Below, one piece after another: positions 1-48,182 of a stretch of DNA of 48,182 bases; the stretch's first letter is position 1; each line of letters begins with the position of its first letter. The position numbers were made by a program, and so were the translations under genes. Origin of the DNA: an uncultured bacterium (GTDB lineage: Bacteria; Bacillota; Clostridia; Lachnospirales; Lachnospiraceae); the NCBI GenBank assembly GCA_947381965.1, contig CANCXX010000034.1, positions 1 to 48,182 on the forward strand, written 5' to 3'. The notes beneath the pieces were generated by a model that had not been told where the DNA came from, did not search any database, and was given only the letters and a program-made list of their open reading frames with translations.

Positions 1-145
1 ACAGGCTTTATGCGGCCTGTGGCAAGTTTTCTTTTATTTAACTGTTGAACTCCCGTGCCACCGCTATGCCTCATTCCTCCGCCTTGCATATAAAATTTAT
101 TTTATGTCATATGGCTAGAATCTTATTTTTCAAACACGCTCTAGG
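1..145. repeat. Intergenic repeat modules, copy A
   Basis: No convincing gene is seen here. A hairpin with 6-bp arms (1-6 and 15-20) is followed by a T-rich stretch and could be the terminator of a gene outside the window. Bases 56-86 (31 nt) match 4821-4851 at 27 of 31 positions. Bases 125-144, an A/T-rich TTTTTCAAA segment ending in GCTCTAG, match 4727-4746 closely. In copy A the 31-nt module comes first and the CTCTAG module second; in the copy at 4.7 kb the order is reversed, so the modules seem to have been shuffled. A 69-codon open frame at 45-254 runs over the repeat and is judged to be chance. Confidence 0.6.
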
Positions 146-299
146 AAAAGAGAGCAAAATCTCCAAAGCTATTTGGAAACTGCAGCAGAAAACGTTTTTG
201 CAGACAAAATATAAATATCAAATTGAATTACAGATGAAAAATAGTAATAATTAATAGATAACTGCATAGAAATTGTACATTTTGGATAGTAAATTATTG

Positions 300-328
300 T
301 TGTTATTTTTCAGCAGAAAAGCTATAAT
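300..328 (+). promoter_or_regulatory. Candidate promoter upstream of a structured leader
   Basis: TTGTTA at 300-305 and a perfect TATAAT at 323-328 are separated by 17 bp. Transcription would start near 335, just before the possible structured RNA at 350-420 and about 330 nt before the chemoreceptor gene. The -35 is only a partial match. Confidence 0.5.
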
Positions 329-349
329 AAAATTGTTATATAGTTCAAT

Positions 350-420
350 ACCTTATAACGGTCGGGCAGAAGACCGGATTGGTTTTGGTCAAAGAGTTAT
401 ATCTTTGTTATATATAAGGT
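350..420 (+). ncRNA. Possible structured leader RNA or small RNA
   Basis: Outer arms 350-357 and 413-420 are perfectly complementary (8 bp). They enclose a 5-bp hairpin (359-363 with 372-376, loop of 8), a short hairpin (379-382 with 389-392) and another (392-395 with 402-405) that compete for one base. This gives a multi-branched fold right after a promoter-like sequence. It does not match any riboswitch consensus I can recall, including the c-di-GMP classes that often precede chemoreceptor genes. From 421 to 651 I see no further gene. An isolated copy of the TTTTTCAAACATGCTCT repeat module lies at about 604-621. Confidence 0.3.
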
Positions 421-665
421 GTAGAACTTCTATGGCAGTCATTATATGAGAGTGTGTCTGTAAAATCAAGCTCGCTGTTTATATGTAGCAGAATGCGTTT
501 CAGTTTCGCGTGATTTTTGCATCAAATTCAGTAAGTGTAGTCGGCTATACTTTCCTATTTGGTACAAACCTCCCACAAATTGTTATACATATTTTACAGA
601 AATTTTTTCAAACATGCTCTGGTTATTGTTTGCGGAAAAATATGGATTAATAAGGAGGCATTTTA

Positions 666-1919
666 ATGAAGGAGCAAAGGAGTTTTAAAAGCAGCATCAG
701 ATACTTGTTTATAATTATTTGCGGTATCTTTGCAGTATCAGAAATCACAGCAATTATTGGGACATTTGGATTGGGAAGCAAAGTTTTTCACATATGTCTG
801 CATACTGCTATTTTACTAGTGATTATATGGCTCGCTACCAGCGGGTATAAATATCTGGCGGTAAATATGGTTGACCCAATGGTTGAAATGGATTATGCAG
901 TTAAGGAACTTGCGAAAGGAAACTTAAATGTAAATGTTGCTTATGAATCCGATTATGAACTTGGCGCCCTGGCAGAAAGCCTTAGAAAGACGTTTTCTAC
1001 ACTACAGACGCTGGTTCAGGACCTTACATTTATTATTGGAGAGTTTGGCAAGGGCAATTTTAATGTAAGAAGCTCCCACCCGGAAGCATACATAGGTGAC
1101 TTTTCCCGTGTTTTACAGGAATTGGTTGAATTGGTGAAGGGTTTTAGCAACACCATGAGAAATATAGACAATGCAGCTGACCAGGTATCGGAAGGTTCCA
1201 ACGATTTGGCAATGAGTTCTCAGGAACTGGCAGAGGGGGCAACCAATCAGTCCGCTTCCATCCAAAGCCTGATGCAGACAGTTACAGAAGTAACTGAACA
1301 GGTTCAGGAGAATACCAAAGCAACAGATAACGCTCATGACAATGCTAAAATGATTGCAAGCCAGGCAAAGATTAGCCAGGAAAAAATGGAAGAACTGACA
1401 CAGGCCATGGAGACAATTAAAGATACTTCCAATGAAATCAGCAAAATTATTATTGATATAGAAGAAATTGCTTCACAGACCAACCTGCTTTCATTAAATG
1501 CAGCAATTGAAGCGGCAAGAGCGGGAGAGGCTGGTAAGGGATTTGCAGTAGTGGCAGAACAAATCAGAAAGCTTGCAGAAGACAGTGCTAAATCGGCGGT
1601 TACTACCAAAGAATTGATTGACAAATCTATCCGTGAGGTTCAAAAAGGTAATGAAATTACTGAAAAAACCACAGAATCTTTTGATAATGTAATTAAAGAA
1701 ATGGACCATATAGTCATGGCGATTGCCAATATACGTATTGCATCGGATAAACAGGCGGCTTCTGTAAGAGATATAGAGGGCGGATTTGAGTCTATCAGTG
1801 CCGTTGTAGAAAACAATTCAGCGGCAGCAGAGGAAACTTCAGCTACCAGTGAAGAGTTGTCCGCGCAGGCTGCTGCTTTGAAGGGTATGGTAGATCATTT
1901 CCAGCTTCGGGAAGATTAA
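666..1919 (+). CDS. Methyl-accepting chemotaxis protein without an extracellular sensor domain
   Basis: A membrane chemoreceptor that would signal to the CheA/CheW array. Of 417 residues, two transmembrane helices lie at about 11-33 and 41-63 with only a few residues between them, so there is no periplasmic-type ligand domain. A HAMP-like segment follows (about 65-115). The rest is the long coiled-coil signalling domain, with the diagnostic hairpin tip near residues 266-311 ([19 protein letters not shown] followed by [13 protein letters not shown]). A strong AAGGAGG site at 653-659 supports this start. No che or flagellar genes are nearby, so it is an orphan receptor. The missing outside domain suggests it senses a cytoplasmic, membrane or energy-state signal; that part is inference. 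Confidence 0.9.
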
Positions 1920-2020
1920 TCAGATGTATTTATAAAACATTCATCCCACACCGAAGTAAAATAGACTTTGTGCATAATATTCGGATAAATGTATTTCAGA
2001 CAAAAAAATACAGTTTTTTG

Positions 2021-2061
2021 ATATCGCTGGGGCAAAGCAGGGCTAAACGTCTCAGCGATAT
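2021..2061 (-). terminator. Long-stem hairpin at the end of the flippase gene
   Basis: ATATCGCTG at 2021-2029 pairs perfectly with 2053-2061 across a 23-nt loop, and the 3-prime end of the minus-strand gene lies within it. On the minus strand the stem is followed by an A-run and then a T-run, not directly by T residues. It is therefore an atypical terminator that may serve both converging genes. Confidence 0.45.
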
Positions 2062-3389
2062 TTACGTACGGCAAACATACATAATAAGGTCTGTACTGCC
2101 TGACTTGAGAGAAGTCCCCACAGATACCCATGGATGCCCCAGATGGGGATACCCCAGAATACAAACCCAAGTCTGACCAGAAGGCTTACCATGCTATAAA
2201 GAAAGGTAAGGCTGGTTTTCCCTAGTCCATTAAGTATGCTGTTTAAAGTGCTTGCTATGTACATAAGAGGACACAAGAAGCTTAATATGATAATAAAATT
2301 CCCGGAAAGGCTGTTCTGGTAAAGCAGATTTCCAAGAAACCTTCCGGTACAGAGAAAGAATAAGGTACAGGAAATGCCAAGAAGAAAACCATATTTTATC
2401 GACTTGTGGACTGCCTTTTTTATGGTGCTGGTATTCTCAGAAGCATCTGCTTCTGAAACAATAGGGAGAAGGAGAACGCAAATGGAGTTAGTGATTGCGC
2501 CGGGAAACAGGATAAGGGGAAGGGACATTCCTGTAAGTACGCCATAAGTGCTAAGGGCGGCGGCATTGTCACATCCATAGCTCATTAACTTGTTTGGAAT
2601 AAAGATTGCTTCAAGGCTTTGCAGAAAGTTGATAATGATTCTGTTCAGGGACAAAGGCACGGCCAGCTTAAGAAGGCGGCTGCAAGCTGCCTGAAAAGCG
2701 GATAAATTCCGTGGAAAGAGAAGTCCATAATTTGGAGGAACTACATTTTCAAAATGGGCGCGTACTGCAATCAGGGAAACAAGCATAGAGGCGCATTCAC
2801 CAATCACCAGTCCTACCACGGCGAAGCTGATGGTGGGAGTCATATTTCGCTTCAGGCAATAGTAATAAATAATGTATACACTGCCAACACGTACAATTTG
2901 TTCAGATAATTGACATAGAGATGGTACTGTTGTTTTTCGTATGCCATAAAAATAGCCATTAATACAGGAATGTACAGTGGCCATGGGGATGGAAAGAGCG
3001 ATAATGCGCAGCAGCGGCGCTGTTCTTTCTTCCAGAAGAAAATAGACAGCAATTTCATCTGCAAAGCAGTAAATGCCGGCTGTGCAGAGAATGGAAAGTA
3101 ACATGGATAATATCAGGCCTGCGGATAAATGAAGGAAAGAGGAACGATAGTCTCTGGACATGGTTTCGCCTGCAACGTATTTAGAGATGGCTGTCTGCAT
3201 TCCGGCAACTGTCAGGGAAAAGGATAAGGCAAGGACAGGGGAAATCAGCTGATAGATGCCCATGCCTTCGGCGCCAAACATACGGGATAAAAAGATTCGA
3301 TAGAAAAATCCGATAAATCTGCTTGCAAAACCAGTGAGAGTCAGTATGATTGTTCCTGTAATAAGAGGATTATTTTTTTGTATACGCAA
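2052..3389 (-). CDS. SpoVB/MurJ-like lipid-linked oligosaccharide flippase family protein
   Basis: A 445-residue integral membrane protein of the MOP exporter superfamily (MATE-type fold, polysaccharide flippases, SpoVB). The N-terminus has the typical basic start, then a helix with TLTGFASRFIGFFYRIFLSR and a GAEGMGIYQL segment, characteristic of stage V sporulation protein B and related flippases. Hydrophobic helices continue to the end. Such proteins move undecaprenyl-linked precursors across the membrane for peptidoglycan, spore cortex or other glycans. The start codon is TTG, chosen because a stop lies just upstream in frame and a weak GGTGG sits 8 nt before it. The gene stands alone and runs divergently from iscS. 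Whether it is the sporulation SpoVB or a paralogue cannot be decided from sequence alone. Confidence 0.8.
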   Translation of the reverse strand: MRIQKNNPLITGTIILTLTGFASRFIGFFYRIFLSRMFGAEGMGIYQLISPVLALSFSLTVAGMQTAISKYVAGETMSRDYRSSFLHLSAGLILSMLLSILCTAGIYCFADEIAVYFLLEERTAPLLRIIALSIPMATVHSCINGYFYGIRKTTVPSLCQLSEQIVRVGSVYIIYYYCLKRNMTPTISFAVVGLVIGECASMLVSLIAVRAHFENVVPPNYGLLFPRNLSAFQAACSRLLKLAVPLSLNRIIINFLQSLEAIFIPNKLMSYGCDNAAALSTYGVLTGMSLPLILFPGAITNSICVLLLPIVSEADASENTSTIKKAVHKSIKYGFLLGISCTLFFLCTGRFLGNLLYQNSLSGNFIIILSFLCPLMYIASTLNSILNGLGKTSLTFLYSMVSLLVRLGFVFWGIPIWGIHGYLWGLLSSQAVQTLLCMFAVRKYR

Positions 3390-3441
3390 TATATGTTACC
3401 ACCATTTTCCAGTTATTGATAAATATATGCCTATACTTTGA

Positions 3442-3470
3442 TTGACAGAACAGACCGGTAATGTTATAGT
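3442..3470 (+). promoter_or_regulatory. Strong promoter of the isc operon
   Basis: A perfect TTGACA at 3442-3447 and TATAGT at 3465-3470 with a 17-bp spacer. The predicted transcription start is near 3477, about 45 nt before the iscS start codon. Confidence 0.85.
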
Positions 3471-3484
3471 AAGAGTTGTATAAA

Positions 3485-3503
3485 TCCTAGTAAAACTGTA
3501 GGA
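3485..3503 (+). promoter_or_regulatory. Possible operator: TCCTA / TAGGA inverted repeat
   Basis: TCCTA at 3485-3489 and TAGGA at 3499-3503 form an inverted repeat separated by 9 nt, just downstream of the predicted start of transcription. Clostridial isc operons are often controlled by an Rrf2-family IscR repressor, but no such gene is present next to this operon. The arms are short, so this is suggestive only. Confidence 0.3.
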
Positions 3504-3521
3504 ATAATGAGAGGAGCATTT

Positions 3522-4703
3522 ATGGATAAAATGATATACCTTGACAATGCGGCAACAACGAAAACCCTGTCCAGTGCGGTGGAAGCTATGATTCCATACT
3601 TTACAGAAAACTTTGGGAATGCAAGCAGTATCTACCGGTTAGGGGAGGAGAGCAGGAAAGTGATTAGCAGAACCCGCAACAGAATTGCAGAAAGTATTAA
3701 GGGGGAACCTTCGGAAATCTATTTTACTGCAGGTGGAACAGAGGCCGATAATTGGGCGCTGATTGCTATTGCAGAGGCTTATGCTTCTAAAGGAAAGCAT
3801 ATAATCACTTCCAGGATAGAGCATCATGCCATTCTTCATACATGTGAATATCTGGAGCGGAGAGGATATGAGATTACTTATGTGAATGTGGATGAAAATG
3901 GTTTAATAAAGATAGATGAATTAAAAGGAGCAATTCGTCCTGATACAATATTAATTTCTGTGATGTTTGCAAACAATGAGATCGGAACCATCCAGCCAAT
4001 AGCGGAAATAGGAAAAATAGCGAAAGAAAAAAACATATTGTTCCATACAGATGCTGTGCAGGCATACGGTCATCTTCCAATTGATGTACAGTCGCTTTCC
4101 ATAGATATGCTAAGTGTCAGCGGACATAAACTGGGAGGGCCGAAAGGAATTGGATTTTTATATATTCGAAAGGGCATAAAAATAGGTTCTTTTGTTCATG
4201 GTGGTTCTCAGGAGAGAGGCAGAAGAGCAGGGACAGAAAACGTGCCTGCAATAGCAGGATTTGGGGCTGCGGTGGAATACGCCTTTACAGGCATGGAAGA
4301 AAGAGAAGCAAAAATACAAAATCTTAGGGATTATCTGATAAAAAAAATAGAAAAAGAAATTCCTTACTGCCGTTTAAACGGTGACAGGGCAAAACGGTTG
4401 TCAAATAATGTTAGTTTTTGCTTTCGGTTTATAGAAGGGGAATCCTTGTTGATCATGCTTGATATGAACGGAATTTGCGCTTCCAGTGGTTCGGCATGTA
4501 CTTCCGGTTCCCTGGACCCGTCTCATGTTCTTCTTGCCATTGGTCTTCCCCATGAGATTGCCCATGGTTCCCTGCGTTTAACTTTAAGTGAAGAAAATAC
4601 ATTAGAAGAAATGGACAGGACGGTAGACGCTATCCGTGAGAATATAGACAAACTGCGGCAGATGTCGCCTTTATATGAAGATTTCATAGCAAACGGCAAA
4701 TAA
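3522..4703 (+). CDS. iscS: Cysteine desulfurase (IscS/NifS type)
   Basis: A PLP enzyme that takes sulfur from cysteine and hands it on as a persulfide. It is 393 residues long, the usual size. It begins with the family signature YLDNAATT, carries the PLP-binding lysine at about residue 203 in SVSGHKLGGPKG, and the sulfur-carrying cysteine at about residue 326 in SSGSACTSGS, typical of class I enzymes. The start at 3522 is preferred over an ATG at 3507 because a GAGGAG ribosome site (3511-3516) lies between them. It is first in an operon with iscU and mnmA, so its sulfur probably feeds both Fe-S assembly and tRNA thiolation. Confidence 0.95.
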   Translation: MDKMIYLDNAATTKTLSSAVEAMIPYFTENFGNASSIYRLGEESRKVISRTRNRIAESIKGEPSEIYFTAGGTEADNWALIAIAEAYASKGKHIITSRIEHHAILHTCEYLERRGYEITYVNVDENGLIKIDELKGAIRPDTILISVMFANNEIGTIQPIAEIGKIAKEKNILFHTDAVQAYGHLPIDVQSLSIDMLSVSGHKLGGPKGIGFLYIRKGIKIGSFVHGGSQERGRRAGTENVPAIAGFGAAVEYAFTGMEEREAKIQNLRDYLIKKIEKEIPYCRLNGDRAKRLSNNVSFCFRFIEGESLLIMLDMNGICASSGSACTSGSLDPSHVLLAIGLPHEIAHGSLRLTLSEENTLEEMDRTVDAIRENIDKLRQMSPLYEDFIANGK

Positions 4704-4726
4704 GCATGATTTTTCAAGAAAGAATA

Positions 4727-4908
4727 ATTTTTCAAATATGCTCTAGTACAGCATTGTCTAAATAGCAGTGAATACAGCACCTGCTATTTGCGCCAGTACC
4801 GCGTTGTCGTCAGTCAACAATGCCACCGCATTGCCTCCTTTCTCCGCCTTGTCCTGACACAAATATCAGGCACTGCTTTTCACCGTTATTTTGGCAATGC
4901 TGTACTAG
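4727..4908. mobile_element. MITE-like structured insertion between iscS and iscU
   Basis: CTAGTACAGCATTG at 4743-4756 is exactly repeated in inverted form at 4895-4908, giving a 166-bp element with 14-bp perfect terminal inverted repeats. Inside are further hairpins: AATAGCAG with CTGCTATT, and a CCTGACACAAATATCAGG palindrome. It also holds the 31-nt module shared with copy A (4821-4851). The preceding 4727-4746 resembles 125-144. No transposase is encoded. Short inverted-repeat elements of this kind are usually non-autonomous. It fills nearly the whole iscS-iscU gap and would be transcribed with the operon. Confidence 0.7.
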
Positions 4909-4959
4909 GCAGCCTGTGATATACAGGACATAAAATAAATGAAAAGGAAGAGACAAGAT

Positions 4960-5397
4960 ATGTACAGTGAAAAAGTTATGGATCATTTTACAAATCCCAG
5001 AAACATGGGAGAAATAGAAAATCCCAGCGGCGTGGGGACTGTGGGAAATGCCAAATGTGGGGATATTATGAGGATTTATCTGGATATTGATGATCACCAG
5101 ATTATCCGTGAATGTAAGTTTAAGACCTTTGGCTGCGGGGCGGCAGTGGCAACCAGCAGTATGGCCACAGAACTTGTGAAGGGTAAGACAATTGAGGAGG
5201 CTTTAAAGGTAACCAATCAGGCGGTAATGGAAGCCTTGGACGGGCTGCCTTCTGCGAAGATACATTGTTCTTTGCTTGCAGAGGAAGCTGTTCATGCGGC
5301 GCTTTGGGACTATGCTCAGAAAAAGGGCATTGAAATAGAAGGACTGCAAAAGCCAAGGAGTGACATTCATGAGGATGATACAGAGGAAGAGTATTGA
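4960..5397 (+). CDS. iscU: Fe-S cluster assembly scaffold protein (IscU/NifU N-terminal type)
   Basis: A 145-residue scaffold on which IscS-derived sulfur and iron are assembled into Fe-S clusters. The three ligand cysteines are visible: C33 in NAKCGD with the conserved aspartate D35, C59 in FGCGAA, and C103 in KIHCS. The HFTNPRNMGEIENP segment near the N-terminus is typical of the clostridial NifU-like form. An acidic tail ends the protein. The start at 4960 is preferred to an ATG 21 nt upstream because AAAAGGAAG lies between them. It lies 256 nt after iscS because a repeat element separates the two. Confidence 0.93.
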   Translation: MYSEKVMDHFTNPRNMGEIENPSGVGTVGNAKCGDIMRIYLDIDDHQIIRECKFKTFGCGAAVATSSMATELVKGKTIEEALKVTNQAVMEALDGLPSAKIHCSLLAEEAVHAALWDYAQKKGIEIEGLQKPRSDIHEDDTEEEY

Positions 5398-5458
5398 TTT
5401 TACGCCAAGATGCTCCTTTGTGCGTTGTATGTTTTTAACAGCGGAGGATGTGTAATTG

Positions 5459-6547
5459 ATGAAAAAGAAGGTAGTAGTAGGCATGTCAGGGGGCGTGGAT
5501 TCATCTGTGGCAGCCTGTTTGCTGAAAGAGCAGGGATTTGACGTTGTTGGAGTGACAATGGAGTTGGGCGGAAACAAATCTTTGCATCAGACAGAGGAGG
5601 GGGGCTGTTGCGGACAGTCAGCGGCGGAAGATGCAAGGCGGGTAGCGCAAATTCTTGGAATACCTCATTATGTGATGAACTTTAAGGATGTGTTTCAGGA
5701 AAAAGTGGTGAATTACTTTATTTCAGAATATCTTTCAGGAAGAACGCCAAATCCTTGTATTGCCTGTAACAGGTATGTAAAGTGGGAAGCGCTGCTAAAG
5801 CGCAGTATGGAAATTGGGGCAGACTATATTGCCACAGGACATTATGCAAGAATTGGCCGGCTGGACGGAGAATATGGGAAAAGTAAGGGACGGTTTGCTA
5901 TCCGAAATTCTGTTACGGCACAAAAGGATCAGACGTATGCGCTTTATGGTCTGACTCAGTTTCAGCTTGCCCACACACTTATGCCCATAGGTGATTACAC
6001 AAAAGAAGAAATCAGGAAAATTGCGAAGGATTATTGTCTTCCTGTGGCGCATAAGCCGGACAGCCAGGATATCTGTTTCATACCGGATGGGGATTATACG
6101 GGTTTTATAGAGCGGGAAGCACCGGGAAAGGTACCGGAAGCCGGGAATTTTGTGACAGAGGAAGGAAAGGCGCTTGGAGTCCACAAAGGAATTACCCATT
6201 ATACCATAGGACAGAGAAAGGGCCTGGGTCTTTCCATGGGACATCCTGTTTTCGTGTCAGAAATCAGGCCGGATACGAATGAGGTGGTAATCAGCGATAA
6301 GGATGTTTACCGGAAGGAACTGTATTGCAACAAACTGAATTTTATGGGAATGGAAAACCTGGAAGCACCCCGGAGACTTTGGGCAAAGGTGCGATATGCC
6401 CATAAGGGGGAATGGTGCATGGCAGTACAGACAGAGGAAGATATGATTCAATGTATTTTTGAAAATCCGGTCCGTGCAGTGACACCGGGGCAGGCGGTAG
6501 TGTTTTACGAAAATGAATATGTGATGGGAGGCGGCGCTATTTTGTGA
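5459..6547 (+). CDS. mnmA: tRNA-specific 2-thiouridylase MnmA
   Basis: Adenylates and thiolates U34 in the wobble position of Lys, Glu and Gln tRNAs, using sulfur that starts at IscS. Of 362 residues, the ATP-pyrophosphatase PP-loop GMSGGVDSSV lies at about 8-17. The catalytic cysteines are at about 100 (NPCIACN) and 206 (DSQDICFIPDG). The C-terminal beta-barrel portion is present. The start is either ATG 5459 or the TTG just before it; GGAGG lies at 5443-5447. It is the last gene of the isc operon, a common clostridial arrangement. The terminator stem overlaps the stop codon. Confidence 0.93.
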   Translation: MKKKVVVGMSGGVDSSVAACLLKEQGFDVVGVTMELGGNKSLHQTEEGGCCGQSAAEDARRVAQILGIPHYVMNFKDVFQEKVVNYFISEYLSGRTPNPCIACNRYVKWEALLKRSMEIGADYIATGHYARIGRLDGEYGKSKGRFAIRNSVTAQKDQTYALYGLTQFQLAHTLMPIGDYTKEEIRKIAKDYCLPVAHKPDSQDICFIPDGDYTGFIEREAPGKVPEAGNFVTEEGKALGVHKGITHYTIGQRKGLGLSMGHPVFVSEIRPDTNEVVISDKDVYRKELYCNKLNFMGMENLEAPRRLWAKVRYAHKGEWCMAVQTEEDMIQCIFENPVRAVTPGQAVVFYENEYVMGGGAIL

Positions 6548-6558
6548 CCGCCTCTTTT
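6528..6558 (+). terminator. Terminator overlapping the mnmA stop codon
   Basis: GAGGCGG at 6528-6534 pairs perfectly with CCGCCTC at 6548-6554, followed by TTTT. The loop contains the last codons and the stop of mnmA. Confidence 0.7.
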
Positions 6559-6618
6559 GGGCTTGTTTTCCGGCGCGCCAAAGCCGCCCCAAGAAAGCTT
6601 TTTGGTCTGGTTAAGTGT

Positions 6619-7440
6619 TCAGATCCGGTGAAATTCCGGCATTCTTTTCTCAAAAGTTGTGTAATATTGAAAACCACAGTCGGTTAATATTCTGGCAGCG
6701 CGGTCAAACCCTTTGGCTATAGCTTCCGGTTTGTGTGCATCAGAGCCAATGGTGATATTTTCTCCGCCAAGGGCGCGATAGCGTTTTAAAATATCTTTGC
6801 AGGGATTTAAGTCCCGGAGATGATAATTGATGGCGCCTGTGTTAATCTCAATTCCTTTTTCTTTTTCCAGCAGAGTTTCCAGAATTTTATCTAAAATATC
6901 TTTATATTTTTCATAACAATAATCAGCATCTTTTGTTTTCCCGTAGCGGACTACATAGTCAAGATGGCCGTAAACATCAAAATTATCAAATGCCTTCAGG
7001 TTGTCCAGTATGGATAGGAAGTATTCCCGATAGGCCTCTTCATCAGAGCGGTCGTCAAAGAAATCCGGATAGTAGGGGTCTTTTCCATTACACAGATGGG
7101 AGGAAGCGATGATAAAGTCAAAGTCATAGCTATGGGTATAAAGGGCCAGTTTTTTACGCAGGTGCGGCTGGACGCCAAGCTCCACGCCGAAGAGGAGTTT
7201 TATTTTGTGGGAGTATTTTTCTTTATATTGAATCAGGTCATAAAGATAGGAATCTGTGTTCAGTTCAAAAATGCCTTCCTCCTCCGGGCGGTTATAAACA
7301 TAATCCATATCCATATGTTCGGTAAAGCACATACTGGTAAGCCCCATGTCAATTCCCTTTAAAATCATATCCTCCATAGGGGCCTTGGAGTCGCCGGAAA
7401 AAGAAGTATGCAGGTGATAATCTGCCTTGATAGCCATCAT
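6619..7440 (-). CDS. Histidinol-phosphatase, PHP family (HisK/HisJ type)
   Basis: A 273-residue PHP-domain phosphoesterase that would hydrolyse histidinol phosphate in histidine synthesis. The metal-binding motifs are in place: DYHLHTSFSGD near the N-terminus, FTEHMD, a central SSHL, GHLDYVVRYG, and IGSDAHKPE near the end. The full length matches the HisK/HisJ type. No other histidine genes are nearby, so the substrate is inferred from family. An AAGGAG site lies just upstream; the ATG three bases further in is an equally good start. It is divergent from gap. Confidence 0.82.
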   Translation of the reverse strand: MMAIKADYHLHTSFSGDSKAPMEDMILKGIDMGLTSMCFTEHMDMDYVYNRPEEEGIFELNTDSYLYDLIQYKEKYSHKIKLLFGVELGVQPHLRKKLALYTHSYDFDFIIASSHLCNGKDPYYPDFFDDRSDEEAYREYFLSILDNLKAFDNFDVYGHLDYVVRYGKTKDADYCYEKYKDILDKILETLLEKEKGIEINTGAINYHLRDLNPCKDILKRYRALGGENITIGSDAHKPEAIAKGFDRAARILTDCGFQYYTTFEKRMPEFHRI

Positions 7441-7468
7441 GTTGTCTCCTTATATTTTATTTATAAAA

Positions 7469-7497
7469 ATTATATTAAAAATCACAGAAAAATACAA
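7469..7497 (-). promoter_or_regulatory. Promoter of the histidinol-phosphatase gene
   Basis: Read on the minus strand, TTGTAT (7492-7497) and a perfect TATAAT (7469-7474) are 17 bp apart, about 30 nt upstream of the start codon. Confidence 0.7.
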
Positions 7498-7515
7498 TTA
7501 TTTTTCATTTACATC

Positions 7516-7544
7516 TTGAACTTTTTGGACATATTAGGTAAAAT
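7516..7544 (+). promoter_or_regulatory. Promoter of gap
   Basis: TTGAAC at 7516-7521 and TAAAAT at 7539-7544 with a 17-bp spacer, about 80 nt before the gap start codon. No CggR-type regulator gene or obvious operator is seen. Confidence 0.6.
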
Positions 7545-7626
7545 AATCCTAATGATAAAATTTTGTCAATCCCAAAAGATGGCAGAATCATATAACATTA
7601 TTATTCATTTCTAGGAGGAATCTAAA

Positions 7627-8640
7627 ATGGCAGTAAGAGTAGCAATTAATGGTTTTGGCCGTATTGGTCGTCTTGCATTCAGACAGATGTTTGATGCAGA
7701 AGGTTATGAAGTGGTGGCAATCAATGACTTGACAAGTCCTGAAATGCTTGCTCACTTATTAAAGTATGATACCGCACAGGGTAGATACAAATACGCAGAC
7801 AGCGTATCTTATGGTGATGATTCCATCACAGTCAACGGAAAGACCATCACAATCTACAAAGAAGCAGATGCTAAGAATCTTCCTTGGGGAGAATTAAAGG
7901 TAGACGTAGTTCTTGAATGTACAGGCTTCTATACATCCAAGGACAAAGCAAGCGCACATATTACTGCTGGCGCACGTAAGGTAGTTATTTCTGCACCTGC
8001 AGGAAATGACCTTCCTACCATCGTTTACAATGTAAACCACACAACATTAAAGCCTGAGGATACAGTTATTTCTGCAGCTTCCTGTACAACAAACTGCTTA
8101 GCTCCCATGGCTAAGGCTTTAAATGATTTAGTTCCTATCATGAGCGGTATTATGACAACGGTTCATGCTTATACAGGTGACCAGATGATCCTTGACGGAC
8201 CTCAGAGAAAAGGCGATAAGAGAAGAAGCCGTGCAGGTGCTCAGAACATCGTTCCCAACTCTACAGGCGCTGCTAAGGCAATCGGCCTTGTTATTCCTGA
8301 ATTAAATGGAAAGTTAATCGGTTCTGCACAGCGTGTTCCTACCCCTACAGGCTCTACAACAATTTTAGTTGCAGTTGTTAAGGGACAGGTTACCAAGGAT
8401 CAGATCAATGAAGCTATGAAGGCTGCTTCCACAGAATCCTTCGGATACAACACAGATGAAATCGTATCTTCAGACGTTATCGGCAGCACATTTGGTTCCA
8501 TCTTTGACGCTACACAGACTATGGTAGCTCCTATGGAAGACGGCAATACCCAGGTACAGGTTGTTTCCTGGTATGACAATGAGAATTCTTACACAAGCCA
8601 GATGGTAAGAACAATTAAATACTTCTCAGAGTTAGCATAA
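7627..8640 (+). CDS. gap: Glyceraldehyde-3-phosphate dehydrogenase, type I
   Basis: Oxidises and phosphorylates glyceraldehyde 3-phosphate with NAD in glycolysis. At 337 residues it has the normal length. The Rossmann start [14 protein letters not shown], the nucleotide-binding INDL, the active-site cysteine at about residue 153 in [11 protein letters not shown], and the C-terminal [14 protein letters not shown] are all present. AGGAGGA lies 8 nt before the ATG. It has its own promoter and a strong terminator and so can be made apart from pgk and tpiA downstream. Its codon use is biased to common codons, as expected of a highly expressed gene. Confidence 0.97.
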
Positions 8641-8662
8641 TGCAAAACTGAAAGACCTTAAG

Positions 8663-8689
8663 GGTCCGGTCTTATGGACCGGACCTTTT
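8663..8689 (+). terminator. Strong terminator after gap
   Basis: GGTCCGGTC at 8663-8671 pairs perfectly with GACCGGACC at 8677-8685 across a 5-nt loop, followed by TTTT. Confidence 0.9.
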
Positions 8690-8815
8690 GTTACAATAAG
8701 CTGGCTCGCAAAGCGTGGCAGCGTTTGTTATGCACAGGACCCATGCAGAGAAAGCAAGCTGCTAAGAGGGCGCACAGGCCGCCCGGTGAGCAGGGAAGTC
8801 ATCCCTGCCTAATTG
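8690..8815. repeat. G+C-rich structured spacer between gap and pgk
   Basis: A non-coding stretch, more G+C-rich than its surroundings, with two clear hairpins: GGGCG/CGCCC (8768-8772 with 8780-8784) and GCAGGGA/TCCCTGC (8790-8796 with 8802-8808). Neither is followed by a T-run. Its style resembles the structured spacers near 29.4 and 42.0 kb, which suggests a dispersed element. I could not find a clear promoter for pgk inside it. Confidence 0.45.
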
Positions 8816-8878
8816 TTAGGATATCTGAGGGATAAATGGCATAAATATTTATTTGTTAAAATTTTGGAGGAAATAATC

Positions 8879-10102
8879 ATGGGATTAAACAAGAAATCAG
8901 TTGATGATATCAATGTGGCTGGAAAACGTGTACTTGTAAGATGCGATTTCAATGTGCCGCTTAAAAATGGTGAAATTACAGATGAAACACGTATTGTTGC
9001 AGCGCTTCCAACAATTAATAAGCTGCTTTCCGACGGGGGAAAAGTTATTCTCTGCTCCCATCTTGGCAAGGTAAAAAATGGACCAAACGAAGGCGAATCC
9101 TTAGCGCCTGTGGCAAAGAGACTTTCTGAAAAGCTTGGAAAAGAAGTAAACTTTATTTCTGATTACAACGTAACAGGTGAAGCAGCTACTGCGGCTGTGG
9201 AAGCTATGAAGGAAGGGGATGTGGTTCTGCTTCAGAATACACGTTTCCGTGGAAAAGAGGAAACCAAGAACGGTGAAGAATTCAGCAAAGAGCTGGCTGA
9301 CCTTGCAGATGCTTATGTATGTGACGCTTTCGGATCATCTCACAGAGCGCACGCTTCAGTTGCAGGCGTAACGGAATGTGTACGCGCCAAGGGCGGAGAA
9401 TGCGCTGTGGGATATCTTATGCAGAAAGAAATTGATTTCCTTGGAAATGCAGTTGAAAATCCTGTAAGACCTTTTGTAGCGATTCTCGGCGGGGCAAAGG
9501 TAGCTGATAAACTCAATGTTATCAATAACCTGCTTGAAAAATGCGACACACTTATTATCGGCGGCGGAATGGCATTTACTTTCTTAAAAGCAAAAGGCTA
9601 TGAAATTGGTAAATCGCTGGTAGATGAAGAAAAACTTGATTACTGTAAAGAAATGATGGAAAAAGCTGAAAAGCTTGGCAAAAAACTTCTTCTTCCTGTA
9701 GATACGGTAGTCGCAGATTCCTTCCCTAATCCTATTGACGCTGAAATTGAAGTGTCCACAGTGGACGCTGACAAAATTCCTGCTGATAAGGAAGGACTTG
9801 ATATTGGCGAAAAGACAGCAGAACTTTATGCGGAAGCTGTAAAATCTGCCAAGACCGTTGTATGGAACGGACCTATGGGTGTATTTGAAAATCCTATTCT
9901 TGCAAAAGGAACAATTGCTGTGGCAAAGGCCCTTGCTGAAACAGATGCAACAACTATCATCGGTGGCGGAGACTCCGCGGCTGCAGTTAACCAGCTGGGA
10001 TTTGCAGATAAGATGAGTCATATTTCAACAGGTGGCGGCGCTTCCTTAGAGTTTTTGGAAGGCAAGGAACTTCCGGGTGTAGTTGCAGCAGATGATAAAT
10101 AA
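8879..10102 (+). CDS. pgk: Phosphoglycerate kinase
   Basis: Transfers phosphate from 1,3-bisphosphoglycerate to ADP. It has 407 residues, slightly longer than the usual 395-400. The N-terminal signature [12 protein letters not shown], the substrate-binding LCSHLGKVK and the C-terminal nucleotide-binding [13 protein letters not shown] near the end are intact. GGAGG at 8866-8870 places the start at 8879; the open frame extends upstream to 8813 but without a ribosome site. tpiA follows after 24 nt, so the two are co-transcribed. Confidence 0.96.
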
Positions 10103-10126
10103 GGTTATTATAAAAGGAGAATGAAA

Positions 10127-10876
10127 ATGGCAAGAAGAAAAATCGTAGCCGGCAACTGGAAGATGAACATGACTCCCAGCCAGGCTGTGGCATTATGTGA
10201 CGAATTAAAGGACCTGGTAAAATCAGACGACGTTGATGTAGTGTATTGCGTACCTGCAATTGACATTGTTCCTGTGGTGGAAGCCGTAAAAGGAACCAAT
10301 GTGGAGGTTGGTGCAGAAAATATGTATTTTGAAGAAAAAGGCGCATACACTGGAGAGATTTCAGCGTCAATGCTGGTGGATGCGGGTGTAAAATATGTGA
10401 TTATCGGACATTCCGAGAGACGTGATTATTTTAAGGAAGATGACGTTTTGTTAAACAAGAAGGTAAAGAAGGCGCTGGAAGCAGGCCTTACACCAATTCT
10501 TTGCTGTGGGGAGACTTTAGAGCAGAGAGAGATGGGCATTACACTTGACTGGATTCGCATGCAGATTAAGTCTGACCTGGTAGATGTAACAGCACAACAG
10601 GTAGCTTCCATGGTGATTGCTTATGAACCTATCTGGGCAATCGGCACAGGAAAAACTGCTACAACACAGCAGGCACAGGAAGTATGTAAAGCAATCCGTG
10701 ACTGTATCGCTGAAGTATATGATGAAGCTACAGCAGAAGCTGTTCGTATTCAGTATGGTGGATCTGTAAACGCTGCTAATGCGGCAGAATTGTTTGCACA
10801 GCCTGACATTGACGGTGGTCTGGTAGGGGGCGCATCTTTAAAAGCTGATTTTGCTAAAATCGTAAATTATAAATAA
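10127..10876 (+). CDS. tpiA: Triosephosphate isomerase
   Basis: Interconverts dihydroxyacetone phosphate and glyceraldehyde 3-phosphate. It is 249 residues long, the normal size. The active-site lysine is in AGNWKMN, the histidine in IIGHSERR, the catalytic glutamate in [15 protein letters not shown], and the phosphate-binding loop in IQYGGSVN. The ATG at 10127 is preferred over one at 10121 because the AAGGAG site would be too close to the latter. It is the second gene of the pgk-tpiA unit and is followed by a strong terminator. Confidence 0.97.
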
Positions 10877-10891
10877 TAGTTAGAGAAAGAC

Positions 10892-10930
10892 ACTGGATGT
10901 AAGGGTTATACTCTTATGTCCAGTTTTTTT
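10892..10930 (+). terminator. Terminator after tpiA
   Basis: Arms 10892-10903 and 10913-10924 form a 12-bp stem (two G-U pairs) with a 9-nt loop, followed by seven T residues. Confidence 0.9.
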
Positions 10931-10979
10931 GTGGGCAAAAGTTCAGCATAATAAAAATAATAAAAACCCGATAAGTTTA

Positions 10980-11008
10980 TTGAAAAAGTAAGAAAAATAG
11001 TGTATCAT
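10980..11008 (+). promoter_or_regulatory. Promoter of the glycosyltransferase-helicase unit
   Basis: TTGAAA at 10980-10985 and TATCAT at 11003-11008 with a 17-bp spacer, about 80 nt before the glycosyltransferase start. Confidence 0.6.
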
Positions 11009-11091
11009 AAAAATACTTATGCGTAAATGAATGGGAATAATTGTGCCGTAGTTGTATTGGCTCTAATTTGTTCCTGTCAGGAGAGGATTTC

Positions 11092-12045
11092 ATGGACAAT
11101 ATTTTGTATCTGGTGCTTCCCTGCTTTAATGAGGAAGAAGTATTGCCGGAAACATCCGAGCGTCTTCGGGTGAAGATGAACGGATTGATCAAGCAAAATA
11201 AAATTGATGAAAAGAGTCGTGTGATTTTTGTAAATGATGGTTCAAAGGATCGTACATGGAATTTAATCAGAGAGTTTCATGAAAAGGACAAGCTTTTCGG
11301 AGGTATTAATCTGAGCAGAAACGTGGGACACCAGAATGCGTTGCTGGCAGGTCTTCTGACGGTCAGGGAATATGCGGATATGGTGATTTCAATGGATGCA
11401 GATTTGCAGGATGATATCGATGCTATTGATGAGATGGTAGAGAAATATTTAGATGGAACGGATATTGTGTATGGTGTTCGCAGCAGCCGGAAAAAGGATA
11501 CTTTTTTTAAAAAAGTAACGGCGGAGGGATTTTATAAAATTATGAACACTATGGGGGCTAATACGGTATTTAACCATGCGGACTATCGTCTTATGAGTAA
11601 GCGGGCACTTGATGGATTGTCACAGTATGGAGAAGTGAATTTATTCCTTAGGGGAATCGTGCCCATGATAGGTTATCCCACAGATGTGGTTTATTATGAG
11701 CGGGGAGAGCGTTTTGCGGGAAAAAGCAAATATCCCTTGGGTAAAATGCTGTCTTTTGCAGTGGAGGGGATTACTTCGCTTAGTACCAGACCCATCCGGA
11801 TGATAACAACGCTTGGCTTTTTTATCTTTTTAGTCAGCATAGGTATGCTCATATACAGCCTGATAAGGCATTTTACAGGAGCGACCATAGTCGGATGGAC
11901 AACGCTTATGGTTTCAGTATGGGCGATAGGAGGTCTTATTCTTCTTTCACTGGGGGTAGTGGGAGAGTATATTGGAAAGATATATCTGGAGACAAAAATG
12001 CGTCCCAGATATATTATTGAACAGTTTCTAAATGACAAAGATTAA
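11092..12045 (+). CDS. Family 2 glycosyltransferase, GtrB/DPM1-like, with two C-terminal membrane helices
   Basis: Probably transfers a sugar from a nucleotide donor to undecaprenyl phosphate on the inner face of the membrane. Of 317 residues, the GT-A domain comes first with LPCFNEEEVLPET at the N-terminus, VNDGSKDRT near 47 and the metal-binding DADLQDD near 102. A positively charged AGKSKYPLGKM segment precedes two transmembrane helices at about 237-258 and 268-292, the typical plan of GtrB and related polyprenyl-phosphate glycosyltransferases. The start follows GGAGAGG. The helicase gene begins 4 nt after its stop. The lipid-linked sugar it makes would be a natural donor for the GT-C-like proteins further along; that link is inference. 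Confidence 0.85.
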   Translation: MDNILYLVLPCFNEEEVLPETSERLRVKMNGLIKQNKIDEKSRVIFVNDGSKDRTWNLIREFHEKDKLFGGINLSRNVGHQNALLAGLLTVREYADMVISMDADLQDDIDAIDEMVEKYLDGTDIVYGVRSSRKKDTFFKKVTAEGFYKIMNTMGANTVFNHADYRLMSKRALDGLSQYGEVNLFLRGIVPMIGYPTDVVYYERGERFAGKSKYPLGKMLSFAVEGITSLSTRPIRMITTLGFFIFLVSIGMLIYSLIRHFTGATIVGWTTLMVSVWAIGGLILLSLGVVGEYIGKIYLETKMRPRYIIEQFLNDKD

Positions 12046-12049
12046 ATGA

Positions 12050-13714
12050 ATGGATGGTAAAAGAGTGGAAGAAAAATTAGAAGAGACAGAATCAACATTG
12101 CGGTTTAGTGAATCGGGAATTCATCCCGATATTTTAAGGGCAGTAAGTGAGATGGGTTTTGAGGTTATGACGCCTATTCAGGAAAAAGCAATACCTGTTC
12201 TTTTGGAAGGAAAGGATATCATAGGGCAGGCGCAGACCGGAACCGGAAAGACAGCGGCCTTTGCCATACCAATGATACAAAGCATGGATCCCCAGTTAAA
12301 AAAACCTCAGGGGATTATTCTTTGTCCAACCAGAGAACTTGCGATGCAGGCGGCGGAGGAAATACGAAAACTAACCAAATATATGAAGAGCATCAAAGTT
12401 CTGCCTGTCTATGGAGGACAGGATATCAGCAGACAAATCAGAGGACTCAGCCAGGGGGTTCAAATCATTGTAGGCACGCCGGGACGTGTTATGGATCATT
12501 TAAGACGTCATACGATTAAAACATCGGACATTAAAATGATTGTGCTGGATGAAGCAGATGAAATGCTGAATATGGGGTTTAGGGAAGACATTGAAACGAT
12601 ACTTGGCGACATGCCTGAAGAACATCAGATGGCTCTGTTTTCAGCAACAATGCCCAAAGTAATCCTTGATATAACAGGCGCTTACCAAAAAGATGCGGTA
12701 TTTATCAAGGTGACACCCAAAGAGATTACGGTAGCCTCCATTAAGCAGGCATACTACCGGGTGGCAAGAAAGGATAAGGTTGAGGCGCTGTGCCGTCTGA
12801 TTGATTATTACCAGCCGGCCCGAAGCCTGATTTTCTGTAACACCAAGCGTATGGTGGATGAAATTACCGGACAGCTGAAAGACAGGGGATATGAGGCGGA
12901 AGGGCTTCATGGAGATTTATCTCAGAACCAGAGAGATACGGTTATGAATCTTTTCCGTAATGGCAGATGCGCTATTTTGATTGCCACCGATGTGGCGGCA
13001 AGAGGAATTGATGTGAGCGGTGTGGACGCGGTATTTAACTATGATGTGCCGGAAGATATTGAATATTATGTGCATAGAATAGGAAGAACCGGACGTGCCG
13101 GAAGAAAGGGACGTTCCTTTACTTTGATATCCGGCAGGGAAATCTTTAAAATACGGGATATTGAGAGAATATGCCACACCACAATACGGGAAAGGAAAAT
13201 ACCTGCTCCGTCAGACATTACAAGAGTTAAATCAGACAAGCTTTTTGTAGAAGCAATGAATGTAATGGAAAATAAAGATTTGGAAGAAATCAGACAGTCT
13301 ATTCAAAACGCAGCTGAAAAAAACGGCTTTTCAGTACTTGACCTGGCAGCGGCCTTTATGCAGATAAGCATGGGAGACGCACCGGAGGAAATAGAGGAAG
13401 AAAAACCTTATGAGAAAAACAGGCGCAGAGAGCGCAGCAGAAGGTCAGGAAGGCGTGAGAGAGAAGAAAGAGGAAGCCGGGAAGAGAGAACTGGAAAACG
13501 GGAAAGAGACGAGAGAGGCAGACGGGAGAGAGACGAGAAGGGCAGAAAAGAGGAAAAGACGTTCAGACGGGACAGAGATTTAAGAAGAAAAGAAGAAAAA
13601 GCATCCAGGGAAGAGAAAAGCCGGAAATGGCTGAAAGCAGAACGGTCTGTAAGGACAGAAGAGAAAGAGCGGAGCAGCATGCCCCTGGGAAAACTTCTTT
13701 CAAAAAGAAAGTAG
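12050..13714 (+). CDS. DEAD-box ATP-dependent RNA helicase (CshA/DeaD type) with a charged tail
   Basis: An RNA helicase likely involved in ribosome assembly, RNA turnover or cold adaptation. Of 554 residues, the Q motif is near 37-48 and the remaining motifs are in order: AQTGTGKT 61-68, PTRELAMQ about 93-100, DEAD 167-170, SAT 198-200, and HRIGRTGR 342-349. The last 90 or so residues are almost entirely Arg, Glu, Lys and Asp repeats, a disordered RNA-binding tail common in clostridial CshA-like helicases. No clear ribosome site lies before the ATG, so translation is probably coupled to the upstream gene, whose stop is 4 nt away. It is not certain which of several paralogous helicases this is. 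Confidence 0.92.
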   Translation: MDGKRVEEKLEETESTLRFSESGIHPDILRAVSEMGFEVMTPIQEKAIPVLLEGKDIIGQAQTGTGKTAAFAIPMIQSMDPQLKKPQGIILCPTRELAMQAAEEIRKLTKYMKSIKVLPVYGGQDISRQIRGLSQGVQIIVGTPGRVMDHLRRHTIKTSDIKMIVLDEADEMLNMGFREDIETILGDMPEEHQMALFSATMPKVILDITGAYQKDAVFIKVTPKEITVASIKQAYYRVARKDKVEALCRLIDYYQPARSLIFCNTKRMVDEITGQLKDRGYEAEGLHGDLSQNQRDTVMNLFRNGRCAILIATDVAARGIDVSGVDAVFNYDVPEDIEYYVHRIGRTGRAGRKGRSFTLISGREIFKIRDIERICHTTIRERKIPAPSDITRVKSDKLFVEAMNVMENKDLEEIRQSIQNAAEKNGFSVLDLAAAFMQISMGDAPEEIEEEKPYEKNRRRERSRRSGRREREERGSREERTGKRERDERGRRERDEKGRKEEKTFRRDRDLRRKEEKASREEKSRKWLKAERSVRTEEKERSSMPLGKLLSKRK

Positions 13715-13730
13715 CATAAAAGTAATAAAA

Positions 13731-13760
13731 ATGACAGTCTCCTGATTAGGAGGCTGTCAT
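13731..13760 (-). terminator. Terminator of the ABC exporter operon, overlapping its stop codon
   Basis: Arms 13731-13743 and 13748-13760 make a 13-bp stem with one G-U pair and a 4-nt loop. On the minus strand it is followed by a T-rich run (TTTTATTAC). The TAA stop of the second ABC gene lies in the loop and first stem base. It may also slow plus-strand transcription from the helicase gene. Confidence 0.85.
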
Positions 13761-15524
13761 CATTTGTGCAGTATGAAGTCTGTAATAGGCTCCCTTTTTT
13801 GCCATTAATTCACTTGCAGAACCTTCTTCCACAATACCGCCGTTATCAATTACAAAAATCCGGTCAGCTTTTTGGATGGTGGATAATCGGTGTGCAATTA
13901 CGAAAGAAGTGCGTCCCTTTAGCAGGGCGTCAATTCCTTCCTGTACCAAAAGTTCTGTCTGTGTATCAATACTGGAAGTAGCTTCATCCAGTATAAGTAT
14001 ATTAGGTTTAGAAACCATGGTTCTTGCAAAGGCAAGAAGCTGTTTTTGCCCTACGGAAAGTCCGCCGCCCCGTTCGGATAAAATGGTATCATATCCTTTT
14101 TCAAGCTTACAGATAAAGTCGTGGGCATGGACTGCTCTGGCTGCTTCTTCAATTTCCGCGTCTGTGGCATCTAATTTTCCATACCGGATATTATCTTTAA
14201 TGGAACCTGTAAATAGAAAGTTATCCTGTGTCATAATTCCCATCTGACGGCGAAGGCTTTCAATGGAGACTTTTTTTACATCAAAACCATCTACCCTGAC
14301 AATTCCTTTCTGTACATCGTAAAAACGGCTGATCAGGTTTACAATAGTGGTCTTGCCTGCTCCGGTAGGGCCTACAAGTGCAATGGTTTCGCCTGGTTTT
14401 ACATCAAAGCTTACATTATTTAATACTTCTGTATTCTGGTCATAGGAGAAGCCTACATGGGAAAAAGTAACCTGTCCCTGGATGGGAGGTATCTCTTCCA
14501 CATTCTCCGCGTCTTTGATTCCAGCTTCTGTATCAAGAATTTCAAAGACACGCTCTGCAGCGGCAATGTTTGTAATTATCTGATTATAAAAATTACTCAA
14601 ATTCATAATCGGATGCCAGAACATGCCGATGTAGCTGCCAAAGGCAATAAATGTACCAATGGAAACCTGATCTGGTCCCAGAAGCTTAAGCCCCACAAAA
14701 TACAAAGCGGCGAAGCCGGCGCCCCAGCATAAATCAATAACAGAGCCCATGCCGTCTGCCAGCCGGACAGCGCCTACAAAAGACTTGCGTTGCGCTTCCA
14801 GCAGTTCGTCAAAAGTCTGGCTGGTTTCCTCTTCTGCAGAGAAACTCTGGATAATCCGCATACCTGACATGTCTTCATGGATAAAAGCATTCAGATTGGA
14901 AGATTTTTTACGGAAATCCTGCCATTTTTTGTGGGAGTAAAACTGGATCAGCCATATGCCTGCCATCATAAACGGGAGGCTGCATAAGGAGGCTGAAGCC
15001 AGTATTGGACTTTTTAGAAACATAATAACAACCACAGCCAGCACAGTTGTAAAATCCGGTATCAAAGTGGTAACAAAATTATTCAGCATATCCTTTAGGG
15101 AATTGACATCACCGATAATACGTGCCAGGATTTTTCCTGTAGGACGGCTGTCAAAAAACTGCAGATCCAGTGTCTGGATATGAGAGTACAAATCCTGCCG
15201 GATAGTAACCAGAATACTGTTGCATACTTTTGCCATAATATACATGCGCAGTTTGACGCCGCCTATGAAAAGCAAGTTCAGTATAATGGCAAAAATTACA
15301 AGTTTAACCAGACCTGACATGTCTCCTGCAGAAATATATTTATCAACGGCCTGCTCCATAAGAAGTGGGTTGATTAAGGATACAACAACGCAGAAAGCCA
15401 TAATAAACAGTACTAAAATAATTTCTTTTTTATAGGTAAGAAGATAGGTTAGCAGCCGGCGGAGCGTGTTCAGCTTACTTCCGCCTTTTAGCTGTTCGTC
15501 TTCTTTATAGGAATTAAAGCTCAT
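13746..15524 (-). CDS. Heterodimeric ABC exporter, second half-transporter (catalytic-site NBD)
   Basis: A 592-residue half-transporter: six membrane helices in the first 320 residues or so, then an ATPase domain. Walker A GPTGAGKTT is at about 383-391 and Walker B ILILDEATSS at about 505-513 with the catalytic glutamate. The signature motif reads LSVGQKQ instead of LSGGQ, a degenerate form. The upstream partner has a normal signature but lacks the catalytic glutamate. This asymmetry is the mark of heterodimeric multidrug exporters such as BmrCD and LmrCD. Its ATG overlaps the partner's TGA by the ATGA arrangement, so the two are translationally coupled. Substrate unknown; drugs or lipids are most likely. 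Confidence 0.9.
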   Translation of the reverse strand: MSFNSYKEDEQLKGGSKLNTLRRLLTYLLTYKKEIILVLFIMAFCVVVSLINPLLMEQAVDKYISAGDMSGLVKLVIFAIILNLLFIGGVKLRMYIMAKVCNSILVTIRQDLYSHIQTLDLQFFDSRPTGKILARIIGDVNSLKDMLNNFVTTLIPDFTTVLAVVVIMFLKSPILASASLCSLPFMMAGIWLIQFYSHKKWQDFRKKSSNLNAFIHEDMSGMRIIQSFSAEEETSQTFDELLEAQRKSFVGAVRLADGMGSVIDLCWGAGFAALYFVGLKLLGPDQVSIGTFIAFGSYIGMFWHPIMNLSNFYNQIITNIAAAERVFEILDTEAGIKDAENVEEIPPIQGQVTFSHVGFSYDQNTEVLNNVSFDVKPGETIALVGPTGAGKTTIVNLISRFYDVQKGIVRVDGFDVKKVSIESLRRQMGIMTQDNFLFTGSIKDNIRYGKLDATDAEIEEAARAVHAHDFICKLEKGYDTILSERGGGLSVGQKQLLAFARTMVSKPNILILDEATSSIDTQTELLVQEGIDALLKGRTSFVIAHRLSTIQKADRIFVIDNGGIVEEGSASELMAKKGAYYRLHTAQMMTAS

Positions 15525-17254
15525 GCTGTGATTTCCTCCTTTGGTTCTCCATATTGTGCTACATAAGTCTGGTAATACAGCCCCTTTTGTGCCAGAAGGC
15601 TTTTGTGGTTTCCCCTTTCAGCAATTCTTCCGTTTTCCAGAATAAGGATTTCATCTGCATGACAGACTGCGCTGATACGGTGGCCGATGATAATTTTTGT
15701 AGTATCAGGCAGATGACGCAGGGTTTCGTGTATGGACTGTTCTGTTTCCATATCCAAAGCGGAGGTGGAATCGTCAAGTACCAGTACAGGTGTTTTCTTT
15801 GCCAGCGCTCTGGCAATAGTGATACGCTGCTTCTGACCGCCGGAAAGTCCCACGCCCCGTTCACCGATGACAGTGTCATACTGCTGTTCCATTTTTTCAA
15901 TAAAACTGCCGGCTTGTGCGCGGTGGGCAGCATCACGGACAGCGGAAAGAGAAAGCTGTTCCTTTTTCCCCAGCATTACATTATCTAAAATGGTGTCTGA
16001 AAACAGGAATACATCCTGCATAACCAGTGAAATGGAGCTGCGCAGCTGCTTTAGGGAAAGGGATTTTACATTTACGTCGTCCAAAAGGATAGCGCCTTCT
16101 GTGGCATCATACAGACGCTGGAGCAGATAAATCAGTGAACTTTTTCCGGCTCCGGTTGCACCCATAATACCAACTGTTTTTCCTGGTTCCGCAGTAAAGG
16201 AGATGTCGTGAAGGATTTCATGACGGTCTGCTTTATGGAAGGATACATGGGAAAAGGTGATTTTTCCATTTACCTTTGGCAGGATAACAGGAGCTTCGGG
16301 GTCTGTAATTACAGGTTTTTCTTCATAAAGTTTCTTTATTCTCCGGTTGGAGGCAATGGCAGATGAAAAGCTGTTGGTCAGCCATCCAAGCATTTCCATG
16401 GGCCAGACGATATTCATGGAGTATTCGATAAAGGCGCTGAGATCCCCCAATGTGATTTCTCCATTTTTAAATAAGTAGCCGCCGATTAACAAAATAATAA
16501 TAGGAAGCAGCTTGGTGATTAGTGACAGATATGGGTGATATTTTACAAACAGCTTGGATTGCGCCATATTCAGGTCATAGTACCGTTGATTATGGGAAAG
16601 AAATTTGGATATTTCATGCTTTTCCCTTGCGAAGGCTTTTACGGTCCTTACACCTGTCAGATTTTCTTCTGCAACGGTGTTAAGGGATGCGTTCTCTTCA
16701 CTGATTGCTTCAAATACGTTGTCCAACTTCCTCTCCATGAAAATTGCAATACAGGCGGCCGCTGCCATACATAGCGTGGGCAGAATTGCCAGCTTCCAGT
16801 TTAGGCTGTACATACAAAACAGTACGATAGAAGTATGGATAATCACTTCTAAAAGCAGCATCCCCACATAGGTAAGTCCATCCCAGATTTTGTCCACGTC
16901 GTCTTTAACCCGACTCATTAGTTCGCCGGTGCCTGTACGGTCAAAAAACTCTGCGCTTAAAGACTGGACATGACGAAACAAATCACGCCGTATCTCAAAA
17001 GAGATTTTGGATCCGGTGGCATCAAATGTGTATTCCTTGGCATACTGGAAAATACACCTTCCTAAACCGATACATAAAATTCCGGAAAGGAGAGGCAGCA
17101 GTTTCTGCATTTGACCGCCGATGATTACATCATCCACAATATGTTTTGTAAGCTGTGGAGAGAGCATATCCAGCACAACGCTGATAATCAGGGAAATAAT
17201 TGCAAATAAAAATGCAAATTTTTGCTCCCAGACATATGTTGATATTTTTTTCAT
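15521..17254 (-). CDS. Heterodimeric ABC exporter, first half-transporter (degenerate-site NBD)
   Basis: A 577-residue half-transporter with an N-terminal six-helix domain and a C-terminal ATPase. Walker A GATGAGKSS lies near 364-372 and the signature LSGGQKQ near 468-474. Walker B reads VLVLDDSTSALD, with aspartate in place of the catalytic glutamate. Paired with the second subunit's LSVGQ signature, this gives one inactive and one active ATP site, as in BmrC/BmrD. AGGAGG precedes the ATG closely. It is the first structural gene after a leader peptide and a strong terminator, so its expression is probably controlled by attenuation. Confidence 0.9.
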   Translation of the reverse strand: MKKISTYVWEQKFAFLFAIISLIISVVLDMLSPQLTKHIVDDVIIGGQMQKLLPLLSGILCIGLGRCIFQYAKEYTFDATGSKISFEIRRDLFRHVQSLSAEFFDRTGTGELMSRVKDDVDKIWDGLTYVGMLLLEVIIHTSIVLFCMYSLNWKLAILPTLCMAAAACIAIFMERKLDNVFEAISEENASLNTVAEENLTGVRTVKAFAREKHEISKFLSHNQRYYDLNMAQSKLFVKYHPYLSLITKLLPIIILLIGGYLFKNGEITLGDLSAFIEYSMNIVWPMEMLGWLTNSFSSAIASNRRIKKLYEEKPVITDPEAPVILPKVNGKITFSHVSFHKADRHEILHDISFTAEPGKTVGIMGATGAGKSSLIYLLQRLYDATEGAILLDDVNVKSLSLKQLRSSISLVMQDVFLFSDTILDNVMLGKKEQLSLSAVRDAAHRAQAGSFIEKMEQQYDTVIGERGVGLSGGQKQRITIARALAKKTPVLVLDDSTSALDMETEQSIHETLRHLPDTTKIIIGHRISAVCHADEILILENGRIAERGNHKSLLAQKGLYYQTYVAQYGEPKEEITA

Positions 17255-17290
17255 AAGATCCTCCTGTAAATATTCTTTCTGGCTATGCGG

Positions 17291-17331
17291 ACAAAAAAAC
17301 AGCCATGGTAATTGAAGCTACCATGGCTGTT
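17291..17331 (-). terminator. Attenuator: terminator between leader peptide and ABC exporter
   Basis: Arms 17298-17310 and 17319-17331 are perfectly complementary (13 bp, containing CCATGG) with an 8-nt loop, followed on the minus strand by seven T residues. It lies after the leader peptide stop (17358) and before the exporter start (17254). Bases 17391-17402 inside the leader gene can pair with 17323-17330 (two 4-bp blocks with a 4-nt bulge), a possible but weak antiterminator. Confidence 0.85.
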
Positions 17332-17357
17332 AAAAATCCGGTGTCAGTAGTGTGCAT

Positions 17358-17492
17358 TTATTGTTCTCTATGACGGGAACATAAATTCGCACAGCAAACC
17401 ATACAATGTAAACATAAGCCAGAAGGTAATTTCGTTATAGAATCATTAATGGAACTTGTTTTGGTTATAAATAATCTTTTAATCTTATTCAT
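17358..17492 (-). CDS. Cys-rich leader peptide of the ABC exporter operon (44 residues)
   Basis: A small gene with everything a gene needs: its own promoter, an AAAGGAGGT ribosome site 6 nt before the ATG, 44 codons, a TAA stop, and a strong terminator directly after. The peptide starts MNKIKRLFITKTSSINDS and ends with a cysteine cluster, C27, C30, C33, C34 and C38 (CLHCMVCCANLC), then a basic SRHREQ. The best precedent is BmrB, the leader peptide whose translation controls read-through into the BmrCD exporter of B. subtilis when antibiotics stall ribosomes. I recognise no homologue of the sequence itself. An alternative is that it is an exported or metal-binding peptide; no maturation enzyme is encoded nearby. 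Confidence 0.7.
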   Translation of the reverse strand: MNKIKRLFITKTSSINDSITKLPSGLCLHCMVCCANLCSRHREQ

Positions 17493-17538
17493 ATAATTAC
17501 CTCCTTTCCCAAATGCAAAAATTAACAGTTACAAATTT

Positions 17539-17567
17539 ACCATACGCCTTTCCAAATCGTTTGTCAA
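17539..17567 (-). promoter_or_regulatory. Promoter of the leader peptide and ABC exporter operon
   Basis: On the minus strand TTGACA (17562-17567) and TATGGT (17539-17544) are separated by exactly 17 bp, about 47 nt before the leader peptide ATG. Confidence 0.85.
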
Positions 17568-17583
17568 CAGAAGAATTTTTTAA

Positions 17584-17612
17584 TTGTAATTTTTTTATAA
17601 ATGACATAGAAT
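17584..17612 (+). promoter_or_regulatory. Promoter of the CDF transporter gene
   Basis: TTGTAA at 17584-17589 and TAGAAT at 17607-17612 with a 17-bp spacer rich in T. Transcription would begin near 17619, which supports the ATG at 17659 as the start of translation. It is back to back with the leader promoter. Confidence 0.65.
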
Positions 17613-17658
17613 GTCTTTAATGCAGCTTGAAGGTCAGCAGGTGGAAAGGAAAAGAAAA

Positions 17659-18834
17659 ATGATATCACTTTTAACAAAAATATTTATTAAAGATTATCAA
17701 AATACATCAGATTCAAAAGTCCGTCAGGCATATGGAATGCTTTGCGGCGGCGTGGGGATCGCGTTAAACGCCTGTCTTTTTTTACTGAAGTTTATCGCAG
17801 GCGCATTGTCAGGCTCTATTGCAATAACGGCAGACGCTTTTAATAATCTTTCAGACGCAGGTTCATCGGTGATTACCCTTGTTGGGTTTAAAATGGCAGG
17901 ACAAAAGCCGGACAATGCCCATCCCTTTGGCCATGGCAGGATTGAATATATTTCCGGCCTGCTGGTATCTGTCATTATACTTCTGATGGGGGCGGAGCTT
18001 TTAAAGTCTTCTCTGGCAAAAATCCTTCATCCGGAGGCGGTGGAAGTAGATTTACTTATTCTCTCTATTTTAGTGATTTCTATTTGTGTAAAGCTATATA
18101 TGTTTTTTTACAACAGATCAGTCAGCAGAAAAATTGACAGTGCGGCTATGATGGCAACTGCAAGAGACAGTATCAGCGATTGTATTTCCACTTTGGCAGT
18201 TTTGTTTTCTATGATTCTGGCATTTGCCGCAGATATACATATAGATGGATGGTGCGGTATTCTGGTGGCCTTTTTTGTAATATGGACGGGAATCGGCGCT
18301 ATGCGTGACACAATCAGCCCCCTGCTTGGGCAGCCGCCGGAACCGGAATTTGTGAAAAAGATTGAAGATATTATTATGGAATATAAAAAGCAGGGCGTCA
18401 TTGGTCTTCATGATCTGGTGGTGCACAACTATGGACCGGGAAGAGTAATGCTCTCTGTTCATGTGGAGGTGCCAGCCACAGGAGATATTCTGGTTCTTCA
18501 TGATATGATAGACGTGATAGAGCACCGCCTTTCACATGACCTTAACTGCAGCGCAGTGATTCATATGGACCCTGTGTGTGAAAATGATAAGCTGACCAAT
18601 CAGTTAAAAGGAATGGTTGCAGGCATTATTGCGGGCATGGAGGGGGATGTGCGATTTCATGATTTCCGCATCGTGCAGGGACCTACCCACACCAATCTGA
18701 TTTTTGATGTGGTGGTGCCTTTTGATTATGTAATGGCGGACGAGGAAATAGTTTCTTATATCAAAAATGAAATTTCAAAAAGAGAAGGAAATTATTTTGT
18801 GGTGATTGATGTGGATAAGGCATATTGTAGCTAA
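17659..18834 (+). CDS. Cation diffusion facilitator family exporter, possibly manganese-type
   Basis: A 391-residue proton-coupled divalent cation exporter: six membrane helices in roughly residues 27-215, then a cytoplasmic dimerisation domain that continues unusually far to the C-terminus. The transport-site residues in helix 2 read N62xxxD66 and in helix 5 D170xxxD174. Zinc exporters have His in these motifs, while the manganese exporter MntE of streptococci has an Asn-Asp-Asp-Asp set, as far as I recall. HPFGHGR follows helix 2. The start at 17659 has a GGAAAGGA site; upstream in-frame ATGs would lie at or before the transcription start. Manganese specificity is inference. Confidence 0.85.
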   Translation: MISLLTKIFIKDYQNTSDSKVRQAYGMLCGGVGIALNACLFLLKFIAGALSGSIAITADAFNNLSDAGSSVITLVGFKMAGQKPDNAHPFGHGRIEYISGLLVSVIILLMGAELLKSSLAKILHPEAVEVDLLILSILVISICVKLYMFFYNRSVSRKIDSAAMMATARDSISDCISTLAVLFSMILAFAADIHIDGWCGILVAFFVIWTGIGAMRDTISPLLGQPPEPEFVKKIEDIIMEYKKQGVIGLHDLVVHNYGPGRVMLSVHVEVPATGDILVLHDMIDVIEHRLSHDLNCSAVIHMDPVCENDKLTNQLKGMVAGIIAGMEGDVRFHDFRIVQGPTHTNLIFDVVVPFDYVMADEEIVSYIKNEISKREGNYFVVIDVDKAYCS

Positions 18835-18847
18835 AGAGGGTAGGAAG

Positions 18848-21103
18848 GTGAAAAAGGGAGTAAGGAATTATTATCTGATTTTTTCTTTAATTGAAATTAT
18901 AATTTTTATGATTTTCAGCTTTAAAAATGTGACAGAAAAGGAGTTGCTTTTTCAGTTTGGATCAGGTGATTTTTTTTGCGCCTGGCAAAAGGGCCAATTA
19001 TCAGGAAATGAATTAATTAGAGGAGAGGGCCTTAAGACAAAAGAAGTTTTTTTGAAAAAGGGGATTTATGATATTGAAATTTTCTATTCTGCATCCGGTA
19101 CAGGAAAAATTAATGTAATAGGAGGGGAAGGCAGACCTGGAAGCCTTTGGGCGGAAGAGGTGAGTATTTCAAATATGAATACTTATAAAGCATTTCAAGT
19201 TTGGGTTAATGACCCAGAAAAAGCGTTTTGTGTTCAGGTATCATCAGATGACGGTACTCTTGTGGTTAATGAAATACAAATTAAGACAGCATGCAATTCA
19301 AAGTTTTATAGAGGTGTATGTTTCTTATTAAAGCTTGTTCTTCTTAATGGGTTTGTGGCAATTTATTCTTACAGAAAAAAATTAAAAAAGTATTCTGTTG
19401 TATTTGTAGGAATAGGGGGAATTACTTTAGTGGCATCTCTTGGTGTTCTTACAAGATATATGCTTCCAGGACATGATTTGGTGTTTCATTTACTGAGAAT
19501 TGAGGGACTCAAGGACGGATTGCTTTCAGGTTCTTTCCCGGTTAGAATCCAGCCAAATTGGTGTAATGGATGGGGATATGCTGTTTCGATTCTGTATAGT
19601 GATATCATGCTTTTGCTGCCTGCACTAATGAGAATGGCGGGCTTTACCGTTCAGATCTCTTATAAGGTATTTGTTATTTTGGTAAATTTGATAACTGTGT
19701 TTTTTTCCTTTTATTGTTTCTGGAAGATATGCCAGAATAAAGGAATAGCACTTTTGGGGAGTATGCTGTATGTGCTTTCTCCCTATCGGTTATGCTGTAT
19801 TTATATTAGGGGGGCATTGGGCGAGTATACAGCAATGATATTTTTGCCGTTTATTGTACTGGGACTATGGCATGTATTGTATGAAAAGAATTGGAAGAAA
19901 TATTGGGCTTTAGTAATTGGTTTTTCGGGGCTTTTGCAAACCCATGTACTTTCTTGTCAGATGGTGGCTGTATTTCTTGTGCTTTTATGCTTAATAATAA
20001 GAAAAATAATATTTAATATAAAAATATTTATGTGTCTGCTGAAAGCCGTGGCTATAGCTTTGGTAATTAATCTGTGGTTTCTGGTTCCTTTTATCCGGTA
20101 TATGAGGGAGGACTTACAATGTACCGCTTTTAAAGAGATGGCTTACGATTATCAAATGCTGGGAGTAAGCATTACCGAGCTTTTAGCGCAGGAACCATCA
20201 GGATATTATGGGTATAGCTGGTCAGAACTTATAAGTCTGGGAAATAAATTTTCTATCCCTTTGGGGAATGGTTTGCTGCTGTGCGCTATATCTGCACTTT
20301 TATTATTATGGAATGATAAATTGGAAGAGAAAAAAGCAACAGCGCTTATCTTATTTTTAGGAATGATATCTACATGGATGGCAACCAATCTCTTCCCTTA
20401 CCAACAGCTTGGAAAAATGCTGCCGCATTTTGCGGCGTTTTTGGCAAAGCCAGGGCTTCCTTACCGTTATTTAAGTATTTCCTGTATTTTGTTTTCTATG
20501 CTTGCAGTAATTCTGTTTTGGAAAGTAAGGGATAGAGTGGAGAAAAAAATAGTTGTAGCTTTTTTTTGTGTAGTGGCGGTAATTGCACTGGACCAGGGAG
20601 TCAGTTTTATTTATCAAACTATTTATAGTGGGTACTATGAGTTGCACTATGATGGCTCTTTACTGGACACAACTAATTTAATGGGAAATGAATATTTATA
20701 TGCAGGATCAGAAACATGGCTGACGGAAGCGGAATATGAGCCAAAAGGACAAAATGTAAGTATTCTGGAAAGCCATAAAGAATATAATCGTATGGAAATA
20801 AAGTGTCAGGCGGGAACAGGTGAAGCTTATCTGGAGGCACCACTGTTCTACTATCCGGGTTATACGGCATATGACAGAAATAATGAGAAAGTGTTCTTTA
20901 AGATTATGAGAGGAAGTAATAACCGGATTAAAGTTTTACTGCCTGATAGATATGAGGGAACAATTTGTATTCGTTTTATAGAGCCATTCAGCTGGCGGAT
21001 TGGAGAAAGTATTTCTCTGATTGGAATGGCCAGTATTCTGTTTATAAAATTGAAAAAACTCATACAAAATAAGTGCAAAGGAATACTTGTGAGAGAGGAA
21101 TAA
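18848..21103 (+). CDS. Large multi-pass membrane protein, GT-C glycosyltransferase-like
   Basis: A 751-residue membrane protein that I cannot assign to a characterised function. One helix at the N-terminus is followed by a 120-residue extracytoplasmic beta-rich segment, then about a dozen helices, and an extracytoplasmic C-terminal domain ending in a final helix. The segment HDLVFHLLRIEGLKDGLLSG after the second helix, with acidic and histidine residues at the membrane surface, resembles the first loop of GT-C enzymes and YfhO-like proteins. The GTG at 18848 is chosen because AGAGGGTAGG lies just upstream; an ATG further upstream would overlap the CDF gene. It probably acts in cell-surface glycan synthesis, using lipid-linked sugars outside the membrane; inference. 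Confidence 0.7.
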   Translation: MKKGVRNYYLIFSLIEIIIFMIFSFKNVTEKELLFQFGSGDFFCAWQKGQLSGNELIRGEGLKTKEVFLKKGIYDIEIFYSASGTGKINVIGGEGRPGSLWAEEVSISNMNTYKAFQVWVNDPEKAFCVQVSSDDGTLVVNEIQIKTACNSKFYRGVCFLLKLVLLNGFVAIYSYRKKLKKYSVVFVGIGGITLVASLGVLTRYMLPGHDLVFHLLRIEGLKDGLLSGSFPVRIQPNWCNGWGYAVSILYSDIMLLLPALMRMAGFTVQISYKVFVILVNLITVFFSFYCFWKICQNKGIALLGSMLYVLSPYRLCCIYIRGALGEYTAMIFLPFIVLGLWHVLYEKNWKKYWALVIGFSGLLQTHVLSCQMVAVFLVLLCLIIRKIIFNIKIFMCLLKAVAIALVINLWFLVPFIRYMREDLQCTAFKEMAYDYQMLGVSITELLAQEPSGYYGYSWSELISLGNKFSIPLGNGLLLCAISALLLLWNDKLEEKKATALILFLGMISTWMATNLFPYQQLGKMLPHFAAFLAKPGLPYRYLSISCILFSMLAVILFWKVRDRVEKKIVVAFFCVVAVIALDQGVSFIYQTIYSGYYELHYDGSLLDTTNLMGNEYLYAGSETWLTEAEYEPKGQNVSILESHKEYNRMEIKCQAGTGEAYLEAPLFYYPGYTAYDRNNEKVFFKIMRGSNNRIKVLLPDRYEGTICIRFIEPFSWRIGESISLIGMASILFIKLKKLIQNKCKGILVREE

Positions 21104-21127
21104 AATTTGGAAGTAAACTTCCAGATT
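21104..21127 (+). terminator. Hairpin after the GT-C-like gene
   Basis: AATTTGGAAG (21104-21113) pairs with 21118-21127 with one G-U pair and a TAAA loop, but only a weak T-run follows. It could be an inefficient terminator. A short GTACCG/CGGTAT inverted repeat lies at about 21141-21154. Confidence 0.35.
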
Positions 21128-21182
21128 ATCTATTGTTGTAGTACCGACACGGTATACGGTTTATAAATATGAAAATGGGTAT

Positions 21183-22550
21183 ATGGATATGATAAAAAAA
21201 GAAAAAATAGATCAATTTTGTAAATTTTCATCTTTTTGTAATCTACTAGTTGTTTGTATTTTTTTGGGATTAATATTAGCTTTAAATTTTCATACAGATT
21301 ATACATCGGATGATTTTAGATATCACTTTTTTTATGATACCATAGGAAATCCCTTAGAAACAACCCATCGTATGAAAGTGTGGGAAGTGTTTTCTTCTAT
21401 GGTAAATCATTGGAAAATGTGGAATGGAAGGATTGTGTCTCATGGTGTATTGCAGCTTGTGCTGATGTTGGGAAAAGGCGGATTTAGAATTTTTAATTCT
21501 ATTATGTTTGTTTTGCTTGGAATATTAATTTGCGAACATGCCGCCTGGGGCAGTAGAAAAAGTCCCCTTCTTCTTTTTTCTATTTATGTAGGTATTTGGT
21601 TTTTTGCTCCACAGTTTGGTATGACCATTCTTTGGGCTTCAGGTGCAGCTAATTATTTGTGGAATGGGGTGCTCATTTTGGGGTTTACGCTTCCTTATCG
21701 TATATATCTGTCAAACTGTAATAAATGGCAGAATAATGGAAGAAACATTATAATAATGGGAATAGGGGGAGTATTTGCCGGATGCACAAATGAAAACAGT
21801 GGCGGCGCTATGGTCCTTTTATGTATGATGTATCTTATTCTATATTTATATAAAAAAATTCCTGTTCCCAAATGGGCGTGGGCAGGAATTGCTGGAGGGA
21901 TTATGGGGTGTATTCTGCTGATTGCAGCACCAGGAAACTATAGGATCTCTTCAAAAACAGATTTTTTAGGGCTATTGGAGAGAGGAAAAAGTATTTTATT
22001 AATAACTAAAAAGGAATTGACATTATTATTTGTAATTATATTTTTTCTTGCTGTTCTTGTAATGGAATTAAAACCCAAAGGGAAGAAAGAAAAAGAATTT
22101 TGGGTGCCTTGGTTTATATATATGATAGCGGGAACCGCATCTATTCTTGCCCTGACACTTTCGGCCATGTGGCCAGAGCGTGCGTGGTTTATTGGAACAG
22201 TATTTTTTTTGGTAACGGCGGCCTATCTATTTCATCAGCTTTTGGCGTTTTTGCAGGTTTCCCGGACAATAATGGCATTAACTGTTGTAATTCTTTTTGT
22301 TTGTTCTTTTTTGACAGAATATCAAAAGGTAAAAGAAACCTATATACAGGTAAAAGAAGGAATTGACATAATTGAACAGGCCCTTGACAGAGGGGAAAGG
22401 GTTGCTGTAATTCCTATGGTAAAACCTTCGGATAGCAAATATGATGCCTATAATGGGACCGGTTATGTGAAAGAAGCGGCGGACGACTGGTTGAACGATT
22501 GGATGGCGCACTATTATGGAATTGAAAGGATTTATGGAACAAATAATTAA
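21183..22550 (+). CDS. Multi-pass membrane protein, DUF6056/GT-C-like
   Basis: A 455-residue protein with about 11 or 12 membrane helices. After the first helix comes NFHTDYTSDDFRYHFFYD, then WNGRIVSHGVLQ, features I associate with the DUF6056 group of GT-C-like membrane proteins. Acidic and aromatic residues in the first outer loop are where GT-C enzymes bind their lipid-linked donor. The short soluble C-terminus ends HYYGIERIYGTNN. No strong ribosome site precedes the ATG; a second ATG is six bases on. It lies downstream of another GT-C-like gene and likely belongs to the same surface-glycan function. No substrate can be named. Confidence 0.7.
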   Translation: MDMIKKEKIDQFCKFSSFCNLLVVCIFLGLILALNFHTDYTSDDFRYHFFYDTIGNPLETTHRMKVWEVFSSMVNHWKMWNGRIVSHGVLQLVLMLGKGGFRIFNSIMFVLLGILICEHAAWGSRKSPLLLFSIYVGIWFFAPQFGMTILWASGAANYLWNGVLILGFTLPYRIYLSNCNKWQNNGRNIIIMGIGGVFAGCTNENSGGAMVLLCMMYLILYLYKKIPVPKWAWAGIAGGIMGCILLIAAPGNYRISSKTDFLGLLERGKSILLITKKELTLLFVIIFFLAVLVMELKPKGKKEKEFWVPWFIYMIAGTASILALTLSAMWPERAWFIGTVFFLVTAAYLFHQLLAFLQVSRTIMALTVVILFVCSFLTEYQKVKETYIQVKEGIDIIEQALDRGERVAVIPMVKPSDSKYDAYNGTGYVKEAADDWLNDWMAHYYGIERIYGTNN

Positions 22551-22578
22551 ATGGAATGGCCTCAGGGAACGAAAAATG

Positions 22579-22607
22579 TTGCACTGTCATATTAAAACGT
22601 GTATAAT
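22579..22607 (+). promoter_or_regulatory. Promoter of gpmI
   Basis: TTGCAC at 22579-22584 and a perfect TATAAT at 22602-22607 with a 17-bp spacer. The leader of about 105 nt contains a TTGTTATT/AATAACAA hairpin near 22624-22642. Confidence 0.75.
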
Positions 22608-22719
22608 TTCCTATGGAATGACATTGTTATTAAAATAACAAAATAAAGATAGATGAAATAACAGTGAAGGAAACAGAACTGTTGACAGATGAATAATAAA
22701 TGTAAAAAGGAGAGAGATA

Positions 22720-24261
22720 ATGAAAAAACCTACAGTATTAATGATTTTAGACGGATATGGTCTGAATGAGCGTAAGGACGGCAATGCCGTTGCGGAAGCA
22801 AAGACGCCTGTAATGGACAAACTGATGGCGGAATGTCCTTTTGTGAAAGGCAATGCCAGCGGTATGGCGGTAGGGCTTCCGGACGGACAGATGGGAAACT
22901 CAGAGGTAGGTCATCTGAATATGGGAGCAGGGCGCATTGTATATCAGGAGCTTACCAGAATAACCAAAGAAATTCAGGATGGGACTTTTTTTGAAAATCC
23001 GGCTCTGTTAAAGGCTGTGGAAAATTGTAAGAAAAACGATTCATCGCTTCATATGTTCGGACTTTTGTCAGACGGCGGCGTTCACAGTCACAACACTCAT
23101 TTATATGGACTTTTGGAACTGGCAAAGAGAAATGACCTTTCCAAAGTATATGTACACTGCTTTTTAGATGGACGTGATACGCCTCCTGCAAGCGGAAAAG
23201 GTTATGCGGAAGATTTAGAAGCAGAGATGAAGAAAATTGGAATAGGGGAAATTGCCACTGTTACAGGCCGTTATTATGCTATGGACCGGGATAACAATTA
23301 TGACAGGGTGAAGCTGGCATATGACGCCCTCACAAAAGGAGAAGGACTGACAGCAGAAGGGGGGCCTGCAGGCATCCAGGCTTCTTATGACAGAGGTGAA
23401 ACTGATGAGTTTGTGAAGCCTACGGTTGTGGTAAAAGATGGAAAGCCTGTTGCCACAATCAAAGACGGCGATTCCGTTATTTTCTTTAATTTCCGTCCGG
23501 ACCGTGCAAGAGAAATTACCAGAAGCTTTTGTGATGACGATTTCAAGGGATTTGAGAGAGAAAAGAGACTTGCGCTTACGTATGTGTGTTTCTCTGATTA
23601 CGACCCTACAATCCCTAACAAGGAGATTGCTTTCCATAAAATTTCAGTGACCAATACCTTTGGAGAATGGCTTTCTGCCAAAGGTATGAAACAGGCAAGA
23701 ATTGCGGAGACGGAAAAATATGCTCATGTTACCTTTTTCTTTAACGGTGGTGTGGAGACACCAAATGAAGGTGAGGACAGAATTCTTGTAAATTCACCCA
23801 AAGATGTGGCAACCTACGATTTAAAGCCGCAGATGAGCGCGTATGAAGTTTGTGACAGGCTGGTGGAATCCATTAAATCCGGTAAATATGATGTAATTAT
23901 CATTAACTTTGCAAATCCGGATATGGTTGGGCATACAGGTGTGGAGGCAGCGGCAATTAAGGCAGTGGAAGCTGTGGACGAATGTGTGGGAAGGGCAGTG
24001 GAAGCAATTAAGGAAGTGGATGGACAGATGTTTATCTGTGCGGATCATGGAAATGCAGAACAGCTTGTTGACTATGAGACAGGCGCTCCTTTTACCGCCC
24101 ATACAACCAATCCTGTTCCCTTTATTATCGTAAATGCAGACCCATCTTACACTTTAAGAGAGGGCGGCTGTCTGGCAGATATTGTTCCGACCCTGATTGA
24201 AATGATGGGAATGGAACAGCCGGAGGAAATGACAGGAAAGTCACTGATTATAAAAAAATAA
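22720..24261 (+). CDS. gpmI: 2,3-bisphosphoglycerate-independent phosphoglycerate mutase
   Basis: Interconverts 3- and 2-phosphoglycerate in glycolysis with manganese. Of 513 residues, the alkaline-phosphatase-like metal site begins with LMILDGYGL, and the phospho-serine is Ser61 in GQMGNSEVGHLNMGAGR. The substrate-domain motif FLDGRDTPP and the later metal motifs NFANPDMVGHTG and CADHGNAEQL are all intact. AAAGGAGAGAG precedes the ATG. It has its own promoter and terminator and is separated from tpiA by 11.8 kb and from eno by 11 kb. Confidence 0.96.
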   Translation: MKKPTVLMILDGYGLNERKDGNAVAEAKTPVMDKLMAECPFVKGNASGMAVGLPDGQMGNSEVGHLNMGAGRIVYQELTRITKEIQDGTFFENPALLKAVENCKKNDSSLHMFGLLSDGGVHSHNTHLYGLLELAKRNDLSKVYVHCFLDGRDTPPASGKGYAEDLEAEMKKIGIGEIATVTGRYYAMDRDNNYDRVKLAYDALTKGEGLTAEGGPAGIQASYDRGETDEFVKPTVVVKDGKPVATIKDGDSVIFFNFRPDRAREITRSFCDDDFKGFEREKRLALTYVCFSDYDPTIPNKEIAFHKISVTNTFGEWLSAKGMKQARIAETEKYAHVTFFFNGGVETPNEGEDRILVNSPKDVATYDLKPQMSAYEVCDRLVESIKSGKYDVIIINFANPDMVGHTGVEAAAIKAVEAVDECVGRAVEAIKEVDGQMFICADHGNAEQLVDYETGAPFTAHTTNPVPFIIVNADPSYTLREGGCLADIVPTLIEMMGMEQPEEMTGKSLIIKK

Positions 24262-24308
24262 ATATAAATCTAGTATATCGTAATTAAATATTCGATGTCT
24301 TGATTAGG

Positions 24309-24351
24309 AAGCAGCCGTTGTCATTGTGACAGGACAGAGCGGCTGCTTTTT
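24309..24351 (+). terminator. Terminator after gpmI
   Basis: AAGCAGCCG (24309-24317) pairs with CGGCTGC and the start of the T-run (24340-24348), followed by more T residues. The loop can itself fold as TGTCA/TGACA. Confidence 0.88.
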
Positions 24352-24397
24352 CTGTGTAAAGAATAATTAAGATTTTGTTAATGCTGAAGGCTTTAAC

Positions 24398-24426
24398 TTG
24401 ACACAAAAAATATGTGATTGTAATAT
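24398..24426 (+). promoter_or_regulatory. Promoter of the GntR-ABC operon
   Basis: TTGACA at 24398-24403 and TAATAT at 24421-24426 with exactly 17 bp between them. Confidence 0.85.
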
Positions 24427-24427
24427 A

Positions 24428-24452
24428 AGTGTATTAATAATGTTAGTACACT
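24428..24452 (+). promoter_or_regulatory. Likely operator of the GntR/YtrA-type regulator
   Basis: A 10-bp inverted repeat with a single mismatch, AGTGTATTAA (24428-24437) and TTAGTACACT (24443-24452), spaced by 5 nt. It starts immediately after the -10 box, so a bound dimer would block RNA polymerase. GntR-family regulators normally bind such palindromes and repress their own operons. Confidence 0.65.
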
Positions 24453-24556
24453 AAATACTATCTTTAAAGTCCCAAAGGCATTATAAGGAAAATTCATAAT
24501 TTATTCTACAGATATGGATGGAACAGAAGCGGTGTACGGCAGAAAGGAAGGTAGGC

Positions 24557-24922
24557 ATGATATTTATAGACTATAGAGATGCAAGGCCTATTTATGAACA
24601 GGTTGTGGAAAGGTTCAAGCTGCTGATACTGCGAGGTGTGCTGCATTCAGACGATAAAATTCCCTCAGTGCGTAATCTGGCTGTGGACCTGTCCATAAAT
24701 CCCAATACGATCCAGCGGGCATATATGGAGCTGGAGAGACAGGGATATATCTATACAGTAAAGGGAAAAGGTAATTTTGTCTCTGACAGCAGCCAGCTGC
24801 TTCTAAAGTATAAAGAAGAGATATTTTCCGAGCTTAGGAAAATCTGTAAAGAAGCTTTTGAGGCAGGGATTACCAAAGAAGAAATTATTGCAGGCATAAG
24901 AGGAGGAGAGGCGGATGATTGA
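24557..24922 (+). CDS. GntR-family regulator, YtrA subfamily
   Basis: A 121-residue repressor with an N-terminal winged helix-turn-helix (about 10-75, with ARPIYEQVVERFKLLILRG, then DDKIPSVRNLA and NPNTIQRAYMELERQGYI). A short helical tail replaces the usual large effector domain, which defines the YtrA subfamily. These small regulators control the ABC transporter encoded with them, often in response to envelope stress. The ATG at 24557 follows AGGAAGGTAGG. The gene overlaps the following ATPase gene by 8 nt. A palindromic operator sits at its own promoter, consistent with autoregulation. Confidence 0.9.
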   Translation: MIFIDYRDARPIYEQVVERFKLLILRGVLHSDDKIPSVRNLAVDLSINPNTIQRAYMELERQGYIYTVKGKGNFVSDSSQLLLKYKEEIFSELRKICKEAFEAGITKEEIIAGIRGGEADD

Positions 24923-25820
24923 GATAAGGAATGTAACCAAGTCTTATGATAAAATTAAAGCGGTAGATAATGTCAGTGTTTCCATTAAGGAAAATACGGT
25001 ATTTGGATTAATTGGCACAAATGGGGCTGGAAAAAGCACTGTACTGCGAATGGTGGCAGGTATTCTTGAACCGGAGCAGGGAGAAATTGCCATTGACGGA
25101 CTGCCAGTGTTTGACAATATGGAAGCAAAGAAAAATATTTATTTTATTGCGGATGAACCTTATTTTTTTGCTAACAGCAATGCAAGGGACATGCAGAAAT
25201 ACTTAAGCAGCATTTATTCTGAATTTGCGGTGGAAGACTTTTATAATTATCTGGTGAATTTCGGTCTGGAACAAAAAAGAAAAATTAATACCTATTCCAA
25301 GGGAATGAAAAAGCAGCTTGCACTAATCTGTGGTGTGTGCAGCGGAACCAAGTATTTACTTTGTGATGAAACATTCGACGGACTGGACCCGGTTATGCGG
25401 CAGGGAATAAAAAGTATATTTGCCAGTGAAATGGAACGGCGTGGAATGACGCCAGTGATTGCCTCCCACAATTTAAGGGAATTGGAGGATATCTGTGATC
25501 ATGTGGGACTTCTGCACAAAGGAGGCGTTCTTTTGTCAAAGGACCTGGAAGATATGAAATGCAATATCCAGAAAGTGCAATGTGTATTTAAAACCACAGA
25601 CGATGAGGCCAAGGCGATTACGGCTCTTGACATTATGAAAAACGAAAAGAGGGGTTCGCTGAACGTTCTGACAGTCAGAGGGAATAAAGCGGAAATCCTG
25701 GCGATTTTTGCAACGGTCAATACAATATTTTTTGAGGCGCTGCCTCTGTCCCTTGAAGAAATATTTATCAGTGAAACGGAGGTAGTAGGCTATGACATCA
25801 AAAAACTCATTCTTGGCTAA
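24915..25820 (+). CDS. ABC transporter ATPase subunit
   Basis: A 301-residue ATPase that powers the permease encoded next. Walker A GTNGAGKST is at 34-42, the signature is SKGMKKQ at 128-134 (as often seen in YtrB/BcrA-type ATPases), and Walker B is LLCDETFDGLD near 148-158 with D151 and E152 intact. A C-terminal extension of about 90 residues is typical of the YtrB type. It overlaps the regulator by 8 nt and the permease by 29 nt, so the three genes form one tight operon. Confidence 0.9.
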   Translation: MIEIRNVTKSYDKIKAVDNVSVSIKENTVFGLIGTNGAGKSTVLRMVAGILEPEQGEIAIDGLPVFDNMEAKKNIYFIADEPYFFANSNARDMQKYLSSIYSEFAVEDFYNYLVNFGLEQKRKINTYSKGMKKQLALICGVCSGTKYLLCDETFDGLDPVMRQGIKSIFASEMERRGMTPVIASHNLRELEDICDHVGLLHKGGVLLSKDLEDMKCNIQKVQCVFKTTDDEAKAITALDIMKNEKRGSLNVLTVRGNKAEILAIFATVNTIFFEALPLSLEEIFISETEVVGYDIKKLILG

Positions 25821-28098
25821 CGTAATAGAAAATAATAAAAGGCGGCTCTGGGTATGGGTAGTATCTTTACTGGTGTTTGTACTGGTGCTTCCAATTATAA
25901 CAGCATTTGCGATTAATGGGATTGAACAATATCTGAATGGATGGATAGAGAATTACGGAAATGAACAAATCGCACAACAGATGGTTAAAGCCAGGCTTTT
26001 GGAGGTTATGTGCGGCAGATTTGGGTTTAATATACAGATGTGTGCGCTTATTACCATTACTGCAGTAGTCAGCGCTGTGCAGGGGTTTTCGTATCTTTAC
26101 AGCAGAAAGAAAATTGACTTTTATATGGGAATGCCGGTAAAGAGAAAAAAAAGATTTTTTATTATCTGGCAGAACGGGATTTTCCTGTATCTGGCGCCCT
26201 ATTTTCTGGGAACTATAATCAGTCTTTTAATTGCAGCCAGTGCCGGAGCGGTGGATAAATTGGTTATGAAGACGGCGTTTGTAACGTTTGGAGCCAATAT
26301 ATGTTTTTACCTTTGCGTCTACCATATGGCAATACTTGCGGTTATGCTTACTGGCAATATTGTGATTACTGGATTTGGTTTTCTGGTATTTTGTCTGTAT
26401 GAGTTTGGGATAAGAACCATGCTGACGGGGTACAGGCAGTTATTTTTTCTGTATTTCAGCTATTATGGAGTAAGCGAGGAGCCGGTATTTTCGCCCTTCA
26501 CCATGTATGGGAAAATAGCGTCTCATTATGATGGAATGGGGATAGTGGATATAAAATACTTTATATTCCTTCTGCTGTTTGCCTTAGCGGTGGGGGCTCT
26601 TGCCTATATCTGCTATTTAAAACGTCCGGCGGAAACGGCAGGAAAAGCAATGACATTTGCCATTACAAAACCAGTTATCAAAATTGCGCTGGTAGCTCCT
26701 GCTTCGTTGCTTTCAGGGCTTGTTGTAGCCAGTATAATAGGATTTACTCCTTATGACTTCAGGTCAGGAATAGGTTACATGATTTTTACCATAGCGTTTG
26801 TGGTGGTGATTGGCAGTGCGCTGATACAGGTAATTTATGAATTTGACATTAAGGGGATCTGGCATAAAAAAATCCATATTTTAGTAAGCGGTGTCATTGC
26901 AGCTGTGGTTTTTGCTATATTCCACTTTGACTTATTTGGCTATGACAGCTATATTCCCAAACCGGAGCAATTAGAGAGCGTTGCATTTGTTCCATCCTAT
27001 TATGAGGATTTTGGCAGCAGCTTCCGTTTTGATGAGCTGGGAAATTATTTGTCAGAGGAAAATTATGCCGATAAATATATGTATCTTTCAAATAAAGATG
27101 CGATATGCCAGCTGGCGGACAGATCCATAACAAATTATAATGAGGTAAGGAAATTATATAAGGGCGGCAGGAATATGATTGCCGCATATGATGAGACGGA
27201 ACAGGAAAGATGGTCAGAGGTTACGATAATCTACCGCTTGAAAAGCGGACGCAAGGTATGCCGGAGACTTCTGGTAAATGTGGACGACGAACAGACCATA
27301 GCGCTGCTTGATGAGATTATTGGTTCCAAAGAGTTTAAGGAGGGCTACTTTATTGGCGCATCAGAAAGACTGGACCAGCTGATGGATGATGAAAAATATA
27401 AAGTAAGCATTTCCTATGGAAATTGTGTCTATGACAGGAAAATGGGCAGGGAAGAGGCAAAGGAGTTTCTGGAAGTTTACCGCAGGGATTTTGCACAGGC
27501 AGATTTCAGCAACGTAAGGGAAAGCATCCCTTTGGGTTTAATGCGCTTTGTGGTTTCTAAAGAAATAAATGAGAATTACTATGATAAAACAGGAGCGGTG
27601 GCAAGGTCTGTACGCAGCTGGGATATCCCTCTTAAAATTTATCCTTTTTACCTGGAAAGTATTACATGGTTGAAGGATCATGGTTATTACCTGGAACATC
27701 AGCTGGATATAAGTGATGTGGAACGAATACAGGTTTTAAACAATAATTATGAAATCAGCAGGGAACTGCGAAAGCAGATGGAAAGTGTTACAGACACATC
27801 GGCGGTGATGACGGAAACAATGGAAAGGGGATATTCCGGCGATGAGATAGATACCCGTGTTTATGCAGATTATACGGACAAAGAGCAGCTGGAAGAGATT
27901 ATTTCCAGTATTTATCCCAAAGACATGATTATTGATGACTGGGATCGGGGAAAAACCTGGGATAATGACTATATAATAATTGTATATTTTAATACGGACA
28001 GTGGGTTAACCAGAGAATATGGAACTTCTGCCTACTATGGATTTTTGGAAGGAGAGGTGCCAGATTTTGTAAGGGTGGACACAACTTACAAAGAATGA
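25792..28098 (+). CDS. Large ABC permease with a long C-terminal extracytoplasmic or soluble region
   Basis: A 768-residue membrane subunit. About eight to ten helices occupy the first 380 residues, with the first near 17-37. The remaining half is soluble, rich in Tyr, Asp and Glu, and has no domain I recognise with certainty; it resembles the extension of other Lachnospiraceae YtrC-like permeases. The ATG at 25792 lies inside the end of the ATPase gene and is supported by CGGAGG upstream. The substrate is unknown. Relatives are linked to export or sensing of cell-wall-active compounds, so an envelope-stress role is likely but inferred. Confidence 0.8.
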   Translation: MTSKNSFLANVIENNKRRLWVWVVSLLVFVLVLPIITAFAINGIEQYLNGWIENYGNEQIAQQMVKARLLEVMCGRFGFNIQMCALITITAVVSAVQGFSYLYSRKKIDFYMGMPVKRKKRFFIIWQNGIFLYLAPYFLGTIISLLIAASAGAVDKLVMKTAFVTFGANICFYLCVYHMAILAVMLTGNIVITGFGFLVFCLYEFGIRTMLTGYRQLFFLYFSYYGVSEEPVFSPFTMYGKIASHYDGMGIVDIKYFIFLLLFALAVGALAYICYLKRPAETAGKAMTFAITKPVIKIALVAPASLLSGLVVASIIGFTPYDFRSGIGYMIFTIAFVVVIGSALIQVIYEFDIKGIWHKKIHILVSGVIAAVVFAIFHFDLFGYDSYIPKPEQLESVAFVPSYYEDFGSSFRFDELGNYLSEENYADKYMYLSNKDAICQLADRSITNYNEVRKLYKGGRNMIAAYDETEQERWSEVTIIYRLKSGRKVCRRLLVNVDDEQTIALLDEIIGSKEFKEGYFIGASERLDQLMDDEKYKVSISYGNCVYDRKMGREEAKEFLEVYRRDFAQADFSNVRESIPLGLMRFVVSKEINENYYDKTGAVARSVRSWDIPLKIYPFYLESITWLKDHGYYLEHQLDISDVERIQVLNNNYEISRELRKQMESVTDTSAVMTETMERGYSGDEIDTRVYADYTDKEQLEEIISSIYPKDMIIDDWDRGKTWDNDYIIIVYFNTDSGLTREYGTSAYYGFLEGEVPDFVRVDTTYKE

Positions 28099-28120
28099 TA
28101 CAATAAAACAGGAAAGTTAC

Positions 28121-28152
28121 AATCAGCAGTGGATGGACATTCACTGCTGATT
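28121..28152 (+). terminator. Terminator-like hairpin after the ABC permease
   Basis: AATCAGCAGTG (28121-28131) pairs perfectly with CACTGCTGATT (28142-28152), an 11-bp stem with a 10-nt loop. Only a short TTTG follows, so termination may be partial. Confidence 0.5.
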
Positions 28153-28190
28153 TGTGGTATAACAGGCTGTATGGAGGAGTGACAAAGCAA

Positions 28191-29390
28191 ATGGATGAGC
28201 GTTTCATTGACAGATTTCTGGCAGAGGAAATAAAGATAGGAAAAGTAGTATTTAAAGCAGTTGACCTGTTATTTATAGGATGTCTATTTTCTTTTTCTTT
28301 CGTTATAAGATGGAAGCTTATGCCGATAGAATCGGCAGATTACTGGGGGTTTCTGCAAGGATGGATGCAGCAGGTAAGACAAAAGGGCGGGTTCCGTTCT
28401 CTGGGATTTTCTATTTCCAATTACACATCTCCCTATATGTACCTGATGTGTCTGGCTTCTTATCTGACAGACAATGATTTATACGGTCTTAAAATGATAT
28501 CTGTTTTTTTTGATTATCTGGCATCCATTGGAGTATTTCTGATTTTATTCCATCAGACCGCAAATGTGCGGAAATCCATTTTGGGAATGGCAGTATTATT
28601 ATTGTCGCCTACAGTAATATTGGACAGCGCCTATTGGTGTCAGTGCGATATTATCTATACAACTTTTATTTTGTATGGAATGTACTTTTTTTTAAAAGAC
28701 AACAGTAGATGGTGTCTGATTTTTGTGGGTATTGCTTTTTCCTTTAAACTGCAGGCGGTATTTATCCTGCCATTTTTGTTTATTATGTGGTTAAAGAAGA
28801 AAACCATCCGGTTCAGAGACTTTATATGGGTTCCGGTGATTTATATACTGAGTGCGGTTCCTGCATGGATGATGGGACGTGATATAAAAGAACTTTTGTT
28901 GATTTATTTGGAACAATCCGGGACCTATCCCTGGGGAACGCTGGAATACCCTAACATTTATGCACTTCTTGGAGAGGCTATGCCGGATATGAGACATGCG
29001 GCGGAAGTTGGCGGAGCAGGCGTCTTTATGACAGTGATTCTTTTAGGATGTATTGCCTATTATTTTTATACGAAAAAAGTGAAACTGACCGGGGAGCTTA
29101 TGATAACGCTGGCGCTTTTTACAGTAGCGCTGATTGTTTATTCATTGCCTCATATGCACGAGCGTTATGGCTTTCTAATTGATTTGCTGGGGATAATTTA
29201 CGGTATGTTTAATATAAAAAAGATGCCTGTTGTCTGCGGCTTTATGCTGATATCTGTGCTTAGCTTTATGCCATATCTGATTGCAGTGCATATTGTTCCG
29301 ATACAGTATGTATCTATTGCGCTTTTGGGGCTGATTGTGTATGTAGGTTATGACCTGTACCAACAAACCCGGAAAAATTCACTTATGTAA
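28191..29390 (+). CDS. Gpi18-like GT-C mannosyltransferase family protein
   Basis: A 399-residue protein with about ten membrane helices. Its segment LDSAYWCQCDIIYTTFILYG resembles the AYWGQ-D motif of Gpi18-like mannosyltransferases (GT-C fold), which transfer sugars from polyprenyl-phosphate donors. The loop after helix 1 carries ADYWGFLQGW. The start is uncertain: the ATG at 28191 lies 13 nt after GGAGG, while an in-frame GTG at 28179 is too close to it. It is the first of three GT-C-like genes on the plus strand. The acceptor is unknown; teichoic-acid-like or other surface polymers are candidates. Confidence 0.72.
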   Translation: MDERFIDRFLAEEIKIGKVVFKAVDLLFIGCLFSFSFVIRWKLMPIESADYWGFLQGWMQQVRQKGGFRSLGFSISNYTSPYMYLMCLASYLTDNDLYGLKMISVFFDYLASIGVFLILFHQTANVRKSILGMAVLLLSPTVILDSAYWCQCDIIYTTFILYGMYFFLKDNSRWCLIFVGIAFSFKLQAVFILPFLFIMWLKKKTIRFRDFIWVPVIYILSAVPAWMMGRDIKELLLIYLEQSGTYPWGTLEYPNIYALLGEAMPDMRHAAEVGGAGVFMTVILLGCIAYYFYTKKVKLTGELMITLALFTVALIVYSLPHMHERYGFLIDLLGIIYGMFNIKKMPVVCGFMLISVLSFMPYLIAVHIVPIQYVSIALLGLIVYVGYDLYQQTRKNSLM

Positions 29391-29404
29391 TTGATTTCCA
29401 CAAG

Positions 29405-29525
29405 CAATGAGCCAGGCGGATGCGAAGCATCCATTGGACGAATGCTGCGCGGGTCAAATACCCTGCGGCTTAGCTGCGTTGCAGGTTTGATGCCCTGTCA
29501 GCCTGCGCAGGTTTTTGACCGGGAA
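29405..29525. repeat. Structured G+C-rich intergenic element between two GT-C-like genes
   Basis: Non-coding. It has a perfect GGATGC-GAA-GCATCC hairpin (29418-29432). A larger fold has GGTCAAA (29452-29458) pairing with TTTGACC (29514-29520), enclosing CCTGC/GCAGG (29462-29466 with 29481-29485). No T-run follows. The composition differs from the neighbouring A+T-rich genes, which suggests a dispersed repeat. The next gene's ribosome site lies after it. Confidence 0.5.
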
Positions 29526-29578
29526 AAGATTAAGAGAGGGCAGGAGACTAAACAGAACGAAAGGGTAAGAGAGAAAGG

Positions 29579-31636
29579 ATGGATGTGGTGCAGCAGATGG
29601 AGTTTTTCAGAAGGTATAAAAAGAAATTTTTATTTCTGCTGGTAATTGTTTTTTCACTTGAATTGTTTGTTTTTAATTATAGACATTGGGAGTCTCTGCC
29701 AAATAAAGAAATACAGATAAAAGATTTTATAATTGGGAGTGGATATCAGAACAATGGAAATGGTACATATACAGTTGTTGGAGATGATATCAGCATTGAG
29801 ATAACAGGTCTGGACTTTGAACTTCGCACTGCATGTATAGAGATGGCGGTTAAGGAAAATAAAGGGGAAATGCCAGTGCCTGTGGTATTACGTCAATGGG
29901 TAAGAGATGAATCCCATCAGCTATATTATGGTCTTCCAGAGCGGGAAATATGGGAAAATGAAAAAAGAAGCAGTTATATGACTTACCATTTATATGGAAA
30001 ATGTAAAGGATTAAAATTATATCCGGCCCTGTCCTATGGCCAGACCCTGTCTTTTTCCATAACCTTGAATCCGCAAATTCCTTTGTTCTTTTCCTGGGAA
30101 AGAATTTTTGTGCTTATTGTATTGTGTGGAATGGCGGCTGCACTAAGGCCCTCCTCCCATCTTTATAAAATTACATATATCCAACTGCCATATGGCACAA
30201 AGAGTGTTTTACTGGTGGCTTTCTTTCTGGTACATGAGCTTCTTTTCTGGGAGCTGACTCATTTAAATCCTTTTTTTCAGGAGGAAATTCTTGTTAACCA
30301 AAAGCAGTATCAGACACTTGCCGAAAGCCTGAAAGAAGGTCACTTTTTTCTGACGGAAGAACCGCCACAGTCACTTAAAAACATGGAAAATCCATATGAT
30401 TATGAGTACCGAAACCAGGTAATGAACCAGGCAGGTGAATGGTACAAGTGGGACCATGCTTATTATAATGGAAAGTATTACGTGTACTTTGGCATTGTGC
30501 CGGTTCTTGTGCTTTATCTGCCCTGCTATTTGATTACTGGTGTCCATTTACATAATTTTATGGCAATATTTATCTTCTCTCTCCTGTTCCTGGCAGGACT
30601 TTTGGGTACGGTTCATGAAATTCTGCAAAAGTGGTTTCCCAAAACGTCTCTGGGAGTCTGGTTTTTGCTAATGGAGCTTATTTTAACAGGAAGCGGTATT
30701 TTGTATATGACCAAAAGACCGGATTTGTATACGGTGCCAATTCTGTCGGGACTTGCGTTTGGACTTTTGGGATTATGGTGTTTCCTGCGGGGGATCCGGG
30801 AAAATGGTGTATCGTTAAAGTATCTGGCAGCAGGTTCTTTACTGACTGCACTGGTAGCAGGGTGCAGACCCCAGCTTTTGATGCTTTTACTGCCAGTGTT
30901 TTTTATTTTATGGAAACATTTGCTCCCGGTTCGAAATAAGCTGCCTGCGGTACTGGCTTTTTGTGTGCCTATGCTTTTCATAGCGGCAGCGTTGATGTAT
31001 TATAATTACAGCCGTTTTGGTTCTGTCTTTGACTTTGGGGCAAACTACAACCTTACTATGAATGATATGCGTAGAAGGGGATTTCAGCTTGACAGGATAC
31101 CTACAGGGGTGATTGCATACCTGCTGCAGCCAGTGAGACTGGCATTAAGGTTCCCTTTTGCAGAAGCAGTTTATTTTAACAGTCAGTATATGGGAGTTAC
31201 CATACAGGAAGCAACTTACGGCGGCATATTTATGACCAGTTTATTTGCGTGGTTTGGTATTCTTCCCGTTTTATTCCGCAGGGAATTGATAAAACAGAGA
31301 AAAACAGCCTGGCAGGTTTCTGTGGCCTGTTTGTTTGCGGCAGGAGTAATTATTGTGGCGGATACCAATATGTCAGGAATTTTGCAGAGATATTTTGGAG
31401 ATTTCTCTATTTTTATTATGCTTTCTTCCGCCCTGTCCGTACTGCTGATATTCTCTTATCTTCAACAGACGGGAGAAGGGTTTAAAAGAATTGTTATCTG
31501 GCTTCTGCTTATTTGTCTGCTCTGGCAGATAGCATATCAGGGAATGATATTTTTTCTGGACACAGGGGAATCGCTTAAAGAATTAAGACCTGATTTATAT
31601 TCTCATGCTAAATATCTGACAGAGTTCTGGCTATAG
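29579..31636 (+). CDS. Large GT-C-like membrane protein of unknown specificity
   Basis: A 685-residue protein. One N-terminal helix (about 16-33) is followed by an extracytoplasmic segment of about 120 residues rich in beta-type sequence, then some ten to twelve helices. After the third helix there is a long outer loop with YKWDHAYYNGKYYVYFG, a pattern that recurs in clostridial GT-C-like proteins. I cannot name a substrate. The start is uncertain: AGAGAAAGG lies right before the ATG used here, and another ATG is 18 nt downstream. The three GT-C-like genes from 28191 to 33446 run in the same direction and are probably one functional group. Confidence 0.7.
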   Translation: MDVVQQMEFFRRYKKKFLFLLVIVFSLELFVFNYRHWESLPNKEIQIKDFIIGSGYQNNGNGTYTVVGDDISIEITGLDFELRTACIEMAVKENKGEMPVPVVLRQWVRDESHQLYYGLPEREIWENEKRSSYMTYHLYGKCKGLKLYPALSYGQTLSFSITLNPQIPLFFSWERIFVLIVLCGMAAALRPSSHLYKITYIQLPYGTKSVLLVAFFLVHELLFWELTHLNPFFQEEILVNQKQYQTLAESLKEGHFFLTEEPPQSLKNMENPYDYEYRNQVMNQAGEWYKWDHAYYNGKYYVYFGIVPVLVLYLPCYLITGVHLHNFMAIFIFSLLFLAGLLGTVHEILQKWFPKTSLGVWFLLMELILTGSGILYMTKRPDLYTVPILSGLAFGLLGLWCFLRGIRENGVSLKYLAAGSLLTALVAGCRPQLLMLLLPVFFILWKHLLPVRNKLPAVLAFCVPMLFIAAALMYYNYSRFGSVFDFGANYNLTMNDMRRRGFQLDRIPTGVIAYLLQPVRLALRFPFAEAVYFNSQYMGVTIQEATYGGIFMTSLFAWFGILPVLFRRELIKQRKTAWQVSVACLFAAGVIIVADTNMSGILQRYFGDFSIFIMLSSALSVLLIFSYLQQTGEGFKRIVIWLLLICLLWQIAYQGMIFFLDTGESLKELRPDLYSHAKYLTEFWL

Positions 31637-31697
31637 AAGCCTGACTCTTTACCTGTGTGAAAATAAAAGTTCCGGAAAGTGAAGGAGAAGGTGGTAT

Positions 31698-33446
31698 ATG
31701 CAGACGGTAAACAGTCTTACTTTATTTTTGTGCTGTGGAGTGATTGCAGTTGTCTATTTAAATAAAAAAATGGAAAAGGAGAATGAAAGGGATGCCGTTG
31801 TGCATGTTAGGGAAAACCAGGGAGAGAGTAGCCGGCGGGCCTTTTGGCTGCTTGCCCTATATGGGTTCCTTGTCATAAGACTGATTGGATTTGGACAAAT
31901 TCCGGGAGGAGTGAACCAGGATGGGGCCATGGGAGCAGTTGATGCAAAAGCCCTTGCCATGTATGGGACAGACCGTTTTGGAACCTTTATGCCTGCACAT
32001 TTCAGGGCCTGGGGATACGCACAGATGAGCGTGCTGCTTTCCTATTTGACAGTGCCATTTATAAAGATTTGGGGGCTTAATCCATTTGTTATGCGGCTTC
32101 CCATGCTTATAGCAAGTCTTTTGGGTGCAGGGAGTATATATGGTATTGTAAAGAAAGTTTTTAATGAAAAGACAGCAACGGTAGCTTTTTTGTTTCTGGC
32201 AGTTAATCCATGGCATTTTATGCAGAGCAGATGGGCGCTTGACTGTAATTTGTTTCCCCATATGTTTGTAGTAGCCGTGTATTTTCTCATTAAAGGAATA
32301 GAAAAAAAAATAAACTTATTTTTTTCGATGGTATTTTTTGCTTTATGTATGTATAGTTATGGCGTTGCTTTTTATATGGTGCCCTTTTTTTTGCTATCCA
32401 GCTGTATTTTGCTGTTTTGGCAGAGAAGGGTAAAAGTTTCTGACATTTGTGTTTGCGTTATAATTTATTTTGGTATTGCATGGCCTATTTATAGTACTAT
32501 GTTGATAAATTTTATGAAATGGGAGACAGTAGAGCTTCCTTTTGTGACGATGGAGTTTTTTGAGGAAAGTGTCCGGGCTGCTGATATCCTGTTTTTTTCA
32601 GAACACATAGGAAAGCAGTTTCTTATAAACATTCAGGCGTTGGTTAATGTGGTATTTTTGCAGAAAGATGACTTGCCATGGAACTGTGTCAGGGGATTTG
32701 GCACTATGTACCGGTGTGCCATGCCCTTTATTATTCTGGGAGCGGCGCTGGTAATTCGGAGGGCTTTTGGAGGAAAAGCTGATGAGAGCGATAATTATAA
32801 AATGGCAAATGATAAAGCTGCCTGTCAGTTACTGGCATTTTACTGGATTTTTGGTCTGCTTACAGGGGTTATGATTAATTCCGTCAATGTAAACAGAATT
32901 AATATTATTTTTTACATCCATATTATATTTGCATCTGTTGGGATTTCGTTTGTTGCTGCCAGATGGAAAACTGCAATTTCAATCATACTTGCAGTATTTG
33001 GCATACAGAGCATATTATTTTTTCATCAGTATTTTACCACCTGGGCTGACGAAATTTCTGATGCTTTCTATGAAGATTTTGTAAATGCCCTGGAGTATGC
33101 GGGAGAATATAACGGCGATTTTTACTGCATTACGCCGGACACCCAATATGAAGGAGCCTATAATGTGACGGAAATACTTACTCTCTTTACTTTTGATGTG
33201 GATGCCCGGTATTTTCAGGGGGAGAGCGATTATTTCCAATATAAAAAGATTGCTTACAGAGACAGGTTCAAATACGGCAATCCCGACGTGATAGATACAA
33301 ATACAATATATGTATTTAAAAGCAGTGACCGGAACCAGTTTTCGGATAACGAATTTCATGTGATGATTTTTGGAGATTATGGAACTGCAGTGCCCTGGTT
33401 TTGTTATTATAATGAATGGATACCGGTCTGGCGCCGTGAAAGCTAA
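31698..33446 (+). CDS. Glycosyltransferase family 39 (ArnT/PMT_2-like) membrane protein
   Basis: A 582-residue GT-C enzyme candidate. After an N-terminal helix and a short charged linker comes IPGGVNQDGAMGAVDAKALA, where acidic residues sit at the outer surface as in ArnT-type enzymes. Next come VMRLPMLIASLLGAGSIYGI and FLAVNPWHFMQSRWALDCN, both typical of family 39. About eleven helices are followed by a soluble C-terminal domain of roughly 120 residues. GGAGAAGG lies 8 nt before the ATG. Its stop codon overlaps by 3 nt the end of the PMT gene on the opposite strand, with no terminator between them. Confidence 0.78.
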   Translation: MQTVNSLTLFLCCGVIAVVYLNKKMEKENERDAVVHVRENQGESSRRAFWLLALYGFLVIRLIGFGQIPGGVNQDGAMGAVDAKALAMYGTDRFGTFMPAHFRAWGYAQMSVLLSYLTVPFIKIWGLNPFVMRLPMLIASLLGAGSIYGIVKKVFNEKTATVAFLFLAVNPWHFMQSRWALDCNLFPHMFVVAVYFLIKGIEKKINLFFSMVFFALCMYSYGVAFYMVPFFLLSSCILLFWQRRVKVSDICVCVIIYFGIAWPIYSTMLINFMKWETVELPFVTMEFFEESVRAADILFFSEHIGKQFLINIQALVNVVFLQKDDLPWNCVRGFGTMYRCAMPFIILGAALVIRRAFGGKADESDNYKMANDKAACQLLAFYWIFGLLTGVMINSVNVNRINIIFYIHIIFASVGISFVAARWKTAISIILAVFGIQSILFFHQYFTTWADEISDAFYEDFVNALEYAGEYNGDFYCITPDTQYEGAYNVTEILTLFTFDVDARYFQGESDYFQYKKIAYRDRFKYGNPDVIDTNTIYVFKSSDRNQFSDNEFHVMIFGDYGTAVPWFCYYNEWIPVWRRES

Positions 33447-35179
33447 AGCACCAGTATCCAGTCACGAAGCCATCTTAGGTGAAGGCCGTATTCTTTATTT
33501 ACAGGCAGGCCGGACACAACGGGGAAGAACAGGAAAAACACAAACACAGCGATTGTCAGATAGATGACGGTCGCTTTTTTCCCCCATGAAAATTGTTCTT
33601 TTATGTGCATAATCGTATATCCCATCATCAGAATGACAAATAAAATAGCCGGGAAATAATGATATATAAAAGTAATCCGGCTGATGGACATCCAGGGCAC
33701 ATACTGGGCTAAGTAGGAAATGCACAAAAAGCCTGCTTTTTTGTCTTTTTTGAAAATCCAAAGATAAAATACATATAGTACACAAAAAATCCCTGTCCAC
33801 CAAATTGCAGGATTTCCCATACAGCTGACAGCGCTTACATCAGTTGAATTTACCGCATCATTCGCGTCCAGGAGCGGCATCCAGATGAAGGGCCATTCGT
33901 AAAAAGGAGAGCTGTAGTAATGTTCGGCAACTAAATTTGAGTGATAATCAAACATATAAAAAGTGCCCTGGATTACCTTATCAAAAAGATTTTTGTAGGG
34001 GGTATATCCAACCACAGGGATAAAGCATAGCGTATAAACAATCAGTGGAACAGCAATAAAAAACAAACAGCAAAACAGGAACAACCTGAATGCCTGTCCT
34101 TTAGGAAAGTGGGTAATGGTATACCAGAAAAAGAGAATACAAAGTCCGGCGCCTGCATAGACACCTGTCCATTTGGTCGCAATGCCAAATGCCATGCTAA
34201 TGCCGCTAAGTGCAAGAGGGGTATAAACCTCTTTGGGAGGAAACTTGTCACAAAGCACCTGCCCGGATGTGCGGTAAGCCATATCTTTTAAAAAGTACTG
34301 ATACATATAGTAATACATTAAAAGAATAAAAAAGGCTGCAAATATATCAATGGTGGCAATTCTTGAAAGGTTATAGTGCATACAGTCAAATACCAGAAGT
34401 AACGCAACTGCAGTGGAGACAAAGGAATCCTTAAACAGTTTCTTTGCAAAAAGATAGATAAGGGGTATAAGCAAAATACCAAAAATCACAGGCATAAACC
34501 GCCAGCCAAAGGGGGTCATGCCAAACAAAAGAATGCCCAGGGAAATCAAAATTTTGCCCAGATGGGGGTGGGTGGTTTCATAAGTGGTAAGTCCATGGAG
34601 AAACTCATAAGCGGTGCGTCCATGGTAAACTTCGTCAAACATGGTTCCTGTCATATACGTTTTGACAAGGGGAAAGGTGTCCTGTTCATCAAAAAGGGCA
34701 GGATACTCTGCGGCATTAACAGGCAGGATTACGGACCCGTCCAAACGCCGGACAACCAATTCATTTAAGACACACTCATCATCAGTGGTTACAATTCCAA
34801 GATAACGGAGATTGTAATTTAAGTCAATCTGGTTCCATGCAAATACAGATTCCGCCTCTGCTTCCCCGTTTATCACTTCCCACGCGCCTGTAACCTCGTT
34901 AAAGGCGGAGATGGAAAAATGCCGGGTGTTTAGGTTCCCAAGGAAAACAGAAAAAGAGCTTAAATCAGTGTACTCCCCAAAGTCTAATACAATATCGCGG
35001 TTAACCGTATCTGTCCGGTAAAAAGACTGGGGCGCATATGTATTTCCCAGCCTGAAAAAAGCAAGTGCAGTGAATATGAAAACCAAAACAGACAGGGAAA
35101 GGTAATCCGCCTGTCCAAGAAGCCCCGTAAAGGCAGTGCTTTGGCGCTTAGCGTTAATATATGTAACGATACGGTTCAT
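33443..35179 (-). CDS. Protein-O-mannosyltransferase-like GT39 enzyme (PMT family)
   Basis: A 578-residue membrane glycosyltransferase. The N-terminal helix is followed by an inserted beta-rich outer domain (about 40-165), then the PMT-type catalytic region with the acidic pair in MFDEVYHGRTAYEF and the THPHLGKILIS motif. Many helices follow. Bacterial PMT homologues transfer mannose or other hexoses from polyprenyl phosphate to exported proteins or glycans. The start at 35179 has GGAGGT 8 nt upstream and its own promoter. It runs opposite to its neighbours and meets the GT39 gene tail to tail. The insertion between helix 1 and the catalytic loop is unlike canonical PMTs. Confidence 0.82.
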   Translation of the reverse strand: MNRIVTYINAKRQSTAFTGLLGQADYLSLSVLVFIFTALAFFRLGNTYAPQSFYRTDTVNRDIVLDFGEYTDLSSFSVFLGNLNTRHFSISAFNEVTGAWEVINGEAEAESVFAWNQIDLNYNLRYLGIVTTDDECVLNELVVRRLDGSVILPVNAAEYPALFDEQDTFPLVKTYMTGTMFDEVYHGRTAYEFLHGLTTYETTHPHLGKILISLGILLFGMTPFGWRFMPVIFGILLIPLIYLFAKKLFKDSFVSTAVALLLVFDCMHYNLSRIATIDIFAAFFILLMYYYMYQYFLKDMAYRTSGQVLCDKFPPKEVYTPLALSGISMAFGIATKWTGVYAGAGLCILFFWYTITHFPKGQAFRLFLFCCLFFIAVPLIVYTLCFIPVVGYTPYKNLFDKVIQGTFYMFDYHSNLVAEHYYSSPFYEWPFIWMPLLDANDAVNSTDVSAVSCMGNPAIWWTGIFCVLYVFYLWIFKKDKKAGFLCISYLAQYVPWMSISRITFIYHYFPAILFVILMMGYTIMHIKEQFSWGKKATVIYLTIAVFVFFLFFPVVSGLPVNKEYGLHLRWLRDWILVL

Positions 35180-35187
35180 AGGAATAG

Positions 35188-36615
<1,428 letters not shown>

Positions 36616-36741
36616 CATTTTCAGATGATGTTCTGTACAGAATTGTTTGTGCCCAAAGGCATATGGCCGGGAGTGTAAAGTACTCACCAAAATAACCAGA
36701 GAAAATAGTAAGATACACGGGATGAGAAAGGAAAACAGCAA

Positions 36742-38172
36742 ATGACAAAACAATGTAAGGCAGCAATACGGAGGGTATTTGCATTGGTTCTTGCAGTGGC
36801 AGCGCTTGGCATGATGCCTGCCCGGAACGCATTAGCAGTAACCCAAAACGGGGCAATCGCCCAGGGAATTGATGTTTCAAAACACAATGGCGCTGTAAAC
36901 TGGGGGCAGGTGGCAGCTTCCGGAATGAAATTCACTTTTATTAAAGTGGGAAGCACCAAAAGCGGTGTAGACCCTCAGTTTGCAGCCAATATCACAGGCG
37001 CACAGGCAGCAGGACTTAAAACAGGCGTATATATCTATTCTTATGCGGTTACGCCGGAACAGGCAGCGCAGGAGGCACAGCTGGTATTGCAGTGGATAGA
37101 GCCATATGCCGTAAACTATCCGATTGTATTTGATATTGAGGATAAATGCCACAAAAATCTTTCAGAACAACAGCTGATTAATATTGTCAATGCTTTTTGC
37201 ACCATTATAGATGCGGCCGGTTATTATCCTATGGTATATTCCAACAAAAATATGTTTGTGGGAAAAATGAGTATTGTAGGCTGGGATAAATGGGTGGCAC
37301 AGTACAATGACACTTGTGAGTATGACAATAATGTATGCTTCTGGCAGTATACATCCAGCGGCAAAATTGGCGGAGTCAGTGGAAATGTGGATGTAAACTA
37401 TCAATATAAGGATTACAGCCAGCTGATTATTCCCGAAGGGTTTGTGGCACATAACGGCGGCGTGCGTTTTTACCGCAACTGGAAGATGCAGAAGGGCTGG
37501 GTAGACTTTAACAATACAAGATATTATCTGGATGGGGCGGGGAATATGGTAGTTGGCTGGTTTACAGATGCGGCAAACAATACATATTATTTATCGCCCA
37601 CAGACGGCAGTATTGCAAGAGGACAGTGCCAGATTGACGGTGCGGATTACTACTTTACAGCCGATGGAATAAAAATGGCCGGCTGGGTGGCTGTAAACGA
37701 CAGAAAATTCTATTATGACCCTGTGGCAGGCGGAAACATGAAACGGGAATGGATGAGCGATGAACAGGGAAATTTTTACTATTTTGATAAAACCGATGGA
37801 CATATGCTGACCGGCGCCCAGGTAATTGACAACGCCAGCTATCTTTTCAGCCCTGACGGGATACGGATGGGAGGCATGATTGCAAGAGAGGATGGCAGCA
37901 GTTATTATTATGACCCCGCTACTGGAATGATGCTTACTGGTTGGTTTGAAACGGCAGGAAAAACCTGCTTCGCGGATGAAGCCGGACATGTGGTAACAGG
38001 TGCTTATGAAATTAATGGACAGCCATATTATTTTGATGAAACAGGCGCACTGGTTAGAAACCAGGTTCTTGAGTTAAATGGAATCACCTATACCGCTTCA
38101 CCGGAAGGCGTACTTATACCAGTGGTGGCAGAAGTCCTGGAAGGCGAAGAAGGGACACAACCTGCTGCTTAG
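36742..38172 (+). CDS. Secreted GH25 lysozyme with C-terminal cell-wall-binding repeats
   Basis: A 476-residue secreted muramidase that would cut the glycan chains of peptidoglycan. A signal peptide covers about 1-32 (basic start, hydrophobic core, cleavage after ALA). The GH25 domain follows at about 40-235, with D44 in QGIDVSKHNG, the catalytic-site D131 and E133 in IVFDIED, and FWQYTSSG near its end. From about 243 to 465 are some ten aromatic-rich repeats of about 20 residues (YYLDGAGNMVVGW, YYFDETGALV and similar), the choline-binding-type wall anchors. The last residues are acidic. It lies between eno and secG, where Bacillus has no such gene. A role in growth or turnover of its own wall is likeliest. 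Confidence 0.9.
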   Translation: MTKQCKAAIRRVFALVLAVAALGMMPARNALAVTQNGAIAQGIDVSKHNGAVNWGQVAASGMKFTFIKVGSTKSGVDPQFAANITGAQAAGLKTGVYIYSYAVTPEQAAQEAQLVLQWIEPYAVNYPIVFDIEDKCHKNLSEQQLINIVNAFCTIIDAAGYYPMVYSNKNMFVGKMSIVGWDKWVAQYNDTCEYDNNVCFWQYTSSGKIGGVSGNVDVNYQYKDYSQLIIPEGFVAHNGGVRFYRNWKMQKGWVDFNNTRYYLDGAGNMVVGWFTDAANNTYYLSPTDGSIARGQCQIDGADYYFTADGIKMAGWVAVNDRKFYYDPVAGGNMKREWMSDEQGNFYYFDKTDGHMLTGAQVIDNASYLFSPDGIRMGGMIAREDGSSYYYDPATGMMLTGWFETAGKTCFADEAGHVVTGAYEINGQPYYFDETGALVRNQVLELNGITYTASPEGVLIPVVAEVLEGEEGTQPAA

Positions 38173-38217
38173 GAACTGTGAAATAGAAAAAGATTATATT
38201 GAAATAAAACAAAATAC

Positions 38218-38246
38218 TTGAAATCTGCCAGCTGATATGTTACACT
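38218..38246 (+). promoter_or_regulatory. Promoter of secG
   Basis: TTGAAA at 38218-38223 and TACACT at 38241-38246 with a 17-bp spacer, about 30 nt before the secG start. Confidence 0.7.
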
Positions 38247-38276
38247 AATTTTTGCTTGGCACTAGGAGGTGTAAAA

Positions 38277-38516
38277 ATGGCAGCATTAAGAATTGTAATT
38301 CAGATAATTTTTATTATAATTTGTATCGCACTGACGGTGCTGGTACTTATGCAGGAAGGCAAATCAGCAGGTTTAGGAGCTGTAAGCGGTGCCGCAGAAA
38401 CATACTGGGGTAAGAATAAGGGACGTTCCATGGAAGGAAAGCTTATTAAGATTACTAAGTATCTGGCAATTGGGTTTATGGCGATAACTGTAATTTTAAA
38501 TCTTAATGTATTTTAG
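38277..38516 (+). CDS. secG: Preprotein translocase subunit SecG
   Basis: A 79-residue membrane subunit that assists SecYE in protein export. Two helices (about 4-24 and 57-75) flank a cytoplasmic loop with the typical LVLMQEGKSAGLGAVSGAAETYWGK-like sequence, in which the LMQEGKSAGLG part is the family signature. AGGAGG lies 7 nt before the ATG. It sits before rnr, smpB and ssrA, the same order as in B. subtilis. Confidence 0.93.
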   Translation: MAALRIVIQIIFIIICIALTVLVLMQEGKSAGLGAVSGAAETYWGKNKGRSMEGKLIKITKYLAIGFMAITVILNLNVF

Positions 38517-38521
38517 GACTT

Positions 38522-38550
38522 AAGGCATTCTTGTAAAAGAATGCCTTTTT
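38522..38550 (+). terminator. Terminator between secG and rnr
   Basis: AAGGCATTCTT (38522-38532) pairs perfectly with the segment from 38537 (AAGAATGCCTT), followed by T residues. It lies only 13 nt before the rnr start codon, so rnr must depend on read-through or on a start of transcription that I do not see. Confidence 0.9.
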
Positions 38551-38563
38551 CAATAGGAGAAAT

Positions 38564-40717
38564 GTGAAGACAGACAACAGACAGGAAATAAAGGATAGAA
38601 GAAAAGAATTAATCATCCGGCTGATGGATGACGATTATTATGTTCCCATGAAGGAGAAAGAACTTGCGGCCTTTATGCAGGTTAATCCGGAAGAGAGAGG
38701 GGAACTGAAAGAGATATTAAAGGAACTTGTTTCAGAGGGAAAGCTCCAGATCACCCAAAGGGCAAAATATGTCAAAAGTGATGGAAGGGAAGAAGGGCTT
38801 ACAGGAACCTTTATAAGTAATGCAAGAGGCTTTGGATTTGTGGAAATTGAGGGAAGGGATCAGGACCTTTATATACCGGAAGGAGAAGTAAACGGCGCTT
38901 TCCATAAAGATATCGTACAGGTGGAATTGTTAAAAGAACAAAAGGGCAGGCGGCAGGAGGCAAGGGTAGTAGCCATTTGCTCCCACGGCCTTTCGAAGGT
39001 GGTTGGAACCTATGATCATGCAGGCAGTTTTGGATTTGTGGTTCCTGACAGCGATAAAATTCCTGTGGACATTTTTGTTCCTAAGGAACGTTCTAAAGGG
39101 GCAGTTACAGGACATAAGGTAGTGGTGGAGCTAACCAGCTACGGTGACAATAAACACAAGCCGGAAGGAAAAATTATTGAGATTTTAGGTCATGTAAATG
39201 ATCCGGGTGTGGACATTCTTTCTATTGTGAAAGGATTTGACCTACCTGTGGAATTTCCGGAAAAAGCATTAAATCAGGCCCAGCGGGTTTCAAAGGAAGT
39301 AAGCGAAAAGGACAGAGAAGGACGCAGAGACTTCCGCAGAATGCAGATGGTGACAATAGACGGAGAGGATGCAAAGGATCTGGATGATGCAGTCAGCCTT
39401 TCAAAAGAAGAAGATAAGTATTTCCTGGGAGTCCACATTGCGGATGTGACAAATTATGTACAGGAAAACTCTGTTCTTGACAGGGAGGCTTTGAAACGGG
39501 GAACCAGTGTTTATCTGGTAGACCGGGTAATTCCCATGCTTCCCCACACATTATCAAATGGAATCTGTTCTTTGAATATGGGGGAAGACAGACTTGCGTT
39601 AAGCTGTCTGATGACACTGGACCGAAAAGGCAGAGTGCTTGATTATGAAATTGCAGAGTCTGTTATAAATGTAAACCAGAGAATGTCTTATACCGATGTA
39701 AACAATATTCTGGAGGGCAATGAAGAGACAAAAGAGCGCTTTAAAGAACTGGTTCCCATGTTTTTTTTGATGAAGGAATTGGCTGACATTGTAAGAGAAA
39801 GCAGAAAAAAGCGTGGATCTATAGATTTTGATTTTCCTGAAAGCAAGATTATTCTGGATAGGAAGGGAGTGCCGCTTGTTATTAAGCCCTATGAAAGAAA
39901 TGCGGCTACCAGAATTATTGAGGATTTTATGCTGCTTGCCAATGAAACGGTTGCCCAGCATTTTTATTGGATGGAATCCCCCTTTGTGTACCGGACCCAT
40001 GACTATCCTGATTTGGAGAAAATTTTAAAGCTTGGGACTTTTATTAATAATTTTGGTTATCATATTAAAGTTAAAAGCGGTGACAACGAGATTCATCCCA
40101 AAGAAATTCAAAAACTTCTTGGAAAGATAGAAGGAACACCAGAAGAGGCGCTAATTAGCAGACTGACTTTGCGGAGTATGAAAAGGGCACAGTATTCTGT
40201 GGACTGTACCGGACACTTTGGCCTGGCATGTCAGTATTACTGTCATTTTACATCTCCTATCAGAAGATATCCGGATTTGCAGATACACCGGATTATTAAA
40301 GAACAGCTCCGGGGAAAACTTTCCGTTAACAGAATTGACCATTATAAAGGGATTTTGCCGGAGGTGGCAAAACATTCTTCCCAGATGGAACGAAGGGCGG
40401 ATGAAGCAGAGAGGGAGACAGACAAATTAAAAAAAGTCCAGTATATGGAGAGGAAAATTGGCCAGATTTTTGAGGGGGTTATTTCAGGTATCACAGCCTG
40501 GGGGATTTATGTGGAGCTGCCAAATACAGTGGAGGGTTTAATTCATGTATCAAAGCTGGAAGGAGACTACTTCTGTTATAATGAAGAAACTTATGAGATG
40601 ACTGGCAGAGATACCGGAAAATGTTTTAAACTGGGACAGAAGATAAAGATTATGGTAAGTGGTGCCAGTGTATTTGATAAGAGTATAGATTTTATACTTG
40701 CACCAGAGGAAGAGTGA
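38564..40717 (+). CDS. rnr: Ribonuclease R
   Basis: A processive 3-to-5-prime exoribonuclease that degrades structured RNA and works with tmRNA-SmpB in clearing faulty messages. Of 717 residues, an N-terminal helix-turn-helix-like region (1-65) is followed by cold-shock domains (GTFISNARGFGFVEI and GTYDHAGSFGFVV). The RNB catalytic domain has the metal-binding aspartates in DAKDLDDAVSL near 269-278 and later THDYPDL and FTSPIRRYPDL. An S1 domain lies at about 635-715. The start is GTG with AGGAG close upstream, because the overlapping ATG one frame over hits a stop at once. The partnership with smpB and ssrA downstream fits its role. Confidence 0.95.
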   Translation: MKTDNRQEIKDRRKELIIRLMDDDYYVPMKEKELAAFMQVNPEERGELKEILKELVSEGKLQITQRAKYVKSDGREEGLTGTFISNARGFGFVEIEGRDQDLYIPEGEVNGAFHKDIVQVELLKEQKGRRQEARVVAICSHGLSKVVGTYDHAGSFGFVVPDSDKIPVDIFVPKERSKGAVTGHKVVVELTSYGDNKHKPEGKIIEILGHVNDPGVDILSIVKGFDLPVEFPEKALNQAQRVSKEVSEKDREGRRDFRRMQMVTIDGEDAKDLDDAVSLSKEEDKYFLGVHIADVTNYVQENSVLDREALKRGTSVYLVDRVIPMLPHTLSNGICSLNMGEDRLALSCLMTLDRKGRVLDYEIAESVINVNQRMSYTDVNNILEGNEETKERFKELVPMFFLMKELADIVRESRKKRGSIDFDFPESKIILDRKGVPLVIKPYERNAATRIIEDFMLLANETVAQHFYWMESPFVYRTHDYPDLEKILKLGTFINNFGYHIKVKSGDNEIHPKEIQKLLGKIEGTPEEALISRLTLRSMKRAQYSVDCTGHFGLACQYYCHFTSPIRRYPDLQIHRIIKEQLRGKLSVNRIDHYKGILPEVAKHSSQMERRADEAERETDKLKKVQYMERKIGQIFEGVISGITAWGIYVELPNTVEGLIHVSKLEGDYFCYNEETYEMTGRDTGKCFKLGQKIKIMVSGASVFDKSIDFILAPEEE

Positions 40718-40718
40718 T

Positions 40719-40802
40719 GGCGGAGTCAACAACTCTGCCACAGACAACAGGGGACTGTTCCTTGCGGTGCCTGCCAGACCATTTTAGGGTCTAATGTCTG
40801 TG
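40719..40802 (+). other. Structured element between rnr and smpB
   Basis: A hairpin GGCGGAGT/ACTCTGCC (40719-40726 with 40732-40739) directly follows the rnr stop. It overlaps by one base a second fold whose closing helix is CACAGACA (40739-40746) with TGTCTGTG (40795-40802). Inside are AACAG/CTGTT (40746-40750 with 40755-40759) and AGACC/GGTCT (40776-40780 with 40788-40792). No T-run follows. It could be a dispersed repeat, an RNA-processing site or a regulatory leader for smpB. Confidence 0.45.
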
Positions 40803-40869
40803 CAGATACGGCGACTGGAATTGCCTGTGGAATAAGGCGTTGCCTGAGAGAAAGGGGACGGTGAGGAAA

Positions 40870-41337
40870 ATGGTAAAAGATGAAAAAAAGCTTGTGGCGA
40901 ATAACAAGAAAGCGTACCATGACTATTTTATAGAGGAAAAGTACGAAGCCGGACTGGTTTTGCATGGAACAGAAGTGAAATCCCTGCGTATGGGAAAATG
41001 CAGTATAAAGGAAGCATTTATCCGAATAGAGGAGGGGGAAATATTTATTTATGGTATGCACATAAGTCCTTATGAAAAGGGGAATATTTTTAATAAGGAC
41101 CCGCTGCGTGTAAGAAAGCTGCTTTTGCATAAACAGCAGATACGGAAGCTGACTGGAAACAGTGCGGAAAAAGGCTATACCATTGTACCCCTTCAGGTAT
41201 ACTTTTCAGACGGAAGGGCCAAAATTGAGATTGGATTAGCCAAAGGGAAAAAATTATATGACAAACGCCAGGACATTGCTAAAAAGGACCAGAGAAGAGA
41301 AGCCGAAAAAGAAATGAAAATCAGACTGAAAGGATAA
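40870..41337 (+). CDS. smpB: SsrA-binding protein SmpB
   Basis: A 155-residue RNA-binding protein that escorts tmRNA to stalled ribosomes. The family features are clear: [20 protein letters not shown] near the start, [19 protein letters not shown], the [10 protein letters not shown] segment, the [13 protein letters not shown] helix, and a basic C-terminal tail ([19 protein letters not shown] and after). The ATG at 40870 follows GTGAGGAAA. ssrA begins 124 nt downstream. Confidence 0.96.
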
Positions 41338-41380
41338 GCATGTCCAGAGTCTGAATCCTTTAAAACAATCATTTCAGATA

Positions 41381-41409
41381 TTGCAATTTGGTATCTGGTT
41401 GATTATAAT
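41381..41409 (+). promoter_or_regulatory. Promoter of ssrA
   Basis: TTGCAA at 41381-41386 and a perfect TATAAT at 41404-41409, 17 bp apart. Transcription would start near 41416, about 45 nt before the mature 5-prime end, which RNase P would then produce. Confidence 0.8.
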
Positions 41410-41460
41410 AAAATAGAAGTGGATGCCTAAAACTAAATTTTTTCTGTTCACTATAATTAA

Positions 41461-41806
41461 GGGATAGTAAAGGTTTCGACAGGGGTCTTGCAGCTGGAGA
41501 AGCTATCCGCAGGCGATGCGTCAAATCGCAAAAATAAATATAAACGCTGAAGATAATTTAGCATACGCTGCCTAAGGGCAGCTGTCCGGCCTGATGCACC
41601 TGCACATCAGGAAGCGGGCATCGACTATGCAGGAAACGACATGGGCTAAGCTTTGCGCCTGTGGGCGTATTATGAAGCTACTGAATAAACCAGGGTGTCG
41701 GTTTCCAGGTTTAGGAGGGAATGAGGGTTTCCCGGAATAATCGACTATGATAGTAGAAGGACAGGGAATAGGTCTTTGGACGCGGGTTCGACTCCCGCCT
41801 ATTCCA
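41461..41806 (+). ncRNA. ssrA: Transfer-messenger RNA (tmRNA)
   Basis: The tRNA-like ends pair as an acceptor stem: GGGATAG at 41461-41467 with CTATTCC at 41799-41805, with one G-U pair. GGTTTCGACAGGGG follows the 5-prime end and CGCGGGTTCGACTCCCGC forms the T arm near the 3-prime end. The tag frame starts at GCA 41528 and ends at TAA 41573-41575, coding A-K-I-N-I-N-A-E-D-N-L-A-Y-A-A, with the hydrophobic AYAA end recognised by proteases. The CCA end is not encoded. It releases ribosomes stalled on broken messages together with SmpB, encoded just upstream. Confidence 0.95.
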
Positions 41807-41815
41807 TTAAAAGGC

Positions 41816-41895
41816 GCCGGGCGTATGGAGAGGTATATGCCCGGCAAATAAGCCAGAGTAACGCCGTTTCAGGCATATTGCCTGGGACTTTTTTT
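41816..41895 (+). terminator. Two hairpins ending ssrA transcription
   Basis: First, GCCGGGCGTAT (41816-41826) with ATATGCCCGGC (41835-41845), an 11-bp stem without a T-run, possibly a 3-prime processing hairpin. Then GTTTCAGGC (41866-41874) with GCCTGGGAC (41880-41888), followed by seven T residues, a standard terminator. Confidence 0.8.
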
Positions 41896-41903
41896 ATGCA
41901 CAT

Positions 41904-42064
41904 GGGCGTCCAGAGGAAAAATGTCAGCATACGCTGACGGACGCCCAGCGCGAGTAGGGGAAGAGGACTCTTCCCTGCTTGGTTGTGCAGACCCGTGCGG
42001 CAAGTAGTGGGGGAAGAGCCTTCCCTTACTTGGCTGTACAGGGGCGCCTGGAGGAAGATTGTCA
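41904..42064. repeat. Array of diverged structured repeats downstream of ssrA
   Basis: No gene is seen here. GGGCGTCC (41904-41911) and GGACGCCC (41939-41946) enclose a perfect GTCAGC-ATAC-GCTGAC hairpin (41923-41938). Two related hairpin units follow, each starting AGTAG, with a GGGGAAGAG/CTTCCC-type stem and ending TTGG-TGT-CAG (from 41953 and from 42003). Bases 42042-42064 match 41904-41926 at 18 of 23 positions. The whole looks like a tandem duplication that has drifted. Confidence 0.6.
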
Positions 42065-42132
42065 CCTGGAAATCAGTAATAGACCGGACAATGCCCAAAA
42101 GAAGTTAGGGCTGTAGCACAAGGAGGGAACCT

Positions 42133-42741
42133 ATGGCGGACAAAGAATATTATGTGGGAGGATATTGTTTTAGTTCAAAAGAAGATGTGAAACAGGCACA
42201 GAAGGAGCAGAAACAGGCAGAATATTTTGAATCAAAGCTGGAGGGCAGGAATGGGCCGGGAATGCTGGCAGCTTATGACAAGATATTGGACCAAAAAATT
42301 TTTGTGACACCTATTGGCTGGACCTATCTGATTAGTCTACAGAAAAAACTGCGTCTTTTAGGGGTTGCGGAAGAAAAAATACGGCCAGTTCCAATGTATT
42401 TTAACTTTGTTCTTAATAACAACAAGAAAGAAGAGGTGAAACAGAGAATTGTTTCTTCTGGTAATAAGTCCAAGTCAGGCAAAGGGAAACTATCAGTCAT
42501 ATTAAATATTGTGCTGGCGGGGCTGGTACTTACAATGTTTGGTATTGCGTTAAGCGGGAATAATCCTAATATCCTAAATTACAAAAGAGTGATACTGAAT
42601 GAATATGCCTCCTGGGAGCAGGATCTGACCCAACGGGAGCGGGAATTAAAGAAAAAAGAAGCTGAACTGCTTAACGGAACAGATAAGGGAGCTTCCGGCA
42701 CATCAGCAGAGGATGGAAAAGAAGGAAGCTTTAATGAATAA
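42133..42741 (+). CDS. Unknown protein with one membrane helix
   Basis: A 202-residue protein I do not recognise. The N-terminal half (1-95) is soluble and charged, beginning ADKEYYVGGYCFSSKEDVKQA, with a KILDQKIFVTPIGWTYLISLQKKL region. A basic linker leads to one membrane helix at about 119-141. The C-terminal part contains a charged coiled-coil-like stretch (about 158-180) and a Gly/Ser/Glu-rich end. AAGGAGGG precedes the ATG. It lies between ssrA and a two-component system but is separated from the latter by 136 nt; a link is possible but unproven. Confidence 0.75.
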   Translation: MADKEYYVGGYCFSSKEDVKQAQKEQKQAEYFESKLEGRNGPGMLAAYDKILDQKIFVTPIGWTYLISLQKKLRLLGVAEEKIRPVPMYFNFVLNNNKKEEVKQRIVSSGNKSKSGKGKLSVILNIVLAGLVLTMFGIALSGNNPNILNYKRVILNEYASWEQDLTQRERELKKKEAELLNGTDKGASGTSAEDGKEGSFNE

Positions 42742-42877
42742 ATAATGGGGTAAATGACACCTAAGGACGGATTTCACAGTTTTTACATAATTTTGCGGTA
42801 TATTAAAGTAAAATGGTAAATGATATCCTTTGCCGCCCTGTAAAAAAGCTGTAAGGGTATCGGAGAGGAAGGGACAA

Positions 42878-43558
42878 GTGGAAAGACTGAAAATTCTTGT
42901 GGTAGATGACGAGGCTAGAATGCGCAAATTAGTTAAGGACTTCCTGACAAAAAATAACTACGAGGTATTAGAAGCGGAGGATGGAAGCAAGGCTCTTGAT
43001 ATATTTTACGGACACAAAGATATTGCGCTTATTATTCTGGATATCATGATGCCGGAAATGGATGGCTGGGAAGTGTGCCGGGAAGTCAGGCAGTATTCCA
43101 AAGTCCCTATTATTATGCTTACGGCCAAATCTGATGAAAGGGATGAGCTGCAGGGGTTCCAGCTGGGGGTAGATGAATATATTTCCAAGCCTTTTAGTCC
43201 CAAAATATTAGTAGCCAGGGTGGAAGCTATCCTGCGCCGGACGAATCAGCTTGGAAAAGATGAAAACATTGAGGCTGGAGGTATTGTTATAAATAAAGCG
43301 GCCCACAGTGTTACAATTGATAACAAACCTTTGGATTTAAGTTATAAAGAGTTTGAGCTTTTATCATACTTTGTAGAAAATAAAGGAATTGCGTTATCAC
43401 GTGAAAAAATTTTAAATAATGTATGGAACTACGATTATTTTGGCGATGCAAGGACGATTGACACTCATGTGAAAAAGCTGCGCAGCAAGATGGGAGAAAA
43501 GGGTGATCTGATAAAAACAATTTGGGGAATGGGGTACAAATTTGAGCCAGAGGTATAA
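42878..43558 (+). CDS. OmpR/PhoB-family response regulator
   Basis: A 226-residue DNA-binding response regulator. The receiver domain (1-118) has the acidic pair D10/D11, the phosphorylated D55 in ILDIMMPEMDGW and the conserved lysine in YISKPFSPK. The winged-helix DNA-binding domain follows (about 128-225), with LSYKEFELLSYFVENKG and ARTIDTHVKKLRSKMG. The start codon is GTG at 42878, preceded by AGAGGAAGGG. The histidine kinase gene starts 5 nt after its stop, so the two form a cognate pair. Confidence 0.93.
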   Translation: MERLKILVVDDEARMRKLVKDFLTKNNYEVLEAEDGSKALDIFYGHKDIALIILDIMMPEMDGWEVCREVRQYSKVPIIMLTAKSDERDELQGFQLGVDEYISKPFSPKILVARVEAILRRTNQLGKDENIEAGGIVINKAAHSVTIDNKPLDLSYKEFELLSYFVENKGIALSREKILNNVWNYDYFGDARTIDTHVKKLRSKMGEKGDLIKTIWGMGYKFEPEV

Positions 43559-43563
43559 AGCTT

Positions 43564-45048
43564 ATGAAATTTTCAATCCGGAAGCAGTTTGCGCTTGTAT
43601 TTGGTTTCCTGATGATGGGGACAATTCTTTTATGCTGGTTTATCAATAATACATTTTTGGAGAGGTATTATTTAGACAACAAACAAAAAGTAATGATGAA
43701 CGCCTACCAGATTATAAATACGGCGTCAAATGAAGGAGCCATAGACTCAGATGCCTTTGACATTGAATTTCAGAAAATATGCGGGAAAAATAATATTAAT
43801 ATTATTTTATTGGATGCACAGACACGGACAATTAAGACATCCATGAATGATTATGAGGTTTTAAGCAGGCAGCTGCTTGATTATTTATTTAAGAAAGAAC
43901 AGCCCTTCAAAACCAAAATGCTTGCAAATGAACCGAACTATGAAATGTGTATAGAGCTGGATAACAGAACCCAGCTGGAGTATATTGACATGTGGGGAAT
44001 TTTGGACAATGGAAATCTGTTTTTGTTCAGAAGTCCTTTAGAGGGAATAAGGGAAAGCGTTTCTCTGGCAAACCGTTTTTTAGCTTATGTAGGGGTAGGA
44101 TCTGCGATATTTAGCGCATTTATTATTTTGTTGGTTTCCCGAAAAATAACAGAACCGATTATGGAGCTTACCAGAATTTCAGAACGTATGAGGCATTTGG
44201 ATTTTGATGCAAAGTATACGGGAAACAGCAAAACAGAAATTGCCCTGCTGGGGCAGAATATTAATGAACTATCAGAAGCGCTGGAAACAACCATATCAGA
44301 GCTGAAAAGCGCCAATAATGAACTGGAGAGGGATATTGAGAAGAAAAACAAAATTGATGAGATGCGGAAGGAGTTTTTATCCAATGTTTCCCATGAGCTA
44401 AAAACACCCATAGCGCTGATACAAGGGTATGCGGAAGGATTAAAAGAGGGAATTAATGAGGACGCAGAAAGCCGGGATTTTTATTGTGAAGTTATAATGG
44501 ATGAAGCCTCCAAAATGAATGATATGGTTAAGAAGCTTCTTACGCTAAACCAGCTTGAATTTGGCAATGATGCAGTTACAGTGGAGCGTTTTGACATTAC
44601 GGCTCTTATAGATAATTACCTTCAGTCAGCGGCAATTTTATGCAGGCAGAAGGAAATCAGGCTGCAAAAGGCCGAGTATCCGTCAATTTACGTGTGGGCG
44701 GATGAATTTATGGTGGAGGAGGTTTTTGGCAATTATTTTAGCAATGCAGTAAATCATGTTGCTGGAGACAAGGTGATTGATGTTAAGCTGACATTGAGGG
44801 AAAATGTCGTGCGGGTTTCTGTTTTTAATACGGGTTTACCTATACCGGAGGAAAGCATTTCACATATATGGGAAAAATTCTATAAGGTAGATAAAGCCCG
44901 GACAAGAAAGTATGGCGGCAGTGGAGTGGGGCTATCCATTGTTAAAGCAAGCATGGATGCGATGAATCAGAAGTATGGGGTAACAAATTATACCAATGGT
45001 GTGGAGTTTTGGTTTGAGCTGGATACCTCAAAGGAAAACTATAAATAA
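43564..45048 (+). CDS. Sensor histidine kinase
   Basis: A 494-residue membrane kinase paired with the preceding regulator. Membrane helices are at about 9-28 and 176-198, with an outer sensor region of about 150 residues between them that I cannot assign to a named domain. A HAMP domain and coiled coil follow. The phosphorylated histidine is H277 in SNVSHELKTPIALIQGYAEG. The ATPase motifs are NYFSNAVNHV (N box), then GLPIPEESISHIWEKFYKVD and YGGSGVGLSIVKA. Its signal is unknown. The downstream membrane protein and lipoprotein are likely targets or partners, since they follow closely on the same strand. Confidence 0.92.
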   Translation: MKFSIRKQFALVFGFLMMGTILLCWFINNTFLERYYLDNKQKVMMNAYQIINTASNEGAIDSDAFDIEFQKICGKNNINIILLDAQTRTIKTSMNDYEVLSRQLLDYLFKKEQPFKTKMLANEPNYEMCIELDNRTQLEYIDMWGILDNGNLFLFRSPLEGIRESVSLANRFLAYVGVGSAIFSAFIILLVSRKITEPIMELTRISERMRHLDFDAKYTGNSKTEIALLGQNINELSEALETTISELKSANNELERDIEKKNKIDEMRKEFLSNVSHELKTPIALIQGYAEGLKEGINEDAESRDFYCEVIMDEASKMNDMVKKLLTLNQLEFGNDAVTVERFDITALIDNYLQSAAILCRQKEIRLQKAEYPSIYVWADEFMVEEVFGNYFSNAVNHVAGDKVIDVKLTLRENVVRVSVFNTGLPIPEESISHIWEKFYKVDKARTRKYGGSGVGLSIVKASMDAMNQKYGVTNYTNGVEFWFELDTSKENYK

Positions 45049-45077
45049 TTATACGTGCGGCATGGGGAGGTGTAAGG

Positions 45078-47081
45078 ATGAAAGGGCAGAAACAGGAAAA
45101 TAATTGGGAAATGAATGACCTGGACAGAGCAGAAAGGCTGCGCAGGGAGGCGGAATTTCTGGAATATAAAGAAGGAGTGAGATCAAGGCTGCGGCAGCTT
45201 ATGCAGCTTTCTAAAGACCCTTTTTATAACAGCTATCTGAATCAGATGATGAAAGATTTGGAAAGTGGAAGAGCAACTCCAAAGCAGGTAGATTGTGAGG
45301 CCCGCCGGAGTTATCAGGAATATTGCAGGCGTATGGAGCATAAACAGGTAGCTCATATAAGAAGTGGAGAAGATTGTCGGCGCATTATCCAACAGATACC
45401 TGATGGAAAATGGACAGCAAAAGAAAAACCGGTAGAATCCGCCGGACAGTTGCACAGCATGGAGCTAAAGGTGGGCATTCATGTTTTTAGTATTATAGGC
45501 GCAATTTTTGTGTTTGTGGCCTATATGGTGTTTGGTTATAACTATTTGGAAGGAATGGCACAGGGAATTTATCTGTGTGGAACAACACTGGTAGTTGCAG
45601 CAACAGCGATTTGGGTGAGCAGAAAAAAGAATTCGGAGGTTTTAAGACTTATTGCTCTTGCAGGGTGTTACATTTGTCTGTTTCCCATTCAAGGCTTTGA
45701 GTCAGGGCTTAAGTTTTTGATGGTATCACTGGTGCTGCTTATGGTTAATGGGATAAGCGCTTTTTTCCCCAATCAGGAAAACCGTACGCTTATGAATGTG
45801 GTTCATTTGCTGCCATACCTTATTTTTACATTCCTATCAGTCTACATTGCGTGGGCAGAGCAGATAGCTGCCGTTTACCTGGTGTTGGGAGTAGTGTTTT
45901 CCTTTATTTTCTTAAATATATTCAGTTTATTTATTTGCAGGGAAAAGCGGACGGCTTTTTTTCCCCTTTGTTGTATTGGAAATGGATTATATATTTTTTT
46001 GCTTTTTCTGATTGGCAGTCTGGGGCCAGGGATTGACGGAGCGGCAGATATGGCATTATTTGTACATCTGACAGCTGAAGTGCTGGTCCTTGCAGTATGT
46101 AGTGTGATTTTTATGCTTTGGGACAGGGAAGATGGAAGAAGGTGGGCACAGCTTTATTACGTAGCTAGTCTTGTCCTTTCTCTTGGCTCTTTTTCAGGGT
46201 ATCAGTGGGAAGTGGTTATATCCATTTTAGCTGCTTTTCTTGCGGTAAAATTTACGGCTGGACAAAAAGAAGTTTTGGTATTAGACTGTATTATAGTAGT
46301 GTGGACGGCGCTTACCGGCATTTGGCAGGCAGGAGCAGAAGACTCCTGGTATTTGACAGGAGTTCTGTTTGCATGTATCCTTTTGCTATCTGCTTTTAGA
46401 ATTAAGCAGATGTATCTGTTTCATGAGATAGTAATAACAACAGGCGTCCTTCTGATATGGTGGAAGTGGTGGGCTGAATATCTGCATGATAATTTGGATA
46501 TGGAGACAGGATGGTTTTACCTGATAAGCGCAGGATTATTATTGTTGTTATTTCTTATATTTAATTTTCTGCCAGGTCTTAAAGGAAAAAACCAAAAACC
46601 TTATAATATAGTCAGCATTGTTTTTATGACTTTTTATTACCTTGAAGCCTGGTTATGTAACGACTATATTTTCAGCACAGCAATGATGATTCTTGGAGCG
46701 GCAACAATTATTATTGTATTTAGAGAACGCTTCTGTCTGGCAATATCCAGAAAGTATTTGTTGCTGGCAGGCTTTCTGACTTATTTTGTATTAACCGGAC
46801 ACTATGAGTTACCTGTAGTTGTAAGTATACTGCTGATGATAATCGCCCTTGGGTCTGTGGGAATTGGATTTAAGAAAGATGACAGGTTCCAGCGCATATA
46901 TGGGCTTACAATGGCTGCGCTGGTATGTGTGAAGCTTGTTTTATATGATTTCAGAGAAGCAGAAACTGTATACAGAGTGATTACATTTCTGACAGTTGGC
47001 ATTATTGCTTTAATTATTTCTTTCCTGTATATACGGCTGGAAAAAATAAGAGAGCGTTCAAAAATAGGCAGTCAATGCTGA
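45078..47081 (+). CDS. Large multi-pass membrane protein, DUF2339-like
   Basis: A 667-residue protein. The first 125 residues or so are soluble and highly charged (RAERLRREAEFLEYKEG, RRSYQEYCRRMEHKQ). The rest consists of about 17 or 18 closely packed membrane helices with very short loops, the architecture of DUF2339-type proteins, whose function is not known. GGGGAGGTG lies before the ATG, and the gene starts 29 nt after the kinase stop, so it likely belongs to the same transcript. The many short-looped helices do not resemble any transporter family that I can name. Confidence 0.75.
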   Translation: MKGQKQENNWEMNDLDRAERLRREAEFLEYKEGVRSRLRQLMQLSKDPFYNSYLNQMMKDLESGRATPKQVDCEARRSYQEYCRRMEHKQVAHIRSGEDCRRIIQQIPDGKWTAKEKPVESAGQLHSMELKVGIHVFSIIGAIFVFVAYMVFGYNYLEGMAQGIYLCGTTLVVAATAIWVSRKKNSEVLRLIALAGCYICLFPIQGFESGLKFLMVSLVLLMVNGISAFFPNQENRTLMNVVHLLPYLIFTFLSVYIAWAEQIAAVYLVLGVVFSFIFLNIFSLFICREKRTAFFPLCCIGNGLYIFLLFLIGSLGPGIDGAADMALFVHLTAEVLVLAVCSVIFMLWDREDGRRWAQLYYVASLVLSLGSFSGYQWEVVISILAAFLAVKFTAGQKEVLVLDCIIVVWTALTGIWQAGAEDSWYLTGVLFACILLLSAFRIKQMYLFHEIVITTGVLLIWWKWWAEYLHDNLDMETGWFYLISAGLLLLLFLIFNFLPGLKGKNQKPYNIVSIVFMTFYYLEAWLCNDYIFSTAMMILGAATIIIVFRERFCLAISRKYLLLAGFLTYFVLTGHYELPVVVSILLMIIALGSVGIGFKKDDRFQRIYGLTMAALVCVKLVLYDFREAETVYRVITFLTVGIIALIISFLYIRLEKIRERSKIGSQC

Positions 47082-47110
47082 AAATAAATTAAGCGGTTAT
47101 GGAGGTTGGC

Positions 47111-47836
47111 ATGAAAAGAAAAATAATGGGCGGTGCAGTGGCGCTGTTTTCAGCAATATTAATAACGGGATGCGGAAATGCAATACCGGAGATGAGCGGC
47201 GAGCAGCAGGCGCTTTTTGTTGAGTATGCTGTGGGAAAAGTATTGAAATATGACAAAAACCGGGAAGGAAAATTAACGGAGCTTATTTTGGAACAGGAAA
47301 CAGAGGAGGATAAGCCGGATTCCGCTTCTGATGAAACAGCCCATATAGAAACGGATGCACAGGAAGAAACAAATACCGAAGAAGTAACAGTGATAGATAA
47401 TACAGACATTGTAATAAGTAATATTACTATGGAAGAGTTTTTAAAGCTTAATTCCGTAAGGTTTACATATACCGGTTACGAGACGGCGGATACCTACCCG
47501 GATCAGGAAGGAGAACTATATTTTGCCATGGATGCAACAAGCGGCAGGAAACTGCTGGTTCTTAAATTTCTGACAGAGAATATATCCGGAGCAGAAACCA
47601 GTCTGGACATTGCCCAAAGTAATACAAGGTTTAAGATTGTTGTAAATGGTGAAGAAAAAAATGCGTTAACAACGCTGTTGCTGAACGATTTGGCATATTA
47701 TCAGGGAACTCTTGCACCAGGAGAAAATGTGGAATTGGTTTTGATATGTGAAATACCGGCGGAGCAGGCAGAAGTAATAACAAGTCTGGCGCTTACAATG
47801 AAAAATGATGAAACTGTAACGATTTCATTATTTTAA
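47111..47836 (+). CDS. Lipoprotein with an acidic linker and a DUF4352/DUF5067-like domain
   Basis: A 241-residue exported lipoprotein. The signal peptide ends in the lipobox LITGC, with the lipidated cysteine at residue 21. After a short conserved stretch there is an acidic, low-complexity linker (about 58-95, rich in Glu, Asp and Thr). The C-terminal domain (about 105-240) contains LVLKFLTENISG and LAPGENVELVLICEIP, a beta-sandwich pattern like that of DUF4352/DUF5067 proteins. GGAGG lies 6 nt before the ATG at 47111. The gene follows the multi-pass protein by 29 nt and closes the two-component cluster. Confidence 0.82.
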   Translation: MKRKIMGGAVALFSAILITGCGNAIPEMSGEQQALFVEYAVGKVLKYDKNREGKLTELILEQETEEDKPDSASDETAHIETDAQEETNTEEVTVIDNTDIVISNITMEEFLKLNSVRFTYTGYETADTYPDQEGELYFAMDATSGRKLLVLKFLTENISGAETSLDIAQSNTRFKIVVNGEEKNALTTLLLNDLAYYQGTLAPGENVELVLICEIPAEQAEVITSLALTMKNDETVTISLF

Positions 47837-47860
47837 AGAGCTTTTCTTATAAAGTAAGTC

Positions 47861-47890
47861 AAAATCCTGCAGCAGAGCTGTGGGGTTTTT
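47861..47890 (+). terminator. Terminator after the lipoprotein gene
   Basis: AAAATCCTGCAG (47861-47872) pairs fully with CTGTGGGGTTTT (47878-47889), counting G-U pairs, and ends in a T-run. Confidence 0.8.
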
Positions 47891-47939
47891 GATTCTTGCG
47901 GCATGCAATCCCTTTCTGCTTACAGGAATAAAGAAAACA

Positions 47940-47966
47940 AAAAGCCTGCTTTGCGGGCTTTTAATT
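47940..47966 (+). terminator. Second terminator before the rRNA-type promoter
   Basis: AAAGCCTGC and GCGGGCTTT form a stem with a TTT loop (47941-47961) and are followed by TTAATTTTG. It would insulate the next transcription unit. No gene is seen between 47837 and the end of the window. Confidence 0.85.
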
Positions 47967-48009
47967 TTGTCAGTAAATGGGGCGGAGCAAGGCCGAAAAA
48001 AGGGATTAA

Positions 48010-48078
48010 GAAAAAAAGAAAAATTTCTACAAATTTTTTAAAAAATGTGTTGACATTATGAAAAGGAGATGGTATAGT
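48010..48078 (+). promoter_or_regulatory. Strong promoter with A/T-rich UP-like tract, probably for an rRNA operon
   Basis: Perfect TTGACA at 48050-48055 and TATAGT at 48073-48078 with a 17-bp spacer, preceded by about 40 bp of A and T tracts. This is the typical build of rRNA promoters in this group. Confidence 0.8.
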
Positions 48079-48084
48079 ATATTT

Positions 48085-48182
48085 CGTTGCTGGTGATGAA
48101 CAAAAGCAACAAAATGAAATAGCAAATAGGACCTTGACAATTAAACAGCAATACAGCCCTGAAAATTCTAAATAAGGAAGAA
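48085..48182 (+). other. Probable pre-16S rRNA leader
   Basis: After the promoter comes a non-coding stretch with ACCTTGACAATTAAACAGCA at 48131-48150, a sequence type I associate with rRNA operon leaders and spacers in clostridia. The rRNA itself would lie beyond the window, so the call rests on the promoter and this motif only. Confidence 0.45.

Follow-up and report, generated by a model that had tools for sequence, protein, structure and literature searches.

A short leader on the minus strand, placed ahead of the genes of a heterodimeric ABC exporter, probably acts as a ribosome-responsive transcription attenuator, in which one RNA segment (segment 2) would switch between the region of the leader's own Shine-Dalgarno (SD) sequence (segment 1) and the 5' arm and loop of an intrinsic terminator (segment 3). 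The leader lies in a stretch of 48,182 nucleotides (the window) from the 4.3 Mb genome of an uncultured member of the Lachnospiraceae. The leader ORF, the terminator, the complementarity of segment 2 to segment 1 (1:2) and to segment 3 (2:3), and the joint variation of these parts across genera are established at the level of sequence. The features of the locus are the following.

17539..17567, minus strand: sigma-70-like promoter TTGACA-17-TATGGT (TTGACA at 17567-17562, TATGGT at 17544-17539), read from the sequence
17507-17500, minus strand: leader SD, AAAGGAGG, read from the sequence
17495..17505, minus strand: segment 1, leader SD and spacer, AGGAGGTAATT, complementary to segment 2 (pairing, covariation)
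17358..17492, minus strand: leader ORF of 44 codons (ATG 17492, TAA 17358), peptide MNKIKRLFITKTSSINDSITKLPSGLCLHCMVCCANLCSRHREQ (ORF translation)
17421..17433, minus strand: segment 2, GAAATTACCTTCT, antisense to the leader SD and to segment 3 (genus alignment, folding)
17298..17331, minus strand: intrinsic terminator hairpin (3:4), AACAGCCATGGTA / TACCATGGCTGTT, 13 bp without mismatch and an 8-nt loop
17314..17322, minus strand: segment 3, GGTAGCTTC, terminator 5' arm and loop, which mimics the SD spacer (covariation)
15521..17254, minus strand: ABC exporter subunit A, 577 aa (ATG 17254; Pfam and PDB matches, motifs)
13746..15524, minus strand: ABC exporter subunit B, 592 aa (Pfam and PDB matches, motifs)

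The promoter, the strong SD, the 44-codon ORF, the perfect 13-bp terminator and the exporter start had been named in an initial annotation of this DNA, and all of them were found where it had placed them. The terminator hairpin starts 27 nt past the leader stop codon in the window, and the T-run behind it ends at about 17291. There is no upstream gene that the terminator could serve, because the other neighbour is a divergent gene of a CDF-family transporter. This cation transporter gene occupies 17611-18834 on the plus strand, with its start region on the side of the leader promoter. Most relatives in the genus keep the TTGACA box of this promoter, along with a -10 region resembling GGCGTAT in which GGCG is retained. 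In an Rfam search of the window, tmRNA was the sole family above the gathering score, and nothing came near threshold at 17240-17620. The tmRNA gene is located at 41461-41809 on the plus strand and encodes the tag peptide AEDNLAYAA.

Subunit A carries the Walker B sequence LDD and the signature LSGGQ, and subunit B carries LDE and LSVGQ. We take LDD in A together with LSVGQ in B to mark one degenerate ATPase site, the asymmetric motifs of heterodimeric exporters. With two neighbouring TMD-NBD subunits and a single degenerate ATPase site, the pair falls among heterodimeric ABC exporters like BmrCD, TM287-288 and TmrAB, and the PDB relatives of both subunits include the BmrC/BmrD chains (YheI/YheH). 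A B-like gene was found behind A in 79 of 80 named loci. No NCBIfam resistance model reached its cut-off among the best 25 matches listed per subunit. The pump presumably exports harmful compounds.

Subunit A was searched in 37 genomes of the genus and a match at E<=1e-100 was found in 26. Full-length orthologues, the window included, were available from 25 of these, the 26th (L054) being cut by a contig end; the others are 72-85% identical to the A subunit of the window. The expectation that leader ORF and terminator are conserved ahead of the exporter in relatives was borne out, and with it the proposal of a leader ORF and attenuator at this exporter: a leader ORF stands behind AAGGAG in 25/25 full-length orthologues (30-53 codons in 24, the end of the L052 ORF being hidden by Ns) and a terminator stands behind the leader in 25/25 (24 by script, L030 by eye). 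The terminator stem covaries, with both sides changed in 6 of 9 pairs in an alignment of 22 of the 25 sequences. G+C-rich repeat-like units were seen between terminator and exporter start in L030, L037, L042 and L053.

Segment 2 lies late in the leader ORF and is near-invariant in the genus alignment. In the window it forms 11 contiguous pairs with segment 1, including one G-U, and 3 of 200 shuffles were as good; segment 3 pairs with GAAATTACC of segment 2 with one mismatch and one G-U. In most relatives of the genus the terminator loop and inner arm read GGTAATTTC, the perfect complement of GAAATTACC. The leader SD region and the terminator loop and inner arm are therefore both complementary to segment 2, so that one segment has two possible partners. 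When segments were swapped between leaders (23 of the 25 were used), the 1:2 duplex energy averaged -12.6 for own partners vs -11.1 for swapped ones (0/10,000 permutations), and the 2:3 energy averaged -9.2 vs -8.5 (17/10,000 permutations). L039 (GGC/GCC) and L045 (GATGTTAT/ATAACATC) carry changes that keep 1:2, L044 has lost most of it, and 2:3 is weak in all three of these members. For helix 1:2 in the genus alignment, 76% of cells are paired and both sides have changed in only 2 of 11 pairs; it is the larger sets of genomes that carry the argument for 1:2.

The exporter was found at E<=1e-150 in 56 of 299 genomes of the family, nearly all of different genera, and 53 one-per-genus loci beyond the genus were examined, the partial G086 being left out. 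A script recovered the layout in 42 of these 53 loci and in 73 of the 80 named loci, almost all of them from Lachnospiraceae. These counts include some wrong automatic picks, for example the terminators of L125 and L119 and the ORF of L151. Among the one-per-genus loci missed by the script, SD, ORF and anti-SD segment are present by eye in L071, L072, L090, L107 and L111, no leader is apparent in L077, L081 and L093, L115 is ambiguous, and L076 and L117 are short of upstream DNA. The seven misses among the named loci are L181 (contig end), L139, L184, L191, L199, L201 and L202. The stop codon lies no more than 40 nt past segment 2 in 41/42 one-per-genus leaders and 61/73 named loci.

Across genera the SD spacer varies (GGTAAT, GGTAAC, GGTAGG, GGCAGA, GGCAGT, GGCAAC, GGTAAGC) and segment 2 changes in step. 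The pair types at spacer positions of 1:2 include T-A (20), C-G (13) and T-G (8), and A-T (22) and G-C (14). Examples are L101, where ATTCAGTCTGC matches GCAGTCTGAAT with one U-U mismatch, L185, where CATGATTACC matches GGTAATCATG, and L114, where CTTTACCT matches AGGTAAAG in both SD and terminator. Swap tests on the 42 one-per-genus leaders gave 0/10,000 for 1:2, for its spacer part alone and for 2:3, and the 73 named loci gave 0/10,000 for 1:2 and for 2:3; these permutations leave the relatedness between genera in place. The 1:2 pairing beats 95% of shuffles in 34/42 one-per-genus leaders, and a longest-complement test over all ORF candidates, with the best pairing chosen, gave p<=0.05 in 40/68. 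Between closest pairs of relatives the leader's own 1:2 is favoured 13 to 1, with 22 ties. In a tree of 94 A subunits, 10 branches carry double changes at positions 4-8 of 1:2 that preserve pairing and no branch carries one that breaks it; a shifted-partner control gave 4. Positions 8 and 9 are paired in only 42/94 and 31/94.

It could be argued that 1:2 alone matters, hiding the SD and so limiting leader translation, and that the likeness of the terminator loop is a by-product, 2:3 being no switch. In line with this, 1:2 is better supported than 2:3: against shuffles, p<=0.05 was reached in 58/73 named loci for 1:2 and in only 40/73 for 2:3, the latter is absent in a few genus members, and comparison of closest relatives shows no preference for the leader's own 2:3 (10 better, 9 worse, 17 ties). 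We nevertheless judge this explanation quite unlikely, since the terminator arm tracks segment 2 across genera, with no swap in 10,000 as good, and does so also 5' of the SD-facing part, as in L101, L113 and L116, all three of which contain one internal mismatch.

A further search for the exporter at E<=1e-165 in 391 genomes of the class gave nine genomes, two of them in other families. In both of these loci SD, ORF and anti-SD segment were recognized by eye. The pairing is GGAGGCAGG/CCTGTCTC in L248, where no terminator was seen by eye, and GAGGTAGGA/TCCTACCTC in L249, where a terminator is present by eye.

The leader is presumably translated, as its SD, its ORF and a control on reading frames suggest. 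In the one-per-genus leaders the ATG frame, which was the selected one, is open through the conserved segment in 42/42, and the other two frames are open in 3/42 and 1/42. The ORF is kept in relatives; the sequence of the peptide is not conserved. Neither Pfam nor NCBIfam gave a match to the 44-aa peptide at E<=1. Searched against the 37 genomes of the genus, the peptide gave weak matches at E<=1 in 20, its own included, the best of the others at 1.4e-4. These were considered as leader relatives and set aside: none of the matches other than the window's own adjoins an exporter orthologue in the loci examined. Weaker ABC matches lie near four of the peptide-match loci (L014, L016, L019, L021). 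Two identical pairs were noticed among the leader peptides of named loci: those of Lachnospiraceae bacterium 10-1 (L125) and Parablautia muri (L136) equal those of the same-genus genomes G003 (L036) and G002 (L038), respectively, so that the genus of the window probably includes both organisms.

The only stretch of peptide common to most genus members is K-L-P-x-x-L, whose last Leu is encoded by TTA or CTG; otherwise the peptides are almost wholly different. A specific arrest motif of the bmrB or erm kind, at which drug-bound ribosomes would stall at a defined leader codon, might account for such a recurrent stretch, and characterised leaders do stall in a sequence-specific manner, for example rli80 with its RLR motif according to the part of PMC6310831 available. 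We find an arrest motif unlikely in the present case. K-L-P-x-x-L sits on the conserved RNA segment, the DNA under it, GAAATTACCTtCCtG, being the complement of the leader's own AAAGGAGGTAATTT. This segment is read in another frame in 2 of the 25 genus members (L034, L048), as expected if the RNA and not the peptide is selected, and in all three frames across genera (frames 0, 1 and 2 in 13, 3 and 26 of the 42 one-per-genus leaders). Loss of the reading frame in close relatives, which had been put forward as evidence against a leader peptide, is thus seen for the conserved segment in those two members, while the ORF itself is kept. No motif is common to the N-terminal parts of the listed leader peptides by eye, and codons 31-34 are not conserved. 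The antiterminator that had been drawn from these codons, pairing 17391-17402 with 17323-17330, can be formed on paper (5 bp, bulge, 3 bp) but falls in the non-conserved part of the ORF; the conserved switching segment is 17421-17433 instead. A role for this particular peptide, also part of the original proposal, finds no support in its unconserved sequence. The sequence of the peptide appears to matter hardly at all, and the sensor would be largely peptide-independent.

That the small ORF encodes a functional product, for example a peptide exported by the adjacent pump, seems the least credible of the explanations weighed here. The small ORF does adjoin an ABC exporter and its product has a Cys-rich tail in the window, but the sequence is not conserved, the frame of its sole conserved block varies and the peptide belongs to no family that was matched. 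The same tail, with five Cys codons, would fit an amino-acid attenuator in which scarce charged tRNA (e.g. for Cys) stalls the leader ribosome. In amino-acid leaders of the trp type a moving ribosome chooses among 1:2, 2:3 and 3:4, the logic proposed here, and region 1 holds the control codons; in the present leaders region 1 is the SD. Other leaders have no Cys run, neither a conserved codon run nor a shared run of any amino acid was seen by eye among the relatives, and the controlled genes are exporters and ribosome factors, not biosynthesis genes. An amino-acid attenuator is therefore very improbable.

For the ribosome-responsive attenuator, the most likely rule is that a ribosome held at or just past the start codon lets transcription continue, and that termination follows when translation is brisk or no ribosome is present. 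Segment 2 would have two mutually exclusive partners, segment 1 as anti-antiterminator or segment 3, which imitates segment 1, as antiterminator. On a leader without a ribosome 1:2 would form, and then the terminator. During brisk translation a ribosome would lie on segment 2 while the terminator is made, and transcription would stop. A ribosome held at the start codon or the first codons would cover segment 1, so that 2:3 could pair and the polymerase could read into the exporter genes. The state of translation would then drive the structural choice, and the set of genes found behind such leaders, together with the characterised relatives bmrB, vmlR, cplR and hflXr, suggests by analogy that translation inhibitors are the natural signal.

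Constrained folding of the window leader gave 11 bp of 1:2 for the free nascent RNA. Blocking the start region gave 9 bp of 2:3 instead, and blocking segment 2 left neither helix. For the window, L033 and L035, the complete leader is still predicted to fold most stably into the terminator when the start is blocked, which means that antitermination in these leaders would have to be kinetic. With a blocked start, 2:3 is the outright winner in L078 and L101, but the free nascent RNA of these two also prefers 2:3 over 1:2.

Leaders of the same build were also found ahead of other genes. In L215 one precedes the gene of an RsgA GTPase, behind which lies an ABC-F gene whose product scored 458 bits (NCBIfam cut-off 380) with a ribosomal protection-like ABC-F model; OptrA is nearest among the named models, far below the OptrA model cut-off. 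Two further genera have such leaders ahead of RsgA genes (L238, L239). When two further RsgA loci of the genus were taken from a protein search, a leader was found in L241 and none of this build in L242. The L241 leader, in the window's own genome (G000:C24), has 29 codons, starts about 470 nt upstream of the RsgA match and contains a ATGATTACC segment and a long-loop hairpin with a T-run; its segment 2 needs a one-base bulge to pair with the SD and spacer, and 2:3 is weak by eye. Among the other-gene cases the link to RsgA is the best, as it was seen repeatedly and a protein search supplied one of the instances. Near-identical leaders (MKG..TVSK..NI.TLPREL) precede PF09818 ABC-class ATPase genes in L236 and L237, a GNAT gene followed by ABC exporters stands behind the leader of L216, and an ABC exporter of another type stands behind that of L217, a locus indicated by the RNA model.

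Pattern searches did not rise above a reversed-pattern control, with 12 matches vs 19 in the 37 genus genomes and 17 vs 27 in 396 genomes. Matches were retained when they had an SD and ATG, an ORF end soon past segment 2, a hairpin and a gene start. The 37-genome matches comprise 9 exporter leaders, 2 at other genes (L210, L213) and 1 rejected (L205). Those of the 396 genomes comprise 9 exporter leaders (6 at exporter loci already seen; L219, L225 and L227 by likeness to known leaders) and 4 at other genes (L226, L230, L231, L234); L221, L224, L228 and L229 were rejected, the full leader layout being required. Since the searches behind the six other-gene loci were not above control, each of these cases rests on its full layout. 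A covariance model (R1) was built on 22 of the 25 genus leaders, leaving out L032 (long insert), L047 (near-duplicate) and L052 (Ns). It gave a match at E<=0.01 in 10/299 family genomes although the exporter is present in 56/299, and thus generalises poorly. Five of its 11 places were judged real (the window, G001, G191, G193 and G209). The other places (L062, L063, L064, L066, L068, L069) were unconvincing, with a tRNA-like stretch by eye in L062 and no match on alignment in L063.

We see an even chance that these leaders represent an undescribed class of attenuator, in which the 5' arm of the terminator mimics the leader ribosome binding site and one anti-SD segment pairs with either of the two. 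Such leaders would sense, independently of the peptide, ribosomes held at initiation or in early elongation, and would form a portable translation-stress module across the Lachnospiraceae (occurring once in each of two other families) that serves ABC exporters, RsgA GTPases, an ABC-F factor and PF09818 ATPases. If so, a major family of gut bacteria would hold a widespread RNA switch without an Rfam entry, translation stress would be linked to an export pump, and the predicted inducers would be inhibitors that keep ribosomes on the start codon or close to it. It would also explain how the leader peptides drift while control persists, and the signature of SD, anti-SD and SD-mimic terminator could reveal the rest of the regulon. 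In searches of open-licence PMC papers, no description of the element appeared among the papers listed.

Known systems share parts of this design. The initial annotation had likened the locus to bmrB-bmrCD of Bacillus subtilis, which is induced by ribosome-targeting antibiotics (PMC4191407). The likeness holds for the logic, as both have a leader ORF (here with predicted translation) and an intrinsic terminator ahead of an ABC exporter, and fails for the anatomy: the available part of PMC4191407 places the bmrB terminator and alternative structures in the coding region, at nt 60-162, whereas the leader of the window has its terminator past the stop codon and the SD as region 1. The leaders of the ABC-F genes vmlR, cplR and lmo0919, as far as the accessible parts of PMC9226507 and PMC10201436 describe them, likewise have anti-antiterminator, antiterminator and terminator and a short uORF on which the ribosome is held at initiation or early elongation, as proposed here. 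A legend of PMC10201436 marks an anti-SD element in the leaders of cplR and lmo0919, and this is the nearest idea to segment 2. In the same excerpts (PMC9226507, PMC10201436) the ABC-F uORFs have 3-4 codons vs 23-54 here, where the downstream gene is usually an exporter, and the SD of the vmlR uORF is drawn single-stranded before SL-1, unlike the SD pairing here. With 44 codons and an exporter downstream, the window leader is not of the vmlR/cplR type, a 3-4 codon uORF before an ABC-F gene.

The Listeria leader rli80-hflXr is a small-ORF attenuator before the gene of a ribosome-acting GTPase, comparable with the RsgA-type GTPases here; its 14-aa peptide has, in the portion of PMC6310831 available, the RLR motif, and the present leaders have no such motif. 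In E. coli, the toiL uORF of toiL-topAI senses several classes of ribosome inhibitor, like the sensor proposed here, but according to the accessible text of PMC12121999 it acts on the SD of the downstream gene and on Rho-dependent termination, in contrast with the intrinsic terminator here. patAB of Streptococcus pneumoniae has a terminator before a heterodimeric ABC exporter and a predicted anti-terminator, as here; the excerpt of PMC4319486 mentions no leader ORF, which is present in our case. Taken with these systems, the best reading of the sequences is that the leader would work like bmrB-bmrCD and the ABC-F attenuators, with a different anatomy.
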